DNA from: Paenibacillus sp. MAEPY2
GTDB lineage: Bacteria; Bacillota; Bacilli; Paenibacillales; Paenibacillaceae
Assembly (NCBI RefSeq): GCF_000499205.1
Contig: NZ_AWUK01000032.1
Coordinates: 124,001-188,000 of the forward strand
Length of the DNA: 64,000 nt
Reading direction: 5' to 3'
The notes under the pieces: model-generated
Databases searched by the model: none
Told to the model about the DNA's origin: nothing
The model's input: the letters and a program-made list of their open reading frames with translations, nothing else
Program-made: the position numbers and the translations under genes
Shown: positions 1 to 64,000 of the stretch, one piece after another
Layout: every line of letters begins with the position of its first letter
Position numbering within the stretch: position 1 is the first letter of the stretch

Positions 1-391
1 CTTCCTCACGCCCATATACATCGGATAAGAACAGCCGTACATACCGAGCCAGCAAATGCTCGAATTCGACCGTTTCCAGTACTTCACGGTAGGACTGCGG
101 AACATCATTAACGGGTATATCGACATCAAAATGAATATACGTAAGTACCAACGGTTTTTGCTTATTATGTGTAGCAGTAGGATGATCTCCTGGCCTGAAC
201 AGGAAACAGCTCCCCTTGCCCACTTCATATGGCTGATCGTTCAGCACCACGGTCCCCTCACCGCTCCACACGTAAAATAAGTCATAGTTTTGCATCGGTT
301 TTTCCCGCTTCTGCCACTTCCATCCCGGTTCGCAGACAATTTTGGCGACGGCGGGCAAAATAACAAAAGATGACGGCGATGCCTGCAGCAT
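1..391 (-). CDS. AraC-family regulator, N-terminal part (cut by window edge)
   Basis: The 130 visible codons encode a cupin-like ligand-binding domain of the AraC family. It has the typical WSGEGTVVLND and FRPGDHPT strands that precede an AraC DNA-binding domain. The C-terminal helix-turn-helix lies beyond position 1, so the family call rests on the sensor half only. The ATG is chosen because AAGGGGGAG lies 9 bases upstream. It follows the MocR gene in the same orientation, with a TATAAT-like -10 on this strand at 500-505. Such regulators usually control adjacent sugar genes, which are outside the window. Confidence 0.72.
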   Translation of the reverse strand, partial: MLQASPSSFVILPAVAKIVCEPGWKWQKREKPMQNYDLFYVWSGEGTVVLNDQPYEVGKGSCFLFRPGDHPTATHNKQKPLVLTYIHFDVDIPVNDVPQSYREVLETVEFEHLLARYVRLFLSDVYGREE

Positions 392-515
392 GTCGCCACT
401 CCCCCTTGAAAGTTAATCTCTTTTGCATACGGCATCAATAATGATGCGATATGTGTATATATATGATTCCTGCTCCTGCTGGAGCGAAACGCCTTATTCC
501 ATTATACAGCGGAAT

Positions 516-1976
516 TCACCGAAACGAAAATGTGCACTTCTCCCATGCTAACCGCAATCGCCTTATCCCCTCTTGAATCTCCTCTTTCTCCAAATGTGCA
601 AAGCCAAAACACACAGCCGGAGGACCTGGAGTCAGCCGATAACGCACCGCATCACGGAATACGACACCTTCTTCCAGAGCCAGTGCCTTGAACCGTTCAT
701 AACTGTCGATACTCCCTTTCCAGGCAGCATAAATATGCAATCCAGCATCCCCAGGCTGCATGAGGAAAGGTTCCGGTAATTCCCGCTTCATCTCACTGAC
801 AAAAAAAGCATGCCGTTCCCCGTACAGACGGGTTAACCGTCTTAGATGGCGCAAATATCCTCCCCGGGTCATAAACTTCGCAAGTGCACGCTGCTCCAGA
901 AGGGCAGGAGGGACCGGTTCGTACAGTGCTTTTGCAGCGATCAGAGGCTGCACCAGACCTGGCGGCAGAACCGCATAGCCAAGCCGGAAGGATGCAACCA
1001 TCGTTTGTGAGAACGATCCGACATAGATGACCCTTTGTTCACGATCAAGTACTTTGAGCGGTTCAATCGGTCTACCGCCCCAGCGAAATTCACTGTCATA
1101 ATCATCTTCAATAATGACGGCGTTGCGCTCCGACGCCCATTCAAGTATGGTTCTCCGCCTGTCCAAACCAAGGACTGCTCCTGTAGGAAACTGGCGGGTT
1201 GGGGTCACAAATAACGTCTGTGCCTCCCAGCTCTGCGGAATAATTCCCCCGCTATCCACCTCCGCTGGAATAATCGTTCCTCCACAGGACTTCACTGCAT
1301 GGGCAATCCCCTGATAACCCGGATTTTCCAATACAACAGCTGCCCCCTCCGGGATAAGCAGCTGTGCCAGCAGGGTGATGCCCTGCATGGAACCACTAAA
1401 CAACACGATCTGTGATGCATCAGCCTGGATGCCGCGTGTCCATCTTAGATGTGACGCAATGGCCTCACGCAGTTCAAGATCTCCAGCAGTACCACTTCGT
1501 TCATGTGATCCACTGCTGCGATGAACGGCGGCCAATGCACTTTTCCATTCCGCTTGCGGGAAGTGCTCGGCAGGCATGCGCTGTACATGGAAGTTGATGA
1601 CCGGTTTCTCCCGTTCAATAGATGACGGTTTTTCCTTTTGATTATGAATATTCAGCATGCTCACCCGCTCTCCCCATGGAGAAAGTGGAAGGATCGCTTC
1701 CTGTCCCGCATGTTCCTGTGCCGTTAATGTGTCCGAAACAAAAGTCCCTCTTCCCCGATGTGCCCGCACATAGCCATCAGCGAGCAGCATGTCATACACC
1801 TGGGCTACGGAGCCGCGTGACATTTCATACTGACGTGCTAACTCTCGGGTGGAAGGCAGTCTTGTGCCACCAACCAGCATTCCTGCATGAATGGCGTCAC
1901 GCAAAGCATGGTACAATGCCTCGTATTTGTAGCGATGTTGAAGCTCGTATGAATCCATGTGCAGCCATAATTCCAT
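516..1976 (-). CDS. MocR/GntR-type regulator with degenerate PLP site
   Basis: The 486-residue protein has an N-terminal GntR winged helix (about residues 10-75, with LPSTRELARQYEMSRGSVAQ) joined to a class I aminotransferase-like domain. This is the PdxR/GabR architecture. The PLP-binding DDYDSEF motif is intact, but the Schiff-base lysine is replaced by Gln324 in GSFSQTMVASFRLGY (CAA codon, 1005-1007), so covalent PLP capture is not expected. The ATG at 1976 is preferred over an in-frame TTG at 1994 because AAAAGGGG precedes it by 6 bases. It diverges from a pyridoxamine-oxidase-like gene, its likely target. Confidence 0.9.
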   Translation of the reverse strand: MELWLHMDSYELQHRYKYEALYHALRDAIHAGMLVGGTRLPSTRELARQYEMSRGSVAQVYDMLLADGYVRAHRGRGTFVSDTLTAQEHAGQEAILPLSPWGERVSMLNIHNQKEKPSSIEREKPVINFHVQRMPAEHFPQAEWKSALAAVHRSSGSHERSGTAGDLELREAIASHLRWTRGIQADASQIVLFSGSMQGITLLAQLLIPEGAAVVLENPGYQGIAHAVKSCGGTIIPAEVDSGGIIPQSWEAQTLFVTPTRQFPTGAVLGLDRRRTILEWASERNAVIIEDDYDSEFRWGGRPIEPLKVLDREQRVIYVGSFSQTMVASFRLGYAVLPPGLVQPLIAAKALYEPVPPALLEQRALAKFMTRGGYLRHLRRLTRLYGERHAFFVSEMKRELPEPFLMQPGDAGLHIYAAWKGSIDSYERFKALALEEGVVFRDAVRYRLTPGPPAVCFGFAHLEKEEIQEGIRRLRLAWEKCTFSFR

Positions 1977-1996
1977 CCTGCACCCCTTTTCCAAAT

Positions 1997-2027
1997 AAAT
2001 TGGTCTATTAAAGTGAATGTAAATTGG
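1997..2027. promoter_or_regulatory. Direct repeat, candidate MocR operator
   Basis: AAATTGG occurs at 1997-2003 and again at 2021-2027, in the same orientation and 24 bases apart, between the divergent MocR and oxidase-like genes. MocR proteins often bind spaced direct repeats, so this is a plausible operator. No binding data are implied. Confidence 0.35.
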
Positions 2028-2112
2028 ATCTTTTTATATGTCAATGCAGGTTCTATTGTTATGGCTAAGGTACAACGATCTAATACACATTGCCATTCAA
2101 GGGGGAACACCA

Positions 2113-2730
2113 GTGAGAAGAAAAGAATTCAATGTAGATGAAGAGCAGGAAATGATAACCTTTCTGGACCAATGCTCCTTTGGTTTTCTGGGAACGGTCA
2201 GTCCAGAAGGGCAGCCACGGGTAACACCGCTCAACTTCGTATATATGGACGGTTGTTTTTATTTCCACGGCAGTCTTGCCGGAGAGAAAATGAAGCAGAT
2301 CAAAATGGATTCCTCGGTCAGTTTTACAGTGGCTGAAGAGTTCTCCCTGATTCCATCTTATTTCAGTGATCCCGAGCTGGCCTGTCCGGCAACCTCTTTT
2401 TTCAAAAGTGTAATGGCATTCGGTCAGGCAGAGCCGCTTCAGGATCTGGATATCAAAGGCAAGGTTCTGCAACGTTTCATGGAGAAACTTCAGCCGCAGG
2501 GCAGATATATCCCCATTGATGCAGCTGATCCCCGTTACAAGGGACAACTTAAAGCTGTTGCTGTGGTCCGCATTGTTCCGGAACGGATGAGTGCCAAGTT
2601 CAAATTTGGACAGAACCTCACAGCCGAACGCTTTGATCATATTAGTGGTGAACTGGAACAGCGTAATGAAGGAAGAGATGCGGAAACCGCAGAAATGATG
2701 CGGAAATACTGTCCTTTTCATCAGGAATAA
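2113..2730 (+). CDS. Pyridoxamine 5'-phosphate oxidase-like flavin-binding protein
   Basis: The 205-residue split-barrel protein belongs to the pyridoxamine 5'-phosphate oxidase/NimA-like superfamily. It carries the typical N-terminal FGFLGTVSPEGQPRVTPLNFVY strand pattern (about residues 18-40) and FHGSLAGEKMKQIK, which normally contacts FMN phosphate. These proteins bind flavin or act as reductases; the true substrate is unknown. The GTG start at 2113 is chosen because AAGGGGGA lies 8 bases upstream; longer in-frame starts lack a ribosome site. The divergent MocR regulator suggests a link to B6 or flavin metabolism, which is inference. Confidence 0.82.
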   Translation: MRRKEFNVDEEQEMITFLDQCSFGFLGTVSPEGQPRVTPLNFVYMDGCFYFHGSLAGEKMKQIKMDSSVSFTVAEEFSLIPSYFSDPELACPATSFFKSVMAFGQAEPLQDLDIKGKVLQRFMEKLQPQGRYIPIDAADPRYKGQLKAVAVVRIVPERMSAKFKFGQNLTAERFDHISGELEQRNEGRDAETAEMMRKYCPFHQE

Positions 2731-2908
2731 TACTCATTTTCCATAGTAGAATCAAACGAAAGAAGTGACATTAACTTAACTCAAAAACATCCACAACAAC
2801 GCGGTGAAGTGATAAAACTGTCATTATGCGTTATTTCCGTGACGGGGGGAAGGCAAGGTGTTATAATGTTAGGCAGTTGAATCACAAAGACTTGGAAGGA
2901 TGAAAAGA

Positions 2909-4207
2909 ATGAATCCACTGGCTGAACAGTTGAACGAAAGTATTCAGGCAGGCAGCAGTCACGTCTACTCCATGCTGTCGCAGCTCGGCAAAGAAATCTA
3001 TTTTCCAAAAGAAGGTATCTTGAGTCAGTCTGCTGAAGCAGCAAGTCTGGCCAAAACCTACAATGCTACGATTGGTATCGCTCTGGAGGGCGGTGTGCCG
3101 ATGCACTTAGCTGTTATTCAGGATAAGCTGTCTGCATACCAACCGAAGGATTTGTACCCTTACGCTCCGCCTGCAGGGAAGCCTGAACTGCGGACCGTAT
3201 GGAGAAACAAGATGCTGAAGGAAACACCTTCCCTTGAAGGTAAGACGTTTGGTAATCCGATTGTGACTAACGCATTAACTCATGGACTAAGTATCGTAGC
3301 CGACCTGTTCGCTGAAGAAGGGGACGCTGTTATATATCCGGATAAAAACTGGGAAAATTATGAGCTGACTTTCGGAATTCGCCGTCACGGCCAGTTGGTT
3401 CATTATCCCCTGTTCGATGATCAATTGAATTTCAACAGTGCAGGTCTACTCGAAGCGTTGCTTGCGCAGAAGGACAAAGGCAAAGCCATCGTGCTGCTCA
3501 ACTTCCCGAACAACCCGACAGGTTATACGCCTGGAGCTGAAGAAGCGGATGCAATCGTGGACACGATTCGTCAAGCGGCGGAGGCTGGTGTAAACGTCGT
3601 TGCTGTAACCGATGATGCCTACTTTGGTCTCTTCTTCGAAGATTCCATTCACGAATCCCTGTTTGGTAAACTGGCGAACCTTCACCCACGTGTCCTGACT
3701 GTCAAAGTTGACGGTGCCACCAAGGAAGAATTCGTATGGGGCTTCCGCGTTGGATTCATCACATATGCTCATGAAGACGCTGCGGTTCTGCATGCACTGG
3801 AGCAGAAAACACTGGGTATTATCCGTGCAACCATTTCCAGTGGTCCGCATCCTTCCCAAACGTTTGTACTGGATGCGCTGAAAGCACCTGAGTTCGAAGC
3901 ACAGAAGCTGGAGAAGTTTGAAATCATGAAAGGCCGCGCCAACAAAGTAAAATCCATTCTTGATAGCGGTAATTACGGTGAGGTATGGGATTACTACCCG
4001 TTTAACTCCGGTTACTTCATGTGTCTGAAGCTGAAAGATGTGGGTGCAGAGCAACTCCGGACCCATTTGCTACAGAAATATGGCGTCGGTACCATTGCAC
4101 TGGGTGAGTCCGATCTGCGAATTGCTTTCTCCTGTATTGAAGAATCCGGCTTGGAAGATCTGTTTGATACGATCTATCGCGGAGTTCTGGATCTACAGAC
4201 GAACTAG
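2909..4207 (+). CDS. Class I/II PLP-dependent aminotransferase
   Basis: The 432-residue fold-type I enzyme shows a PLP contact Asp in VTDDAYFGLFFE, an NFPNNPTGYTP motif and a likely Schiff-base lysine in DGATKEEFVWGFRVGF. The C-terminal RIAFSC region matches the substrate-carboxylate Arg position of this superfamily. The amino-acid substrate cannot be read from sequence. The second ATG (2909) is used because GGAAGG lies 9 bases before it; the ATG at 2900 would touch that site. It is a single-gene unit ended by two hairpins. Confidence 0.85.
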   Translation: MNPLAEQLNESIQAGSSHVYSMLSQLGKEIYFPKEGILSQSAEAASLAKTYNATIGIALEGGVPMHLAVIQDKLSAYQPKDLYPYAPPAGKPELRTVWRNKMLKETPSLEGKTFGNPIVTNALTHGLSIVADLFAEEGDAVIYPDKNWENYELTFGIRRHGQLVHYPLFDDQLNFNSAGLLEALLAQKDKGKAIVLLNFPNNPTGYTPGAEEADAIVDTIRQAAEAGVNVVAVTDDAYFGLFFEDSIHESLFGKLANLHPRVLTVKVDGATKEEFVWGFRVGFITYAHEDAAVLHALEQKTLGIIRATISSGPHPSQTFVLDALKAPEFEAQKLEKFEIMKGRANKVKSILDSGNYGEVWDYYPFNSGYFMCLKLKDVGAEQLRTHLLQKYGVGTIALGESDLRIAFSCIEESGLEDLFDTIYRGVLDLQTN

Positions 4208-4242
4208 ATCATATGCAGTAAAATGCTTATCTAAATAAAGAA

Positions 4243-4274
4243 GTCAGGAAACGAACTAGCTTGCGTTTCCTGAC
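4243..4274 (+). terminator. Perfect 11-bp hairpin after aminotransferase
   Basis: GTCAGGAAACG (4243-4253) pairs exactly with CGTTTCCTGAC (4264-4274) across a 10-base loop. There is no T run, so it may act together with the next hairpin or protect the mRNA end. Confidence 0.5.
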
Positions 4275-4281
4275 ACCTATG

Positions 4282-4329
4282 AACACCCCTCTGTATCCTG
4301 ATGAATATCTCTCGATACAAAGGGGTGTT
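4282..4329 (+). terminator. Rho-independent terminator
   Basis: A 16-base arm at 4282-4297 (AACACCCCT core) pairs with 4314-4329 with one mismatch, followed by TTTTGTGTTG. It is the second of two consecutive hairpins downstream of the aminotransferase. Confidence 0.75.
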
Positions 4330-4441
4330 TTGTGTTGTATTCACTCTGAAAACGTATGGCTGTCTGGGCCGGGGCAAATGCCCAAAACGATGATTTTGAA
4401 GCTGTACCGGGCAACGGCCCAATCAGCCTACCTCCACGGTA

Positions 4442-4450
4442 CATAATATA
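4442..4450 (+). promoter_or_regulatory. SigK-like -10 element for the YjcZ-type gene
   Basis: CATAATATA matches the SigK -10 consensus CATANNNTA exactly and lies 49 bases before the start codon of a YjcZ-type sporulation protein. No convincing AC-type -35 is seen at the expected spacing, so mother-cell expression is an inference. Confidence 0.45.
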
Positions 4451-4498
4451 CGATGTACGCAAGGGCGTGCCTAACACCACTTGAAAGGGGAATGACCA

Positions 4499-4630
4499 AT
4501 GTCTGGAGTTGTTGAAGAAACAAGAGGCGGTTATGGTTGCGGCGGTTTCGGAGGAGGATTTACAAATACAGGTGCCATTCTCGTTCTGTTTATCTTGCTC
4601 GTCATTATCACTAAATCGTTCCTCTGTTAG
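4499..4630 (+). CDS. YjcZ-family small sporulation membrane protein
   Basis: A 43-residue protein with a Gly-rich N-terminal half (RGGYGCGGFGGGF) and one C-terminal hydrophobic segment (AILVLFILLVIIT). This is the layout of YjcZ-family sporulation proteins, which are found in spores of Bacillus and relatives with no known biochemical role. GAAAGGGG precedes the ATG. It stands alone, with terminators before and after and a SigK-like -10 upstream. It is recognised from composition and layout, not from an alignment. Confidence 0.8.
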   Translation: MSGVVEETRGGYGCGGFGGGFTNTGAILVLFILLVIITKSFLC

Positions 4631-4681
4631 TCCATACGTCCTCAATATGAGTCGGAACAAAGTAAGCTGACTCTAACAGAA

Positions 4682-4719
4682 AGACGGGTATTCCGAGATA
4701 CAGCTCGGAATACCCGTCT
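4682..4719. terminator. Bidirectional terminator, 16-bp perfect stem
   Basis: 4682-4697 pairs perfectly with 4704-4719 over a 6-base loop, with A/T tracts on both sides (CTAACAGAA and TTTTGTTAG also nearly pair). It serves both the YjcZ-type gene (+) and ecsB (-). Confidence 0.88.
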
Positions 4720-4788
4720 TTTGTTAGGTTTCATTAGAATTACTGATCGGCATCGCCAATGAACGCTTACTGGCAGATGCTCGACCGT

Positions 4789-6006
4789 TCATTCATCCTC
4801 TTCTTCCTTCAACCACTTATTGCCCTGAGAACGTCGCATCAAGTAGATCACCAGCGCACCAAGGACCAATGCCGCTCCAGTCATGCCTAGTCCACTCACT
4901 CCCGCAGCGAGCATTGGCAACCACATAAGTAAGGCAACCATTGCATGCAGATTCGAGATGAAGCCCAGCACCTGGGAACGACGACTCTCTCCCGAGATAG
5001 GATATATCATAATCCAGAACGACTCACTATGACTGCGACGCAGTGCACCCAGTTGCACACCTGCAAGCAGCAGGAAGAACAGGTAGACACCTATACCGAA
5101 ATAACTGCCCGCCGTCCACCAGGACAACAACATTCCGAGTACGACCAGGCGTACAACAATCGAGAACACTTCAGTTCGGATAAATGTTTTGGTAATCAGA
5201 TAGCGGTAAGCTTTCCCTGCATTCCAGGGGAGGCCACTCCCCCATTTGCTAAGCCAGCGGCGAGAAGTTACTTTCTGGCCTGATGAAGGTACATCGACAA
5301 ACCAGCCCAACGTTCGCATCACTCGTCCAGCCTGGCCCTGCTCTACCTGGATAAGACGTTCCCATGAAACCCGATGTTTCAGAGGAATACGCAGGGCAAC
5401 GATATAGACAACAGCCAGCAGCAGCAGGAACCAGATGCTGCGCTGTGGAGGCTGCCACAACCAGGCCGCAACCGCAAGCACAGCAAGTGCCCATCGGAGC
5501 AAACGATATCCTCTGGCTGCACCGATCTGCACCATGCGCAGCTCTTGCCATGCCCCATAGCTGGACAGCCCTTTCCACAGCAGCAGCAGCAGGATAAACC
5601 AGCCAAATGGCCTAGCATCCTGATCCGCTCGAACATAGAGCGGCCACAGCGTAATGAATATGAAGAGCATGCCCAGGGTTTTATAGATGATGCCACGGGC
5701 GAAGCTGTTCTTCAGATATTCGTGCATCCGATATTCCTGCGGCCGTAAAAATACGATGTCAGCCGGATGCAGATATGTACGATAGCTGCTAAACAGCACC
5801 AGTGGTGCCAGCAACAGCAACGTAATCCAGCGAATCGGGAATCCCGCCGGAATATGCTGTACAAACGATGTATACCAGGCGGAGAACGCAATGACGAGAA
5901 ATAAGAACACCATGGCTACGCCGCTCTGAATGACATAACCCAGGTAAGGAAGAATTCCATTCCAGAATCCCGTGCGTCTTTGCTTCCATAGCTGCTTGAG
6001 ATCCAT
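4789..6006 (-). CDS. ecsB: ABC transporter permease EcsB
   Basis: A 405-residue polytopic membrane protein with about 8-10 hydrophobic segments, the N-terminal LHPADIVFLRPQE motif and the central GWFVDVPSSGQK loop typical of EcsB. It starts 2 bases after the ecsA stop codon, so it is translationally linked to its ATPase. In B. subtilis the Ecs exporter is needed for normal protein secretion, competence and intramembrane protease (RasP) activity; its transported substrate is unsettled. No EcsC homologue follows. Confidence 0.9.
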   Translation of the reverse strand: MDLKQLWKQRRTGFWNGILPYLGYVIQSGVAMVFLFLVIAFSAWYTSFVQHIPAGFPIRWITLLLLAPLVLFSSYRTYLHPADIVFLRPQEYRMHEYLKNSFARGIIYKTLGMLFIFITLWPLYVRADQDARPFGWFILLLLLWKGLSSYGAWQELRMVQIGAARGYRLLRWALAVLAVAAWLWQPPQRSIWFLLLLAVVYIVALRIPLKHRVSWERLIQVEQGQAGRVMRTLGWFVDVPSSGQKVTSRRWLSKWGSGLPWNAGKAYRYLITKTFIRTEVFSIVVRLVVLGMLLSWWTAGSYFGIGVYLFFLLLAGVQLGALRRSHSESFWIMIYPISGESRRSQVLGFISNLHAMVALLMWLPMLAAGVSGLGMTGAALVLGALVIYLMRRSQGNKWLKEEEDE

Positions 6007-6008
6007 GC

Positions 6009-6761
6009 TTAATCCCTGCCCTGTACAAGGGAATAGAACATATGCTCCAGCGTGGCATTCGATTCCCCGAATTGAGTACGCAGCCCATTCAGCGTCCCTT
6101 GAGCAATGACCTGTCCCCGGTGTAGAACAATGAAACGGTCACAGTAATTTTCAATGGTGGACAGAATATGTGAACTGAGCAAAATGGAAGATCCCGACGC
6201 TTTCATTTCGAGCATAAAATCAAGCAAAGAGCGGATCCCGAGTGGGTCAAGTCCCAGGAAAGGCTCATCAATGATGTAGAGTGGCGGACCTGCCACAAAA
6301 GCACACATGATCATGACCTTTTGCCGCATACCCTTGGACAGGTGGGTGGACAGACTGGTACTTTTCTCATTCATGCGGAACAATTTCAGCAGCTTCTCCG
6401 TACGCTGTTTGAAATCAGCCTCCGAAACGCCGTATGCTCTGGCTGTAAACTCCAGATGCTCCATGACCGTCATTTCGTCATACAGCTCGGGAGATTCCGG
6501 TACAAAGGCCATGGCAGATTGATATACCTGTGGATCTTCGTCCCGCTTCTTGCCCATGACCCTCACTTCACCCTGCTGAGGGGTCATTAACCCTAAAATA
6601 TGCTTCATCGTCGTACTTTTGCCAGCACCGTTTAATCCGATCAGTCCGACCATCTCTCCGCGTCCAACTTCCAGATCGATGCCGTGGAGGACCGGCCGCT
6701 TGGCACTGTATCCTCCGCTTAGCCCGTTGATTTTCAATACGGGCGGTTGAACGTTTTCCAT
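6009..6761 (-). CDS. ecsA: ABC transporter ATP-binding protein EcsA
   Basis: A 250-residue ATPase with Walker A GLNGAGKST (about residues 43-51), signature LSKGMRQK, Walker B PLYIIDEPF and an H-loop in LLSSHIL. The start has AGAGGTG about 12 bases upstream. It lies 27 bases after a DEAD-box helicase gene and directly before ecsB, suggesting a helicase-ecsA-ecsB transcript. It would power the EcsB membrane subunit. Confidence 0.92.
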   Translation of the reverse strand: MENVQPPVLKINGLSGGYSAKRPVLHGIDLEVGRGEMVGLIGLNGAGKSTTMKHILGLMTPQQGEVRVMGKKRDEDPQVYQSAMAFVPESPELYDEMTVMEHLEFTARAYGVSEADFKQRTEKLLKLFRMNEKSTSLSTHLSKGMRQKVMIMCAFVAGPPLYIIDEPFLGLDPLGIRSLLDFMLEMKASGSSILLSSHILSTIENYCDRFIVLHRGQVIAQGTLNGLRTQFGESNATLEHMFYSLVQGRD

Positions 6762-6788
6762 CTATCCCTGCACCTCTTTCGTCAGGTT

Positions 6789-8162
6789 TTATTCTTCAGC
6801 GCGTGGCTCTTTGCCTTTGCTCCATTTGGGAGCGCCCTTGTTCTTGCGATCTTGGTCCCGCTCTGTTCTGCCTGCATTGCCAGCTGGCTTGCCACCCGTC
6901 GGGCGTTGATTCGATACAGCAGCTCTGGCGCCACCATTGCGGCTGGCCTGACCAGGCTTACGATCCCGGGACTGCCCTGGTTTTTTGGAGAAGGAATGCC
7001 CTTCAGGCCGCGTATCCGGGCGCGGATCAGCCTCGAGCACTTTCCCCCCGAACAATACACGTTCCGGCAATTCGATTCCAAGTTCCCGCGCAAACTTGCG
7101 CATAATGAAAATTTGCGTTTCATCCACGATCGACAACACGATGCCGCTGCGACCCATGCGGCCTGTTCTGCCTGCGCGGTGAACATAGTGTTCCGAATCA
7201 AATGCAGGGTCATAGTTAATGACCATCGGCAGACCTTCAATGTCCAGTCCTCTGGCTGCGACCTCGCTCGCGATCAGCAGTTGCAGCTTGCCATTGCGGA
7301 AAGCGGATAGCACATTGCTGCGGGTCACTTTGTCGGCGTCTCCATACAGCGCAGCTGCGGAGAAGCCCAGATGATTCATTTTCGCTTCAACCTCGCCAAT
7401 ATCCTCGGTAGCATTCACAAAGACGATGGCGCGATCCGGGTTATATTGTCTAACCAGACGTCGCAGCATATCGATTTTGTTACGGTTTTCTTCCACAAAA
7501 TAAAAATGCTCAAGTCCCGCAGCGGTTGCCCGGTCCGGTTCAATACCGATCTGTACCGGATCTTTCATCTCCCGCTTCGCGAGTCCAGCTGTATGTTCAT
7601 CGATCGTTGCAGACAGGAAAATGAGTTGACGGTCGCGCAGGGCACTGCGCAATACGAAGTCCACGTCGCTTACCCCGCCGAGCTGGAATACCTGGTCTGC
7701 CTCGTCAATAACAATTGTGGAGACGTTGTGCATTTTCAGCTTTTTCAGCGTGATCAATTCTTTCAGTCGTCCTGGCGTTCCCACAACCAGTTCGGGATGT
7801 TCACGCAGCTTCTCAATCTGACGTTTTACCGCTGCACCGCCAATGAGTCCCAGAACGCCGATTTTACGTTCTTCTCCATACCGCTGTGCCTCGCGTACAA
7901 TCTGCATTGCCAGCTCTTGCGTCGGAGCTATAATGAGCTTCTGTGTGCCTTTCACATCACTTTTGATGGATTGCAGCAGTGGCAGCAGATAGGCGAGCGT
8001 CTTGCCTGTTCCCGTCTGAGATTTTGAAACCACATCACGACCTTCCAGAATAACCGGTATCGTCTGTGCCTGCACCGGTGAAGGTTCGTTGATGCCATGT
8101 CTGGCGAGTACAGCCTCAAGATCCTGTTCTACGCCAATTGAAGCAAATGTTTGATTCGTCAT
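6789..8162 (-). CDS. DEAD-box RNA helicase (YfmL-like)
   Basis: A 457-residue helicase with a Q motif, Walker A SQTGTGKT (48-55), motif Ib TPGR, DEAD (VIDEADQVF), SAT, and motif VI HRAGRTGR. The core resembles the short Bacillus helicase YfmL (LIGGAAVKRQIEKLREHP and KLKMHNVSTIVIDE regions), which is linked to ribosome biogenesis. A C-terminal tail of about 80 residues is basic and rich in Gly, Arg, Lys and Pro, typical of RNA-binding tails. It is first in a likely operon with ecsAB. Confidence 0.9.
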   Translation of the reverse strand: MTNQTFASIGVEQDLEAVLARHGINEPSPVQAQTIPVILEGRDVVSKSQTGTGKTLAYLLPLLQSIKSDVKGTQKLIIAPTQELAMQIVREAQRYGEERKIGVLGLIGGAAVKRQIEKLREHPELVVGTPGRLKELITLKKLKMHNVSTIVIDEADQVFQLGGVSDVDFVLRSALRDRQLIFLSATIDEHTAGLAKREMKDPVQIGIEPDRATAAGLEHFYFVEENRNKIDMLRRLVRQYNPDRAIVFVNATEDIGEVEAKMNHLGFSAAALYGDADKVTRSNVLSAFRNGKLQLLIASEVAARGLDIEGLPMVINYDPAFDSEHYVHRAGRTGRMGRSGIVLSIVDETQIFIMRKFARELGIELPERVLFGGKVLEADPRPDTRPEGHSFSKKPGQSRDRKPGQASRNGGARAAVSNQRPTGGKPAGNAGRTERDQDRKNKGAPKWSKGKEPRAEE

Positions 8163-8308
8163 GTATGTCCATCCTTTAAATTTATTCGTTTTGATGCTCT
8201 AGCCCTGCTTGTACTAATAAAACCGAAGCCTGTCATCACATTACCTTTCATTATATGCGAAAAAAGCCTGCGGACCAAATCTTATTCACGAAACATACCT
8301 TTACAGAC

Positions 8309-8340
8309 AAAAAAAAGAAAAGCCCCTCGGCGGAGCCTTT
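8309..8340 (-). terminator. Rho-independent terminator of the SDR gene
   Basis: On the minus strand AAAGGCTCC pairs with GGGGCTTTT (9 bp, two wobbles) over a 5-base loop, followed by TTCTTTTTTTT. It lies 35 bases beyond the SDR stop codon. Confidence 0.8.
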
Positions 8341-8374
8341 CTTTCATCCGATATGTGATGCCCACTGTTGCATC

Positions 8375-9148
8375 TTACTTCTGATTCATTACACCGTGCG
8401 ACAGCCTGTCAGCAAGACGCGGAAATAGCTGATACAGCCACACACCAGCCGAAGCCAGTCTGGGCAGATTCACTTCTTCCTTGCGCTTCTTCATCGCCCG
8501 GATCATATGCCCCGCAACCTCTTCCGGCTTCAGCATCATCCAGCGTACATTATTAACATAGTTACCGGAGGGATCCGCCCGTTGGAAGAACGGTGTATCG
8601 ATAGGTCCGGGATTAATGGTCGTTACCGTGACTCCGGTTTTGCGAAGTTCCTGGCGCAGGGCATTGCTGAAGCCAAGTACGGCATGTTTGGTCGCCGTGT
8701 ATGAAGCGGATTTTGCAGTTCCGATCTTGCCAGCCATGGAAGCTACATTTACAATTTGTCCTCTGCCTCGTTGCAGCATCTGCGGCAACACTGCCTTGGT
8801 GCAGCGGACAATGCCCATGTAATTCACGTCCATCATCTCATCGAATTCCTGCACAGACATATCCGTCATCGCCGCAAATTTTCCGTAACCCGCGTTATTC
8901 AGCAAAATATCGATTCGTCCGTATTTCTGCAACATCGCATTCACGGCTGTCTGAACCTGCTCATCATTCGTTACATCTAACGTGAGTAGTTCGTGTTGCC
9001 CTTTCAGCGAAGCACCAATCTCCTCCAGCTTGTCCCGCGAGCGGGCAGCCAGAATCGGGATGGCTCCTTCTTCTATCAGCATCTGCGCACAGAGCGCACC
9101 AATTCCGCTCGACGCACCTGTGATAAAAACAACCTGATCTTTCAGCAT
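8375..9148 (-). CDS. Short-chain dehydrogenase/reductase
   Basis: A 257-residue classical SDR with the nucleotide-binding TGASSGIG (10-17), NNAG (84-87), and a catalytic Ser137, Tyr150, Lys154 triad (YTATK). Arg36 in AARSR suggests an NADP preference. It resembles the YqjQ/DltE-like branch; the substrate is unknown. GGGAGG precedes the ATG. It lies 56 bases after cheX in the same direction with no obvious terminator between, so cotranscription is possible. Confidence 0.9.
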   Translation of the reverse strand: MLKDQVVFITGASSGIGALCAQMLIEEGAIPILAARSRDKLEEIGASLKGQHELLTLDVTNDEQVQTAVNAMLQKYGRIDILLNNAGYGKFAAMTDMSVQEFDEMMDVNYMGIVRCTKAVLPQMLQRGRGQIVNVASMAGKIGTAKSASYTATKHAVLGFSNALRQELRKTGVTVTTINPGPIDTPFFQRADPSGNYVNNVRWMMLKPEEVAGHMIRAMKKRKEEVNLPRLASAGVWLYQLFPRLADRLSHGVMNQK

Positions 9149-9204
9149 ACCCGATGTCCTCCCGTATTGAACACATATTGCCCCTAGAGGCGTATGGTTC
9201 TATT

Positions 9205-9663
9205 CTACGAGATCATCACTTGAATATCCATCTCACCAATTCCGTCCATCAGCAAAGGAATGCTCAACGCTTTCGTTGCACTAAAGGAAGCCACATATTC
9301 AGAATTCATCACTTGTGGAGGTGTAATATCAACAACGACACCCTGATTAGACAGGATGGTACTTGCATTGCCGCTAATCATATTGCCAAGTTCCGAAATA
9401 GCACTTTTACTCATTTCGTCCATTTCTGTAATGACAAAACCGCCCATCATGGCAGAAACAATTTTCAATGCAACCGACTCTTGTATTCCAAATACAATGT
9501 TTCCGCTCAGTTGTCCAGTCATTCCGATCACGATCCAGACATGGTCTGCAATGTACTCCACATTTTTCACGCCAAGACTCCCGGTGGAAGGCGAAACCTG
9601 GATGAGCTGTTCGAATACGTTCCGTGCGGATTCCAGGAAAGGATTAATCACTTCCGCTTTCAC
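9205..9663 (-). CDS. cheX: CheX-type CheY-P phosphatase
   Basis: A 152-residue single-domain protein of the CheC/CheX/FliY phosphatase fold. The KSAISELGNMISGNAS helix carries the Glu and Asn that position water for CheY-P hydrolysis in CheX. Only one such helix is present, as in CheX. The GTG start follows AAGGGGGA by about 10 bases. No other chemotaxis gene is near, so it acts in trans. A TATAAT -10 for this gene lies at 9729-9734 on the minus strand. Confidence 0.85.
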   Translation of the reverse strand: MKAEVINPFLESARNVFEQLIQVSPSTGSLGVKNVEYIADHVWIVIGMTGQLSGNIVFGIQESVALKIVSAMMGGFVITEMDEMSKSAISELGNMISGNASTILSNQGVVVDITPPQVMNSEYVASFSATKALSIPLLMDGIGEMDIQVMIS

Positions 9664-10110
9664 TGTCTAATGTCCCCCTTACACTGGGTTATTGGTCACA
9701 CACCAAAAGTCCCATATTCAATAAATTTATTATACTTTATCACGTACAAGAATTCACCAAGAATTCGGTAAGGCATGTGTAATATAATTTATCGTCATCC
9801 GCGGGGGAAATGTTTATAGCTGATTCTAGCGAAAAAACAAGGCTTTTCGCATCTGTTGCAAAAACAATTGCCACGGAGGGGCATGGCAAAAGGTATTTAG
9901 GACTTTTTTACTGTTTCTTAAAATATTAAAAATTTTATTTTCTTGAAATAAAATTAATTTCTCGTTCTTATGGACCTCCCCAAATCCATGATGTACCCTT
10001 CATTGCCCTGCTGTCCTGAATCACCTATAATTTAAGGAACGGAACAATGACCAGTTACGGGATTCCACTATGGATAGACAGAAGACATTTTACGTGCAAG
10101 GAGGCCATAC
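9664..10110. other. 447-bp divergent intergenic region
   Basis: It holds the cheX -10 (9729-9734, minus strand), a very AT-rich block near 9920-9960, a small TTGCCA/TGGCAA hairpin near 9870-9900, and the LysR promoter at its right end. I see no small gene or known riboswitch. Confidence 0.5.
10003..10031 (+). promoter_or_regulatory. SigA promoter of the LysR-hisJ unit
   Basis: TTGCCC (10003-10008) and a perfect TATAAT (10026-10031) are separated by 17 bases, 80 bases before the LysR start codon. Confidence 0.65.
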
Positions 10111-11013
10111 ATGAATATCAGTCAACTGGAGACGCTGATTACGATCTCGAAAACGATGAGTTTCCGCAAAGCCGGAGAACTTCTAAATCTGACCCAGCCT
10201 GCCGTTTCGGCCCAGATCAAAAGCCTGGAGGATGAATTCAGGACCGTTCTTGTTGATCGTAACCAGCCGGTAACCCTCACCGATCGTGGACAGGTGTTTC
10301 TGCAACATGCCGAACGTATGCTGGACATCGTGGGTGAGCTGAAACAAAAACTGATGGATCTCGATGAGACCCCTCAGGGACATATCAGACTCGGCACAAC
10401 GACGTCCATTGCCATTCAGATTTTGCCACGGGTGTTATCTTACTTTCAGGATCAATTTCCACTTATCAAGACCAGTATCCAATCCCTGCCCTCCTCACAG
10501 ATCTATACCCAGGTCGAGAATGGTATGGTCGATATCGGTATCGGTTATCTCACGGAGCGTAATCCTAACCTGAATACGTCCGTGCTGTATTATGATACGT
10601 TCGAACTTGTGGTATCTCCATTCCATCCGCTGGCGAAGCAAAAGCATGCTGCGGTGGATGTCCTGCGCAGCACACCTCTGATTTTGCTATCCCCGGATAC
10701 GGTGGGGCGTCGCTTTACGGAAGGCATTTTTAAGAAACATAACATTGAGCCCAATATCGTCATGGAGTTGTCGAGCAGCGAGGAAGTGAAGCGGATGGTT
10801 GAGATCAATCTCGGGGCAGCAGTCATATCCAAACAATCCGTTGCCCACGAGTTGCGGCAAGGCACACTGCGCATGATTCCACTCAGTGAACTGGAGGTCA
10901 GTCACCCTGTCGGAGTCATTTACAAATCAAGTCGTTATCTCAATTCGGCCATGCAGCAATTCCTGAGCGATCTCAAAGGCATGCCGGAGACCCAGTTCAT
11001 CAGTTCAGAATGA
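10111..11013 (+). CDS. LysR-family transcriptional regulator
   Basis: A 300-residue LysR protein with an N-terminal winged helix-turn-helix (about 1-60, FRKAGELLNLTQPAVSAQIK) and a periplasmic-binding-like effector domain (about 90-295). AAGGAGG precedes the ATG at ideal spacing. The next gene, a PHP phosphatase, starts 32 bases downstream in the same direction, so they probably share a transcript; this does not prove it regulates histidine synthesis. The effector is unknown. Confidence 0.92.
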   Translation: MNISQLETLITISKTMSFRKAGELLNLTQPAVSAQIKSLEDEFRTVLVDRNQPVTLTDRGQVFLQHAERMLDIVGELKQKLMDLDETPQGHIRLGTTTSIAIQILPRVLSYFQDQFPLIKTSIQSLPSSQIYTQVENGMVDIGIGYLTERNPNLNTSVLYYDTFELVVSPFHPLAKQKHAAVDVLRSTPLILLSPDTVGRRFTEGIFKKHNIEPNIVMELSSSEEVKRMVEINLGAAVISKQSVAHELRQGTLRMIPLSELEVSHPVGVIYKSSRYLNSAMQQFLSDLKGMPETQFISSE

Positions 11014-11045
11014 TAAATGAGCCATGAGAAAGGAAGGATTTCCAT

Positions 11046-11855
11046 ATGAAATTTGATCTTCACACCCATCATTTTCGTTGTGGTCATGCGGACGGCAATA
11101 TTCGCGACTATATTGAGGCAGGTATTCAAGCTGGACTTCAGGTCATCGGTATCTCGGACCATACGCCTTACTTTGGCAGTGACGCAGAGCAGGCTTTTCC
11201 CCGGATTGCGATGGGCAAGTCAGAATTGCATCATTACGTGGAAGAAGTAATTGCTCTGAAGGAAGAATACGCAGGCAAAATTGATGTGCTGCTTGGCATC
11301 GAATCCGATTATTTCCCTATTCATGCCGAATTGTATCGCAGTACGCTGGGGCAATATCCTTTTGATTATATTATTGGTTCAGTTCATCACACGGAAGATG
11401 TCAGCATATTCAACAAAACCCGCTGGAATGGTTTAAGCGATGCACGTAAGGTGGAAGTGAAAGAGAGTTATTATGCATTGATTCGACAGTCAGCCCGAAG
11501 CGGCATGTTCCAGATCCTTGGACATATTGATGCGATGAAAGGAAATTATCCACCTTTCTCGGACATTATCGCGGATCACGCCATTGACGAAACGTTGCAG
11601 GTCATTGCAGAATCGAACGTGGCCATTGAAATTAATACGTCGGGTAAAACCAAGCTCAGTGGTGGCTGGTACCCGTCAGATGCCATTCTGGAGCGTGCGC
11701 ATCATTACGGAGTGAAGGTGACCTTCGGATCGGATGCCCACAAACCACAGCGTGTTGCCGATGAACTGGATGACGTTCGTACACGTCTGCAAGAGATCGG
11801 GTTTACGGAATGGGTATACTTTAAACAGAAACAGATGCAAGTTGTACCGTTTTAA
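11046..11855 (+). CDS. hisJ: Histidinol-phosphatase, PHP family
   Basis: A 269-residue PHP-domain phosphatase with the metal-binding HTHHFRCGHADG (6-17), GISDHTP, IGSVHH, LGHIDAMKG and GSDAHKP motifs characteristic of HisJ/HisK histidinol-phosphatases. These act in the penultimate dephosphorylation step of histidine biosynthesis. AAGGAAGGA precedes the start. No other his gene is in view, as is common for PHP-type histidinol phosphatases in Bacillota. A related PHP phosphatase role cannot be excluded. Confidence 0.87.
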   Translation: MKFDLHTHHFRCGHADGNIRDYIEAGIQAGLQVIGISDHTPYFGSDAEQAFPRIAMGKSELHHYVEEVIALKEEYAGKIDVLLGIESDYFPIHAELYRSTLGQYPFDYIIGSVHHTEDVSIFNKTRWNGLSDARKVEVKESYYALIRQSARSGMFQILGHIDAMKGNYPPFSDIIADHAIDETLQVIAESNVAIEINTSGKTKLSGGWYPSDAILERAHHYGVKVTFGSDAHKPQRVADELDDVRTRLQEIGFTEWVYFKQKQMQVVPF

Positions 11856-11872
11856 TCATATAGCATCACAAT

Positions 11873-11912
11873 AAAACCCTCATGGCGTGAATCAGCACGC
11901 TGTGGGGGTTTT
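11873..11912 (+). terminator. Rho-independent terminator after hisJ
   Basis: AAAACCC arms at 11873-11889 and 11896-11912 form a 17-bp stem with three G-U wobbles and a 6-base loop, ending in a T run. Confidence 0.85.
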
Positions 11913-11930
11913 CGGTTCGTTTCCTAATAT

Positions 11931-11958
11931 AAAAAAAATGAACCCGCAAACAGCGGGT
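11931..11958 (-). terminator. Rho-independent terminator of the GNAT gene
   Basis: On the minus strand ACCCGC pairs with GCGGGT (11942-11958), followed by TCATTTTTTTT. A second copy of ACCCGCTGT at about 12006 could pair with the same arm, a possible alternative fold. Confidence 0.7.
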
Positions 11959-12103
11959 CCCAACAGCATTATCTATTATCAAAAAGGGGGTCATGAGATA
12001 AGTTTACCCGCTGTCTGTTAGAGTTCAATTGCAGCTATATTTCATTTGTGTAACAAATGATTGAAGTTCGTTTCAACCCTCTGCTGTTTCATTTTATTCT
12101 ATG

Positions 12104-12736
12104 TTACTCGTGCTTGTCGGATACCAACGTTTGCAGGCGATTTTCCCAATGAGAACGGACATGCTGTTCACGATACAGACTATACACTTTAACATCCAGC
12201 AGAGTATCCGGCGTCTCACCATCCTCATGATTCAAAACAAACGAGGGCAGGGTTCGTTCATAACTCATGCCGCTCTTGCAAAGCACTCGTTCGGATGAAA
12301 CATTTGCCTCGTAACAGCGGGCTTCCACTTTGGACAAATTAAGCTCGGCAAAACCGAATTCCAGCAAACGCTGTACTGCCTCAGTGGCGACTCCCTTGCC
12401 CCAGCAGGACCTGTTCAAGATGTATCCAATCTGTGCGGTACCATTCTTGTCATTCCAATGTTGGAATGAAGTGATGCCAATGATCTGCTCACTGCCTTTC
12501 CAGCAGATGCCGTAATGCAGTGAATCCAGCTTCGCGCTGCTGCTGCGAATCTGATTCAATAATCGCCGAGCCCGGATTGGCGTGGGCTGACTTCCCCTGT
12601 TTACATAACGGATCACCTGCGGGTCGGAAAACAGCTCCGACAACGTGCTGTAATCACTCTGACGTAATGATCGAAGAACAAGGCGCTCTGTCCACAAAGC
12701 AGGCAATCCTTGGCCCAGCATTTTTCGGGTCAGCAT
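12104..12736 (-). CDS. GNAT-family N-acetyltransferase (RimJ/RimL-like)
   Basis: A 210-residue Acetyltransf_3-type protein: TERLVLRSLRQSDYSTL near the N-terminus, acetyl-CoA-binding region NRSCWGKGVATEAV, and NVSSERVLCKSGM in the C-terminal half. This subgroup acetylates alpha-amino groups of ribosomal proteins or small amines; the target is unknown. AAAGGAG lies 9 bases before the ATG. It is a single gene with its own terminator. Confidence 0.88.
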   Translation of the reverse strand: MLTRKMLGQGLPALWTERLVLRSLRQSDYSTLSELFSDPQVIRYVNRGSQPTPIRARRLLNQIRSSSAKLDSLHYGICWKGSEQIIGITSFQHWNDKNGTAQIGYILNRSCWGKGVATEAVQRLLEFGFAELNLSKVEARCYEANVSSERVLCKSGMSYERTLPSFVLNHEDGETPDTLLDVKVYSLYREQHVRSHWENRLQTLVSDKHE

Positions 12737-12916
12737 GACAATCGCTCCTTTTGCCTAACGGGTTCTAGTCCGGTAAGACAAGCATGCTCTGAGGATGATC
12801 CGGCGCAAATAGAATACATGGATAAACGACGATACATCGATATACTCAACAACACTCCGCTCAGTAGCCCGAACATTAGTATGCCAATTCATTACAGCAA
12901 TTTATTCCTGAAATCA

Positions 12917-13651
12917 CTAATCCGTTTGCAGCCCGCGATAGACACCTGTACGAAGCTCTCGGATATAGAAATCAAGTGAGGGCACCTGGGCCTGCTGAGC
13001 AGTCTGTACTTCCTGTTCAATATCATAAGGTACCCTTACAAATTGAAGGTTGAATGGAGTGTTCCAATCACTGCTGTTCTCTCCTTCTAGAATACAGTAT
13101 GAAGCCTGGGTCAAATCAAGCGGGTTACCCACGCTGCCTGCATTGAACAACATTTTCCCATTCAGAAATTGCAAGTATGCGTTATGCACATCCCCATATC
13201 CTACGACATCCGCCACACCGAGCTCAGGCTCATCTGCCGGAGGATCAAACATGGCTAACCTCTTCCCCATCTCATCCCATGGCTGTACGCGGTGATATAC
13301 ACTTTGGGGAGATGCATGCACCAGGCGGATCTTTCGACCACTCAGCTCTAATTGGTGGCTAAACGGCAAGCTTTCCAAATATGTCAATCGCTCCTTACCC
13401 AGCCGCTTCGCTTGCCAAGTAAAATTCTCATTGTCCGAATTAACCGCAACCAGTTCATCCCAGTTGCCACGGATGACTTGCTCACATGTCTCTCTTACCA
13501 GATCCACAACCTGTACCGGGTCAGGTCCCTTGCCAACGAGGTCGCCAAGACAAAAGATTCGCTTCAATCCGCGACTCCGAATATCGTTTAATACCGCTTC
13601 CCAAGCAGTCATGTTGCCATGAATATCGGATACAATCGCAATTCGTTCCAT
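12917..13651 (-). CDS. Metallophosphoesterase with altered metal-site loop
   Basis: A 244-residue calcineurin-like phosphoesterase of the YfcE/PrpE-like group: SDIHGN (8-13), GDLVGKGPDP, GNWDE, LVHASP and a C-terminal FNAGSVGNP. The usual GHTH/GHSH metal-binding motif appears as GYGDVHNAY, keeping only one His at the expected place. It starts 39 bases after a second phosphoesterase gene, with GGGAGG before its ATG, so the two are likely cotranscribed. The substrate is unknown. Confidence 0.85.
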   Translation of the reverse strand: MERIAIVSDIHGNMTAWEAVLNDIRSRGLKRIFCLGDLVGKGPDPVQVVDLVRETCEQVIRGNWDELVAVNSDNENFTWQAKRLGKERLTYLESLPFSHQLELSGRKIRLVHASPQSVYHRVQPWDEMGKRLAMFDPPADEPELGVADVVGYGDVHNAYLQFLNGKMLFNAGSVGNPLDLTQASYCILEGENSSDWNTPFNLQFVRVPYDIEQEVQTAQQAQVPSLDFYIRELRTGVYRGLQTD

Positions 13652-13690
13652 CTGGCTAACCTCCCTTTATGCTCTATATTCTTTATGTTG

Positions 13691-14632
13691 TTAACCCTTT
13701 AACTCAAAAACAGTCAATTCCGGCCTGCACAAAAAGCGGATCGGCAGTTGGGTCATGCCAAAGCCACGGTTCACATAGACTGGCATATGCTTATCCCCTG
13801 CGTAATATAACCCTTGAATATACTTGAGTGAACCTCTCGGTGTAGTCAGCGCCCCAATCCATGGAAAACGCACCTGCCCGCCATGACTGTGTCCGGAGAG
13901 CTGTAGTCCGAAACCGTAAGGTGCTGCAATGTCTGCATAATCGGGCTCATGCATAAGCAGCAGTTTCCAGACCTCTCTACTCAATCCCTTGATTGCTGCA
14001 AGAGGATCAGGTCTGCCCGTAAGCGCGTCATCCAGACCTGCTATAGCAATACGTGAATCCCCGCGTTCAATCAGAACATGGCTGTTTCGGAGCAACGTGA
14101 ATCCGGCCTCCTTGAACATCAGCTCCACTTCATGCTGCTGCTGGCCACGATAATCATGATTCCCTAATACGGCATATTTGCCATACTTCGCTTGCATCGA
14201 GGCAAGTACAGGAATACATTCACGCATCGGTTCTGCTTCCCGTTCAACCATATCTCCGGTAAAACAAATCAGATCAGGCTGCTGTTCCCGTATCGTTTCA
14301 GCCAGCTTCTCCATTTGTTTCAGCCCCGTATGGAATCCAAGATGAGCATCACTGAACTGAATAACGCGCAGTCCCTCGAATGCTTTTGGAAACTTGGGTA
14401 ATTTCAATTCAACGTGCTTGATTTCCAAATGACGCGGCTCCCATAACCAGGCATATCCTCCTGTGAGCAAACTGGCACTCGCCGTCATCAAGATCATGCG
14501 CAGCAAAAAACTGCGCCGGGAGGGATCGTGATCCTTTTCTTCTCCAGGGAAAATGGGGTTCTCCGAATCAGATCCATACTGTGAGCGCCGGGGCGGCGAG
14601 ATCTTGCTGCCCTCACGCGGTGTTTCTCCCAT
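13691..14632 (-). CDS. Tat-exported metallophosphoesterase (YkuE-like)
   Basis: A 313-residue protein with a hydrophilic leader of about 38 residues, a twin-arginine motif SRRSFLLRM followed by a hydrophobic helix, then a phosphoesterase domain with SDAHLG, GDMVE, GNHDY, LMHEPD and SGHSHGGQ, all five metal motifs intact. B. subtilis YkuE has the same layout and is Tat-exported to the cell wall, so an extracytoplasmic location is likely. It is upstream partner of the smaller phosphoesterase gene. Confidence 0.88.
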   Translation of the reverse strand: MGETPREGSKISPPRRSQYGSDSENPIFPGEEKDHDPSRRSFLLRMILMTASASLLTGGYAWLWEPRHLEIKHVELKLPKFPKAFEGLRVIQFSDAHLGFHTGLKQMEKLAETIREQQPDLICFTGDMVEREAEPMRECIPVLASMQAKYGKYAVLGNHDYRGQQQHEVELMFKEAGFTLLRNSHVLIERGDSRIAIAGLDDALTGRPDPLAAIKGLSREVWKLLLMHEPDYADIAAPYGFGLQLSGHSHGGQVRFPWIGALTTPRGSLKYIQGLYYAGDKHMPVYVNRGFGMTQLPIRFLCRPELTVFELKG

Positions 14633-14720
14633 GCGTCCCCCTCCTTCTTCCGCTCCAAATCCATCTCCTTAGTATACCATATTCTGCATGACTAGCCCGG
14701 TTCCTCTGAGTATACAGAAA

Positions 14721-14769
14721 AAGAAGCCGTGTTCTTGGGCTACAAGCGCCTAGAATCACGACTTCTTCT
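14721..14769 (-). terminator. Terminator of the sdhCAB operon
   Basis: On the minus strand AGAAGTCGTG-TTCTAGG pairs imperfectly with CCAAGAA-CACGGCTTCT, followed by TTTTTC. It lies 40 bases beyond the sdhB stop codon. Confidence 0.75.
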
Positions 14770-14808
14770 AATGGTGCAGATTGAAGTTCTGCATTTTATA
14801 TGACTAGA

Positions 14809-15573
14809 TTACACGCCCAACCAGCGTTTGAACATGTGTTTGGTCGTTTGTTTGTTCATTTCGGCAATGGAAGTAGTCAATGGAATACCTTTTGGACAAG
14901 AGCGCACGCAGTTCTGCGAGTTCCCACAGCCCTCAATACCTCCATCTTCCATAAGTGCTTCCAGGCGGTCTTCGGCGTTCATCTCTCCTGTTGGGTGAGC
15001 ATTGAACAGACGTACCTGAGAAAGAGCAGCCGGACCGATAAAGTCTGTTTTTTCATTCACGTTCGGGCATGCTTCGAGGCATACACCACATGTCATACAT
15101 TTGGATAGCTCGTAAGCCCACTGACGCTTCTTCTCCGGCATCCGCGGACCTGGACCAAGGTCATAGGTACCATCAATCGGAATCCAAGCTTTAACCCGTT
15201 TGAGGGCGTTAAACATCCGGGTACGGTCAATGACGAGGTCACGAACCACCGGGAAGGTTTTCATCGGTTCGATGCGAACCGGTTGTTCGAGCTTATCAAT
15301 CAGGGCTGCACACGCTTGACGCGGTTTGCCGTTGATGACCATGGAGCATGCTCCACAGACTTCTTCGAGACAGTTCGATTCCCAGCAGACCGGGGCAATA
15401 GACTTGCCCTCCGTATTAACCGGGTTCCGTTGGATCTCCATCAGGGCGCTAATAACGTTCATGCCGGGACGGTACGGGAGTTCAAACTCTTCGTTGTACG
15501 AAGATGACTCCGGGCTGTCCTGACGAGTGATGATAAACTTGACGGTTTTTTTTGCTGTAGCTGTGTCCGCCAT
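14809..15573 (-). CDS. sdhB: Succinate dehydrogenase iron-sulfur subunit
   Basis: A 254-residue subunit that relays electrons from SdhA FAD to the membrane anchor. Clusters are all visible: [2Fe-2S] cysteines in CWESNCLEEVCGACS and the following QAC, [4Fe-4S] in CMTCGVCLEACP, and the [3Fe-4S] set in CGNSQNCVRSCPKG. AAAGGAGGGG precedes the ATG. Unusually, 487 bases of repeat-rich sequence separate it from sdhA, so sdhB output may differ from that of sdhCA. Confidence 0.95.
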   Translation of the reverse strand: MADTATAKKTVKFIITRQDSPESSSYNEEFELPYRPGMNVISALMEIQRNPVNTEGKSIAPVCWESNCLEEVCGACSMVINGKPRQACAALIDKLEQPVRIEPMKTFPVVRDLVIDRTRMFNALKRVKAWIPIDGTYDLGPGPRMPEKKRQWAYELSKCMTCGVCLEACPNVNEKTDFIGPAALSQVRLFNAHPTGEMNAEDRLEALMEDGGIEGCGNSQNCVRSCPKGIPLTTSIAEMNKQTTKHMFKRWLGV

Positions 15574-15680
15574 ATCGTTGTCCCCTCCTTTGGTGACGAT
15601 GATTGGTGTTGCTTATGCGCAAAGTGATCTTTTCGGCGCATGGGTGGCGCTTCGGCTGCGGAATGCCCTTCTGATCGCTG

Positions 15681-15733
15681 TTATCCCCAAATTTTCTGAA
15701 TCAACCCTTAACAGGGTTAAAATTTGGTGATAA
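15681..15733. repeat. Palindromic intergenic repeat, copy A
   Basis: TTATCCCCAAATTTT (15681-15695) pairs with 15719-15733 (one mismatch), enclosing a second stem AACCCT/AGGGTT (15703-15718). The layout and length (53 bases) match copies at 26227 and 35986, but both stems carry different, still complementary bases. Confidence 0.75.
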
Positions 15734-15734
15734 A

Positions 15735-16040
15735 GGCGAGCGCTTCGCTTCTTCTGGGCATTTCCGCTTCCTCCGCTACGTTGTGCACGTGGGGTCGCTT
15801 TGCTGGAAACTGCAATCCATTCATGCTGGATGCAGTATTTAATTTCTAAAGCATCGCAAACGCTTTGCTTCTTCAGGACATTTCCGTCTCCTCCGCTACC
15901 CGTGCTTATAGAGTCGCTTTACTGAAAGTTGCAATAATTCATTCTGGTTGGCAGTAACTTTGTGAAGCTTGGCGAATGCTTCGCTTCTTTAGTATTCTTC
16001 TGCCTGCTCCGTTCAGTGCTACGTCTTTAACTTTATTAAT
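15735..16040. repeat. Diverged ~120-bp tandem repeats between sdhA and sdhB
   Basis: Three units start near 15741, 15861 and 15977 with CGCTTCGCTTCTTC, CGCTTTGCTTCTTC and TGCTTCGCTTCTTT. Units one and two also share TTTCCG..TCCTCCGCTAC, GTCGCTTT.CTG.AA and TGCA.T..ATTCAT.CTGG. They follow palindrome copy A directly. I find no open reading frame here with a ribosome site. Confidence 0.7.
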
Positions 16041-16060
16041 AGGCCAAGATTTCGCTTTAC

Positions 16061-17803
16061 TTAATCCTTCGAGTAGTCCCGGATCCGTGGTGGGATGAGG
16101 GAAACGTCTACAGGCTCGTACGAAATTTTTGGACCTTCCTTCGACCAGCTTGCGATCGTGGTTTTCAGGAATTCCTCGTCGTTCCGTTCAGTGAAGTCCG
16201 GTTTGTAATGCGCTCCGCGGCTTTCGTTACGCAGCAGTGCGCCCAGAGTCATCGCTTCTGCCAGTTCAAGCATGTTCCACAGCTGACGGGTAAATGCCGC
16301 ACCCGGGTTGTTCCAACCGGAAGTGTCGTACATGTTGATTTTGCCGTAACGCTCTTTCAATTCCTTGATTTTGCCGATAGTGGCTTCCAGTTTATCGTTG
16401 TAGCGTACAACGGTCATGTTCGCTGTCATCCATTCGCCAAGCTCTTTGTGAATGACATAGGCGTTTTCACTGCCCTGCATGTTCAGGATGCCTTCATACT
16501 TATCGGTTTGGCGCTTAGTATAACCATCGAATACGGAAGAACTGATATCTGCGGACGATTTTTTGAGTCCTTTGATATATTCAACCGCTTTCGGTCCAGC
16601 AACCATACCACCGTAGATTGCCGATACCAGAGAATTCGCACCCAGACGGTTCGCACCATGATATTGGTATTCACATTCACCGGCTGCGAACAGTCCTGGA
16701 ATGTTGGTCATTTGGTTATAATCTACCCACATGCCGCCCATGGAATAATGGACTGCCGGGAAGATTTTCATCGGAATTTTGCGCGGGTCATCACCCATGA
16801 ACTTCTCGTAGATCTCAATGATTCCGCCGAGCTTCACATCCAGCTCCTTCGGATCTTTGTGTGACAAGTCGAGGTATACCATGTTCTCGCCGTTCACGCC
16901 GAGGCCCATATCCACGCAGACGCTGAAAATTTCGCGCGTCGCGATATCACGAGGAACAAGGTTACCGTAAGACGGATACTTTTCTTCAAGGAAGTACCAA
17001 GGCTTACCGTCTTTATACGTCCAGATCCGTCCACCTTCACCACGAGCCGATTCGGACATCAGACGCAGCTTGTCGTCGCCTGGAATGGCTGTCGGGTGAA
17101 TCTGAATGAACTCACCGTTCGCGTAATTTACACCTTGCTGATACACCGCACTTGCTGCAGTACCTGTATTGATAACCGAGTTGGTTGTTTTACCAAAAAT
17201 AATGCCAGGGCCGCCGCTCGCCAGAATAACCGCTTCTGCCGGGAACGTTTGTACCTTCATCGTTTTCAGATCCTGTGCTACAATCCCGCGGCAGGTGCCT
17301 TCGTCATCCACAACAGCCTGCAGGAACTCCCAGTTCTCATACTTCGTAACGAGACCCGCTGCTTCCCAGCGACGTACTTGCTCATCTAACGCATAGAGCA
17401 ATTGTTGTCCTGTTGTTGCACCTGCAAACGCTGTACGGTGATGCTTCGTGCCGCCGAAACGACGGAAATCAAGTAAACCTTCCGGTGTCCGGTTGAACAT
17501 TACGCCCATACGGTCCATCAGGTGAATGATACCTGGTGCCGCTTCACACATTGCTTTGACCGGAGGCTGATTCGCGAGGAAGTCGCCGCCGTATACCGTA
17601 TCGTCAAAGTGTACCCACGGGGAGTCGCCCTCACCCTTGGTATTTACCGCACCGTTGATGCCGCCTTGGGCACATACGGAGTGCGATCTTTTAACAGGAA
17701 CCAGTGAAAATAAATGAACATGGACTCCGGCTTCAGCCGATTTGATCGCCGCCATCAACCCCGCGAGACCGCCGCCCACAATAATTATATTAGATGATGC
17801 CAT
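16061..17803 (-). CDS. sdhA: Succinate dehydrogenase flavoprotein subunit
   Basis: A 580-residue FAD subunit that oxidises succinate to fumarate. The dinucleotide fold GGGLAGLMAAIKSAEAG is at 8-24, and the SHSVCAQGGINGA segment carries the His that binds FAD covalently. The substrate-site HPTAIPG and the SARGEGGRIW region follow, with a C-terminal RNESRGAHYKPDF. Length fits the Bacillus type. It starts 42 bases after sdhC. Confidence 0.96.
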   Translation of the reverse strand: MASSNIIIVGGGLAGLMAAIKSAEAGVHVHLFSLVPVKRSHSVCAQGGINGAVNTKGEGDSPWVHFDDTVYGGDFLANQPPVKAMCEAAPGIIHLMDRMGVMFNRTPEGLLDFRRFGGTKHHRTAFAGATTGQQLLYALDEQVRRWEAAGLVTKYENWEFLQAVVDDEGTCRGIVAQDLKTMKVQTFPAEAVILASGGPGIIFGKTTNSVINTGTAASAVYQQGVNYANGEFIQIHPTAIPGDDKLRLMSESARGEGGRIWTYKDGKPWYFLEEKYPSYGNLVPRDIATREIFSVCVDMGLGVNGENMVYLDLSHKDPKELDVKLGGIIEIYEKFMGDDPRKIPMKIFPAVHYSMGGMWVDYNQMTNIPGLFAAGECEYQYHGANRLGANSLVSAIYGGMVAGPKAVEYIKGLKKSSADISSSVFDGYTKRQTDKYEGILNMQGSENAYVIHKELGEWMTANMTVVRYNDKLEATIGKIKELKERYGKINMYDTSGWNNPGAAFTRQLWNMLELAEAMTLGALLRNESRGAHYKPDFTERNDEEFLKTTIASWSKEGPKISYEPVDVSLIPPRIRDYSKD

Positions 17804-17845
17804 TGCTGTTCACTCCCTTATAAGTCAGCATTTAAGTCTAAATGC

Positions 17846-18514
17846 TTAAATCAGAACTGTCTTAACTGCGTCAATCATTGAAGTCGCTACCTGGAAATCC
17901 ATGCTCCGGAAAGCAAGCAGCGATACAATAAACATGATGGCTACGATGGCAAACAAGCTCATGCAGATGTAGGAAGATACACGCTGCGCACGCGGACCGA
18001 CGGTAATCCCCCAGCTAACCAGGAACGACCACAAGCCGTTGGCAAAGTGATAGGATGCCGCAACCACACTGATCAGATATAAAATAAACGTCACCGGATT
18101 CATCACGATGTCATGTATGACACCGCCAAGCTCTTCGTGTGTAACGTTCCCCAGCGCAACCTGGAAACGAGTCTCCCAAATGTGCCAGATAACGAACACA
18201 AACGTAATAACACCGCTGACGCGCTGCAACGTATAGCGCCAGTTGCGCTCGTTGCCAAAACGTCCCACGTTTGGCTTGGCCTGATAGGCAATGTACAAAC
18301 CATATACACCGTGATAGAACAGCGGCAGCCAGATGAGAAGCGTTTCAAGAACAATGACGAGTGGCAGACTGTTCAGAAATGCAACAGCACCGTTAAAGCC
18401 TTCTTTGCCGCCTTCAACTGCCGAGAAGTTCGTCACCAGATGCTCAACAAAAAACAGACTGAGCGGAATGACGCCAAGCAAGGAGTGCAGCTTTCTGGAG
18501 TAAAACCCTTTCAT
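17846..18514 (-). CDS. sdhC: Succinate dehydrogenase cytochrome b558 subunit
   Basis: A 222-residue, five-helix diheme membrane anchor of the B. subtilis type, with heme-ligand candidates in RKLHSLLGVIP, FFVEHLVTN, FYHGVYG, VIWHIWETR and ASYHFANGLWSF. It passes electrons to menaquinone. The ATG at 18514 (MKGFYSRKLHS) is chosen over an upstream GTG because AAAGGGG lies 11 bases before it and the resulting N-terminus fits known SdhC proteins. The leader upstream is structured (see 18571-18644). Confidence 0.93.
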   Translation of the reverse strand: MKGFYSRKLHSLLGVIPLSLFFVEHLVTNFSAVEGGKEGFNGAVAFLNSLPLVIVLETLLIWLPLFYHGVYGLYIAYQAKPNVGRFGNERNWRYTLQRVSGVITFVFVIWHIWETRFQVALGNVTHEELGGVIHDIVMNPVTFILYLISVVAASYHFANGLWSFLVSWGITVGPRAQRVSSYICMSLFAIVAIMFIVSLLAFRSMDFQVATSMIDAVKTVLI

Positions 18515-18538
18515 AAAATGTCGATCCCCTTTCGCTAA

Positions 18539-18553
18539 ATACAACGTTTTCAT
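18539..18553 (-). promoter_or_regulatory. cre-like CcpA site before sdhC
   Basis: ATGAAAACGTTGTAT matches the cre consensus WTGNAANCGNWNNCW at all positions but one (C14 is A). It lies 25-39 bases before the sdhC start, where CcpA could block elongation. Glucose repression of the TCA cycle is known in Bacillus; this site is unproven. Confidence 0.35.
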
Positions 18554-18561
18554 AAATAATT

Positions 18562-18651
18562 TCACATATCATGACACAAACCTTCCCCACGGAAAGGTTC
18601 GACAAATTGTTCCGTTTTCTTCAGGTGTGAACAACTTGTGTCACGGTTCAT
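18562..18651 (-). CDS. Candidate 29-residue upstream ORF in the sdhC leader
   Basis: An ATG preceded by AAAGGAG at 4-base spacing opens a 29-codon frame (MNRDTSCSHLKK...GLCHDM) that ends just before sdhC. The ribosome site is good, but the same bases form a three-helix RNA fold. It may be a leader peptide, or the ribosome site may be coincidental. No similarity to known leader peptides is recognised. Confidence 0.3.
   Translation of the reverse strand: MNRDTSCSHLKKTEQFVEPFRGEGLCHDM
18571..18644 (-). ncRNA. Candidate three-way-junction leader RNA of sdhCAB
   Basis: On the sdhC transcript strand GUGACACA (18644-18637) pairs with UGUGUCAU (18578-18571), enclosing UUGUUC/GAACAA (18634-18629 with 18612-18607) and a 9-bp hairpin AACCUUUCC-GUG-GGGAAGGUU (18599-18579). 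The last helix abuts the closing stem with no spacer. It matches no riboswitch class I know. Confidence 0.4.
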
Positions 18652-18699
18652 GTTACTCCTTTTTTTCTTATAAGGGAATTGCAATATAATTATTAAATG

Positions 18700-18725
18700 T
18701 TATAACCTATAGGTATAAGTTATAA
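18700..18725. promoter_or_regulatory. 26-bp near-palindrome, candidate LysR operator
   Basis: The arms TTATAAC..TATA and TATA..GTTATAA are symmetric apart from two paired deviations and the centre. It sits between sdhC and the divergent LysR gene, close to AT-rich -10-like sequences on both strands, as expected for a LysR autoregulatory site. Confidence 0.45.
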
Positions 18726-18817
18726 ACATCGGTCGTGCAGGCCATACAACATGGAGAAATATTTGACAAGGAGATGCCTCACGCAAAGTACCTTCATTAG
18801 AAAAGAGGTTAGTGCTC

Positions 18818-19741
18818 ATGTTCGAGGAATTAAACGCATTTGCGGCGGTTGTGGAGCAGTCCAGTCTGAACCGTGCATCGAAATTGCTGAATCTTTCACA
18901 GCCCGCACTATCACGCAAAATCGCCAAATTGGAGGATGAACTCGGGGTGGCGCTCTTTCATCGCCGTGGTAAACGACTCGAATTAACCAGCGTAGGTCAG
19001 GTCGCCTACACTTTCGCGATAGAGCAGAAACAGCAGCAGCAGAAATTTTTAACCATGCTGGCGCAGTATAAGGACGAAGAGCAAAGCTCAATTACGCTTG
19101 GAGCCAGTCTGACGACCCTTCAAACAACATTGCCACCGCTGGTTAATGCCTTTATGGAGAAACATCCTAATGCGGAGATTAAGCTGGTGACAGGAAAAAC
19201 GCATGAAATTGTCTCTTTTGTCCGGGATAAAAAAGCGGATGTGGGCATCGTTGCGTCTTCTATTAGCGAGGCCGGCCTGAACTGTGTGCCGCTCTTCGAT
19301 GATCATCTGGAGCTGGTTGTACCATTGACGCATCCATTGTCCGGCAAGGAGGCCGGCATGGAGCATTTGCAGGACCTGCCGATGATTACGTTCTCCAAAG
19401 GGACATGGTACCGCAAATTAACCGACGACCTCTTCCAGCGCTGCGCCGTGATGCCGGATATTCGCATGGAGATTGATTCCTTTGAAGCGATTGTCCGCCT
19501 TCTGCCTACCTGCAAAGCCGCAGCTCTGCTTCCCAAGTCATATCTCCGCCCTCAATTGCTTGCGGATAATGATCTCGTCTCTGTATATCTGCCTCAGCTG
19601 CAACAGACACGGCGTACAACCTGCATGATCTACGGGGAAAAGGAAAACCTCAGCCAAACCTCCAGACAGTGGGTCAGGGAAACGGCTGCGCTCTTTACAG
19701 CAAAGGCGCCGCTGCCCTCACGGAGGACTACGACGCCTTAG
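18818..19741 (+). CDS. LysR-family regulator divergent from sdhCAB
   Basis: A 307-residue LysR protein: helix-turn-helix at about 1-60 (SSLNRASKLLNLSQPALSRKI), effector domain from about 90. The ATG at 18818 is chosen because AAGAGG lies 9 bases upstream; a GTG two codons earlier is too close. The C-terminus ends in a Pro/Thr/Arg-rich tail. Its head-to-head position with sdhCAB and the palindrome between them suggest, but do not show, that it controls succinate dehydrogenase. Confidence 0.9.
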   Translation: MFEELNAFAAVVEQSSLNRASKLLNLSQPALSRKIAKLEDELGVALFHRRGKRLELTSVGQVAYTFAIEQKQQQQKFLTMLAQYKDEEQSSITLGASLTTLQTTLPPLVNAFMEKHPNAEIKLVTGKTHEIVSFVRDKKADVGIVASSISEAGLNCVPLFDDHLELVVPLTHPLSGKEAGMEHLQDLPMITFSKGTWYRKLTDDLFQRCAVMPDIRMEIDSFEAIVRLLPTCKAAALLPKSYLRPQLLADNDLVSVYLPQLQQTRRTTCMIYGEKENLSQTSRQWVRETAALFTAKAPLPSRRTTTP

Positions 19742-19754
19742 CATTCATATATTA

Positions 19755-19773
19755 GCTGAGCTCCACGCTCAGC
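19755..19773. terminator. Short hairpin between convergent genes
   Basis: GCTGAGC pairs with GCTCAGC over a 5-base loop between the LysR and Ktr genes. No strong T run follows on either strand, so termination is uncertain. Confidence 0.35.
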
Positions 19774-19796
19774 AGTCATCTTTCCGTTTCAAGGAA

Positions 19797-20468
19797 TCAG
19801 CTCTCCTGGCTGATCACTTCTTCCTCAAACCGATCAATGTCATCATTCATACCGATAATGACCATAATGTCACCCATCTGGAGCGAGTCTAGTGCAGTCG
19901 GGGCAATAATGACCCCGGCTTCCTTTTGCAAAGCTACAATGCTGCACCCAAAGCGCACTCGTGCATTTAGCGTGGACAGCGTTTTATTGTGCAGACAGGC
20001 TGGAACCTTCATCTCCACAATACTGTAATCATCGGACAATTCGATATAATCCAGCAGATTCGGCGTAACAAGCTGGTGGGCAACCCGGATTCCCATGTCA
20101 CGCTCTGGATAAACGACACGATCGATCCCCAGCTTGTCCAGTGCCCGTCCATGAAGAACCGAAATGGCTTTGGCCACAACTGTTTTCACACCGAGTTCCT
20201 TCAGTAAAATGGCAGTGAGAATACTGGTCTGGATATCCGCCCCGATGGCAACGATACAGCAGTCAAAATTGCGGATACCCAGGGAGCGCAGCACTTCCTC
20301 ATCCGTCGAATCCGCGACGACGGCATGGGTGACCAATTCACTCATGTCATCGACGACTTCTTCATTTTTATCGATACCCAGCACTTCATATCCAAGTTCC
20401 ATTAATTCCTGTGCCAGGCTGGAGCCAAAGCGCCCAAGCCCAATCACCGCAAACTGCTGTGTTTTCAT
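19797..20468 (-). CDS. Ktr potassium uptake regulatory subunit (KtrA/KtrC)
   Basis: A 223-residue cytosolic RCK gating protein: Rossmann RCK-N domain with GLGRFGSSLAQEL (10-22) and acidic D34 after the second strand, then an RCK-C domain (about 140-220) that binds c-di-AMP in characterised KtrA/KtrC. It lies 17 bases after the membrane subunit gene and forms the ring that gates it. The sequence alone does not tell KtrA from KtrC. Confidence 0.92.
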   Translation of the reverse strand: MKTQQFAVIGLGRFGSSLAQELMELGYEVLGIDKNEEVVDDMSELVTHAVVADSTDEEVLRSLGIRNFDCCIVAIGADIQTSILTAILLKELGVKTVVAKAISVLHGRALDKLGIDRVVYPERDMGIRVAHQLVTPNLLDYIELSDDYSIVEMKVPACLHNKTLSTLNARVRFGCSIVALQKEAGVIIAPTALDSLQMGDIMVIIGMNDDIDRFEEEVISQES

Positions 20469-20485
20469 TGTTCTTCACGAACCCC

Positions 20486-21820
20486 TTATCCAATAATCAT
20501 TTTGCCTTCCGGATACCTGTACAATTCTTTACCCTTTTTCTGTCCAAGTGCATACGCGAGTGTAATCGGCCCAAGACGCCCTGCAAACATGGTGAAACAG
20601 ATCAAAATCTTGCCGATCGTGGTCAGCTTCAGCGTAAGTCCCATAGACAAACCGACCGTACTAAAAGCTGATGTCGTCTCAAATAAAATCGTCAGAAAAC
20701 TGCTGTCTTCCGTTGTACTAAGCACCATCGTAACCGCGATAATCAGCAACAGTGCGAGGAGCGTAATCGTCAATGCTTTGAAAATCCGTTCCTGTAAGAG
20801 CCGGTACCTGAAAAAGACGATATCTTCCCTCCCACGAATCATCGCGACAACAGCCCCGATCATAATCATAAAGGTGGTCGTTTTGATCCCGCCTCCTGTA
20901 GAACCTGGAGAAGCCCCGATAAACATTAATATAATGATGAAAAATTGCGTTGCCTGCCTCAGCCCGGCGATGTCTACCGTATTAGCACCAGCTGTTCGCG
21001 GCGTGATGGACTGGAAGAAAGAACCCAATATTTTGCCGCCCCAGTTCAGGCCACCTAATGTACGGGGATTGCTGAATTCAAACACAAAAATAACCAATGC
21101 ACCACATACGATTAACAATCCTGTCGTCAGCAGCACCACCTTGGAGTGCAGCGACAGCTTCTTCGTCCTCCGATATTCAACTAGATCAGACAGAACAACA
21201 AAACCAATGCCGCCGGAAACAATCAGGAACATAGCTGTAAAATTGACGAGCGGATCATACACATATCCGGTAAAGCTGCGGAATTCTCCAAACATGTCGA
21301 ACCCAGCATTGTTAAACATGGAGATGGCATGCCAATATCCATAATATATGGCCTGCCCTACCGGCATATCGAACGACCAGCGAATGGCAAACAGTGTGCC
21401 ACATATGCCTTCCAGTATGAGTGAGTAGACTACAACCTTGCGAATAAGGCGGACGATCCCTTCCATCGTGCTCTGGTTCATTGCCTCCTGTAGAATCAAG
21501 CGCTCACGCAGAGAGATGCGTCGTTTGAACGCAATCGCCACCAGTGTAGACATCGTCATAAAGCCGAGTCCGCCAATTTGAATCAGGATTGCAATCACGA
21601 CCTGACCTAGCGTCGAAAAGTGAGTTCCCGTGTCCACGACAACCAGCCCTGTTACACAGACTGCGGAAGTCGCGGTGAAGAGCGCATCAATAAAAGGAAG
21701 GCTGACCCCGCTTCGACTGGATGCCGGAAGCATCAGCAAAAGTGTCCCAAGCAATATAATACCTGCGAACCCGAGGACCAGAATTCGGGGTGGCGATAGC
21801 CGCATCCATTGAACATTCAT
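20486..21820 (-). CDS. Ktr potassium transporter membrane subunit (KtrB/KtrD)
   Basis: About 444 residues from the ATG at 21820, with four MPM repeats of the Trk/Ktr superfamily. Selectivity-filter glycines are visible in TSAVCVTGLV, FNNAGFD, ITPRTAGANT and TSAFSTVGLSM; GASPGSTGGGIKT precedes the third-repeat gate helix. The frame stays open to 21955, but the upstream part overlaps an intrinsic terminator and lacks a ribosome site. A GTG at 21826 with AGAGGTG upstream is an alternative start. Confidence 0.9.
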   Translation of the reverse strand: MNVQWMRLSPPRILVLGFAGIILLGTLLLMLPASSRSGVSLPFIDALFTATSAVCVTGLVVVDTGTHFSTLGQVVIAILIQIGGLGFMTMSTLVAIAFKRRISLRERLILQEAMNQSTMEGIVRLIRKVVVYSLILEGICGTLFAIRWSFDMPVGQAIYYGYWHAISMFNNAGFDMFGEFRSFTGYVYDPLVNFTAMFLIVSGGIGFVVLSDLVEYRRTKKLSLHSKVVLLTTGLLIVCGALVIFVFEFSNPRTLGGLNWGGKILGSFFQSITPRTAGANTVDIAGLRQATQFFIIILMFIGASPGSTGGGIKTTTFMIMIGAVVAMIRGREDIVFFRYRLLQERIFKALTITLLALLLIIAVTMVLSTTEDSSFLTILFETTSAFSTVGLSMGLTLKLTTIGKILICFTMFAGRLGPITLAYALGQKKGKELYRYPEGKMIIG

Positions 21821-21848
21821 TTTCACTTGAGTTTCATCCACCTCTGCC

Positions 21849-21878
21849 AAAAAGAAAATGACTCCACGACGTGGAGCC
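21849..21878 (-). terminator. Intrinsic terminator inside the ktr leader
   Basis: On the minus strand GGCTCCAC pairs with GTGGAGTC (one wobble) over GTC, followed by ATTTTCTTTTT. It lies upstream of the transporter start, so full-length ktr mRNA needs read-through. Upstream segments CTCCGAA (21946-21940) and TTCGGAG (21888-21882) can pair with each other, and GGAG can compete for the terminator arm, as in an attenuator. Confidence 0.6.
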
Positions 21879-22056
21879 TTTCTCCGAAGCGCTTTTCCAT
21901 AACGCTCTTCGTAATACCCAAGCACTTGGAAAGCTCCATTTCGGAGCGTAAACATGTATGCATTATCGTTGAATCACATAACATTAGGTTGGAATACATT
22001 CTATTCGTTCCCTTGTTAGCCTAAAGACATGCGGAATATTGGACATTTGATTCAAA

Positions 22057-22085
22057 ATTATAAGCGCTGCGGCGTTTGTATACAA
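22057..22085 (-). promoter_or_regulatory. SigA promoter of the ktr operon
   Basis: On the minus strand TTGTAT (22080-22085) and a perfect TATAAT (22057-22062) are 17 bases apart. Transcription from here gives a leader of about 230 bases before the membrane subunit gene. Confidence 0.65.
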
Positions 22086-22229
22086 AACGATTTTTGTGTA
22101 AATAGCATCGAATTCCGTCAAAAAGGGAAAAACTCAGATATGGCGACGGATAGATCAGATTGTTTCGATCATTTTCATTCGTTTTCATGCATTTGCACCG
22201 CTTCTCGTTTCACCATTGGCATTCGGGGC

Positions 22230-22257
22230 TTGGGCTGTGCTATCTTTACTTTAATAT
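22230..22257 (+). promoter_or_regulatory. Possible promoter of the CPBP protease gene
   Basis: TTGGGC (22230-22235) and TAATAT (22252-22257) with a 16-base spacer lie 30 bases before the start codon. It is a moderate match only. Confidence 0.35.
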
Positions 22258-22286
22258 CCATATTAATAAAGGAGGAACAATATTAA

Positions 22287-23984
22287 ATGAATCCCTTAGG
22301 GCAGCCTTTGGTACTCAAAGCTAACTTCAAGCGTTTAGGGTTGCTTGCGGCGATTGGTCTGATTCTGTTTTTTGTTTTTCAAATCTTCCCTGCCACCTCA
22401 TCGCAAACGACTGATATCCAGTCTACATCCTTCATAAGCAAGGAGAAAGCGGCAGAGTCGGCTCGATCTTTTGCAGCTTCTCTATCCGATTATACCCTGC
22501 CGACGAAGACTGGAAACGAGTTGGTAACATACCAAACCCATTCCGATATCTATGGGTATATGGCTAAAACCAAACAGTTAGAAACCTATAATAAGAAATG
22601 GGAAACAACCTATCCTTACGATGTGTACCGCGTTCGTTTGCCCGATCAGGACAAAGGCGGTTATTTGAATGTTGACGTACATATGAGAACAGGAAAAGTG
22701 GTCGGTTTCAAACGTGAGCTCCCTTCTTCCCTGTATGCATCCATCGAGGCTGAGCAGGACAAAAGTAAAGTGAATGCTGCCCAACGTTTAGCCGAAGATA
22801 ACCTTTCCTTAAATGAGAAAGAGCAGCTAGCCGCTGGTGTTCTTGGCGAATTCGGGTATAATGTACCGAAACTTCAGCTCGACACCCGTGAAGAAGAAGC
22901 GGGACTGAAATACACGGATAATGAAAAGCAAATTGGAGATTCCAAGCTGGAACTGAACTTTACGTTTGAAAACGGAGCCGTCCGCTCCTTTGAATCGGTC
23001 TTCTCGGTCCCTGTCTCCCATACCGATTATGTACAAAATCAGACCCGCCAAGCCAACTGGATGACTTACGGTGGTTATGCTTTTCTGACCTTTGTGCTGG
23101 GCGTGCTCGCGATCATCTACAGTATTCTGACGAGAGCACACACGTCGTTCAAACGCGGAATCGTACTGTCTCTGGTATACTTTGCGGCTTCCGTTATTGG
23201 AACCCTGAACATGATGCCGCTATTTCAGGCGCAAGGGCTATCGAACTTTATGCTGACCTTCCTGATGGTCATGCAGGCAGGGATCACGCTGGTCATGAGT
23301 GCAACCATCTATCTGTCGCTCGTTGCCGGTGACGGCATGTGGCGTAAAATCGGACTGAATCCTTGGCCTCGCGCCAAAGAGCCCGGATATGGAAAATATG
23401 TGCTGCACAGTATGTATACAGGTTACCTATGGGCCTTGATTCTACTGGGCGTGCAATCTGTACTGTTCTTTATTTTGGAGCGGAGTATTGGAAGTTGGTC
23501 GACAACGTCGGCTGATCAGTCCACGTACAACATGAGTTATGCCTGGATCTTCCCGATTATGGCCTGGATGGCCGGGATTGGTGAGGAAACAGTCTATCGC
23601 TTGTTCGGAATTCGCATGATGCAGAAGGTAGTACGCAATACGTTCATTGCCTGCCTCATCCCAACATTGATCTGGGCACTGGGTCACACCTTGTATCCCA
23701 TCTATCCCGTCATTACACGTCCGATTGAGCTGACAGTCATTGGACTCTTGTTCAGTCTGATCATGCTGCGGCACGGCTTCATTGCCGTTGTATTCGCACA
23801 TGTTATCTTTGACAGCCTGTTGATGGGCCTGAGCCTGATCTTCATGGGTGATGCGCTCAACATCTCCGCCGGACTCTTCTGGATTGTACTTCCGGGGATC
23901 GTTGGTTATGTCATTTACAAATTGAATCCAAACAAAAAAGAGAAGCCGTATGTTACGACTCCTCATCACGAAGTGCTGCAATAA
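22287..23984 (+). CDS. CPBP (CAAX/Abi) intramembrane metalloprotease
   Basis: A 565-residue membrane protein with one N-terminal helix (about 15-38), an extracytoplasmic region of about 220 residues rich in charged and PepSY-like segments, and a C-terminal bundle of about 8 helices. Protease motifs are present: [11 protein letters not shown] (EExxxR), [11 protein letters not shown] (second His) and [15 protein letters not shown] enzymes process prenylated proteins or peptides or take part in bacteriocin immunity; this substrate is unknown. AAAGGAGG precedes the ATG. Its last 32 bases overlap the end of convergent uvrC. Confidence 0.85.
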
Positions 23985-26043
23985 TTTGATTCGCAAGCTT
24001 GTCACCAATAGATAGAGGCCGGAAGTCTTCGACGCTGGCCTCTTTTATTTTGCGTAAAGAGCCAAAATGCTTCAGCAGCAGCTTGCGCCGCTTTTCACCT
24101 ATACCTGGAATAGCATCCAGACGAGAAGTCACCATCGATTTTCCGCGCTGCTCCCGGTGGAACGAAATTGCAAAACGGTGGACCTCTTCCTGAATCCGCT
24201 GCAGCAGGTAGAACTCTTGACTGTCGCGTGGCAAGGAAATGACTTCCGGCGGATTGCCGATCATTAGTTGCGAGGTCTTGTGCTTCGCATCCTTCACCAA
24301 ACCACATACCGGAATAAACAATCCCAATTCATTCTCCAAAATGTCCACGGCGGCCGAAATCTGGCCTTTGCCTCCATCGACAACAATCAGGTCAGGCTGG
24401 GTCAAGTTTTCTTTCAGCACCCGCTCGTAACGGCGGCGGATAACTTCTCGCATCGTTTCATAATCATCTGGCCCTTCTACCGAGCGCACTTTATACTTGC
24501 GGTATTCTTTCTTATCCGGTTTGCCATCGGTAAATACAATCATCGCAGATACCGGATTGGTTCCCTGGATGTTTGAGTTATCAAACGCTTCGATCCGGCG
24601 CAGCTGATCTAGGCCAATCCAACGTCCCAAGCCTTCCGAGGCCTTTGAGGTTCGCTCTTCGTTGCGCTCGATCAGACGGAATTTCTCCTCCAACGCTACG
24701 CGTGCGTTATCTACCGCCATCGTAATCATCTGTCGTTTCAACCCACGCTGCGGGATGTGGACTTTGATTTCCAGCCATTCCTGCAATGCAGCTGCGACCT
24801 GAGAAGGATCTTCGAGGCCTGGGGCCTGTTTATCAGCCAATACATCCGCCTCAGCAACAGCGTTGTCCTGAATGACCATCGCAGCTTCTTCTGAATCTAC
24901 CTCTGGCTGGATATCTCCATAAGATGCACGGGATTCGGCAACACGTGGCTCCATAATTGAATCTTGTGTTAACCGTGCTGTCTGTTCTGACTCAGCTGTC
25001 ACGGCCGCAGATCGCGCTCCATCAGCATCAGATACAGCATCCTCGTTGACTTCACCATCTTCCAGATTCTTCGGCATTTCCGGCAGTAAAATTTCTTGCG
25101 GCAATGCTGGATTATCACTATAGTACTGGGTCACGTAAGACATAAAATCACTGTATGCCTCACCGTAAAAAGGGAATGTTGATACGTGACGTTCGATCAT
25201 TTTCCCTTGACGCATATATAGAATCTGGACACACATCCAGCCTTTATCAATGGCAAAACCAAATACGTCGCGGTCTCTGGCGTCCGCCATCGTAATTTTC
25301 TGTTTTTCCATCATCGCGTCAATGGCGATAACCTGATCCCGAAGCTCTTTGGCACGTTCAAAATAAAGGTCCTCAGCCGCTTCCTGCATTTTGCGCTGCA
25401 AATCCTTCTTGATCTCTTCATGCCCGCCGCTCAGAAAGGAACTGATCTCCTGGGAGATCTCATCATACTGCTCCTTGCCCACTTCTTGAACACATGGAGC
25501 CAGACACTGACCCATATGGTAATACAGGCAAACTTCCTTTGGCATTACGCCGCATTTGCGCAGCGGATACATCCGGTCAAGCAGTTTTTTCGTTTGGTGT
25601 GCCGCATACGAGTTCGGATAAGGTCCGAAGTATTTGGCTTTATCTTTGAGCACACGCCGGGTCACTTCGAGCCGGGGATGCTTTTCATTCGTAATTTTAA
25701 GGTAAGGAAATGTCTTGTCATCCTTGAGCAGCACGTTATACCGCGGCATATGTTTTTTGATCAGGTTACACTCCAGAATGAGCGCTTCCATGTTACTGCC
25801 AGTAACGATATATTCGAAATCACGGATTTCAGACACCAGGCGCTGGGTCTTCCCATTATGACTGCCGATAAAATAAGATCTTACGCGATTCTTCAGCACT
25901 TTGGCCTTACCTACATAGATAATGGTACCTTCACTGTTTTTCATCAGGTAACAGCCGGACATGTCGGGTAGCAAAGCCAGCTTGTGGCGGATCTGCTCCA
26001 GTGCCTTCTCCTGTTCCTGCACGTTTGTAAGGAATTCATCCAT
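23953..26043 (-). CDS. uvrC: Excinuclease ABC subunit C
   Basis: A 696-residue dual nuclease of nucleotide excision repair: GIY-YIG domain (about 27-105, with [19 protein letters not shown]), UVR domain for UvrB contact (about 208-248), RNase H-like 5'-incision domain ([15 protein letters not shown]) and tandem helix-hairpin-helix ([19 protein letters not shown]). UvrC is usually about 600 residues; here about 88 acidic, Ala/Glu/Asp-rich residues (about 325-412) are inserted before the RNase H-like half. It runs convergent to the CPBP gene with a 32-base overlap. Confidence 0.95.
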
Positions 26044-26097
26044 AATTCGGTGGGTCCTCCTTCCCGAAAAAAGTATAAATAAAGGTTACACTGTACC

Positions 26098-26144
26098 ACT
26101 CCAATTGCAGTACCATCTTTCGATCGTCATTATCCCCGGATTTT
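26098..26144. repeat. Partial intergenic repeat, copy B
   Basis: The 5' part (ATTGCAGTACCATCTTTCG) is nearly identical to copy D at about 35962. The left palindrome arm TTATCCCCGGATTTT (26130-26144) follows, but the right arm is absent. It is a truncated copy lying about 95 bases before copy C. Confidence 0.65.
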
Positions 26145-26193
26145 CTATGAGTTCCTTTCTATTTTAATTGAACTAAAAGATATTTCACACTGA

Positions 26194-26436
26194 CACTACG
26201 ATGACAGAACAACCTTCCAATCGCTGTTATCCCCAGATTTTTTCGATTCCCTTTTTTCAAAGGGAAAATCCGGTGATAAATGCGACCACTCCGCTTTTCC
26301 AGGTTTTTTCTGTCCTCTCCGTTACTGTGTAAATAATTAGATCCAATAATATATAAGGGAAAAGTCTTAGAATAATTGGGAACGCTACGCTTCCCCAGAT
26401 CGGTCCTGCACTCTACGTTATCGTGTAAAAATAATT
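26194..26436. repeat. Palindromic intergenic repeat, copy C with two 3' modules
   Basis: A 5' module (CACTACGATGACAG...AACCTTCCAATCGCTG) leads into a 53-base palindrome (arms 26227-26241 and 26265-26279, inner TTCCCTT/AAGGGAA). Two diverged 3' modules follow, at about 26286 and 26382, each with a GCTxCGCTTxxCC..TCTACGTT..TGTGTAAA-like core. It fills most of the 477-base gap between trxA and uvrC, which otherwise holds no gene. Confidence 0.7.
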
Positions 26437-26475
26437 ATACTTTATATTGTCCTATATAAAAGGTTTCGACGCAAA

Positions 26476-26502
26476 ACGCCCCCGGCGTATAACCGGAGGC
26501 GT
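26476..26502 (-). terminator. Rho-independent terminator of trxA
   Basis: On the minus strand ACGCCTCCGG pairs with CCGGGGGCGT (10 bp, one wobble), followed by TTTTGC, 19 bases beyond the trxA stop codon. Confidence 0.82.
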
Positions 26503-26520
26503 ATGTGTAAGCCTGGTAAC

Positions 26521-26838
26521 TTATTGGTGTTTTGCGATAATTCCTTTGAGAGCATCTTTCGAGTTCAGACCAACCACTTTATCAACTGGTTGACCGTCTT
26601 TGAAGAAGATCAAAGTTGGAATGCTCATTACGCCGAAGCGGGAAGCAGATTCCGGATTTTCGTCCACATTGACTTTAGCAATTTTCACTGCATCGCCAAC
26701 TTCAGTGGACAGCTCTTCCAGGATTGGAGCGAGCATTTTACAAGGACCACACCAAGGCGCCCAAAAATCAACAAGAACCGTTCCTTCGCCTTCGACTTCA
26801 GCGTTAAAGGATTGATCGGATACGTTAACAATAGCCAT
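26521..26838 (-). CDS. trxA: Thioredoxin
   Basis: A 105-residue cytoplasmic dithiol-disulfide oxidoreductase of usual length, with the active site WCGPCK (Cys30, Cys33), buried Asp in VDFWAPW, and the cis-Pro in MSIPTLIFF. AAGGAGG lies 8 bases before the ATG. It has its own terminator, and repeats separate it from uvrC, so it is likely monocistronic. Confidence 0.96.
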   Translation of the reverse strand: MAIVNVSDQSFNAEVEGEGTVLVDFWAPWCGPCKMLAPILEELSTEVGDAVKIAKVNVDENPESASRFGVMSIPTLIFFKDGQPVDKVVGLNSKDALKGIIAKHQ

Positions 26839-27008
26839 GAAATTGTCCTCCTTATATATACTTACGGTTTATTTTAACCTGTAACGTCGTGAACGACACT
26901 TCCAGTATAACACAGGTACTTTAAACTTGTGAAATGAACGCATCAATGTTCATCTTCCCAACATCAAATCTTCACAATTGAAGAACTTGGCAGGATCACT
27001 GCAAAATC

Positions 27009-27038
27009 TTTACAAACGCTTTCTTTTCCAAGTATACT
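27009..27038 (+). promoter_or_regulatory. SigA promoter of the 51-residue membrane protein gene
   Basis: TTTACA (27009-27014) and TATACT (27033-27038) with an 18-base spacer, 64 bases before the ATG. Confidence 0.6.
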
Positions 27039-27102
27039 AAAATTACTCCGGGCTTCAGCTCCCTGTAAGGGCAAGCTGTAATCCCCATAAGGAGGCAATA
27101 CC

Positions 27103-27258
27103 ATGGATGCAAATGTGCGAATCAACGACCCGCGTGAACATGTGAACGAGGAACCCCGTAACGATCTGTTTGATCTTATAGCGGGTGTTACTGGCATGGC
27201 CGGCCTGATGACGGTCATCTTTTTCGGAATGGTTATCTTCAAATTTATTACCGAATAG
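27103..27258 (+). CDS. Small membrane protein, YqzM-like
   Basis: A 51-residue protein with a charged N-terminus (NDPREHVNEEPRNDLFD) and one membrane helix (about 25-48, ending VIFKFITE). The RND..D motif followed by a hydrophobic helix ending in a VI.KFI-type sequence resembles the 44-residue YqzM family of Bacillus, of unknown function. AAGGAGG precedes the ATG at good spacing, and a promoter and terminator frame it, so it is a real single-gene unit. The family call is tentative. Confidence 0.7.
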   Translation: MDANVRINDPREHVNEEPRNDLFDLIAGVTGMAGLMTVIFFGMVIFKFITE

Positions 27259-27284
27259 GATCTTCAGGCTGCACGCAGGCCAGA

Positions 27285-27327
27285 AAAGCCCGGTTTTCGC
27301 GACAATGCGAAAGCCAGGCTTTTTTTG
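27285..27327 (+). terminator. Rho-independent terminator
   Basis: AAAGCC..GG..TTTCGC pairs with GCGAAA..CC..GGCTTT, followed by a run of seven T, just after the small membrane protein gene. Confidence 0.82.
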
Positions 27328-27381
27328 GGACTCGACTATATGTGTAAAAATAATCAGATAAGATCGGTGACATAATAGGGA

Positions 27382-28335
27382 TTAACGTTTGCCCCGTTGA
27401 TTCTCACCTCGAACCGAGATGACATCCACAAACGGACGAATCCGGTCCATCAAACGCTGGCCTTTGTTCATTTCCTCGCCGTCCCTGCTGGTGAAGCTAA
27501 GATGTTTCTCCAGCCCATCCAAGTTGTAGTTGGACGTATAAAATGTAGGCTTGCGATTCATACGATAATTTAGAATGGAACCCATCACATGATCCCGAAC
27601 CCATGGGTTCAGATTCTCTGCCCCAATATCATCAAAGATGAGCAGATCACAGCTTTTCAGAATATCCGTCGTTTCCTTCAGCTTGTTTCCTTCACTGATC
27701 ATGGATTTCAGATCTTCCACAAAGTCAGGCATGTAGATAATGACACCTGTGTGGCCCACAACCGCGAGTTCATGCAGCAGATAACACATTAGAAACGTCT
27801 TGCCCGTTCCAAATGATCCTTCCAAAAACAGTCCTTGCGGAGACAATCCATTCTCCTTGGTCTCGTTAATATAACGCAGAACCTGGTTCACCGCCGGAGC
27901 ACGCATCCGATCCTTGCCCATAATTTCCACATCGTTATATCCTGCATTAAGCGCACGCTCGTCCACATAGAAACTGCGGATTCTCTGCTTGATAACATGC
28001 TCGTTTTGCCGGGCGATATGTTTGGAACAAGGTGCTTTTTTATCTATAATTTCGGGTTTACCGTTAAAATGCTCTACTTCCAGTTTGCAAAAGTGACCCT
28101 GGAAATCGTTAGGACAGTTGTCGAGTCCCGGACAATTCGCACAGTTCTTCGAATCTTTGGCATACTGATACAGCTTGCTCAGATCGGTAATAAGCTGTGC
28201 ATCTTTCAGTTCAGGATGACCTGCGCGGAATTCGCGTACGTACGGATCTTCCATCAATTCCGCCGCAATCCGCCGCGACTGTTCACGAAAGGAAGGATTC
28301 AGCTGCTGAAGCAGTCCTCCCAAGGATTCCATGGC
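27382..28335 (-). CDS. dnaI: Primosomal protein DnaI (helicase loader)
   Basis: A 317-residue AAA+ ATPase that loads the replicative helicase DnaC together with DnaB and DnaD. The N-terminal zinc-binding domain shows CANCPGLDNCPNDFQGHFC (about 80-100) and later PCSKH. The ATPase part has Walker A GSFGTGKTF and Walker B LLIFDDIGAE. The ATG at 28335 is chosen because AAGGAGG lies 9 bases before it; an upstream TTG has no site. In B. subtilis and relatives dnaI follows dnaB directly; here dnaB ends 22.4 kb away. Confidence 0.95.
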   Translation of the reverse strand, partial: AMESLGGLLQQLNPSFREQSRRIAAELMEDPYVREFRAGHPELKDAQLITDLSKLYQYAKDSKNCANCPGLDNCPNDFQGHFCKLEVEHFNGKPEIIDKKAPCSKHIARQNEHVIKQRIRSFYVDERALNAGYNDVEIMGKDRMRAPAVNQVLRYINETKENGLSPQGLFLEGSFGTGKTFLMCYLLHELAVVGHTGVIIYMPDFVEDLKSMISEGNKLKETTDILKSCDLLIFDDIGAENLNPWVRDHVMGSILNYRMNRKPTFYTSNYNLDGLEKHLSFTSRDGEEMNKGQRLMDRIRPFVDVISVRGENQRGKR

Positions 28336-28358
28336 TTCAAGCCTCCTTAATAGTTTCA

Positions 28359-28446
28359 ATATAGAATGAACAATTGAATTTTACGATGACCATCATGATG
28401 GCAGGGTAACCTTCGATCGCTTGTAATGCTACTGTTCATTCTATAT
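28359..28446. repeat. 88-bp element with perfect 14-bp terminal inverted repeats
   Basis: ATATAGAATGAACA (28359-28372) and TGTTCATTCTATAT (28433-28446) are exact inverted repeats around 60 bases. The interior holds CATCATGATG and a stretch (TACGATGAC, AACCTTCGATCGC) resembling the 5' module of repeat copy C. It lies 24 bases before the dnaI start codon, and its right arm carries a -10 for dnaI. Confidence 0.6.
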
Positions 28447-28466
28447 AAACTTGAGGAATAACTCAA
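28438..28466 (-). promoter_or_regulatory. Promoter candidate for dnaI
   Basis: On the minus strand TTGAGT (28461-28466) and TAGAAT (28438-28443) are 17 bases apart. It would give dnaI a transcript independent of dnaB. Confidence 0.5.
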
Positions 28467-28562
28467 CATTTTCAGCTGGAAAAAACATTATCCATTCCAT
28501 GACAGTCCGTTGAACTTCAGGTAGACTCTACACAAAGAATGGATCCGATCACGCTTGCCAAA

Positions 28563-31385
28563 TTAACGACGCAACCCCACGGTAACAATCTCGCAAGGTC
28601 CCGCCTGCAAAGCCCATTCCTTGCTAATCATAGCAGCCGAGGATTCATTTATAATAGAAGCATTCAGCTTGCCTGTCTCTTCCTCCAGAATGTTGCTCTG
28701 ATATGCGTCTGCCAATGCTTGCGGGATGGACTCCGAAGCAGCAAATTTCAATTCCGTCGTATTAGATCTCATGTTATACCAACGTAACATCAGATCACCC
28801 GAATCCTCGTTCACCTTCAGTGAAGAAAACGCAAGACCGTCCCCTTGCCACTCAAACGGTGTGTTGCTTGGCGTCAGGAAACCCGGGTGTACGTCCGTCT
28901 GAGCCACAGTCCATGGAATCTGGAACTGGTAAGCTTCAATGTATGCTCCGGAGGTAGCTCCGTTCCCGTCATGAGGGATGATCTCCAGCTGGAAGGAATG
29001 CTCTCCGAGACACTGAGCTTCCGGTGTCGGGAACAATCCCCAGTCTCCAAGCTCTCCCACCGCACGAAGCAATGTTACGGCAATTGTATTCCGTCCATCC
29101 TCAAGAACCTCATATTCATTCAGACCCAGATTGGCTACAACCAATCCAGCCTGATCCTCGCTCACATCAACAAAACTTTGCTGATGCTGAGTGTTACTTG
29201 GATTCTGCCATTCCGGTGCAGGCGTATTATCACGAGCAGCAATTTCGAACATCGAGTCCACGTGATGAACAGCCGCTGTCAGATCCGTCGGGAAGAGTGC
29301 CCGCACCCGATGATCCTTCGCCTGATTGTTGAAGGTTGTTTCGAGCTTGACACCTTTCCCACTGCGGCTCAACGACACAATGGTTCGGATCTTGAGCGTC
29401 ACCATTTGCTTGGAACGCTGCGCTTTGCGATGCGGGTAATAGATCAGTTCCCGCTGCTCACGATCAAGCACTTCGTCCGCGGACTCAGGAATCTCCCAAT
29501 GATGAACAATTTCGTAGGATGCTCTGTAAGGCGCATCTTCGATGACCTGAATTTCTGCCCGAAGATCCTTCGTAGTTAATGCCACTTCATTCTCCGGCTG
29601 TTTGAACATGTACTCATTGCCGATATCGCCGACATTTTCATACACGCCAAGATCCTTGTACGTCCGTCCTGTCCGTTTATCTGTGAGTGTAAATGAACCG
29701 TTGTCTGCAATATTTACGATAAAATATTCATTTTCCATGCCACGTTCACCACGCAGCAGTGTAGTTGAATTCGCATTGGTATCTACAGACTCCCCAGCAA
29801 CAGCATTTGAATCAATCGCAGCATTGCTGTTCATGCGAACCAAAGCATACGTCTTCAGGCCAAGTGCAGGCACGTTCCCTGCTTCAAACGTAATGCTGAC
29901 CCGGCGACAGCTATAGGGCTGACGGAATCGGTCATCCGGCAGATCATAGCCGAATTGCAGACCCAAATCCTCTACCGTACAAGGAACTGGTTTACCTTCT
30001 TCATCCACCAATATACGGCCTGACAGGTCAATGGCGTTCATTTTGGCAGCCATATCCTCCAATGAGAAACCTTCGCGGAAGTACAGACGGGCCGCATCCA
30101 GTTCCATCTGAACCACACCGCTGCGCTCCCATCCCGATGTATTAAACACAACCACAGGCCGCGCTTCTTCACCATAGCGTTCAAAGGTTGAAGTATCTAC
30201 CGCTGCTGCGATTTGGCTGGTGCTGTCCTCAATCAGGGCCTCAGCGACGTGACGGCTTTTATCGAAGCGTGTGACCATCTCGCGATGCACCTCGTCTACG
30301 CTACAGCCACAGATGCTGTCATGCGGATGATTCTGCATCAACGTTTTCCAGGCATAAGTGAGTTGATCATGAGGGTAAGGATGCCCTAACAGGTGCGCGA
30401 ACGAAGCCAGTGGCTCAGCCACCTTTTCCAGCATGGCCTGTCCCAACTGATTCATTTGTTTCAGATAAACGCGAGCCGAAGCTGTGTTCACCAGAGTGCC
30501 CCAGCCGTCGGTACGTTGACTGCGCAGCTCTCCTTTTACAACAGACAGCTCTTGAACCGCAGATTCTTTCAACGCTGACAGATAGTCAGGGAAGTTGGAG
30601 TGAACAAACTCGATATCGGGATACAACTGTTCAGCCATACGGATGGCTTCTGGCAGATCCTTCTGAATCGGCTGGTGATCACACCCGTTCATATACAACA
30701 GCTCATTCGTCGATGCATATTTCTCTGCATCCGCAAGCTTGGTTTCCCAGAACTTGCGAGCCGAAGCTTCGTCCACCGGAACCTCATTCCCGTTGGAGTA
30801 CCAGTTGGCAAATAAAACACCGAGCACCTTCGATCCATCCGGTCCTTCCCACATCAGCTCTGAGAAACTGGATTCGTATCCAGCGTCAGACACCGTGTTG
30901 TTGAAGCCCGTTGGCTTCACACCCCGTCCGAAGAAGACATTATCGATGCCCGATTGCAGCATAAGCTGTGGTGTCTGACCCACCAGTCCAAAGGTATCGG
31001 GGAAATATCCGATCTTTGAAGGTGTCCCGTAACGCTTTGCATCCCGATGCCCGACCTGCATATTACGTACATTCGCTTCACCACTGGTCAGGAAGGCATC
31101 TTGCAGGATATACCATGGTCCAATGACAATTCGTCCATCACGAATATGCTTCTCCAGCCGTTCCTTCTGCTCAGGTCGAACCTGGAGATAGTCCTCAATA
31201 ATGATGGTTTGGCCGTCCAGGTAAAAACTTTTGAAATCAGGGCCCTGATCGAGCTGATCCAGTAATGAATCCACCAGTTGAACCAATCGCATATGGTGCT
31301 TCTCATACGGCAGATACCATTCCCGATCCCAGTGCGTATGAGAAATAATATGTGCTCTCTTCGATTTGCTTGTCGGTTTAGTCAT
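28563..31385 (-). CDS. GH38 alpha-mannosidase (first copy)
   Basis: A 940-residue GH38 enzyme. The metal-binding HTHWDREWYLP lies at 16-26, and the likely nucleophile is Asp130 in GYFPDTFG. The central helical domain includes NHPHDSICGCS, and the C-terminal beta-sandwich domains extend to the end. No signal peptide is seen, so it should act in the cytoplasm on imported oligosaccharides. Closest layout is the MngB/streptococcal-type group. It starts 4 bases after the upstream glycosidase gene and closes the operon. Confidence 0.92.
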   Translation of the reverse strand: MTKPTSKSKRAHIISHTHWDREWYLPYEKHHMRLVQLVDSLLDQLDQGPDFKSFYLDGQTIIIEDYLQVRPEQKERLEKHIRDGRIVIGPWYILQDAFLTSGEANVRNMQVGHRDAKRYGTPSKIGYFPDTFGLVGQTPQLMLQSGIDNVFFGRGVKPTGFNNTVSDAGYESSFSELMWEGPDGSKVLGVLFANWYSNGNEVPVDEASARKFWETKLADAEKYASTNELLYMNGCDHQPIQKDLPEAIRMAEQLYPDIEFVHSNFPDYLSALKESAVQELSVVKGELRSQRTDGWGTLVNTASARVYLKQMNQLGQAMLEKVAEPLASFAHLLGHPYPHDQLTYAWKTLMQNHPHDSICGCSVDEVHREMVTRFDKSRHVAEALIEDSTSQIAAAVDTSTFERYGEEARPVVVFNTSGWERSGVVQMELDAARLYFREGFSLEDMAAKMNAIDLSGRILVDEEGKPVPCTVEDLGLQFGYDLPDDRFRQPYSCRRVSITFEAGNVPALGLKTYALVRMNSNAAIDSNAVAGESVDTNANSTTLLRGERGMENEYFIVNIADNGSFTLTDKRTGRTYKDLGVYENVGDIGNEYMFKQPENEVALTTKDLRAEIQVIEDAPYRASYEIVHHWEIPESADEVLDREQRELIYYPHRKAQRSKQMVTLKIRTIVSLSRSGKGVKLETTFNNQAKDHRVRALFPTDLTAAVHHVDSMFEIAARDNTPAPEWQNPSNTQHQQSFVDVSEDQAGLVVANLGLNEYEVLEDGRNTIAVTLLRAVGELGDWGLFPTPEAQCLGEHSFQLEIIPHDGNGATSGAYIEAYQFQIPWTVAQTDVHPGFLTPSNTPFEWQGDGLAFSSLKVNEDSGDLMLRWYNMRSNTTELKFAASESIPQALADAYQSNILEEETGKLNASIINESSAAMISKEWALQAGPCEIVTVGLRR

Positions 31386-31389
31386 TGAA

Positions 31390-34300
31390 TTATTCCCCCT
31401 CTACCTCTTGTTGTACAATCTCTACCTCATCCGGACGATACACGGCTTGCAGCTGTCCGGCAGCATCTGTGGCAAACAGCACAGAGCGATTTTTCTCCAA
31501 CAGGAACGTATACAGAACTCCCGTACGCTTATCTCTGACTTTCACCTCATGATCCCAAGCGAATTCTGACACGAATACGTACAGATTTCCTTTCGGGAAG
31601 CTCAGCTTCCGGCCATAAATCCCTGCCAGATCACCGCCAGATATCCATTCTAGCTCATGTTCAATGCCAGCCACTTCTGACGCATATCGATACAGGTCTG
31701 CCAGCGGCTCATCCCGGCCATTCAACTCTAGCGGCAGCGGACTCCAGATCAATTTGCCTTTGCCTAATGGCAGTAATACTACTTCATCAGGTGTATGATT
31801 CTCCGCATGAAGCAACGTTTCCTTCGCCACCTCGGCAATCCGGCGACGACCATACGTGACGCGGTGATTCACCCCGTTAATATTCAGCATTTCTTCTCGC
31901 TGTACGTTGCCCAGACTGCGCTCGCCTACAAGGTGATCTGCCCGTTCACTTCTCTTCCAATAGGCATCCAAACCGAGCGGTCCGGTAATAAGCAGCGTAG
32001 CTCCTTCATTCTCCGCGAAGTTCAGCAGCTCGCTTAACGCACTGTTGTCCATGTTGTGCGGACTCGGAACCATGATCAGCTTCGGTGGCTGCTGCTTCAA
32101 AGCTTCCAGGTGATACTCGGATACAGCCCGGAACGGCAGCTTCAACTCATAAGCCATCACACGGGTAAGTTTCGTTGTTGCATCGTAAGCAAGGGCACGG
32201 TTCGAGAAGTCGTTGGAATACGGGAAGACTACTGCAACTTCCTCCAGCTCACGATCGGTAAACAAGTCTCGAATCTGTTCCATAAATCGTCCATAGTCAT
32301 AAGACACATCGGCCTCAGGTTTTTCCGTACCGTCCGCTCGCAGCGCCCCGATATGAGATTCATTGGCATTATCCATATAGAAGTTGGTATTCCAGATCCA
32401 CTGCACGGCTCCGGCACCACCTGTTGAGAAGGCATAAGCGTATTTACGCTCCAGAATGCTGTGAAGCTCTTCCTCTGTGCGTTTGGCCCGGCCATCCGGC
32501 GTTTCCACATACATGATGCCTGTCTCCTGAATGAGATTCGGTTTATGTGGTGTTTTGGCAAAAATACCGTCCCAGATCAGATCATCGTTGAGCCACCAGG
32601 AATGCACCGTTGTATAATCCACTTCCTGTTCATAGAAGAACGGTGAAGGCCGCTGTGCTCCAAGAGCTTCATCCTGTCCAACGGTAACCAGGTGATCAGG
32701 AACGAGATCCTTGATTGTGCCTACAAGCTCTCTTGCCCAAACATTATGCATCTCCATCGAGAAGAGACAGTAATCCAGCCAGCGTGTTCCTTTTTTAGCC
32801 TTGTGCATATCCTGAACATCGAAATTGATCTCTTCTGGCTCTGGAATAACTGCTGCCGTAAAGTCCGGGAGCTGCTTAGGTGACATGTTCCATGCCTCCT
32901 GCAGCGCTTCAATCGACTGATGACGCTGCTGAAGCCACTCGATAAATGCCTGCTGCTCATACAAATCTCGTGCCGAACGTGGCCCATTCGAGAATATGCG
33001 CACAGGATCAAACATCGACGGTTCATTAATCAAATCCCAGTCCACATGTGTGGATTGTCTGTGACGACTGACAATGCTGCGGATGAATCGTTTCTGAGCA
33101 TCTACGCTCTGCGGGTCCAGATATGGATTCGTTCCTTCCCACGTCTCAGGTGTAAAGGAGAAAAAGGTAAACGTCACTTGAAGGCCATGCCGTTTTGCCG
33201 TTAACAGGAACGCATCAATGGCGCGCAGTACATCCTCGGACATGTGTCCATCCACCTGCATCATGTTGCGATAGGCAGTCCAGATCCCGGTCCGAATCCA
33301 GTTAATGCCCGCTTTCGCCATCTGTGCCATATCCCGATCCCACACATCTGCATTGGGCAAGAACAGAAATTTCCGTGCCACGTCAGAGGTCATGTAGGTC
33401 ATACCAACAACAGGCAGCGGACGCCCGTCTTTGATAAAATAATCTCTGCTGCGTGTAATAACTTCACCTTCTGCCAACAAGGCCGCGTCCTGCCCCCAGA
33501 AACCCTGCCGCATTATGCGAACTTCTCCATCTGGTGCCTGAACCCGACTCACGATGCGGTACAGCCCGCTCTCAATTGAAACCGGAAGAAGAATGCGTTC
33601 AAAACGCTGCTCGCCGGAAATTTCCATCTCCAGGTGATGATTCCATACCTTCTCTACCGTGCCATTGGTGCGATTCTCCCGTTCAACCGTCAAATCAAAC
33701 GTCCACACCTCAGGCTCACTTCTTCTGCTGCCCGCACGCTGTAGAATTTGGGTTTGGAGAATCAGTGAAGCTCGTTCACCCGGTTCATACGAAGCATAGT
33801 TCGGCTTCAGAGATAGCTCGGTCACACCTTTGGCGCAATACCGCGCCCAATTCACCATTTCAGCTGCTCCGTTCTGTTCCCAGAAGGTAGCTGTCAGAGG
33901 CAGATGCACAAACAGCCAGCGTGAACCGGCAAACGTACTGCGGGAGTTTTCCCACAATACGATCGGGGCAGCGATGCTACGACCATCCTTGCTGTAGCCT
34001 CGGAGCAGCGGAGAAATCTGCGTGCTCATCGGACCTGAAGAACCCATCTGATGTGGCAAATCACTTGTTTTGGTTGTATGGGGTACCAGATTCCACGTAT
34101 CCGCACTCTCGAACATTCCTTCCTTACCTGCAAGGAGCGGAATATCTTCGGATGAAGTTAGTGAATCCACTTTGGCTGCGGATACCTGTAACGCCTCATG
34201 AATGTAAAGTTCCTGGTGATACGCCGTTTGTTCCGACTCGGAAACCCATGTCCCATTCTCCTGACGAACAGGACGCTTAAATGGTGCGCCACCAACGCTG

Positions 34301-34563
34301 ATCAGGCTTCCGCCCTGATGAAGAAAAGCTGCAATTTCGGTCCAAGCCGATTTGGGAAAATAGGGTGCATGCAGATTCACGAAACACCCTTCGCCTGCCG
34401 CCCTGCTCAAAACCGAAGCCAATTCATCCGCGCCTGCAACGATGACTTCTTCGGATGTTTTCCATAAATCAAGAGCATCTTGCGATGGCAACGTGCCTTG
34501 CACCGGAAACGCTGGATCAGAGAAAATAATCAGCTTGGTTCCCTTCACCTGTGCGCTACTCAT
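31390..34563 (-). CDS. Large clan GH-A glycosidase with GH42/GH164-like layout
   Basis: A 1057-residue cytoplasmic enzyme. Residues 1-250 resemble a flavodoxin/amidotransferase-like fold, followed by a beta-sandwich (about 250-370) and a TIM barrel (about 375-740). The likely acid/base is Glu514 in DLINEPS and the nucleophile Glu680 in IQETGIMY. A GH42-type trimerisation-like domain (about 770-900) and a terminal beta domain follow. Family is not certain; beta-mannosidase or beta-galactosidase activity fits. Its ATG overlaps the GH125 stop as ATGA. Confidence 0.75.
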   Translation of the reverse strand: MSSAQVKGTKLIIFSDPAFPVQGTLPSQDALDLWKTSEEVIVAGADELASVLSRAAGEGCFVNLHAPYFPKSAWTEIAAFLHQGGSLISVGGAPFKRPVRQENGTWVSESEQTAYHQELYIHEALQVSAAKVDSLTSSEDIPLLAGKEGMFESADTWNLVPHTTKTSDLPHQMGSSGPMSTQISPLLRGYSKDGRSIAAPIVLWENSRSTFAGSRWLFVHLPLTATFWEQNGAAEMVNWARYCAKGVTELSLKPNYASYEPGERASLILQTQILQRAGSRRSEPEVWTFDLTVERENRTNGTVEKVWNHHLEMEISGEQRFERILLPVSIESGLYRIVSRVQAPDGEVRIMRQGFWGQDAALLAEGEVITRSRDYFIKDGRPLPVVGMTYMTSDVARKFLFLPNADVWDRDMAQMAKAGINWIRTGIWTAYRNMMQVDGHMSEDVLRAIDAFLLTAKRHGLQVTFTFFSFTPETWEGTNPYLDPQSVDAQKRFIRSIVSRHRQSTHVDWDLINEPSMFDPVRIFSNGPRSARDLYEQQAFIEWLQQRHQSIEALQEAWNMSPKQLPDFTAAVIPEPEEINFDVQDMHKAKKGTRWLDYCLFSMEMHNVWARELVGTIKDLVPDHLVTVGQDEALGAQRPSPFFYEQEVDYTTVHSWWLNDDLIWDGIFAKTPHKPNLIQETGIMYVETPDGRAKRTEEELHSILERKYAYAFSTGGAGAVQWIWNTNFYMDNANESHIGALRADGTEKPEADVSYDYGRFMEQIRDLFTDRELEEVAVVFPYSNDFSNRALAYDATTKLTRVMAYELKLPFRAVSEYHLEALKQQPPKLIMVPSPHNMDNSALSELLNFAENEGATLLITGPLGLDAYWKRSERADHLVGERSLGNVQREEMLNINGVNHRVTYGRRRIAEVAKETLLHAENHTPDEVVLLPLGKGKLIWSPLPLELNGRDEPLADLYRYASEVAGIEHELEWISGGDLAGIYGRKLSFPKGNLYVFVSEFAWDHEVKVRDKRTGVLYTFLLEKNRSVLFATDAAGQLQAVYRPDEVEIVQQEVEGE

Positions 34564-35879
34564 AGCAGGCCATCCTTCATGGATTTATAGACCAACTGGG
34601 AGAACAGGCTGTTGGACCAGGCAAACCATTTTCTTGTGAATATCGTCGGATCGTCTGCATGGAAACCTTCATGCATATACCCTGTATCCGCGTCCGTTGC
34701 TTCCAGCATGCGAATAATCTCCAGCTTTTCTTCAGAAGACTGGGCCGTTAACCCCTGCATGGACAGACCCATATGCCAGATGTAATCCGGCGGTGTATGT
34801 GGGCTGCCGATTCCTTTGGCAACTTTGCCTTCATAATAGAATGGATTCTCTTTGCTGAGCGCAAAACGTCTCGTATTCTGATAGATCGGATCATCCGCTG
34901 TGACATAGCCAAGGTAAGGAATGGACATCAGTCCAGGTGTACCCGCATCATCCATCAGGCAGTAGTTGCCGAAGCCATCCGTCTCATACGCGTAGATCGG
35001 GCCAAATTCAGGATGACGATAAATCCCGTAAAGCTGAATACCATGATCTACTTCAGCTTCCAGATCCTTAAGCTCCTGTAGAAGTGCCATGTCACGGAAT
35101 ACCCACTCCGCGAACTCCTGCATCTGACGCAGGGCAACAACGGCAAACATATTGCCAGGGATGTTGTAGTGGAAATCACACGCATCATCACTTGAACGGA
35201 ATCCAGACCAGATCATGCCTGTGTAATTGACAGGCATGCCTCGTCCATTATTGCGGATCGAATCCGTAGCAATGCCGTTATTGCGGGTAAAGCTATATGG
35301 TGATTGCTCCATGTGATGCTGCTCCACCCGGAACAAATCCACGATTTTGAGCATTGCGGCTTTGAAGCTGGAATCAAAAATATCCGTCAATTCGGTTTCT
35401 TTCCAATATAAATAAGCCAGACGGATAACAAAGCACAGGGAGTCAATCTCGAATTTGCGCTCCCATACCCAAGGTGACATCTCAGTCACGTCGGTTGTGT
35501 TCCAGTGCCAGTCATTGGCTGTCTCATTGAAGGCATTGGCATACGGATCAATATGAACGTACTGGATGTGGCGCTTGATCAGACCGCCAATGATCCGTTG
35601 CAGATCTGCATCTTCCTTCGCAAACGGAATATAGTGCACCACTTGCTCCACGGAATCACGCAGCCAGGAAGCTGGAATATCGCCCGTGATGACAAAGGTC
35701 GTGCCGTCATCCATTAATTTCGTTGTCGTTTCAATCGTATTGGGAAAACAGTTCTTGAATAGCTGAAGCAGCTTCGGTCGATGCGCCAACTTCTGCTCCG
35801 CTTCTTCCATTACAGCCTGAACGGCTTGTGGCAATGCAACAGGTGGCATCGGTATTTTGGGTAGTCTGAATTGTTCCAT
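34560..35879 (-). CDS. GH125 exo-alpha-1,6-mannosidase
   Basis: A 439-residue member of GH125 (formerly DUF1237), an (alpha/alpha)6 barrel that removes non-reducing alpha-1,6-mannose. Family hallmarks: TGDIPASWLRDSVEQV (about 67-82), ANDWHWNTTDVTEMSPWVWERKFEID, SGFRSSDDAC, and the C-terminal FTRKWFAWSNSLFSQLV. The ATG at 35879 follows AAGGAG by 11 bases; a GTG four codons earlier is too close to that site. No signal peptide. It is followed with a 4-base overlap by the large GH-A gene. Confidence 0.92.
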   Translation of the reverse strand: MEQFRLPKIPMPPVALPQAVQAVMEEAEQKLAHRPKLLQLFKNCFPNTIETTTKLMDDGTTFVITGDIPASWLRDSVEQVVHYIPFAKEDADLQRIIGGLIKRHIQYVHIDPYANAFNETANDWHWNTTDVTEMSPWVWERKFEIDSLCFVIRLAYLYWKETELTDIFDSSFKAAMLKIVDLFRVEQHHMEQSPYSFTRNNGIATDSIRNNGRGMPVNYTGMIWSGFRSSDDACDFHYNIPGNMFAVVALRQMQEFAEWVFRDMALLQELKDLEAEVDHGIQLYGIYRHPEFGPIYAYETDGFGNYCLMDDAGTPGLMSIPYLGYVTADDPIYQNTRRFALSKENPFYYEGKVAKGIGSPHTPPDYIWHMGLSMQGLTAQSSEEKLEIIRMLEATDADTGYMHEGFHADDPTIFTRKWFAWSNSLFSQLVYKSMKDGLL

Positions 35880-35950
35880 GAATGAGTGCACTCCTTAAAC
35901 AAATTGAATGGTGTAGCCATAGCAAGATAAACCCATTAACTGTACACTAG

Positions 35951-36132
35951 GACACTACGATTGCAGTACCATCTTCCGATCGCTGTTATCCCCAGATTTT
36001 TTTGATTCCCTTCTCCAAAGGGAAAATCCGGGGATAAAGGCGTAGCATATGCTTTCGATGTAGCTTTCTTTCAGAAAGCTTTTAGCTCCGCTTCTCCATC
36101 TGGTTCTGCACTCTACGTTTTCGTGTACATGG
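35951..36132. repeat. Palindromic intergenic repeat, copy D
   Basis: A 5' module (CACTACGATTGCAGTACC) leads into a 52-base palindrome (arms 35986-36000 and 36023-36037, inner TTCCCTT/AAGGGAA). An extra 8-bp hairpin AGCTTTCT/AGAAAGCT (36062-36080) follows, then a 3' module ending CTCTACGTTTTCGTGTA. It fills the gap between the second GH38 gene and GH125 inside the glycan operon. Confidence 0.75.
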
Positions 36133-36172
36133 TTTAGTTCATCTTACATAGCTCAGAGTATTTCAAAAAGGT

Positions 36173-39100
36173 TTACCGTAGTAGCACGGTTTTTATTTCG
36201 TAAGGTTTAAAGGACAATGTAATCTGACCATTGGTATTGGCCAGCGGTTGGCCTGCTTCTTCCAAAGCATTGGAGTGATAGGCTTGCTCAAATGCATGCG
36301 GCCATTGCAGCGTCACCTGTTCACGTATGCCTGAAGATTCATAGAAACGGAGCACTGTACCATTTCCTCCCTCAGCCGGTTTGACCGTATCCAGAATGAC
36401 ATGGCTGCTATCGAATTCAATCCATGCCCCGGTTGCCGGGCGTACGCCTGCGTTCTGGTCCACCTGCTGCACTGGCACTTCATGATTCAATTCAGCTGCC
36501 TGACGCACGGTATGTGCACTTCTCCAGTCACCTTCATGTGGATACAGGGAATAGGTAAAGTGATGTTCTCCAAGATCCGCAGTCCGGTCAGGCCATCTCG
36601 GTGCACGCAGCAAGGAGAGGCGAATCGTGCTTCCCTGTACGTCGTATCCGTATTTGCAGTCATTAAGCAAACTGACGCCATATCCGTACTCCGCGACATC
36701 TGCGAAGCGGTGTCCGCACACTTCATACTGAGCTTGCTCCCAACTCGTGTTGCGATGGGTCGGACGCTCCAATGCACCGAATGGAATTTCATAGGTTGCT
36801 TTGGAAGTCACTACATCGATCGGGAAGCCCACTTTGAGCAATTTATGATCTTCATTCCAGCTCACATGGGTCTTGAAATCGATCCGTCGATGGTCATGAT
36901 AGAACACCATATCCTGTGTAATCACAGACTGGTGAAGCCTCCACTGAAAACGAAGTACATCCTTCGTCGTGCCTGCCAGCACCAATTTCTTCTCCACAAG
37001 CTCTGCTTCTCCAGCAACCTGGGCCTCATAACGGCTGTCGATATCCCAGGCATCCCAAAGCGTCGGACGGTCATGGAAAAATTGAAATTGATTGCCGCGT
37101 TCACCCGGCTTCAGGATCTCGCGTTCTGCTGTCTTGTCCCACAAGTGGGATATCTCGCCTCGATCGTTAAACTGCACGTGGTAATACGCGGTTTCCCATG
37201 TATCTGTAAAGTTCTTTTGGCCAGCAATGCTCGCCATTTCCCTTACATTCGTTTCTCTTGCATTTTCCGGTACAAGCCAAATCGTCTTATGCCCAAACGC
37301 TGGAATGTCGGTTACCAGGATCGAAATTTGTCCATCCTCCCGATCCATTCGCAAACGCTGGCCCTCTTCATCTATGACGTAACGATCAAATCCATCATGC
37401 ATTTGAAGTTGAATGACTGCACTTCGAGTCCAGCCGAGGCTGTTGAACATAACATAGGGAACTGAACCCTCTGGCCCCTGCGTGTTAATTTCCTCCGTCA
37501 ATGCCGCAACCCCTTGATTCAATCCTGCTCTACCTAACTCAAATACCCGAACATACTCCTCATCCGAAGTTACATAGGATTCTGTAATGGCCGAACCAGG
37601 GATAATATCATGGAATTGATTCAGCAAGATCAGCTTCCAGCCATCATGCAGGGAAGAGCGTACTTCCGCTTCCTGCTGTGCATCCATATTCGATAGCGCA
37701 AGGGTGTTCCAGAGCTCCGCTTCACGATAAAGCACCTCAGCCTTCCGGTTGTTGCGCTTATTGCGGCCATGAGTCGTATAGGTACCCCGGTGAAGCTCCA
37801 AATACAGGTCGCCATGCCATTTTGGAAGATCAGGCTGTGCCTTCTCGATTCCGGCAAAAAAGGCTCCGGCCGTGCTATACCCATTCTTCGGCTGTCCCAC
37901 CATCAACTCCGAACGGTCCACATACTCCAGCATCTCTCGTGTTACGCCACCACCGCCGTCGCCATGCCCATACAGAAGCATATGCTCAGGATGCGCCGCC
38001 TTCTCGCGGTAAGACTGCCAATGATCATGAATGTCCTTCGGCAGCGTGTGCTCGTTGACACCATGATTGAGATAAGACAGGATAGCCGTTCCATCAATGC
38101 CTACCCAGTGGAAAAGATCATATGGGAACACGTTCGTATCATTCCATCCGAGCTTGGTCGTCATAAAGTACTCGACATTCCCATGCTTCAAAATCTGAGG
38201 CAGGGAAGCACAATAACCAAATGTATCTGGCAGCCATTCAATCTGGGATGTTTTGCCGAACTCCTCCATATAAAAGCGCTGACCGTATAACATCTGACGA
38301 ATCAGAGATTCCCCACTCGGAATGTTCAGATCCGGCTCAACCCACATACCGCCAACCAGTTCCCATCTTCCTTCGGCAATGCGCTTCTTCACCCGTTCAT
38401 ACAGCTCCGGATCATGTTCCTTCAGAAAAGCATAGAGCAAAGGCTGGCTCTGTGAATAAATATAATCGGGATATTCATTCATAAGTGCATCCACCGTGGA
38501 GAATGTACGACTGGTCTTCCGCACCGTCTCACGTACAGGCCATAGCCAGGCAATATCGATGTGCGATTGCCCCACCATATGCTCCAAGCCTTCGGCGTTT
38601 CCACCAATCTCACGCACTTCATGAATCAATCTTTCTTCGATACTGTAGATGCCATTTCCCTGCTTGACAGCCTCTTCAGTCAGACCAACAAATTGATCCA
38701 TCGCTCGATAGATCGCTTCCAGCAGGCGCACACGGCGGAAATCACTTTCTGGAAGCAGCACCGCGGAATCACGCACAATCGTGACCGTGTACATCAGGCT
38801 GCGGACAGGTTCATTCGGTCGCACCAACAAACTGTGGATCGATGTAATCGGCGGCTGAATAACCGCTTGCTGATTTAATGGATCGACAGGCTCAGGCACC
38901 GGATCAAATAACTCAATCTCAAGGTCGGGCTGTGCCCCGATTCGGGAAGGATCGAGTGTTACATACGTATGATTGCGATCCAGCCCCTGATAGGAGTGTC
39001 CATTCACCCGCAGCAAGCCTTCTCCACCGGATTCAAATACAAGTCCGTAAGGTTCCTTCTGCCAGGAGGCAGGAACTTCCAGACGCGTACGGAAGAAATA

Positions 39101-39280
39101 AGTCGTTCCCTGATCGCTCGGGAAATGATCCAATCCCCCTCCTTCCGGATAGGCCTTCTGATCTTCATATTGTCCTGGTACTTTATAATAAGCGCGAGTG
39201 ATGTCCCAGCTGCGCAGCTCCATTTGCTCCAGCCACTGACGTTCGGATAACTCGCGAATAAATCGTCTGATGCGTTCCAT
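36173..39280 (-). CDS. GH38 alpha-mannosidase (second copy)
   Basis: A 1035-residue GH38 enzyme of the longer type, with an N-terminal beta domain (about 1-230), metal motif GQSHIDIAWLWPVRET, nucleophile motif EWLPDTFGYCASLPQIL, QFHDIIPGSAI in the helical domain and C-terminal beta-sandwiches. It differs from the 940-residue copy in length and N-terminus, so the two probably cleave different mannosyl linkages. Its GAGGGGG ribosome site lies inside the end of the GH3 gene, 4 bases downstream of which it starts. No signal peptide. Confidence 0.93.
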   Translation of the reverse strand: MERIRRFIRELSERQWLEQMELRSWDITRAYYKVPGQYEDQKAYPEGGGLDHFPSDQGTTYFFRTRLEVPASWQKEPYGLVFESGGEGLLRVNGHSYQGLDRNHTYVTLDPSRIGAQPDLEIELFDPVPEPVDPLNQQAVIQPPITSIHSLLVRPNEPVRSLMYTVTIVRDSAVLLPESDFRRVRLLEAIYRAMDQFVGLTEEAVKQGNGIYSIEERLIHEVREIGGNAEGLEHMVGQSHIDIAWLWPVRETVRKTSRTFSTVDALMNEYPDYIYSQSQPLLYAFLKEHDPELYERVKKRIAEGRWELVGGMWVEPDLNIPSGESLIRQMLYGQRFYMEEFGKTSQIEWLPDTFGYCASLPQILKHGNVEYFMTTKLGWNDTNVFPYDLFHWVGIDGTAILSYLNHGVNEHTLPKDIHDHWQSYREKAAHPEHMLLYGHGDGGGGVTREMLEYVDRSELMVGQPKNGYSTAGAFFAGIEKAQPDLPKWHGDLYLELHRGTYTTHGRNKRNNRKAEVLYREAELWNTLALSNMDAQQEAEVRSSLHDGWKLILLNQFHDIIPGSAITESYVTSDEEYVRVFELGRAGLNQGVAALTEEINTQGPEGSVPYVMFNSLGWTRSAVIQLQMHDGFDRYVIDEEGQRLRMDREDGQISILVTDIPAFGHKTIWLVPENARETNVREMASIAGQKNFTDTWETAYYHVQFNDRGEISHLWDKTAEREILKPGERGNQFQFFHDRPTLWDAWDIDSRYEAQVAGEAELVEKKLVLAGTTKDVLRFQWRLHQSVITQDMVFYHDHRRIDFKTHVSWNEDHKLLKVGFPIDVVTSKATYEIPFGALERPTHRNTSWEQAQYEVCGHRFADVAEYGYGVSLLNDCKYGYDVQGSTIRLSLLRAPRWPDRTADLGEHHFTYSLYPHEGDWRSAHTVRQAAELNHEVPVQQVDQNAGVRPATGAWIEFDSSHVILDTVKPAEGGNGTVLRFYESSGIREQVTLQWPHAFEQAYHSNALEEAGQPLANTNGQITLSFKPYEIKTVLLR

Positions 39281-39284
39281 TTCC

Positions 39285-41633
39285 TTACGCCCCCTCTACC
39301 GTCAGCTCGGTGAACTGCGTATCATTCACATGTCTTCCGATATGAATATGGAATTGTCCTGGCTCAACGACAGGCGTGAGATCACGACCGATATATTGCA
39401 GCTGCTCCGCTCCAATATGGAAGATTACAGTCCGCATCTCTCCGGGTTCCAAATTCACTTTAGCAAACCCCTTCAGCTCCTTGGCTGGACGAGCCACTCG
39501 GCTGACCACATCGGATACGTACATCTGAATAACTTCTGCACCTCTGCAAGCCCCTGTATTGGTGACATTCACGGTAACGGTAACCGTCTCGTCTGCTGTC
39601 ATCGATTCCGTACTCAGCTTCAACTCGCTGTAATCAAACGTAGTATAACTAAGCCCATATCCGAATGGATAGCGAGGCTCCAAATCCTCTTCCAAATATC
39701 GCTTGCCTCGTGATCGTTTACCATTGTAGTAGATCGGTAATTGACCCACATGCTTCGGAATGGAGATTGTTAATCTGCCGGACGGATTCACATTGCCAAA
39801 TAAAATATCCGCAATGGCATGTCCGCCCTCCTGGCCTGGATACCATGCTTCCAGAATGGCATCGGCATGTTCATCCACCCAAGGCTCGGTAATCGGACGA
39901 CCGTTGATATAAATAATGACAAGTGTTTTGTCCAGCTTGTGAATCTCTTGAATCAGCTCCAGTTGTACTCCTGCAAGTCCAAGCGTCATACGGTCAATGC
40001 CTTCCCCGCACTCCATGTCATTCCATGAATTATCCGACACATTGGAAGCACCGGTCTTCAGATCGATCGTTCCTTCACCAAAATCACGGGCGCTTGAGCC
40101 GCCAACGACTATGATGACTGTATCGGCCTGACGTGCAGTTTCTATCGCGTGCTCGAACCCTTCCCTTGAATCGCCCTTGATGCGGCAACCCGGCGCATAG
40201 AGCACTTCGACTTCACCATTCGAATTTCCATCAGAGCCTTCCTCCGCGTGCCCACTCTTACTAACGGCAAACTTACTGCGGATGCCATCCAGCACCGTAG
40301 CCACTTTGGATTTTGGTTGGGGGGATGTATAATCGCCCAACTGGTTGTAGGCTTGGTCTGCATTAGGACCAATGACAGCAATTCGGCCTGCTGTTGCCGC
40401 TGACAGAGGCAGAGCTGCAGCTTCATTTTTGAGCAGGACCACACCTTCTGCAGCCAATTGGCGTGCCAGTTGAATATGCTCTGCGCTGCCGATGACTTCT
40501 GCTGCTCGATCAGCATCCACATAAGGCTTCTCGAATAGTCCCAGCTTGAATTTCAGCGCCAGCACGCGGCGGACAGCCTGATCCAGTACATGCATCTCAA
40601 GCTTTCCTTCCGAGATCGCCTGTACCAGATATTGTCCAAACATCTCACCGGACATCTCCATATCAATACCTGCCTGAATGGCCTGTATGGATGCTTCCAG
40701 TCCATCCGCCGCCACATCATGCCCACTTGCGAGCATGTTGATGGCACCGCAGTCCGTAATGACCAGACCGTCAAAGCCCCAGCCTTTTCGCAAAACATCC
40801 TCCAGCAATTCCGTATTAACCGTACACGGGATACCATCGATTTCGTTATAAGCCGGCATAATGGATTGAGCGCCTGCTTCAACAGCTTTTCGGAACGGAT
40901 ACAGATCTACTTCCAGCAGTTCACGCCAGCCCATGTGCACCGGTCCCGCATTGCGTCCACCTTCCGAGCTTCCATAACCGACAAAGTGTTTCAGTGTAGC
41001 CGCTACCGCATCCTCTTGGTCCAAACTTTCGCCCTGAAGTCCTTGCACGGATGCAACAGCCAGTTCGCCAATAAGGTATGGGTCTTCACCAAAGCATTCC
41101 TCGGTACGTCCCCAGCGTGGATCACGTACAACATCCAGTACAGGGGAATATGTTACCGCACCGCCCTGAGCACGCGTCTCACGGGCAACCGCCCGGCACA
41201 TATCACGGTACAAGTCCACGTTCCAGGTACTGCCCAAGAGCAGGGGAACCGGATAGACTGTACCGTCAATCGCCATATGTCCGTGTGAGCATTCCTCTCC
41301 GATCAGAATGGGAATCCCCAGTCTGGAATGCTCTATAGCATGACGCTGAATGAGGTTTACGGCTTCTGCCCCTTCTCTGGCAGACAATCCATTTTCAAGC
41401 GTAACACCCGTCCATGGATCTGCACGAAGCGCACCATACAGGGAGCCTACGCCCCCATTTTCAACCTGCTGCTTAAAGGATTCATTCAGCGTGATGTTTC
41501 CCTCATCATTCGTATAGGTCTGCCAGCCAAAGGGCTGGATGAGTTGACCCGCTTTCTCCTCCGTCGTCATTAAGCTCAGAAGATGTTCTACTCGCTCTTC
41601 CACCGATTTGCTTTTATCCTTATATATCATCAT
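39285..41633 (-). CDS. GH3 beta-glycosidase with fibronectin III-like domain
   Basis: A 782-residue GH3 enzyme: N-terminal TIM barrel with the nucleophile Asp in LVITDCGAINM, an (alpha/beta)6 domain starting near VVLLKNEAAALPLS, and a C-terminal FnIII-like domain (RVARPAKELKGFAKVNLEPGE). This layout suits beta-glucosidase or beta-xylosidase-like enzymes; in this mannosidase locus it may remove a beta-linked cap or core sugar. No signal peptide. It starts 33 bases after the permease gene and ends 4 bases before the second GH38 gene. Confidence 0.9.
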   Translation of the reverse strand: MMIYKDKSKSVEERVEHLLSLMTTEEKAGQLIQPFGWQTYTNDEGNITLNESFKQQVENGGVGSLYGALRADPWTGVTLENGLSAREGAEAVNLIQRHAIEHSRLGIPILIGEECSHGHMAIDGTVYPVPLLLGSTWNVDLYRDMCRAVARETRAQGGAVTYSPVLDVVRDPRWGRTEECFGEDPYLIGELAVASVQGLQGESLDQEDAVAATLKHFVGYGSSEGGRNAGPVHMGWRELLEVDLYPFRKAVEAGAQSIMPAYNEIDGIPCTVNTELLEDVLRKGWGFDGLVITDCGAINMLASGHDVAADGLEASIQAIQAGIDMEMSGEMFGQYLVQAISEGKLEMHVLDQAVRRVLALKFKLGLFEKPYVDADRAAEVIGSAEHIQLARQLAAEGVVLLKNEAAALPLSAATAGRIAVIGPNADQAYNQLGDYTSPQPKSKVATVLDGIRSKFAVSKSGHAEEGSDGNSNGEVEVLYAPGCRIKGDSREGFEHAIETARQADTVIIVVGGSSARDFGEGTIDLKTGASNVSDNSWNDMECGEGIDRMTLGLAGVQLELIQEIHKLDKTLVIIYINGRPITEPWVDEHADAILEAWYPGQEGGHAIADILFGNVNPSGRLTISIPKHVGQLPIYYNGKRSRGKRYLEEDLEPRYPFGYGLSYTTFDYSELKLSTESMTADETVTVTVNVTNTGACRGAEVIQMYVSDVVSRVARPAKELKGFAKVNLEPGEMRTVIFHIGAEQLQYIGRDLTPVVEPGQFHIHIGRHVNDTQFTELTVEGA

Positions 41634-41666
41634 CCTTCGATGCCTCCATCTGTAGAAGTGATTCGG

Positions 41667-42581
41667 TTACTCTTTAACGGCTCCGACCGTCAGACCCTGT
41701 ACAAAGTAACGCTGGAAGAACGGATAAGCGAAAATAATCGGCAACGTGGCGAGAACCACCATAGCCATCCGTGAAGTATCCTGCGGAATGGATTGCATCG
41801 CCGCCAGACTCATCGAGCTGTTCGCCGAATTCTGCTGGATGAACTGGATGCTGGATTCGATCCGCATCAGCATGGATTGCAGCGGTACGAGGTTCGGATT
41901 ATCGATATATAACAGCGCATTGAACCAATCGTTCCAGTAACCGAGCGTACTGAACAACCCGATCGTCGCCAGCCCAGGCAGAGACAATGGAATGACAATT
42001 TTCAAAAACGTATAAAATTCTCCGGCTCCATCAATTTTTGCCGATTCAATGACCGCATCCGGTACACTGGTTGAATAGAACGTACGCAGGATCATGATAT
42101 AGAAGGCATTCATTGCAAGCGGCAGAATCAGTGCCCATAAGGTATCTTTCAATCCAAGAAGCTGGGATACGACCATATAGGTTGGGATCATCCCGCCGTT
42201 GAACAACATGGTCAGGATGGCAAATATGGAGAAAAATCTCCGATAACGGAAGCTCTTGCGGGATATCGCATAAGCATACAGCGACATTAGAATTAAACTG
42301 ACGATGGTACCCAGTACCGTGACCAGAATAGTTACCCCGTACGCACGCAGCAGCGTGTCTCCACTCTGCCAGACAAACTGATAGGCTGCGAGACTCCACT
42401 CCGCGGGAATAAGTCGGTACCCGTCACGGGCCAGTACCTTCTCGTCCGTGAGCGAGATGATGACCACAAACACAAAAGGAAATACACAAATTAAAGCGAA
42501 TAGACCCGCTATGATGTTCATAATTACGTTCCAGCCATTGGATACATGATGGAAGTCGCGTTTTTTTACGAGTTGAGCCAC
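41667..42581 (-). CDS. Oligosaccharide ABC permease, LplC-type
   Basis: A 304-residue inner-membrane permease of the CUT1 family with six predicted helices and the EAA-loop motif ESAKIDGAGEFYTFLKIVIP that docks the ATPase. The long periplasmic-side segment after helix 1 (LTDEKVLARDGYRLIP) is typical of LplC/YtcP-like partners. It uses a GTG start with AAAGGAG 9 bases upstream. No ATPase gene is in the locus; a shared MsmX-type ATPase elsewhere is the usual solution. Confidence 0.92.
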   Translation of the reverse strand: MAQLVKKRDFHHVSNGWNVIMNIIAGLFALICVFPFVFVVIISLTDEKVLARDGYRLIPAEWSLAAYQFVWQSGDTLLRAYGVTILVTVLGTIVSLILMSLYAYAISRKSFRYRRFFSIFAILTMLFNGGMIPTYMVVSQLLGLKDTLWALILPLAMNAFYIMILRTFYSTSVPDAVIESAKIDGAGEFYTFLKIVIPLSLPGLATIGLFSTLGYWNDWFNALLYIDNPNLVPLQSMLMRIESSIQFIQQNSANSSMSLAAMQSIPQDTSRMAMVVLATLPIIFAYPFFQRYFVQGLTVGAVKE

Positions 42582-42605
42582 AGTGGTTCACTCCTTTCCC
42601 TTATC

Positions 42606-43535
42606 CTAGAATAGGCTGCTATCTTTATCGATTTTGCGTACAACATAGTTGGAAATGATAACAAGTACAAAGCCCACAACGGATTGATACAATCCGGCAG
42701 CTGTACTCATGCCAATCTCACCGCTTGTTTTCAAGCCGCGATACACATACGTATCAATAACATTTGTGACGGAATACAACGTACCCGAATCCCTTGGAAC
42801 CTGATAGAAGAGACCAAAGTCGGCATAGAAGATACGGCCAACGGCCAGCAAGGTCATAATAATGATGATAGGGGATAGCAATGGAATCGTTATATTGCGA
42901 ATCTGCTGCCATTTGTTTGCACCGTCGATCATCGCTGCCTCATACAGTGACCGATCAATCCCCAGGATTGAAGCGAGATAGACGATGCTGTTGTACCCGA
43001 TGGTTTTCCATAAAGCGACGAACACCAGGATATACGGCCAGTACTTCGCTTCCGAATACCACTGAATCGGCTCCACGCCGAACCATCCAATAATTTGGTT
43101 CAACATCCCCCGGTCCATGCTCAGGAAGCTGAACGCGAAATATCCAACAATGACCCAAGATAGAAAATACGGTAGGAACATACCTGTCTGATACAATTTG
43201 GCCAACCGTTTATTAACCAGCTCCGAGAGCAGAATTGCCAAACCTACTGCGAATACCAGCCCCAGAACAATAATGGCGATGTTATAAAAAAGCGTATTTC
43301 GGGTAATAAGCCAAGCATCGTTAGTGCTGAACAGGAATTTAAAGTTATCCCAACCCACCCATTCACTCTTCATCAGACTTGCCCAGAAACCTTCGCGGCT
43401 AAAGCGATATTGCTTAAATGCTGCTACTGTGCCCACCAATGGCAAGTAGGAGAAGAAGAAGAACCAGATGGCGCCTGGCAGCACCATGAACAGCATGACT
43501 CGGTTTCTAATCAGATTTTTCAAAAATGCGGTCAT
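42606..43535 (-). CDS. Oligosaccharide ABC permease, LplB-type
   Basis: A 309-residue CUT1 permease with six helices, the N-terminal MLPGAIWFFFFSYLPLVGTVAAFKQ-type first helix, and an EAA loop EAAMIDGANKWQQIRNITIP. It pairs with the LplC-type protein that begins 24 bases downstream. The ATG at 43535 is chosen because AAGGAGG lies 8 bases before it; the frame stays open 16 codons further with no site. Confidence 0.92.
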   Translation of the reverse strand: MTAFLKNLIRNRVMLFMVLPGAIWFFFFSYLPLVGTVAAFKQYRFSREGFWASLMKSEWVGWDNFKFLFSTNDAWLITRNTLFYNIAIIVLGLVFAVGLAILLSELVNKRLAKLYQTGMFLPYFLSWVIVGYFAFSFLSMDRGMLNQIIGWFGVEPIQWYSEAKYWPYILVFVALWKTIGYNSIVYLASILGIDRSLYEAAMIDGANKWQQIRNITIPLLSPIIIIMTLLAVGRIFYADFGLFYQVPRDSGTLYSVTNVIDTYVYRGLKTSGEIGMSTAAGLYQSVVGFVLVIISNYVVRKIDKDSSLF

Positions 43536-43610
43536 ATGGAGATCCTCCTTCAGGCTTGAATGAAAAAGGATCGGGCGCAACAAGCAGCGGCCCGATCCCT
43601 GAATTTACCC

Positions 43611-45083
43611 TTACTTATTTGCCGCTCTCCAGGCATCAAGCTGGGTTTGGGCTTCAGCCATCACTTTTTCAAGTCCGGCTTGATTGAACTTCTCAATCAC
43701 TTGCTCCAAATTGTTCTCTGGGTCCAGAGTACCTGTCATCAATGCGGCCCAGTATTGCTCTTTGACATTCTGTACTGCGGTCAATTCCGACGACACGTTA
43801 CTTGAGTCAAAGTTAAAGCTCAGAATTGGGGAATTTACACCCTCTGCATTAAACTTCTTGAACTCATCCCATTTGTTATCCGGGTCATTGTTGTTCAGAT
43901 ACAACAACATGTTGTTACCGAGGGAGTAAGAAGGCATATCATAGTTCTTGGATTCAGCCAGATTTTCCATGTGCGTGTCATCCACTTTTTTGTAGTGAAC
44001 GCCCTCAATACCGGAATCAACCATATTGCGCAGCACTGGATCTGTATTCAACAGGTTCAGGAACTCCATTGCTTTCTCCGGATATTCGGAGTTGGCTGAG
44101 ATAGCCATGATCGAACCTTGTACAGACGTGTTGGTGATGATCGCGTCACTTGCTGGTGTGGAAACTACGGGATATCCGTAACTTGCCGACCATTGATTGT
44201 CCGCGAGCGGTTGTGTCTGTGCACGATCCAGGAACCAGTTGCCTGATGTGGTCAGGTCGTTGGTCGAACCTGTTGTTGCAGCCTCTGGCGATACATAACC
44301 AGCTTTGTAGTATTTGCTCATCGTTTTGAGAGCTGCTTTCATTTCCGGAGTATCCAGAATGTTCACAATCTTGTAATCCGTCGTATCCAGCTTGATTGCC
44401 ATTGGCAAGTTCTGAATGACGTAGTCGTAAGGAACATAAGGAACGAAGTTTTTATCCATTCCAAACGGAGTCACGCTTGGCTCATTTTCCTTGATTGTTT
44501 TAAGCAAAGGCTCCAGACTGTCCAACGTACGGATATTGGAGATGTCCATTTTGTATTTATCAAGCAGCGTTTTGTTGAAACGCCATACTTCTTGTTGAGG
44601 CAGCTCCTTATTAGCCGGAATTCCGTAATTGTGTCCGTCTACTTTCGAACCGCTCAGGAATGCAGGATCAATGGTTTTAATGAGATCCTGTCCGTATTTA
44701 GGGAGCAAGTCATCAAGTTCCAGGAATGCACCCTTTCTGGCATTTTGAACATAATCGAATCCACCGGAAGAGGTAAACAGAATGTCCATTGGCTCGCCGG
44801 ATGCTACGTTAACTTGCATCTTTTGCGGATAGTCACCCCAGTCAACCATCTTCATCGTAACTGTGGCATTGATTTTTTCTTTGGTGTACTTGCTGACTTC
44901 TTCCATCACTTTATTAACATCTTTCTGAGGAGTACCGATGGTATACCAGATCAGCTCGACAGGATCCTCACCTGCTCCCCCTGATTCTGACGCATCCTTG
45001 CTTCCTCCACAGGCGCTAAGAACAACTGTAACCGCCATCAATAATGCAAGTACGAGAGAAAAACTTTTTCTTTGTTTACTCAT
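43611..45083 (-). CDS. Extracellular solute-binding lipoprotein (oligosaccharide)
   Basis: A 490-residue family 1 solute-binding protein. A basic N-terminus and hydrophobic stretch end in a lipobox (VLSAC, Cys25), so it is membrane-anchored outside the cell. The mature part resembles LplA-type proteins of Paenibacillus that capture oligosaccharides for a permease pair like the one downstream. GGGAGG precedes the ATG. A cre-like site lies 66-80 bases upstream and a long inverted repeat further up, so this is probably a regulated transcription start. Confidence 0.93.
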   Translation of the reverse strand: MSKQRKSFSLVLALLMAVTVVLSACGGSKDASESGGAGEDPVELIWYTIGTPQKDVNKVMEEVSKYTKEKINATVTMKMVDWGDYPQKMQVNVASGEPMDILFTSSGGFDYVQNARKGAFLELDDLLPKYGQDLIKTIDPAFLSGSKVDGHNYGIPANKELPQQEVWRFNKTLLDKYKMDISNIRTLDSLEPLLKTIKENEPSVTPFGMDKNFVPYVPYDYVIQNLPMAIKLDTTDYKIVNILDTPEMKAALKTMSKYYKAGYVSPEAATTGSTNDLTTSGNWFLDRAQTQPLADNQWSASYGYPVVSTPASDAIITNTSVQGSIMAISANSEYPEKAMEFLNLLNTDPVLRNMVDSGIEGVHYKKVDDTHMENLAESKNYDMPSYSLGNNMLLYLNNNDPDNKWDEFKKFNAEGVNSPILSFNFDSSNVSSELTAVQNVKEQYWAALMTGTLDPENNLEQVIEKFNQAGLEKVMAEAQTQLDAWRAANK

Positions 45084-45148
45084 TTCCTTGATCCTCCCTT
45101 TTCGTGTTCCCTTTAGCTCTACAAACTAACTGCTTTAACCTTATCGAA

Positions 45149-45163
45149 TGAAAGCATTTTCAA
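45149..45163 (-). promoter_or_regulatory. cre (CcpA) site before the binding-protein gene
   Basis: On the minus strand TTGAAAATGCTTTCA matches WTGNAANCGNWNNCW except for one base in the central CG and has the symmetric TGAAA..TTTCA arms. Its position suggests glucose repression of the importer and glycosidase genes. Confidence 0.6.
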
Positions 45164-45188
45164 AAAGAAGATAAACTTAAGTTTTCGA

Positions 45189-45243
45189 GGTACAAATTAA
45201 AGAGAAATCAGTACGAATTCATTAATTTGTACCTTTTGAATAA
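45189..45243. promoter_or_regulatory. Perfect 12-bp inverted repeat with 31-base spacer
   Basis: GGTACAAATTAA (45189-45200) and TTAATTTGTACC (45232-45243) are exact inverted repeats between the response regulator and binding-protein genes. There is no T run, so an operator for the YesN-type regulator is more likely than a terminator. Confidence 0.45.
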
Positions 45244-45364
45244 ATCGCTTACATAAAAAAGACATGCTGAGTAACATTTGGCATCAACTGCACTGCATGC
45301 CCTTTTGTCCTCAGAATGTCTCATCGATGTCAGACCAATGGTCCAATTGGTGCTCCACTGGCAA

Positions 45365-46879
45365 TTATCCAAAAACCTTAAAATCGGTAGGTGATATTCC
45401 CACATATTTCCTAAACTGTTTATAGAAATATCCTGTCTCCCAGTACCCGACATTCCTTGCGATCTCATGTACTTTCAGATTCGAATTGCGCAGCTGTTCC
45501 TTGGCACGTTCAATCCGGTATTTATTGATATATTCGGCAAACGTCTCACCCGTCTCCTTGTGGAACAATTGTCCCAAATATACCGGATGAAGATGATAGT
45601 GAGCACCCAGCAGCTTCAGGGAAAGCTCTTCTGCGTAATGTTTGTCAATATGTTGAAGCACCTGATTGACGATTGGATTTTTCAGATCCTGAAGCAGAGA
45701 CTGAATCGTCGCCGTACCCACCTGCTGCAACGCCTGCACGAGTTCATCAAAGGTTCCGCTGTCCAGCACAAGACGAAGTCCACGTTGGTAAATGGCCGAT
45801 TCATCCGAATGTTTGATACCCTCCAGCTCCATCTTGAAGCGAATGACCACTTCCAATGCGATGTTCTGCAACTCAGCCGGAGTAACCCCGTCGCGATGCT
45901 GTTCAAAATCAAGCCGAATTCTCTCAGCAAGCAGCTCTGCATTGCGAGACAGAATGAGCTTCGCGTACTCCTTCCAATCAATGGAGAAGGAAGAGGCAGA
46001 GCTTCCGCATTTGTCCAAGATGGCATGATCAATCACTTTGAGGTCGGGATAGATCATCACATACTGGAGCGCCTTTTTCGCCTCCTGGTAGCTTGCAGGC
46101 GCATGCTGAAGTCCGCGCATCAGACTTCCTACTCCAATCAGAACAGCAGGATGTGTCTCACACAGCGCAGCGGACAATGCCTCAAGACAACCCATAAACC
46201 CCTTTTTCTCGTCCTCGCCTGCATGCACATTGGCAACCATGACGATATCCCCATCGATGTCATGAAATATATTCACATAGGACTTATCCTTCAGCATTTC
46301 CTCCACTCGCTCGAACATGCCGGATGTTTCTCCTTTTGCTCGCAATACAGCTACTGCAACATCTGGTGCATCCAGCGAAAGGTTTAAGAACTGTGCTCGT
46401 TCCTCGAATTCCGTAGCCGCGATCTGTCCCGTCAGCCATCGGTGAAGAATATTGTCTTTCAGAATTTGAACACCATAAGCATCATCCGTTTGAGGAGACA
46501 ACGCATGGTCCAGCTTCGAAGCCGTATTGCGAAGCGTCGATTCCAACTCTTCCACATTGATCGGTTTGAGCAGGTAATTTTCGATGCCCAGCTGCATGCC
46601 TTCTTTGAGATATTCAAACTCATTGAAACCACTAAGAATAATCACCTTGATATCAGGCTGCACTTGCCTTGCTGCCCGAATGAGATCCAGACCATTCATG
46701 AAGGGCATGGATATATCCGTAATCAGAATGTCAACAGGCTGCGCCGACAAGGCGTTTAAAGCGGCCTGTCCATTGCCGGCATGGCTTACAATTTCCATAT
46801 CAAAAGACGACCAATCCAAAATATCGTACAACCCTTCAATGATGAACGGTTCATCATCCACAATAAATACCTTGTACAT
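45365..46879 (-). CDS. Two-component response regulator, YesN/AraC type
   Basis: A 504-residue regulator with an N-terminal receiver (phospho-acceptor Asp55 in ILITDISMPFMNG, acidic DDE at 8-10), a central linker domain of about 250 residues, and two AraC-type helix-turn-helix units at the C-terminus (EYINKYRIERAKEQLRNSN and GYWETGYFYKQFRKYVG). It starts one base after the sensor kinase stop. It most likely activates the importer and glycosidase genes downstream when the kinase senses the sugar. Confidence 0.93.
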   Translation of the reverse strand: MYKVFIVDDEPFIIEGLYDILDWSSFDMEIVSHAGNGQAALNALSAQPVDILITDISMPFMNGLDLIRAARQVQPDIKVIILSGFNEFEYLKEGMQLGIENYLLKPINVEELESTLRNTASKLDHALSPQTDDAYGVQILKDNILHRWLTGQIAATEFEERAQFLNLSLDAPDVAVAVLRAKGETSGMFERVEEMLKDKSYVNIFHDIDGDIVMVANVHAGEDEKKGFMGCLEALSAALCETHPAVLIGVGSLMRGLQHAPASYQEAKKALQYVMIYPDLKVIDHAILDKCGSSASSFSIDWKEYAKLILSRNAELLAERIRLDFEQHRDGVTPAELQNIALEVVIRFKMELEGIKHSDESAIYQRGLRLVLDSGTFDELVQALQQVGTATIQSLLQDLKNPIVNQVLQHIDKHYAEELSLKLLGAHYHLHPVYLGQLFHKETGETFAEYINKYRIERAKEQLRNSNLKVHEIARNVGYWETGYFYKQFRKYVGISPTDFKVFG

Positions 46880-46880
46880 A

Positions 46881-48710
46881 TTAAATACCTTTCCCTTCTG
46901 TATGAGGATAACGTACCCTAATCAGGGTTCCTTCTCCGAGTGTACTCTCGATCGTGATGCCGAATTCCGGTCCATAGAGGAAACGCAAACGGGTGTGCAC
47001 GCTTCGCAGTCCGAACATCTGGCCCGATTCTTCCGGACGTTCCAGTTCTTCGAGAATTTCAGTCAGACGTGCAGGTTCAATACCTTTGCCATTATCTCTG
47101 ACCTCAACCTGCAACACATCATCCAGCTCTTCAACAACGATCGATAATTGATTATCCGAACGTTCTGTCTGGATGCCGTGCACCACATAATTCTCAATGA
47201 TCGGCTGCAGGGATAGCTTGACCACCGGATGTTGATTATGAACGGGATCCAACTGAATCGAATACATGAAAATGTCCTTATACCGGATTCGAAACAACTC
47301 CAGATATAAACGGCAAGCTTCCATCTCATCCTTCAGTGTATAGTTTTTCTTTTGCTGAACGAGGCTCTTGAATAACACGGATAAACTGTAAATCATCTCT
47401 CCGACATCCTTCGCCCCCTGAGAGATTGCCCTCATCCGAATGACCTCAAGCGTGTTATAGAGAAAATGGGGATTTATTCGAGCCTGGAGTGCAACAAGTT
47501 CAGTCTCCTTTTGTTTGATCTCGGCTTTGTAGACGCGTTCAATATACTGATTAAGTTCATCCAGCATATCATTGAAGCTGTGCGAGATCTGTCCCAGCTC
47601 ATCGTCACGGGTATCATCGATGCGTGCTGTCAGGTTTCCATACTTCACCTTTTGCGTGAAACGAATGATTCTGCGGGTACGTTTGGCAAAATTAATAATG
47701 AAAAATGCCGGAACCAATACCGCAAACAGGATACATATGATGCTAATCGAAACGATGGTATTCCGTGTACCTGCATAGGCCTCAGCCATCTCATCCACAG
47801 GAACCGTGCCAATAACCACATACCCCTGATCCGCCGAGACAAACTTGTTCACGTACATGTTCCGTTCCTTTTTCATCGAATCCATGTCGGTCTGATCAAA
47901 CAGGGAATCGGCCACATCTATATATGGGTACTTCTTGCCGTAATAGTTACTGTTGGAATCAAACAATACCGTACCTTTAGCTGACAGCACCACAATCTCT
48001 CCCTTGAGGTTACTTTCATAGCTATCGAGAGCATTGCCAATGCCCGCAGAGTCGAAGAAAACGAGGAACTGCCCCAAATTTCGAAGGGTCTGTGTATTGT
48101 TGATGGGCACACGAATCGCATACAGTCCCGGGTCCCATTGATTTATTTCTTTACGTATCCAATAGTTTGGCGCGCTAATATTTGGTGTCTCCATCGCCAT
48201 CACGTCAGGAATGTAGGAATGAGCCACATTGGTATCCAGCTTTCTGAACTGTTTATGTTGGTTGAAGGTGGACAGATCCTGCTGCTCTGCACTATATAAC
48301 ATCACTTGATTGATATCCGAATTGCGATCCATGATGTTCTGAAAATGTTTCAATACATCAGCTGAGTAATCATCCTGATTCGCATAATAGCCATTTGTCA
48401 GATGCTGTACATACTCGGCGTACGTGTGATTCATCAAGTAGGTAATATTGGCTGACAGCGCCTCATTCTGATGCATGTCCCTTACCATGTTCTGCACCGA
48501 TTCATACTGCTGGTGAATATAACGGTCGACACTTTCCATGGCCGCTTTCTGGATCGCCAGCTCTCGGCGAATCGTGGCGTCGGACACGGACAGGAAAATG
48601 ATATAGGACAATGTAATAATCGTTACAATTGATATCATGGAGAAGATGAACAGCATCTTCATAAACATATTGTTTTTAAAGAAATTTTTGTAAACGCTAA
48701 CAATTTTCAA
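46881..48710 (-). CDS. Two-component sensor histidine kinase, YesM type
   Basis: A 609-residue membrane kinase: N-terminal helix (about 20-42), a large extracellular sensor region (about 45-310), second helix (about 318-340), HAMP domain, the His-kinase motif LQARINPHFLYNTLEVIRM with phospho-acceptor His, and a C-terminal ATPase (VRDNGKGI). The start is a TTG preceded by GGGGGG at 10 bases; the next ATG is codon 15. A perfect cre sequence overlaps its first codons. Confidence 0.92.
   Translation of the reverse strand: MKIVSVYKNFFKNNMFMKMLFIFSMISIVTIITLSYIIFLSVSDATIRRELAIQKAAMESVDRYIHQQYESVQNMVRDMHQNEALSANITYLMNHTYAEYVQHLTNGYYANQDDYSADVLKHFQNIMDRNSDINQVMLYSAEQQDLSTFNQHKQFRKLDTNVAHSYIPDVMAMETPNISAPNYWIRKEINQWDPGLYAIRVPINNTQTLRNLGQFLVFFDSAGIGNALDSYESNLKGEIVVLSAKGTVLFDSNSNYYGKKYPYIDVADSLFDQTDMDSMKKERNMYVNKFVSADQGYVVIGTVPVDEMAEAYAGTRNTIVSISIICILFAVLVPAFFIINFAKRTRRIIRFTQKVKYGNLTARIDDTRDDELGQISHSFNDMLDELNQYIERVYKAEIKQKETELVALQARINPHFLYNTLEVIRMRAISQGAKDVGEMIYSLSVLFKSLVQQKKNYTLKDEMEACRLYLELFRIRYKDIFMYSIQLDPVHNQHPVVKLSLQPIIENYVVHGIQTERSDNQLSIVVEELDDVLQVEVRDNGKGIEPARLTEILEELERPEESGQMFGLRSVHTRLRFLYGPEFGITIESTLGEGTLIRVRYPHTEGKGI
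48688..48702 (+). promoter_or_regulatory. Perfect cre (CcpA) site at the kinase start
   Basis: TTGTAAACGCTAACA matches all defined positions of WTGNAANCGNWNNCW. It covers codons 3-8 of the kinase gene, downstream of its promoter, where CcpA typically acts as a roadblock. Confidence 0.7.
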
Positions 48711-48746
48711 GTCCCATGTTCCCCCCGATGCAGTTTTCCTGTCTAA

Positions 48747-48752
48747 AGTATA
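48747..48752 (-). promoter_or_regulatory. Extended -10 promoter of the kinase-regulator pair
   Basis: On the minus strand TGATATACT gives a TATACT -10 with the TGn extension; no good -35 is seen. It lies 37 bases before the TTG start codon. Confidence 0.4.
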
Positions 48753-48943
48753 TCATCTGCCTTCTGACATTAACTTGTCACCTGGAACTTTTCTTTAGTT
48801 TATACCTGTGTTTCTTTAATTTCGCCCTAATTACGTCCTGGATTTTGCCATTGGCCAGCAGAATCCAGTCATAACTGGCAGATACTCAGATTACACCATA
48901 CGCCAAGGAAAAGGTCATGGTAAAGGATGGAAAGCATACTACC

Positions 48944-49618
48944 CTACAATACGCCGTTCATTCCACCAAATATCCGACCCAAAACATTAAAATAGATCAT
49001 AATAAAAGACATGATGAGCGCTATGGATAGAATCGGGAAAAGTCGTATTTTATTTTTCGGAATGACCAGCAGCAAAACAACACTCATGATTAGATATATC
49101 GTCATAAGGTATGGAATTAAATAGTAATGAGTATGAATGGGTAAGTACGCGTGACGTAATTGAAATCCTTCTGACAGTATTAATGTAATTGGAAGTGCTG
49201 CAACAACATTAGAAAACCGACCATTTCCACGTGCATACCACATGATATAACCACAGATCGGAGATCCCACCGCGCATATCCCCCAGAAAACCATAGCCCT
49301 CTCAGGAGAAAAATGTAGGAAGAGCACTGTGTACGCATAATACACCGTCAGCATCGACCCAAAATAAGCAAATATGTTAACAGCGGCCCATTTAGGCGAG
49401 TAGCTAAAAACCGATATAAGTGTTGCAACAAATACCCATACAGCCAAGCGGCCACCGATATCGTCAAATATAGGATTGATTCCTGGAGCATCAACAAGTT
49501 TGGCTGCTACACCCATAATAATTCCGACTAGCATTATGTACCCGATTGATAAAACTTTTTGTTTTGTGGTTGTCTCGCTTTTAGCTTTAATCTGATCCAG
49601 CTTGATATATGCCCCCAT
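48944..49618 (-). CDS. Polytopic membrane protein, unknown function
   Basis: A 224-residue protein with about seven hydrophobic segments and a short charged N-terminus (MGAYIKLDQIKAKSETTTKQK). I do not recognise a characterised family; it resembles small DUF membrane proteins that sit next to WYL/YafY regulators in Bacillota. The ATG at 49618 follows GGAGGGGG closely. It starts 29 bases after the WYL regulator gene and is probably cotranscribed with it, so it is a candidate target of that regulator. Confidence 0.75.
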   Translation of the reverse strand: MGAYIKLDQIKAKSETTTKQKVLSIGYIMLVGIIMGVAAKLVDAPGINPIFDDIGGRLAVWVFVATLISVFSYSPKWAAVNIFAYFGSMLTVYYAYTVLFLHFSPERAMVFWGICAVGSPICGYIMWYARGNGRFSNVVAALPITLILSEGFQLRHAYLPIHTHYYLIPYLMTIYLIMSVVLLLVIPKNKIRLFPILSIALIMSFIMIYFNVLGRIFGGMNGVL

Positions 49619-49647
49619 TTTCCCCCTCCATTCTTCTAAAACGGATC

Positions 49648-50619
49648 TCAATTGGGATCGTCTTCATGATGTTTGGCGATATGGTATGCCATTTCCTGAA
49701 TCCGCAGCTTCAGCTCTAGTGGTTCCCGAATGCGAATGGCCGTACCGAATGACATCAGATATGTCGGAAGGTACTTGTTCATTGTCGGAACATCGAGCAG
49801 GAACCGTGCCTCCCGATCGGTCCGTTCCGTCAAATAGTGGCGCAGATGCCAGTGGCCGCATACCGCATTCAACGTGTCAGGCTCTCCCTCGATGCGTATC
49901 ACTGCCAGCGGGCCATCCGCCTCCCGTCTCTGGTTGGACTGTTCGCCAAAAAAGGAGGAAGCAGAGAAACGCTCCGGCTTGTCAAACCTCGCCTCGGTTG
50001 CCTCCAGCCGCTCAATACGGTCGACGCGAAACGTCCGCAACGCCTGTGACCGATGGCAGAACGCAACAGCGTACCAATCGTTTCTGTTATACGCTAACCC
50101 ATACGGATCAACTTCACGTTCGCTGACCTGTTCCGCATTTGCTTTGCGATAGGTAATCCGAACTGTTCGCCCCTCATTTGCCGCCTGTTCCAAGTCCCGC
50201 AGCAACGGAACGACTGAAGGCGGACGCGCTGAAGAAACCACATCCAAGCTGCTCGTCTGGCGGGATAGATCGTAGCGTTGCTCCTCGTGTAGTCCGTTCT
50301 CCACCTTCTTCAACGCCAATTCAAGTTCCTGCACATACGGATAGCCAGCGCCTTGGGCAAATTTGAATGCATCCACAAGCGCCTTCAACTCTACGGAGTT
50401 GAAGAACAATGGCGTTTCTTTGAAACTTTCCAGTATACGAATGCCACCATCATGGCCCGATTCCGCAACGACCGGCACGCCACTGGCGCATAACGCGTCG
50501 ATATATCGGTACACCGTGCGGACGCTGATCTCCAAACTGTCCGCGATTTGGGCAGCGGTGAGCTTTCTTCCGGATCGCAGCATCCAGAGCATGGACAGCA
50601 TATTATCCCATTTCGCCAT
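49648..50619 (-). CDS. WYL-domain transcriptional regulator (YafY type)
   Basis: A 323-residue regulator with an N-terminal DeoR-like HTH_11 domain (about 1-60, LTAAQIADSLEISVRTVYRYIDAL) and a WYL domain (about 140-215, GRTVRITYRKAN and NRNDWYAVAFCHRSQALRTFRVDRI) plus the WCX extension. WYL domains sense nucleic-acid or nucleotide ligands. The ATG at 50619 has GAGGAGG 8 bases upstream. It is upstream partner of the membrane protein gene. Confidence 0.9.
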   Translation of the reverse strand: MAKWDNMLSMLWMLRSGRKLTAAQIADSLEISVRTVYRYIDALCASGVPVVAESGHDGGIRILESFKETPLFFNSVELKALVDAFKFAQGAGYPYVQELELALKKVENGLHEEQRYDLSRQTSSLDVVSSARPPSVVPLLRDLEQAANEGRTVRITYRKANAEQVSEREVDPYGLAYNRNDWYAVAFCHRSQALRTFRVDRIERLEATEARFDKPERFSASSFFGEQSNQRREADGPLAVIRIEGEPDTLNAVCGHWHLRHYLTERTDREARFLLDVPTMNKYLPTYLMSFGTAIRIREPLELKLRIQEMAYHIAKHHEDDPN

Positions 50620-50702
50620 CGGGAGTCCTCCTCTTTTCCTTGAGAAAATATAATTCATCTACGTCTTGTCCCATTACGTAAAAAATGATCATTTAGCAAA
50701 AA

Positions 50703-50733
50703 AGGCGAGTCTCCCTGATTTAGGAACTCGCCT
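50703..50733 (-). terminator. Rho-independent terminator of dnaB
   Basis: On the minus strand AGGCGAGT pairs with ACTCGCCT, with an inner TCC/GGA extension, followed by TTTTTT. It lies 21 bases beyond the dnaB stop codon, so dnaB ends its own transcript here. Confidence 0.88.
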
Positions 50734-50754
50734 CTTGATTCTATATTATGAAAG

Positions 50755-52290
50755 TTATGAAGTTCCCTTTTGTTTGCTTGCCTGCATCTGTTGGGCAAAC
50801 CTCATCATCTCTTCGAACTCTTCTTCGGACACTGCATCGCCTTCGGCACCTATGTCTTGTACAATCGGAATTTCGGGTTTGGCTTTGGTTCCTTTGCCGT
50901 ATGTACGGGAACGGGTTCCAGCTGCACCAGCAGCCTGCTTGCCTTTGACCTTGGCTTGGTCACGAATGTACTGTACCGCCTTCTCGTAGGAATTCACCTG
51001 CTTGAGCAGCATATTGGAGGCAATGGCCTCAACGAAGTTACGGTTAATTCTTTGCTCACCGCCGGATACAAGCAATGCCATCAAATAGTGAATCAGTACA
51101 TTGATCACTTCACCAGGCAGCTTGTAGCTGAGGTCGATTTTCTCAAAGATGTCCACCAGATTGTCCGGTACGGCACCAGGGAAAAACGTCTGAAGCAATC
51201 GGGTATAGGGCTCATTACGCAGCATCATGTTGTATTGATGAATATCACACTTGGTCGAAAATTGCGGAGGCACTTCGACGTAGTATTCCATCTGTACCAC
51301 ATGTTCGACAGGCGGTTCACCGGAGTCCTCTTTCCGCTCAGGCTCCTCCATGTGCTGTCTTAGGGCAACAACCTTCGCTGCCTGTACGGTCTGCTGCTCA
51401 TGTCGCTTCTTGGTTTGTCTGAACTGCAGGCTCGCCTTGTGTTGAAGATCATCCAGCACGAGCTGCCCCTGTGGGTTGAAGATATCATCCTCATCCAGCA
51501 AACGACACACATCCTGTACGCTGAGATTGAACTTGTTCACCACATAATTCACAATGCCAAGCTGTTCATGATCGAACCGTAATTGCTCCACATGACGACG
51601 ATTGACCGACTCACGCGGAAAACGCAATATAATGTCGGCATAATTCAGGCTGTTCTCTTCGGCTGCCCCATTGAGCCCGTTGCGCTGTGCCGAAGTTGAC
51701 ACTTCCGACAAGGCCTGTTCCAGTTCGTAATCAATGACATGGGTGTTTAATTCAAATATGTCGTAAAAAGGAACGGAAATATTCTCTTTATTCGCTGCTG
51801 GGTAAGGCGCGTCACCACTCTCTATCGCCGAAAAACCGGAACGTAGTGAAAGTACGGCGAACTTGCCGATTTTGTCACGAAGCAGCAGTGTCAAATGCTG
51901 TGTGCGGAAAAATTCTGCCGGGGAGAGCGGGGGCTGCAGCTCATATTCGTAAATGTAATCGTCATTTTCCGGAATATACAGCCGTGAAGTCTGAAGTAAG
52001 CCCACGGCTTCCAGCTTGGATGCCTGCTCCACCAAATACTTGCGTCCTTTCTCGCTTGGCTCGAGTCCAAGCGTCATGAACAGCCTCCGTTGCTGTTCAA
52101 GTGGCGAATAACCGACCTGTTCCCCGGGAAGATGCTGAAACAGCAGTCGATACAAGCCAACCGCAAAGGCACCTACCATTGGCTGATACGCTCCGGTAAG
52201 CATACGGTCATCCAGGGCGCTAAGTCCAAACTCCCTGTACACGCAGTAGCGATGATGTTCAGTATAATGATGCAAATTCTTCATGCGCAT
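50755..52290 (-). CDS. dnaB: Replication initiation and membrane attachment protein DnaB
   Basis: A 511-residue primosome protein of the Bacillota DnaB/DnaD class that recruits DnaI and the helicase at oriC and at stalled forks. The N-terminal winged-helix region holds DRMLTGAYQPMVGAFAVGLYRLL. The C-terminal DnaB_2/DDBH2 region has LVDIFEKIDLSYKLPGEVINVLIHYLM and NRNFVEAIASN, followed by a basic, Lys/Gly-rich tail. AAGGAG lies 8 bases before the ATG. dnaI does not follow it. Confidence 0.92.
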   Translation of the reverse strand: MRMKNLHHYTEHHRYCVYREFGLSALDDRMLTGAYQPMVGAFAVGLYRLLFQHLPGEQVGYSPLEQQRRLFMTLGLEPSEKGRKYLVEQASKLEAVGLLQTSRLYIPENDDYIYEYELQPPLSPAEFFRTQHLTLLLRDKIGKFAVLSLRSGFSAIESGDAPYPAANKENISVPFYDIFELNTHVIDYELEQALSEVSTSAQRNGLNGAAEENSLNYADIILRFPRESVNRRHVEQLRFDHEQLGIVNYVVNKFNLSVQDVCRLLDEDDIFNPQGQLVLDDLQHKASLQFRQTKKRHEQQTVQAAKVVALRQHMEEPERKEDSGEPPVEHVVQMEYYVEVPPQFSTKCDIHQYNMMLRNEPYTRLLQTFFPGAVPDNLVDIFEKIDLSYKLPGEVINVLIHYLMALLVSGGEQRINRNFVEAIASNMLLKQVNSYEKAVQYIRDQAKVKGKQAAGAAGTRSRTYGKGTKAKPEIPIVQDIGAEGDAVSEEEFEEMMRFAQQMQASKQKGTS

Positions 52291-52331
52291 AGCTTGATCT
52301 CCTTCTCCCCAAAAGTATGTTTATCTATTCT

Positions 52332-52361
52332 ATCATAAATGTCGGATCCTCAAATGTTCAA
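52332..52361 (-). promoter_or_regulatory. SigA promoter of dnaB
   Basis: On the minus strand TTGAAC (52356-52361) and TATGAT (52332-52337) with an 18-base spacer, 42 bases before the start codon. Confidence 0.6.
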
Positions 52362-52546
52362 AAACAGGTAAAAAACGGACCTGTTCTCGTTCCGTTTCGT
52401 CCTAGGTCGACAGCATTCACGTTTTCGCAGAGTTGCTAGATTACTATAAAAGCTACAGCCATAGAAAACAAGTAAATCTATGGAGAAATGTTATCCAGAT
52501 ATATATGAGACATGTCCGAAAAATAATGCACACTTTTTTGCTGCAT

Positions 52547-52591
52547 GGCAAAAAGCCTTCCCTTTGCGCTCGTAAGCGTTTACGACAAAGG
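52547..52591 (-). terminator. Terminator of the YuiB-like gene
   Basis: On the minus strand CCTTTG-CGTAA pairs with TTACG-CAAAGG, followed by GAAGGCTTTTTG. The stem has a small internal loop. Confidence 0.55.
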
Positions 52592-52644
52592 CAAGACCTT
52601 TACGGACAATGCAGCCCAGCATTTGCTGCCCTCTGGCTAGCTGA

Positions 52645-52938
52645 TTAAAACATTTTGTATCCGCCCAGACGAAGTTTGCGAATGGCCCAGCCACTGATGA
52701 CCGCTCCAGCAAGTCCAGCTATGCCCGTCATATAGTCAACAATATGGAAAGAACCCAGATGCGACATCAGCGATGCCGTATGATCCCATAAGGAATACAC
52801 GACAACAGGCAAAATAACAATAATGAACAGATAGGAAGGAAACCAGGTTGTCTTCATCAGCATATTCAGAATGAAACCGATACCAAACATCATAACGAAA
52901 AATAACACCATCAAAACCAGCACAGGTATAAACTGCAT
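52645..52938 (-). CDS. YuiB-family membrane protein
   Basis: A 97-residue membrane protein with three hydrophobic segments. The N-terminal LVLMVLFFVMMFGIGFILNMLMKTTW and the C-terminal GLAGAVISGWAIRKLRLGGYKMF closely resemble B. subtilis YuiB, whose function is unknown. The ATG at 52938 follows AGAGGTG by 11 bases; the longer open frame upstream has no site. In B. subtilis yuiB lies beside yumB and yumC, which are also in this neighbourhood. Confidence 0.85.
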   Translation of the reverse strand: MQFIPVLVLMVLFFVMMFGIGFILNMLMKTTWFPSYLFIIVILPVVVYSLWDHTASLMSHLGSFHIVDYMTGIAGLAGAVISGWAIRKLRLGGYKMF

Positions 52939-53069
52939 CGGGTGACGTTCACCTCTTCTTTCACTGACTCGGGTTTCTCTTACTACGGATAGTAGATAGT
53001 GTACCGCAAAAAATGTGGCGAAGCAACGAACTTTCTGGACAAATTTCCCTATAATCAGCTTCACTTCAT

Positions 53070-53099
53070 TTGCCCTTCTGCTTCCTATTGGGATACAAT
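53070..53099 (+). promoter_or_regulatory. SigA promoter of hemQ
   Basis: TTGCCC (53070-53075) and TACAAT (53094-53099) with an 18-base spacer, 70 bases before the start codon. Confidence 0.55.
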
Positions 53100-53168
53100 A
53101 AAGACGATAACGCATTCAACCGTCCCTTACCGGATTTGGAAATATACATTGCAGGAGGAATACAATTC

Positions 53169-53915
53169 ATGAACGAAGCCGCATCAACACTGGAGGGCTG
53201 GTACGCCCTGCATGATTTTCGCTCGATTAACTGGGCCGCCTGGAAAGCAGCCGATGATGAGGAACGTGCCGTAGCACTGGACGAGCTGGAGGAATTCTGG
53301 AAAGAATGGAAGGAAGTCGAGAATTCCTCCCAAGGGAGCACAGTCGTGTATACGGTTGTGGGCCAAAAAGCTGACCTTGTCATGATGCATTTGCGTGAAA
53401 CGCTGGAAGATCTGAAGGCCGTTGAGAATGCCTTCAACAAAACGATGTTTGCCCAATACACGACCAAATCGTATTCTTACGTCAGCGTAGTGGAGCTGAG
53501 TAACTATCTCGGCAAAGAGGGCGAAGACCCGATGCAGAACCCGGAAATTATCGCCCGTCTCAAACCCGTTCTGCCACAGCGGCAATACATCTGCTTCTAC
53601 CCGATGAACAAAAAACGCGAGTTGAACGACAACTGGTACATGCTGTCCATGGATGAGCGTCGCACAATGATGCGCAGTCACGGCATGATTGGTCGCAGCT
53701 ATGCAGGCAAAGTGAAACAGATCATTACCGGTTCCGTTGGTTTTGACGACTGGGAATGGGGCGTTACGCTGTTTGCGGATGATGCACTTCAGTTCAAGAA
53801 GCTCGTTTACGAGATGCGCTTTGATGAAGTCAGTGCCCGTTATGGCGAATTTGGCTCTTTCTATGTGGGAAGCCTCCTGAACGAAGAAACTTTGGAAGAC
53901 ATGCTCAAGCTGTAA
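53169..53915 (+). CDS. hemQ: Coproheme decarboxylase HemQ
   Basis: A 248-residue member of the chlorite-dismutase-like family. It makes heme b from coproheme III in the coproporphyrin-dependent pathway of Gram-positive bacteria. Family features: N-terminal [13 protein letters not shown], FTKxY-like [16 protein letters not shown], the [26 protein letters not shown] segment that holds the catalytic Tyr, and the proximal-His loop [29 protein letters not shown] precedes the ATG. It is a single gene with its own promoter and terminator. Confidence 0.94.
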
Positions 53916-53930
53916 TCGTATAAATCACAA

Positions 53931-53979
53931 AAAGCACCGCGATCCCTCCATTAAGAATAGGGTCAGCGGTGCTTTACTT
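53931..53979. terminator. Terminator after hemQ (bidirectional)
   Basis: AAAGCACCGC pairs with GCGGTGCTTT around an inner TCCCT/AGGGT helix, with T runs on both strands. It also serves the NDH-2 operon from the right. Confidence 0.82.
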
Positions 53980-54056
53980 TTTTCGAATGAATATGAAATG
54001 TTCAATATTAAATGGATGACTCAGGTTCTTTGGGATAACGTGATTGCTTAATCCTC

Positions 54057-54311
54057 TTAATCCTGATCCTCTTCATCAACCGCTTTCAGAGACTCCAGAA
54101 ATTCAGCTGTTGCTCTGTCACGGTCACGTCCCTTCTCCTTAAGCCGCTCGATGGCAGGCAAAATGAGAATATCCACTTCCTTCTGAACGATGTAAGCCAG
54201 ATCATACTGATCCTGTTCCTCCAGATAACCACCGACTTGCATCAGGGCGTTGTACCGATCCAGTTCTTCTCGCGTGAGTAGTCCTCTGACCTGAACACTG
54301 CAATGTCTCAT
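54057..54311 (-). CDS. Hypothetical acidic helical protein downstream of ndh
   Basis: An 84-residue soluble protein, strongly charged, predicted mostly helical (LTREELDRYNALMQVGGYLEEQDQYDLAYIVQKEVD), with an acidic C-terminus. I do not recognise a family. Its ATG overlaps the ndh stop as ATGA and AAAGGGCGG lies 8 bases upstream, so it is translationally coupled to NADH dehydrogenase and may serve with it. Confidence 0.7.
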   Translation of the reverse strand: MRHCSVQVRGLLTREELDRYNALMQVGGYLEEQDQYDLAYIVQKEVDILILPAIERLKEKGRDRDRATAEFLESLKAVDEEDQD

Positions 54312-55501
54312 CCAAAAAACCGCCCTTTCTTCAGTACCAAAGGAATGCCACCGATGATAAACAAGTACCGGAGATCCACCAGCTTTTTCAGCTGAGCCGC
54401 TTTCCAGCCCTTGTACTTCTTACCGCCTACGACGGCAATAGCTTCACCTTTCCCCAATGACGCGACCGTACCTTTACTTGTAAATACAAAAGGTTGTGGC
54501 TGCTTCTTGCGGATGGCAGCGACAACGTTTTTGGCACAGTTAACACCCTGCTGCATCGCGATCTGAGCGGTTGGTGGATATGGGCGCCCTTCATTGTTGA
54601 ACACCAGTGAATTGTCACCGATGACATAGACGTGCTCATGCCCTGGGGCACGCAAAAACTCATCGACCTTCACCCGTCCACGCATCACTTCAAGGCCTGC
54701 CTGCTCAAGCAGGGCGTTTCCACGAATACCGCCGGTCCATACGACCGTTGCTGCATCGAGTTTTTCACCTTCACCCACAATGACACCGTCTGGCAGACAT
54801 TGCTTGATCGGAACACCGATTTTGAAAGTAACGCCTTTTTTCTTCAACACGTTCATTGCATGCTCAACCAGTTCCGGGTCAAAGCCCGGCAGAGCTGAAG
54901 GTGCTGCTTCGACATTATAGATGTGTACGTTTTTCGGATTCACGTCGAATTCCTTGCAAAGCTGAGGAATGCGATCCGCAAGTTCCGCCACGAATTCGAC
55001 ACCACTGAAGCCAGCTCCACCCACGACAAAACGAATGCGGTTACGTTTATTATCGTTTTTGTACATGGCAAACTGATATTCGATATGCTCGCGAATCATT
55101 CGGACCGAGTTAATGCTGCGAATGGTCATCGCATGATCGAGCATCCCCGGAATACCGAAGGTTTCCGGTTCCCCGCCCAATCCAATAATCAGATAATCAT
55201 AGGATAACGTGCCGTCCTCCAGAATGATCTTCCGATCCTGCAGCCGGATCTCCTTAACCGAAGACTTGACCAAATCAATCTTGAACTCGTCAATCAGCTT
55301 CGATATCGGGACCCTTGCATGTTCAATCGTATCTGTGCCGGCTGCCGGCATATGTAGATGTGTGGTGATATAATGATAATCATGCCGGTTCACCAATGTG
55401 ACATCGGCCTCGTTATAGTTCAATTCCTTCTGCAGCCGCTGGGCTGTCAGAATCCCGCCATAGCCCGCGCCGAGGATGACGATTTTGGGAATGCTGCTCA
55501 T
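54308..55501 (-). CDS. ndh: Type II NADH dehydrogenase
   Basis: A 397-residue single-subunit NADH:menaquinone oxidoreductase (NDH-2, YumB/Ndh type). It has an FAD fold ILGAGYGGILTAQ (9-21), an NADH fold VVGGAGFSGVEFVAEL, the VYVIGDNSLV FAD motif, and a C-terminal amphipathic membrane-anchoring part (AAQLKKLVDLRYLFIIGGIP). It feeds electrons to the quinone pool without proton pumping. A Rex operator over a TATAAT upstream predicts repression when NADH is low, as known for Bacillus ndh. Confidence 0.93.
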   Translation of the reverse strand: MSSIPKIVILGAGYGGILTAQRLQKELNYNEADVTLVNRHDYHYITTHLHMPAAGTDTIEHARVPISKLIDEFKIDLVKSSVKEIRLQDRKIILEDGTLSYDYLIIGLGGEPETFGIPGMLDHAMTIRSINSVRMIREHIEYQFAMYKNDNKRNRIRFVVGGAGFSGVEFVAELADRIPQLCKEFDVNPKNVHIYNVEAAPSALPGFDPELVEHAMNVLKKKGVTFKIGVPIKQCLPDGVIVGEGEKLDAATVVWTGGIRGNALLEQAGLEVMRGRVKVDEFLRAPGHEHVYVIGDNSLVFNNEGRPYPPTAQIAMQQGVNCAKNVVAAIRKKQPQPFVFTSKGTVASLGKGEAIAVVGGKKYKGWKAAQLKKLVDLRYLFIIGGIPLVLKKGRFFG

Positions 55502-55660
55502 GTCTGTACCCCTTCCGGTTTCGTTCGCATCAACCGTTCGTTTGTTTTGTTGTAAAAAGGCTCTTACTTACCCATATTGATGAGGTCTTATCCATTATGA
55601 CGACAAATGTTAACTTCGCGAATTTATTTGAACTTTTTGCATGCAAGTTATCGATTAAAA

Positions 55661-55678
55661 TTGTGAAATTATACACAA
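55661..55678. promoter_or_regulatory. Rex operator of ndh
   Basis: TTGTGAAATTATACACAA matches the Rex consensus TTGTGAANNNNTTCACAA with one mismatch. On the minus strand it contains TATAAT (55668-55673), so bound Rex would cover the ndh -10. Confidence 0.75.
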
Positions 55679-55883
55679 GATTCAACAAAACGCGGGTATT
55701 GTCTTCACATTACAAATTGGGGCTAAATTAGACAAAAAAACACATAGTACAGGTCAAGGATATCTGTATTTCTGGCAAATATCAAGGTTTTTTTTGTTAT
55801 TTTTCATAACCTTTCATTTCCAATTTCATCCTATTCTCACCTGATCTTCATCTATTGTTCCTAGTTTCATCATACTGCCAACT

Positions 55884-55911
55884 TTGCAACCCAGTTTACA
55901 CCGTTTATAAT
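55884..55911 (+). promoter_or_regulatory. SigA promoter of the YumC-type reductase
   Basis: TTGCAA (55884-55889) and a perfect TATAAT (55906-55911) with a 16-base spacer, 98 bases before the start codon. Confidence 0.62.
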
Positions 55912-56009
55912 GAAAAAGACAGTTCAGCAACAAACGCTGGGTACAATACGTACCCGGCTTCATTATTTCTGTTAACTACCTATTAAAATAAGAAAGGTGT
56001 TGTTGATTC

Positions 56010-57011
56010 TTGACTGCACAAACTGCCGGTCATGACATGACCGATTTACTTATTATTGGTGGCGGCCCTGCGGGTCTGTTCGCCGCGTTTTACGGAGGGA
56101 TGCGTCAGGCATCTGTTACTCTGGTTGAAAGTATGCCACAACTTGGTGGACAACTTGCCGCCCTCTATCCCGAAAAATTCATCTATGATGTAGCCGGTTT
56201 CCCGAAAGTGACCGCTCAGGAACTGGTGAATAATCTGGTGGAGCAAATGAGCCATTTTAACCCGAACATCCGTCTTGAAGAAAAGGTTGTTTCGGTAGAG
56301 AAACTAGAAGAACGTCACTTCGTCGTAAAAACCGATGTGAATGAATATCACGCCAAAGCCGTAATTATCACTGCCGGTGTGGGTGCATTCGAACCCCGCC
56401 GTCTGGAGCTTGAGGGTGCTGCCAAATTCGAAAAAACCAATCTGCACTATTTCATCAGTGATCTGAACGCCTTTGCCGGCAAAAAAGTACTGATCAGCGG
56501 TGGCGGTGACTCCGCTGTAGACTGGGCACTCATGCTCGAGCCGATCGCTGAGCAAGTAACCCTGATCCATCGCCGCGACAAATTCCGTGCGCATGAGCAC
56601 AGTGTCGAAAACCTGATGAATTCCAAGGTGAACATCGTTACACCTACCGAAATTACCGAACTTCACGGTGAGGACAGCATTACCAAGGTTACTTTGGCTC
56701 ACGTCAAAACTAAGGAAACACAGGAAATTGAAGTGGATGATGTCATCGTCAACTTTGGCTTTGTCTCTTCCCTGGGACCTATCGCAGAATGGGGCATCGA
56801 AATTGACAGTAATTCCATCGTGGTCGATTCCCGCATGGAAACTTCGATTCCGGGTATCTATGCTGCCGGAGATATTACAACATATCCAGGCAAGCTGAAG
56901 CTGATTGCTGTAGGATTCGGTGAAGCGCCAACCGCAGTCAACAATGCCAAGGTATACTTCGATCCAGACGCCAAGCTGTCTCCAGGACACAGCAGTAACA
57001 TGAAGCGCTAA
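56010..57011 (+). CDS. yumC: Ferredoxin/flavodoxin-NADP reductase, YumC type
   Basis: A 333-residue thioredoxin-reductase-like FNR: FAD motif [16 protein letters not shown] (15-30), NADPH fold [31 protein letters not shown], and [32 protein letters not shown]. It lacks the CxxC of thioredoxin reductase. It moves electrons between NADPH and ferredoxin or flavodoxin. It appears to use a TTG start at 56010, with AAAGGTG 10 bases upstream; an ATG nine codons later is the alternative. It is divergent from ndh, as part of the yumB-yumC neighbourhood. Confidence 0.94.
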
Positions 57012-57049
57012 TTCCTTATGGAATCTTATAGAATATAAAAGACACAAAA

Positions 57050-57097
57050 AAGGGTATCTTACTCCTGAATGAATTCAACATCAGGAGGGATACCCTT
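57050..57097 (+). promoter_or_regulatory. Hairpin burying the ribosome site of the Cys-rich protein gene
   Basis: AAGGGTATC (57050-57058) pairs with GATACCCTT (57089-57097), and CTCCTGA (57062-57068) with TCAGGAG (57081-57087). The right arm contains the AGGAGGG ribosome site and the first bases of the TTG codon. It may also end the upstream transcript, though the T tract is weak. Confidence 0.6.
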
Positions 57098-57347
57098 GTC
57101 TTATATATGCCCGCTGTGTAACGGTCTGGTTGTACCGGAGCAGGCTTGTCCCCACTGCCTTCAGGGACTGTCAGAATGCGGCAAATTGGACGATTACACC
57201 GGACCATACAGCCCCTACGCCATTCACACTTCCTCTGACACGGCAGACGAAGCCGAAAACGTTTGCAATCATATGATGTACTGTCACCATTGTCAGACAA
57301 GCACACTATGGCCTGTAAATCTATGGGACATGTCCGGAAAACTGTAA
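57096..57347 (+). CDS. Small Cys-rich zinc-ribbon-like protein
   Basis: An 83-residue protein with cysteine pairs CPLC (near residue 5), CPHC (about 20-23), and CHHC near the C-terminus plus further Cys and His, typical of zinc-binding folds. The TTG at 57096 is taken as start because AGGAGGG lies 5 bases before it; an ATG at 57069 has no site. I recognise no family. It follows the YumC-type gene, and translation is probably controlled by the hairpin over its start. Confidence 0.62.
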   Translation: MSYICPLCNGLVVPEQACPHCLQGLSECGKLDDYTGPYSPYAIHTSSDTADEAENVCNHMMYCHHCQTSTLWPVNLWDMSGKL

Positions 57348-57369
57348 CATTGCCTGCAAATGAGGATCT

Positions 57370-57513
57370 CTAGTGAAGAATGGCAGATACGTCGGTACCC
57401 AGTTTGCGCTTATGGATTTCTGCCAACAGCAGTGCGATGAAATCTCGTTCGAGATCCAACTCAATCGCCTTATGGTAGGAGTCCAATAACATCTCATCGG
57501 ATAACATAGCCAT
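57370..57513 (-). CDS. sda: Sda, checkpoint inhibitor of sporulation kinases
   Basis: A 47-residue helical hairpin whose LSDEMLLDSYHKAIELDLERDF and EIHKRKLGTDVS segments match B. subtilis Sda ([22 protein letters not shown]). Sda blocks KinA autophosphorylation so that cells with replication or DNA problems do not start sporulation. The ATG at 57513 is chosen with AAGGAAAGG about 12 bases upstream; a second ATG two codons later is possible. Its promoter carries a LexA-type box and a DnaA-box cluster. Confidence 0.9.
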   Translation of the reverse strand: MAMLSDEMLLDSYHKAIELDLERDFIALLLAEIHKRKLGTDVSAILH

Positions 57514-57550
57514 TTCCCGCCACAACCTTTCCTTTTTTTTCCTCAAAACT

Positions 57551-57579
57551 ATCATATCAGAGATTTATAAAGAGAACAA
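57551..57579 (-). promoter_or_regulatory. SigA promoter of sda
   Basis: On the minus strand TTGTTC (57574-57579) and TATGAT (57551-57556) with a 17-base spacer, 38 bases before the start codon. Confidence 0.65.
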
Positions 57580-57585
57580 GCGTTC
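57574..57585. promoter_or_regulatory. LexA (SOS) box overlapping the sda -35
   Basis: GAACAAGCGTTC fits the Gram-positive SOS core GAAC-RNRY-GTTY exactly, with symmetric A/T flanks instead of the preferred C/G. It covers the -35 hexamer, so LexA would block RNA polymerase. Confidence 0.65.
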
Positions 57586-57588
57586 TTG

Positions 57589-57688
57589 TTATCCACAACG
57601 TTATGTGGAAATCCTGTGTATAGTTTGTTGATAAATGGTAAAAATGTTGATTGATCAACGTGGATAGTGTGGATAGTATTTATACACA
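57589..57688. promoter_or_regulatory. DnaA-box cluster upstream of sda
   Basis: TTATCCACA (57589-57597, perfect) lies 10 bases upstream of the -35. TTATACACA (57680-57688) fits TTWTNCACA. On the minus strand CTATACACA (57615-57623) and CTATCCACA (57668-57676) differ by one base each, and two weaker sites lie at 57604 and 57659. In B. subtilis DnaA activates sda. Confidence 0.75.
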
Positions 57689-57868
57689 GGATCGAAGCTT
57701 ATCGAACAGAACGATTATCATAGCATTTTTTTTAGAATAAATTCATAGTTTCAAGAGTTGATGCGAGTAAATTACCCTTAATTGTTAAATTCCAAACGTT
57801 TTCCACCTAGTTTCCTTCTATTTTACTATCGGATTTTCTTTGGATTTTTTTAGCTTTTTTCACCATTT
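57689..57868. other. AT-rich spacer between the DnaA boxes and the YheC/D gene
   Basis: No gene is seen. T-rich stretches at 57725-57735 and 57830-57860 lie beyond the YheC/D stop codon, but I find no clear terminator stem. Confidence 0.4.
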
Positions 57869-58528
57869 TCATTGTGGTCTGGTGTTCACTTCCAAAATCC
57901 ATATCTTGCCTGAATGATCCAGTCCATAATCGAAACCGAGCTGTCCCACACCTGGAAACTGATTTTCCATGATCCGTGTACATGTGAGTGTCAGTGAACG
58001 CATCTCTCGACGTTTGTGTTTTCCAGAAATATGAGGCAGCGACAGAGCGAGTGCTCTTCTGCCGGACAGCATCGTACCACCTTTGCTAAGATTGGTTACG
58101 ACCAATCCCGGACGAGCCAGCCGTCCCACCATCGAACGGAATACCCAGCCCCTTTCCGTCTTGACGACCTTGACTCTGTAATCAACAGGTCTGCCCTGAA
58201 TGGTCGCGAGATGAATGCCTTGCTGAATCAAGTATCTCCGTCTGGCTTTTACACGGATCAGGGAGCGGTACATCTGATTAAAATGAGTAAAAGAACGGGT
58301 TATTTTCATATGAGTGTACCGATAGGCTCCTCCACTTACTGATACTCTAATGACACCGTAACCTCCACCACCAACAACAGGTTTGATATACACCATTCCG
58401 TAATGACTAAGCATGTTTAGCAGATTCCCCGAGTTGAACGTCTTCGTCTGTGGAATGTGGACAGCAGCTACCGGATATTTCAACAGCGCCGCTGTCTTCA
58501 GCCATTTGCTTGCAAGCTGTCTCGACAT
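57869..58528 (-). CDS. YheC/YheD-family spore coat-associated ATP-grasp protein
   Basis: A 219-residue ATP-grasp protein of the YheC/YheD family. It has the nucleotide-binding VYIKPVVGGGGYGVIRV strand-loop, IQQGIHLATIQGRPVDYRV, and the metal-binding C-terminal LGFDYGLDHSGKIWILEVNTRP. B. subtilis YheC and YheD are spore-coat or endospore-associated proteins of unknown reaction; this one is shorter and lacks their extra N-terminal part. The ATG at 58528 follows AAAGGAG by 8 bases; the upstream open frame has no site. Confidence 0.85.
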   Translation of the reverse strand: MSRQLASKWLKTAALLKYPVAAVHIPQTKTFNSGNLLNMLSHYGMVYIKPVVGGGGYGVIRVSVSGGAYRYTHMKITRSFTHFNQMYRSLIRVKARRRYLIQQGIHLATIQGRPVDYRVKVVKTERGWVFRSMVGRLARPGLVVTNLSKGGTMLSGRRALALSLPHISGKHKRREMRSLTLTCTRIMENQFPGVGQLGFDYGLDHSGKIWILEVNTRPQ

Positions 58529-58764
58529 GGGTTGATCTCCTTTCCTGAACAATAGTCCTTCCTTATACATACTCAACAGGAGCCGTGCTTTCTTGGATGT
58601 CTGTCCAAGGCTGGGGCCCCTTTTCCGTGGATAAAGTCCATAAGCTTGTTTCAAGGCCGGAACAAGCGCCTGGTTTGCTTTTCAAACGCATCAATCTATC
58701 GTATGCTACTAAGGAATGGTTTGGAGAGGCTTAAATATGAGGATCTAAGGAGCGTTCAGAAGAC

Positions 58765-59019
58765 ATGGAATCATTTTTCAAATCACTGTATGGCGTAGCC
58801 TATTTTGCCATTTCTATCGTTCTGGTAGCCATTACGGTGCTTCTATTCGTTACAGGTATTCGACTGTTTATGAAGAAAAGCAATCGCGGTTTTGCTGTAA
58901 GTTGTATTCTGTTTGCCTGCTTCATCGTCTTCATTATTGTGGTAATGCTGACCACGCCCTTCTCCTCGACGCCTCCGGGTTCACCGGAAGCCATGGCAGC
59001 CTTGCTGAGAATCGGGTAG
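58765..59019 (+). CDS. Small two-helix membrane protein upstream of ppx
   Basis: An 84-residue protein with two hydrophobic helices (about 10-35 and 43-65), a basic loop MKKSNRGF between them and a Pro/Ser-rich tail. No family recognised. AAGGAG lies 12 bases before the ATG. It ends 26 bases before ppx and is probably cotranscribed with it. Confidence 0.68.
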   Translation: MESFFKSLYGVAYFAISIVLVAITVLLFVTGIRLFMKKSNRGFAVSCILFACFIVFIIVVMLTTPFSSTPPGSPEAMAALLRIG

Positions 59020-59045
59020 ATTAACCTCTGTAGAAGGAGATGCTT

Positions 59046-60572
59046 ATGACACATAACGAAATACTCGGAATCATCGATATCGGCTCCAATTCCATACGTC
59101 TGGTTATTTATGAACTCGATTCGGATAGGGCCTATCGCATCATTCATGAAGACAAATATGCAGCTCGTCTAAGCAATGTGGTTGAACAAGACGGAACGAT
59201 TCTGCGACATTCACTGGACAAGGCTATCACGATTTTGCGACAATTCAGGGCTACCTGCGAAGCTTATCAAGCCAAGCTCATCCGTGCGGCAGCAACAGCG
59301 GCCATTCGGAATGCAGGCAATGCTTCAGAAATTATAGGTTGGCTGGAAGCTGAGACGGGACTTACGATTGAATGTGTATCCGGCGATCAGGAAGCCTATT
59401 ACGGCTTCCTAGGCGTCACTCAATCGATTGATCTGGCGGATGGTTATGTCGTGGATATTGGCGGAGGAAGTACCGAGATCACTGTATTCCGCGATCGAAA
59501 AAGACTGCACAGCATCTCTCTGCCTATCGGAGCTGTGAACTCACACGCCCGTTATGGCGGAGAAGATCAGTGGACTGAAGCTAATGCGACCGCCCTCTGT
59601 AATGAAGTTATCCAGGCATTAAGTGATCAGGATTGGGTCAGACAGCATCCCGGACTACCTCTCATAGGGCTTGGCGGCACGATGCGTACCCTGGCCAAAG
59701 TGGAACAGAAGAGAACGCAGTATTCATTGCCGGTTACGCATCATTATGAAATCGGTGCAGAAGAGATGGAAAATATCGCTCGTTCTTTGCCACATCTCAC
59801 CTCGGCACAACGCAAGAAAGTACCCGGTCTTGCCAAGGATCGTGCAGACATTATTGTGCCAGGTGTTCTCATATTGCGCACGGTCTTTCAGATCATCCAG
59901 GGAGATCGTTATGTCGTGAGCGGAGCGGGGTTACGGGATGGTTTGCTAAGGGATCTCCTGGCTGCAGGTCAGCCGGTCGTGCCAGACGCGCTGAAGGACA
60001 GCATTCGCAACTTCATCCATTTTGGCCCACCGATTCCGGAGAAACGTCTGAATCGGATCCATCAGGATGCGCTTACCCTGTATACTGCTTTACAAGGTAA
60101 TTCCCCCGATCCAGCAGATGCCCGGATCCTGTACACGACCTGTATGCTGCACATGGCTGGAAAACAGATTAACTATTTCCGTTATCCCCAGCACTCGGCC
60201 TATTGGATTATGAATGCGAGTATCTACGGACTCTCTCACCGGGAGACGATCCTTAGTGCCATTGCAGCCGATTATCATCCAAAAAAAAGAACGCCCCAGC
60301 TGCTTCAAAAGCATAAGGACATTCTAAAGGATTCAGACGAACGACATGCCCATCGCTTGGGCTCACTGCTGCGCGTAACTGAAGCGATCAATCGAGCTGA
60401 AAGTATCACTGCCATAAAGGCAGCAAAAGAAAACGACTCGCTGCAGATGCAATTCATCTGTACAGCCGAGCCGTTACTGGAACTGAGCGACCTCGAAGAG
60501 GCCGTCAAAGATTTGCAGGAAGCTTGGGGAGTTACGTTAACACACTCCATTCAGCAGGTTTCCAAGGGATAA
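59046..60572 (+). CDS. ppx: Exopolyphosphatase, Ppx/GppA family
   Basis: A 508-residue enzyme of the actin/HSP70-like ATPase superfamily: phosphate-1 loop IDIGSNSIRLVIYEL (about 8-22), phosphate-2 loop VDIGGGSTEIT, GLGGTMRT, and a C-terminal HD-like helical domain (about 310-500). It releases phosphate from polyphosphate, or pppGpp 5'-phosphate. The ATG at 59046 has GAAGGAG 6 bases upstream. Its last 41 bases overlap the end of convergent ppk, the opposing enzyme. Confidence 0.93.
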   Translation: MTHNEILGIIDIGSNSIRLVIYELDSDRAYRIIHEDKYAARLSNVVEQDGTILRHSLDKAITILRQFRATCEAYQAKLIRAAATAAIRNAGNASEIIGWLEAETGLTIECVSGDQEAYYGFLGVTQSIDLADGYVVDIGGGSTEITVFRDRKRLHSISLPIGAVNSHARYGGEDQWTEANATALCNEVIQALSDQDWVRQHPGLPLIGLGGTMRTLAKVEQKRTQYSLPVTHHYEIGAEEMENIARSLPHLTSAQRKKVPGLAKDRADIIVPGVLILRTVFQIIQGDRYVVSGAGLRDGLLRDLLAAGQPVVPDALKDSIRNFIHFGPPIPEKRLNRIHQDALTLYTALQGNSPDPADARILYTTCMLHMAGKQINYFRYPQHSAYWIMNASIYGLSHRETILSAIAADYHPKKRTPQLLQKHKDILKDSDERHAHRLGSLLRVTEAINRAESITAIKAAKENDSLQMQFICTAEPLLELSDLEEAVKDLQEAWGVTLTHSIQQVSKG

Positions 60573-62613
60573 TCCCCATCGCCTCCGTCTGACTTCTCAG
60601 CGGGGGCTTTTCATTTTGTACAAATACATAATTGCCGCCAGGCATAAGCTCTCTTGCTTTCACATTATCGTTCAGAGACAGGTTCAGAATGTCCACCAGC
60701 ATCTTCTTCAGCTCTGGATCAAACACGGGACACATCAGCTCAATTCTTCGCTTCAAATTGCGGGTCATCCAGTCTGCACTGGACAGATACACATCCGGGT
60801 TCCCACTATTTTCAAAATAGAACAGTCTGGAGTGTTCCAGGAACCGGTCCACGATGCTGATCACACGTATATTCTCACTAAGTCCCTCTACACCAGGACG
60901 CAAGCAGCACACACCGCGCACGATCAGATCAATCTGTACTCCGGCTTGAGATGCCAGATATAATTCATCAATGATATCCTGATGGGATAAGGAATTGATT
61001 TTGGCAATAATCCTGGATTGTCTTCCCTTCAAGGCATGCTCTGCTTCCCGTCGAATAAGCGCGAACAGTTCGTCCTTCATGCCGTCTGGGGCGACGCGGA
61101 ATGCCTGCAATGCTTTGGGTCCGGAATATCCGGTAATCTCATTGAACAGTTCGGATGCATCTTCGCCAATGATGGGATTGGAGGTGAACAGTCCCACGTC
61201 GGTATACACTTTGGCTGTGCTTTCATTGTAGTTCCCTGTTCCAACATGCACGTACCTTCTTAGACCACTCTGTTCTCTGCGTACGACAAGAATGATCTTG
61301 GCATGAGTCTTTAATCCAACCAATCCGTAAACCACATGACAGCCTGCTTTCTCCAGCGTGCGTGCCCAAGCAATATTCCGTTCTTCATCAAATCTGGCTT
61401 TCAATTCAACCACAACGGTCACTTGTTTACCGCTCTCGGCAGCATGAGCCAGTGCGGGAATGAGACGGGAATCCCCATTCACCCGGTATAACGTCATTTT
61501 GATCGCCATAACGCGCGGATCTTCCGAAGCCTCTACAATAAAGTCCGTTACCGGTTCGAAGGATTCATATGGATGATGAACGAGCACATCCCGTTTACGC
61601 AGCAACTCGAAGTGACTTTCCCGTGGAAGGAACTCCAGAGGATACACAGGCTGCACCGGACTGTATTTCAGATGAGAGAAGCCTTCCAGACTATCCACAA
61701 ACCCGGCCAGAAAACTCAGATCCAAAGGTCCATCAATTTCGTACACAGGATCTTGAATATCGAACTCTTCCCGCAGTTCAAGCAATGCATCCGGCCGAAA
61801 ATCCGTACACACTTCCAGTCGTACCGGTGCTCCCCGGCGTCTGCGCCGCAATTCCTTCTCAATTGCTTCAAGTAAATCTTCCGCTTCTTCTTCATTAATG
61901 AAAAGATCCGCATTACGGGTCACCCTGAATTCCTGTACAGCCAGTGGAACATATCCGCTGAAAAGGGTATGAATATGATGTTTGATGAGATCTTCGATCA
62001 AAATGAACGTTTTCTTTTTACTATTCGCCCGAAGAGGTACAGGAATAACCCGAGGAATATTGGAAGGCACCTGCACAATAGCCAAAAACGGCTCCCCCTC
62101 CTGCTCTTCTTCCTTCTGCAGCATCACGGACAGATATACAGACTTGTTGTGTACCAGTGGGAATGGGCGACTCTGATCAATAGCCATCGGTGTTAATACC
62201 GGAAAAATGATCTCATGAAAATACTGGTCCATTGCTCGCTGCTGGGTCATATTCAGATCTGTGTATTCCTGAAAATTGACGCCTTTCTTGGCAAGAAGAC
62301 GAATGAGTTCCCGATAGGTTTTATATTGTTCGGCGACCATGGTCCCCGTTCGTTTAATCAATCTGCGGTACAAACCCGAAGGGGTATACCCGGTAAAATC
62401 CTTTTGCGTAAATCCAGCCTTGATCTTCTCTTTCGTCTCCGCTACCCTTACACTTACGAACTCGTCCAGGTTACTGGCGACAATGCCAAGAAACCTCATG
62501 CGTTCCAGCAGTGGTGTTGTTGGATCTTGCGCCTCCTGGAGCACACGACGATTAAACTCAACCCAACTTAAATCACGGTTAACGTAGTTACCTGTTTTGA
62601 CATCTCTATGCAT
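60532..62613 (-). CDS. ppk: Polyphosphate kinase 1
   Basis: A 693-residue PPK1 that polymerises the ATP gamma-phosphate into polyphosphate. The N-terminal domain opens with NRDLSWVEFNRRVLQEA. The two phospholipase-D-like catalytic parts carry the phospho-acceptor His in VGLKTHAKIILVVRRE and the second His in DRFLEHSRLFYFENSG; YVHVGTGNYNESTAK is also conserved. The ATG at 62613 is chosen because CGGAGG lies 6 bases upstream. Three Pho-type repeats lie 95-122 bases upstream. Confidence 0.95.
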   Translation of the reverse strand: MHRDVKTGNYVNRDLSWVEFNRRVLQEAQDPTTPLLERMRFLGIVASNLDEFVSVRVAETKEKIKAGFTQKDFTGYTPSGLYRRLIKRTGTMVAEQYKTYRELIRLLAKKGVNFQEYTDLNMTQQRAMDQYFHEIIFPVLTPMAIDQSRPFPLVHNKSVYLSVMLQKEEEQEGEPFLAIVQVPSNIPRVIPVPLRANSKKKTFILIEDLIKHHIHTLFSGYVPLAVQEFRVTRNADLFINEEEAEDLLEAIEKELRRRRRGAPVRLEVCTDFRPDALLELREEFDIQDPVYEIDGPLDLSFLAGFVDSLEGFSHLKYSPVQPVYPLEFLPRESHFELLRKRDVLVHHPYESFEPVTDFIVEASEDPRVMAIKMTLYRVNGDSRLIPALAHAAESGKQVTVVVELKARFDEERNIAWARTLEKAGCHVVYGLVGLKTHAKIILVVRREQSGLRRYVHVGTGNYNESTAKVYTDVGLFTSNPIIGEDASELFNEITGYSGPKALQAFRVAPDGMKDELFALIRREAEHALKGRQSRIIAKINSLSHQDIIDELYLASQAGVQIDLIVRGVCCLRPGVEGLSENIRVISIVDRFLEHSRLFYFENSGNPDVYLSSADWMTRNLKRRIELMCPVFDPELKKMLVDILNLSLNDNVKARELMPGGNYVFVQNEKPPLRSQTEAMGIIPWKPAEWSVLT

Positions 62614-62707
62614 GTATGGCCTCCGAATGTGTTGCATATCTTTTTTGAATCAATATTCTGATATAATTAATTGTACTATTCGTGATTGGTTACAAGCGTC
62701 ATCAAAG

Positions 62708-62735
62708 TGTAAACGCTATGTAAAATTTATGTAAA
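62708..62735 (-). promoter_or_regulatory. Triple PhoP-type repeat upstream of ppk
   Basis: On the minus strand TTTACA-N5-TTTACA-N5-TTTACA with an exact 11-base period fits the PhoP repeat TT(A/C/T)ACA. A TACAAT -10 for ppk lies at 62670-62675, so the repeats sit where PhoP normally activates. Confidence 0.7.
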
Positions 62736-62863
62736 TGATACCTCATAGCGATAACTTTTTCCATCCCTTTACAAAGAGCAGGAGACAGAGTAAAGTGATG
62801 TACAGTGTAAATTGTCCGGTTGCTATCCATCATCCAAAATTGCATTTGTTAAAGGAGTATATA

Positions 62864-63091
62864 ATGAAATCGAACAAACCTAGAACGTTACAAAAAAATA
62901 TAGAGTTTTTCACGGCTGCACTATCCCAATGCACCGTAACCGCATGGCAGGAAGATCCAGCGGGCGTATATTGTGAAGTGGGTCGTGGCATCGTAGAGCG
63001 GATCAGCGAAGACAGCGTTAGAATTCGCAACGATAACGGTACGAAAAGTCATTATGACCGGGATATTACGATGTTCCAAACCGAAAAATAA
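62864..63091 (+). CDS. Conserved-looking small protein, unknown function
   Basis: A 75-residue protein, mixed charge, with a likely helix at the N-terminus (KNIEFFTAALSQCTV) followed by beta-rich segments (GVYCEVGRGIVERISEDSVRIRN). No signal peptide or motif recognised. The ATG at 62864 is fixed by AAAGGAG 7 bases upstream; the open frame to 62735 has no site. It is divergent from ppk across the Pho repeats, so phosphate control is possible. Confidence 0.7.
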   Translation: MKSNKPRTLQKNIEFFTAALSQCTVTAWQEDPAGVYCEVGRGIVERISEDSVRIRNDNGTKSHYDRDITMFQTEK

Positions 63092-63150
63092 TTTTGCGTA
63101 AATATGAAAAAAAGACTAGCTTTCCGGAAAAGAGTGTTGTATACTCTTGG

Positions 63151-63309
63151 CACAAGGAAAGGAGGTGCGTCAACATATCTAATCACATGTTGAACGTGTC
63201 CCTTACCCGATCCACTAGCTTAATTTAACTGATGCTGGTGGAGGCGCGGGATACGGATCAAGGTTTCAAAAAGCGCCACGGGTAGAAAAGCCGTCTTCGG
63301 ACGGCTTTT
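63151..63309 (+). ncRNA. Candidate structured RNA ending in a strong terminator
   Basis: A TATACT -10 (63140-63145) is followed by about 160 bases with no long frame. It has a near-perfect anti-16S tail match GGAAAGGAGGTG (63157-63168), a TCAACAT/ATGTTGA hairpin (63170-63193), a 9-bp TCCACTAGC/GCTGGTGGA hairpin (63211-63242), and then a terminator. Frames of 13 and 17 codons inside lack well-placed starts. It resembles no riboswitch or known small RNA that I can name. Confidence 0.4.
63286..63309 (+). terminator. Rho-independent terminator, TTCG tetraloop
   Basis: AAAAGCCGTC pairs with GACGGCTTTT over TTCG, followed by TGTTTTG. It ends the candidate RNA and precedes the galactanase gene by about 130 bases. 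Confidence 0.92.
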
Positions 63310-63390
63310 TGTTTTGTCTTTTTTCGCAGAGGTTGAAAAAACAACCAAAATATTGGAAATGAACCCTGTAGTTGTGCTAAGGATGCCCGA

Positions 63391-63396
63391 TATAAT
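63391..63396 (+). promoter_or_regulatory. -10 of the galactanase gene
   Basis: A perfect TATAAT, 41 bases before the start codon, followed by a small GGTTG/CAACC hairpin. No strong -35 is visible, which suits a promoter that needs an activator. Confidence 0.45.
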
Positions 63397-63436
63397 TAGG
63401 TTGCAACTCAACCCATATTCGAGGAGGCATATTGTA

Positions 63437-64000
63437 ATGTTCAAAAATGTAAGGGGTTTCAAAACATCCATCGCTCTGGTCTTTGTTTTGTTATTCACCT
63501 CTATTATGCTGCCCACAGGCCAGCATGCCAATGCAGCACCAAGCTTCGCCAAAGGAGCCGACATCAGTTGGGTTCCCGGAATGGAGGCTCAAGGTTACAA
63601 ATGGAAAGACAAAAACGGCGTGCAGCGTGATATTATTGATATTTTGAAAAATGATTACCAGATCAACTCCGTTCGTATTCGTGTCTTTGTTAATCCTTCG
63701 AATGATTATGGTAACGGTTACATGAACAAGGATCGTGCAGCAGCTCTGGCCCTGCGTGCCAAAAATGCAGGCATGAGCGTCATGCTCACTCTGCACTACA
63801 GTGATTCCTGGGCTGACCCGGGTCAACAAACCAAACCTGCGGCGTGGAAAAACTACACGTTCCAGCAGCTGATGGATGCTGTATGGAACCACACGCGTGA
63901 AGTTATGACAGCCATGCAGAGCAAAGGCGTAACCCCGGACTGGGTACAAATCGGTAACGAAACAAGCAACGGTATGTTATGGGAAGATGGGAAAGCATCC
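63437..64000 (+). CDS. GH53 arabinogalactan endo-beta-1,4-galactanase (3' end beyond window)
   Basis: The 188 visible codons begin with a Sec signal peptide (basic start, hydrophobic core, cleavage likely after QHANA near residue 33). The start of a GH53 TIM barrel follows: FAKGADISWVPGMEAQGYKW, INSVRIRVFVNP, LTLHYSDSWADPGQQ and the acid/base Glu in WVQIGNETSNGMLW. The enzyme is secreted and cuts beta-1,4-galactan in pectin side chains. GAGGAGG lies 9 bases before the ATG. The nucleophile and the rest lie outside the window. Confidence 0.93.
   Translation, partial: MFKNVRGFKTSIALVFVLLFTSIMLPTGQHANAAPSFAKGADISWVPGMEAQGYKWKDKNGVQRDIIDILKNDYQINSVRIRVFVNPSNDYGNGYMNKDRAAALALRAKNAGMSVMLTLHYSDSWADPGQQTKPAAWKNYTFQQLMDAVWNHTREVMTAMQSKGVTPDWVQIGNETSNGMLWEDGKAS

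Follow-up and report, generated by a model that had tools for sequence, protein, structure and literature searches.

The 64-kb window, i.e., the whole stretch of DNA that was analysed, carries on its minus strand the two genes of a Ktr potassium transporter, ktrB (20486..21826) for the K+ transporter membrane subunit and ktrA (19797..20468) for the regulatory subunit. These assignments are based on domain matches, KtrB belonging to the TrkH family (Pfam; TIGR00933) and KtrA carrying TrkA_N and TrkA_C domains (Pfam). Translation of KtrB most likely starts either at GTG 21826 (446 aa) or at ATG 21820 (444 aa). The longest open reading frame (489 aa) places the start at ATG 21955, inside the leader, which adds about 45 residues encoded by 21826-21955, including the terminator. 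This start was rejected because the open frame of several relatives comprises 446 aa only, and the N-terminal extension is probably not real. The Shine-Dalgarno sequence AGAGGTGG (21838..21845, minus strand) was read from the sequence and its position checked.

Upstream of ktrB, a sigma-A-type promoter, TTGTAT-17-TATAAT (22057..22085, minus strand; − 35 at 22085-22080, − 10 at 22062-22057), was read from the sequence, as in the initial annotation. It is omitted by the promoter consensus scan, which needs 4/6 matches in the first hexamer, of which TTGTAT has 3. For comparison, the ktrB leader was matched in 48 of 75 genomes of the genus, referred to here as the clade, and one upstream sequence per matching genome was taken, giving 48 distinct sequences. 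A pattern search of these upstream sequences found TTGNNN-16..18-TATAAT in all 48, and the Shine-Dalgarno sequence followed by GTGA(A/G) was matched in 46. With transcription inferred to start near 22050, the leader extends over about 230 nt to the ktrB start at 21826/21820, the length that had been claimed for it. The distance from the − 10 element to codon 1 varies from 174 to 253 nt across the 48 leaders, and the fold of the whole present leader is not exceptional relative to shuffles (z = − 1.62). Further upstream, an inverted repeat, ACAAAA-N4-TTTTGT (22082-22097), overlaps the − 35 element and is a candidate operator. Much of the sequence, about 200 nt long, that separates the ktrB promoter from a divergent Rce1-like gene of the CAAX-protease type (22086-22285) is conserved in 35 aligned clade members, and also in G037 (L059), whose sequence beyond this stretch differs.

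The initial annotation described an attenuator-type leader with an intrinsic terminator before the transporter start, and both the terminator and the attenuator layout are supported. The terminator, GGAGAAA-GGCTCCAC-GTC-GTGGAGTC-ATTTTCTTTTT (21849..21885, minus strand), was identified by scanning, stem conservation and folding. Its stem occupies 21878-21860 and is followed by a U-rich tail to 21849, just before the ktrB Shine-Dalgarno sequence, so that a stable G+C hairpin with a U tract lies between promoter and start codon, the arrangement of an intrinsic-terminator attenuator. The hairpin has a folding energy of − 16.9 kcal/mol (z = − 2.76), and only 1 of 200 shuffles is as good. The number of terminator-like sites in 3.5 kb (4, vs. 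3.1 ± 1.6 in shuffles) is by itself no more than expected by chance, and the case for the terminator is therefore carried by conservation. The stem was found in all 48 leaders with a search pattern that already loosely required the inner five pairs. Among its 29 distinct versions, each of the seven pairs is formed in 28 or 29, and the outermost one is G-C, G-U or A-U depending on the version.

A pattern for this hairpin, AGGCTCC..GGAGTYATTTT, occurs in 32 of the 75 genus genomes (controls, 0). A regulon sharing the hairpin was considered and rejected, since the matches lie at ktrB or nth except for one other spot in G056 (L095). For the match in G073, the search for nth gave no match at the cut-off, but the start that follows resembles nth. 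The leader of nth, the gene for endonuclease III (L188-L217; L189, C13, in the present genome), contains a motif nearly identical to the ktrB terminator, GCTTCGAAGTAAGGCTCCAC..GTGG(A/G)GTCATTTT. This copy lies directly before the nth Shine-Dalgarno sequence, without a good U tract, and the stretch is absent in two clade members (G054, G006). The resemblance between the nth and ktrB motifs may have arisen from copying or from convergence.

The other conserved part of the leader is a 5′ block (22002..22033, minus strand), which consists of CGCATG (22033-22028), a variable spacer of 13 nt, and AAGGGAACGAATA (22014-22002). GCATG-N16-GGAACSAATA occurs in 46 of the 48 clade leaders (absent from L058 and L092), and AAGGGAACGAATA is exact in 46 as well (absent from L005 and L012).

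The initial annotation further claimed that mutually exclusive pairings in the leader form a switch. CTCCGAA (21940..21946, minus strand) can indeed pair with TTCGGAG (21882..21888, minus strand), which partly coincides with the foot of the terminator hairpin in its extended form. However, this pair is confined to a subclade (16 of the 48 leaders), among which no compensatory change was seen, and the terminator mostly wins. Twenty of the 48 leaders were folded up to the U tract, with the Shine-Dalgarno sequence left out. In transcripts ending before the 3′ arm, the terminator 5′ arm is held by upstream sequence with a mean probability of 0.07-0.95. Once the 3′ arm is present, the 5′ arm pairs with it at a mean probability of at least 0.89 in 18 of the 20 (0.98 in the present leader). 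The two exceptions are L012, with a terminator pairing of 0.52 and a rival pairing of 0.33, and L093, with no terminator pairing and a weak hairpin (− 5.5 kcal/mol), showing that the terminator does not dominate in every leader. No conserved antiterminator was found in the 20 folded leaders or by a pairing search in all 48. As a general switch, these pairings are not confirmed. The broader claim of a ligand-controlled switch fares no better, given the lack of a conserved antiterminator, the single conserved block at the 5′ end and the variable leader length. A ligand sensor of another kind, as the initial annotation also suggested, is possible.

In many relatives the gene is preceded by a c-di-AMP riboswitch (ydaO/yuaA leader, RF00379), whose leaders share with the present one the gene, ktrB, and the order of promoter, leader, intrinsic terminator and Shine-Dalgarno sequence. 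Of the 27 genus genomes that do not belong to the clade, at least 17 have RF00379 upstream of ktrB at a distance of no more than about 610 nt, 16 of them found by comparing the listed RF00379 and ktrB positions under strict filters and one (G008) by direct scan. Among the loci scanned directly, RF00379 is present in 10 of 14 non-clade genus loci vs. none of 6 clade loci. Of 22 loci from other genera (L158-L179), 15 were scanned, and 12 of these have RF00379 upstream of ktrB. The thought that c-di-AMP control would suit this lineage was therefore apt, and the presence of RF00379 upstream of ktrB in so many relatives is most simply explained if it is ancestral.

The Rfam search that the initial annotation had called for matched no known class at gathering level in the 64-kb window. 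The same holds for 40 further clade loci at gathering level, and six more gave nothing at E up to 1. For RF00379, with a gathering threshold of 38 bits (covariance-model score), there is no match in any of the 47 clade leaders scanned (the present leader, the six and the forty; G002 was left out). The annotation's remark that the ydaO consensus is missing is borne out, since the present leader region contains no RF00379 match even at E up to 5. Its sole match to any class up to that value, a weak one to ctRNA at E 2.9, was rejected as an identification. Both the aptamer core CAGCTAACC and the conserved 3′ core strand with CAGCUAACC are missing from all 48 clade upstream sequences, the latter being present in relatives. 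The terminator sequence also differs from that of RF00379 leaders. What the aptamer consensus and the present leader have in common is GGGAAC-AAUA: GGGAACGAAUA in the leader may be compared with the GGGAACC segment in the 5′ half of RF00379, although 1396 of 5000 shuffles are as good as the direct consensus match. Elsewhere, the present genome contains six RF00379 matches, none of them in the window, showing that the c-di-AMP signal is in use at other loci.

A link between the two kinds of leader is provided by shortened ktrB leaders, which were found in eight genus genomes (G009, G024, G031, G032, G039, G045, G048, G066). These leaders bear a terminator and gave no RF00379 match (the run that included L182 admitted E values up to 10 for four). 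They resemble the present leader in having a block of the type ACA(A/G)GGGAAC(C/G)AATA downstream of TATAAT, and ACAAGGGAACGAATA is common to the present leader and these shortened leaders. Five of the eight contain GAATYCTAAAGTGAAAACARGGGAACCAATACA, and the other three (L115, L180, L183) have the related AATCCTAAAAAG..AAAAACAGGGGGAACCATTACC. They differ in the terminator, which is of GGGAACC/GGUUCC type in the shortened leaders, whereas the present leader has a separate GCUCCAC/GUGGAG terminator. In the minimum-energy folds, GGGAACC lies in the terminator 5′ arm in 4 of the 5 shortened leaders folded, the exception being L185. Across the shortened leaders (L112, L114, L115, L180, L182-L185), the aptamer-derived GGGAACC thus seems to be used as a terminator arm, and these leaders may themselves constitute a small regulatory RNA element.

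The relationship among the three leader types was assessed by comparing consensus sequences with the promoter removed (48 leaders of the clade, 8 shortened leaders and 13 c-di-AMP leaders; 5000 shuffles). Pairwise alignment z-scores (29.7, 14.4 and 3.0) were set aside in favour of this test because the rows are related and the scores overstate significance; in the pairwise comparison, the largest shuffle maximum equals the best score between a clade leader and a shortened leader (33). The consensus of the shortened leaders matches that of the c-di-AMP leaders with a score of 33, which none of the 5000 shuffles reaches, and the best single pair of these two types shares a 32-nt stretch. The clade consensus matches that of the shortened leaders with a score of 25 (5 of 5000 shuffles as good). 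Compared directly with the c-di-AMP consensus, it scores 15, and the similarity is not significant. Descent of the present leader from the aptamer is therefore indirect, linked through the shortened leaders, and on these alignments the 5′ block is probably a remnant of the GGGAACC segment of the c-di-AMP aptamer.

A KtrB tree of 36 rows (8 of the 48 clade members, all 8 bearers of shortened leaders, 15 with RF00379 and 5 with neither) places the clade and the shortened-leader group each on one side of a branch, both at 100/100. Bearers of RF00379 occur on either side of the midpoint root as drawn. A single clade uniting the present and the shortened leaders is not rejected (p-AU 0.35), and one or two leader reductions are both possible. 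As for leaders of neither kind, those of G017 and G023 have no Rfam match and, by reading, are not shortened leaders. The ktrB upstream sequence of G143 (L161) likewise has no RF00379 match, and a terminator, GGCACTCTGGATTTCCAGTGCTTTTTTC, resembling that of riboswitch-bearing relatives remains. To judge by its sequence, L161 seems to have lost the sensor independently and to have retained the attenuator. It thus resembles the present leader in having a terminator before ktrB without a recognisable sensor, whereas its terminator is riboswitch-leader-like and the present one is different.

The near-invariance of the 5′ block invites several explanations. A dispersed regulon was rejected on the basis of the distribution of ACARGGGAACSAATA, which matches once in the present genome and 36 times in 36 of 295 family genomes. 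Of these matches, 29 come from the 44 genomes of the genus included in that sample, all at the ktrB leader by position comparison. The seven in other genera comprise five (L140-L144) lying inside a long open frame or at its end, none of these frames being taken for ktrB, and two in G136 and G145. A reversed control gave 20 matches in 19 genomes, placing the seven stray matches at chance level. ACARGGGAACSAATA was picked after both leader types had been seen, and its presence in the shortened leaders is not independent evidence.

One alternative, which we regard as doubtful, is that the block works as an aptamer of reduced size, recognising c-di-AMP or some new ligand, and decides whether the terminator forms. 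Its layout could comprise a possible hairpin AUGYG/CGCAU, followed by UCUUU..AAGGGA and then GGGAACGAAUA. The near-invariance of the block, its probable descent from an aptamer segment and the placement of the same GGGAACC in the terminator 5′ arm of shortened leaders are all consistent with such a sensor. However, 32 distinct blocks yield practically no consensus structure with RNAalifold (− 0.1 kcal/mol), the predicted fold of the present block does not surpass those of shuffles (z = + 1.1), and the middle of the leader is variable with a terminator that mostly prevails. A role of the block as partner in a downstream leader pairing was also tried and rejected, the pairing being no better than in shuffles (mean z = + 0.58). 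In a related proposal, evolution would have pared the c-di-AMP aptamer (about 130 nt) down to a block of about 30-60 nt that retains a sensing function, for c-di-AMP recognised differently or for some other signal related to K+, and governs a terminator gained more recently in front of ktrB; this we judge unlikely.

Proteins acting on DNA have also to be weighed. First, the block, or the ACAAAA-N4-TTTTGT repeat at the − 35 element, could be the operator of a DNA-binding regulator, with the terminator incidental. ACAAAA-N3..5-TTTTGT is found in 36 of the 48 clade upstream sequences, and conservation extends further upstream in the 35 aligned members; yet the repeat is absent in the remaining 12, and the candidate site has no assigned regulator, so that we consider an operator decidedly unlikely. 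Second, the block could be a second promoter inside the leader, of the sigma-F (forespore) type, written as GCATG-N16-GGAACGAATA. The two conserved half-sites with a spacer of variable sequence and fixed length in 46 of 48 leaders fit such a promoter, as does the sporulation gene spoIIR in this organism. The B. subtilis sigma-F consensus is GYATA-N14..16-GGnnAnAHTR, to which the block has two mismatches. The block is also unlike the presumed spoIIR promoter, GTTTA-N14-GGGCATACTGA, read by eye from 13 aligned relatives, although the strict sigma-F pattern found nothing in 20 spoIIR loci, which makes spoIIR a weak yardstick. Since, moreover, the shortened leaders have GGGAAC in common with the block but no GCATG at the corresponding distance, we hold a sigma-F promoter to be improbable.

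A short open reading frame starting in the block could, finally, be translated and tune the terminator through leader-peptide attenuation. The ATG of the present block does open such a frame, in register with AGG-GAA-CGA-ATA. However, only 34 of the 48 leaders have an ATG in frame, the position of the stop varies widely, and the variable columns are evenly spread over the codon positions (10, 10 and 8 of 15 each), revealing no coding signature and leaving this explanation highly improbable.

The interpretation that we prefer, and to which we assign about an even chance, is that the present leader is an aptamer-less descendant of a c-di-AMP ktr leader and acts as a leaky attenuator. The ancestral ktrB leader would have carried the c-di-AMP riboswitch, the sensing domain of which would have been lost in this clade, leaving the promoter, the short conserved 5′ block and the intrinsic terminator directly before the Shine-Dalgarno sequence. 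The terminator would serve as a default leaky attenuator, keeping ktrBA expression low through low read-through, and the extent of read-through would depend on how strong the promoter is and on the general conditions of elongation, with no dedicated ligand involved. Control by c-di-AMP would be left to the KtrA protein, acting through its C-terminal TrkA_C domain. Both levels of control are described for ktrAB of B. subtilis, where c-di-AMP is reported to block transcription through a riboswitch and to inhibit the transporter via the C-terminal RCK (RCK_C) domain of KtrA, which is reported to bind c-di-AMP (PMC5573677). The near-invariance of the 5′ block is the one observation that the default-attenuator interpretation leaves unaccounted for.

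Among other known systems, the Na+ riboswitch (DUF1646 motif), which occurs alone or in tandem with the c-di-AMP riboswitch, is described as a cation-homeostasis leader with an intrinsic terminator (PMC9337991) and is similar in this respect, whereas the present window contains no match to any Rfam family. Titles and abstract openings in the open-licence literature contain no report that we could find of this leader or of the loss of a c-di-AMP riboswitch at ktr genes, and the words "ktr" and "potassium" are absent from the main text of a Paenibacillus transcriptome paper (PMC5670726). What appears to be new here is a ktr attenuator apparently descended from a c-di-AMP riboswitch but without it, the parts themselves being of known kinds.

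From the sequence comparisons, the clade seems to have lost RNA-level sensing of c-di-AMP at ktrB while keeping the attenuator. A clade that seemingly lacks the RNA arm but retains an attenuator offers a natural experiment on the need for double control by c-di-AMP, and the series from the full aptamer through the shortened leader to the present leader would show how a riboswitch decays or is rewired.
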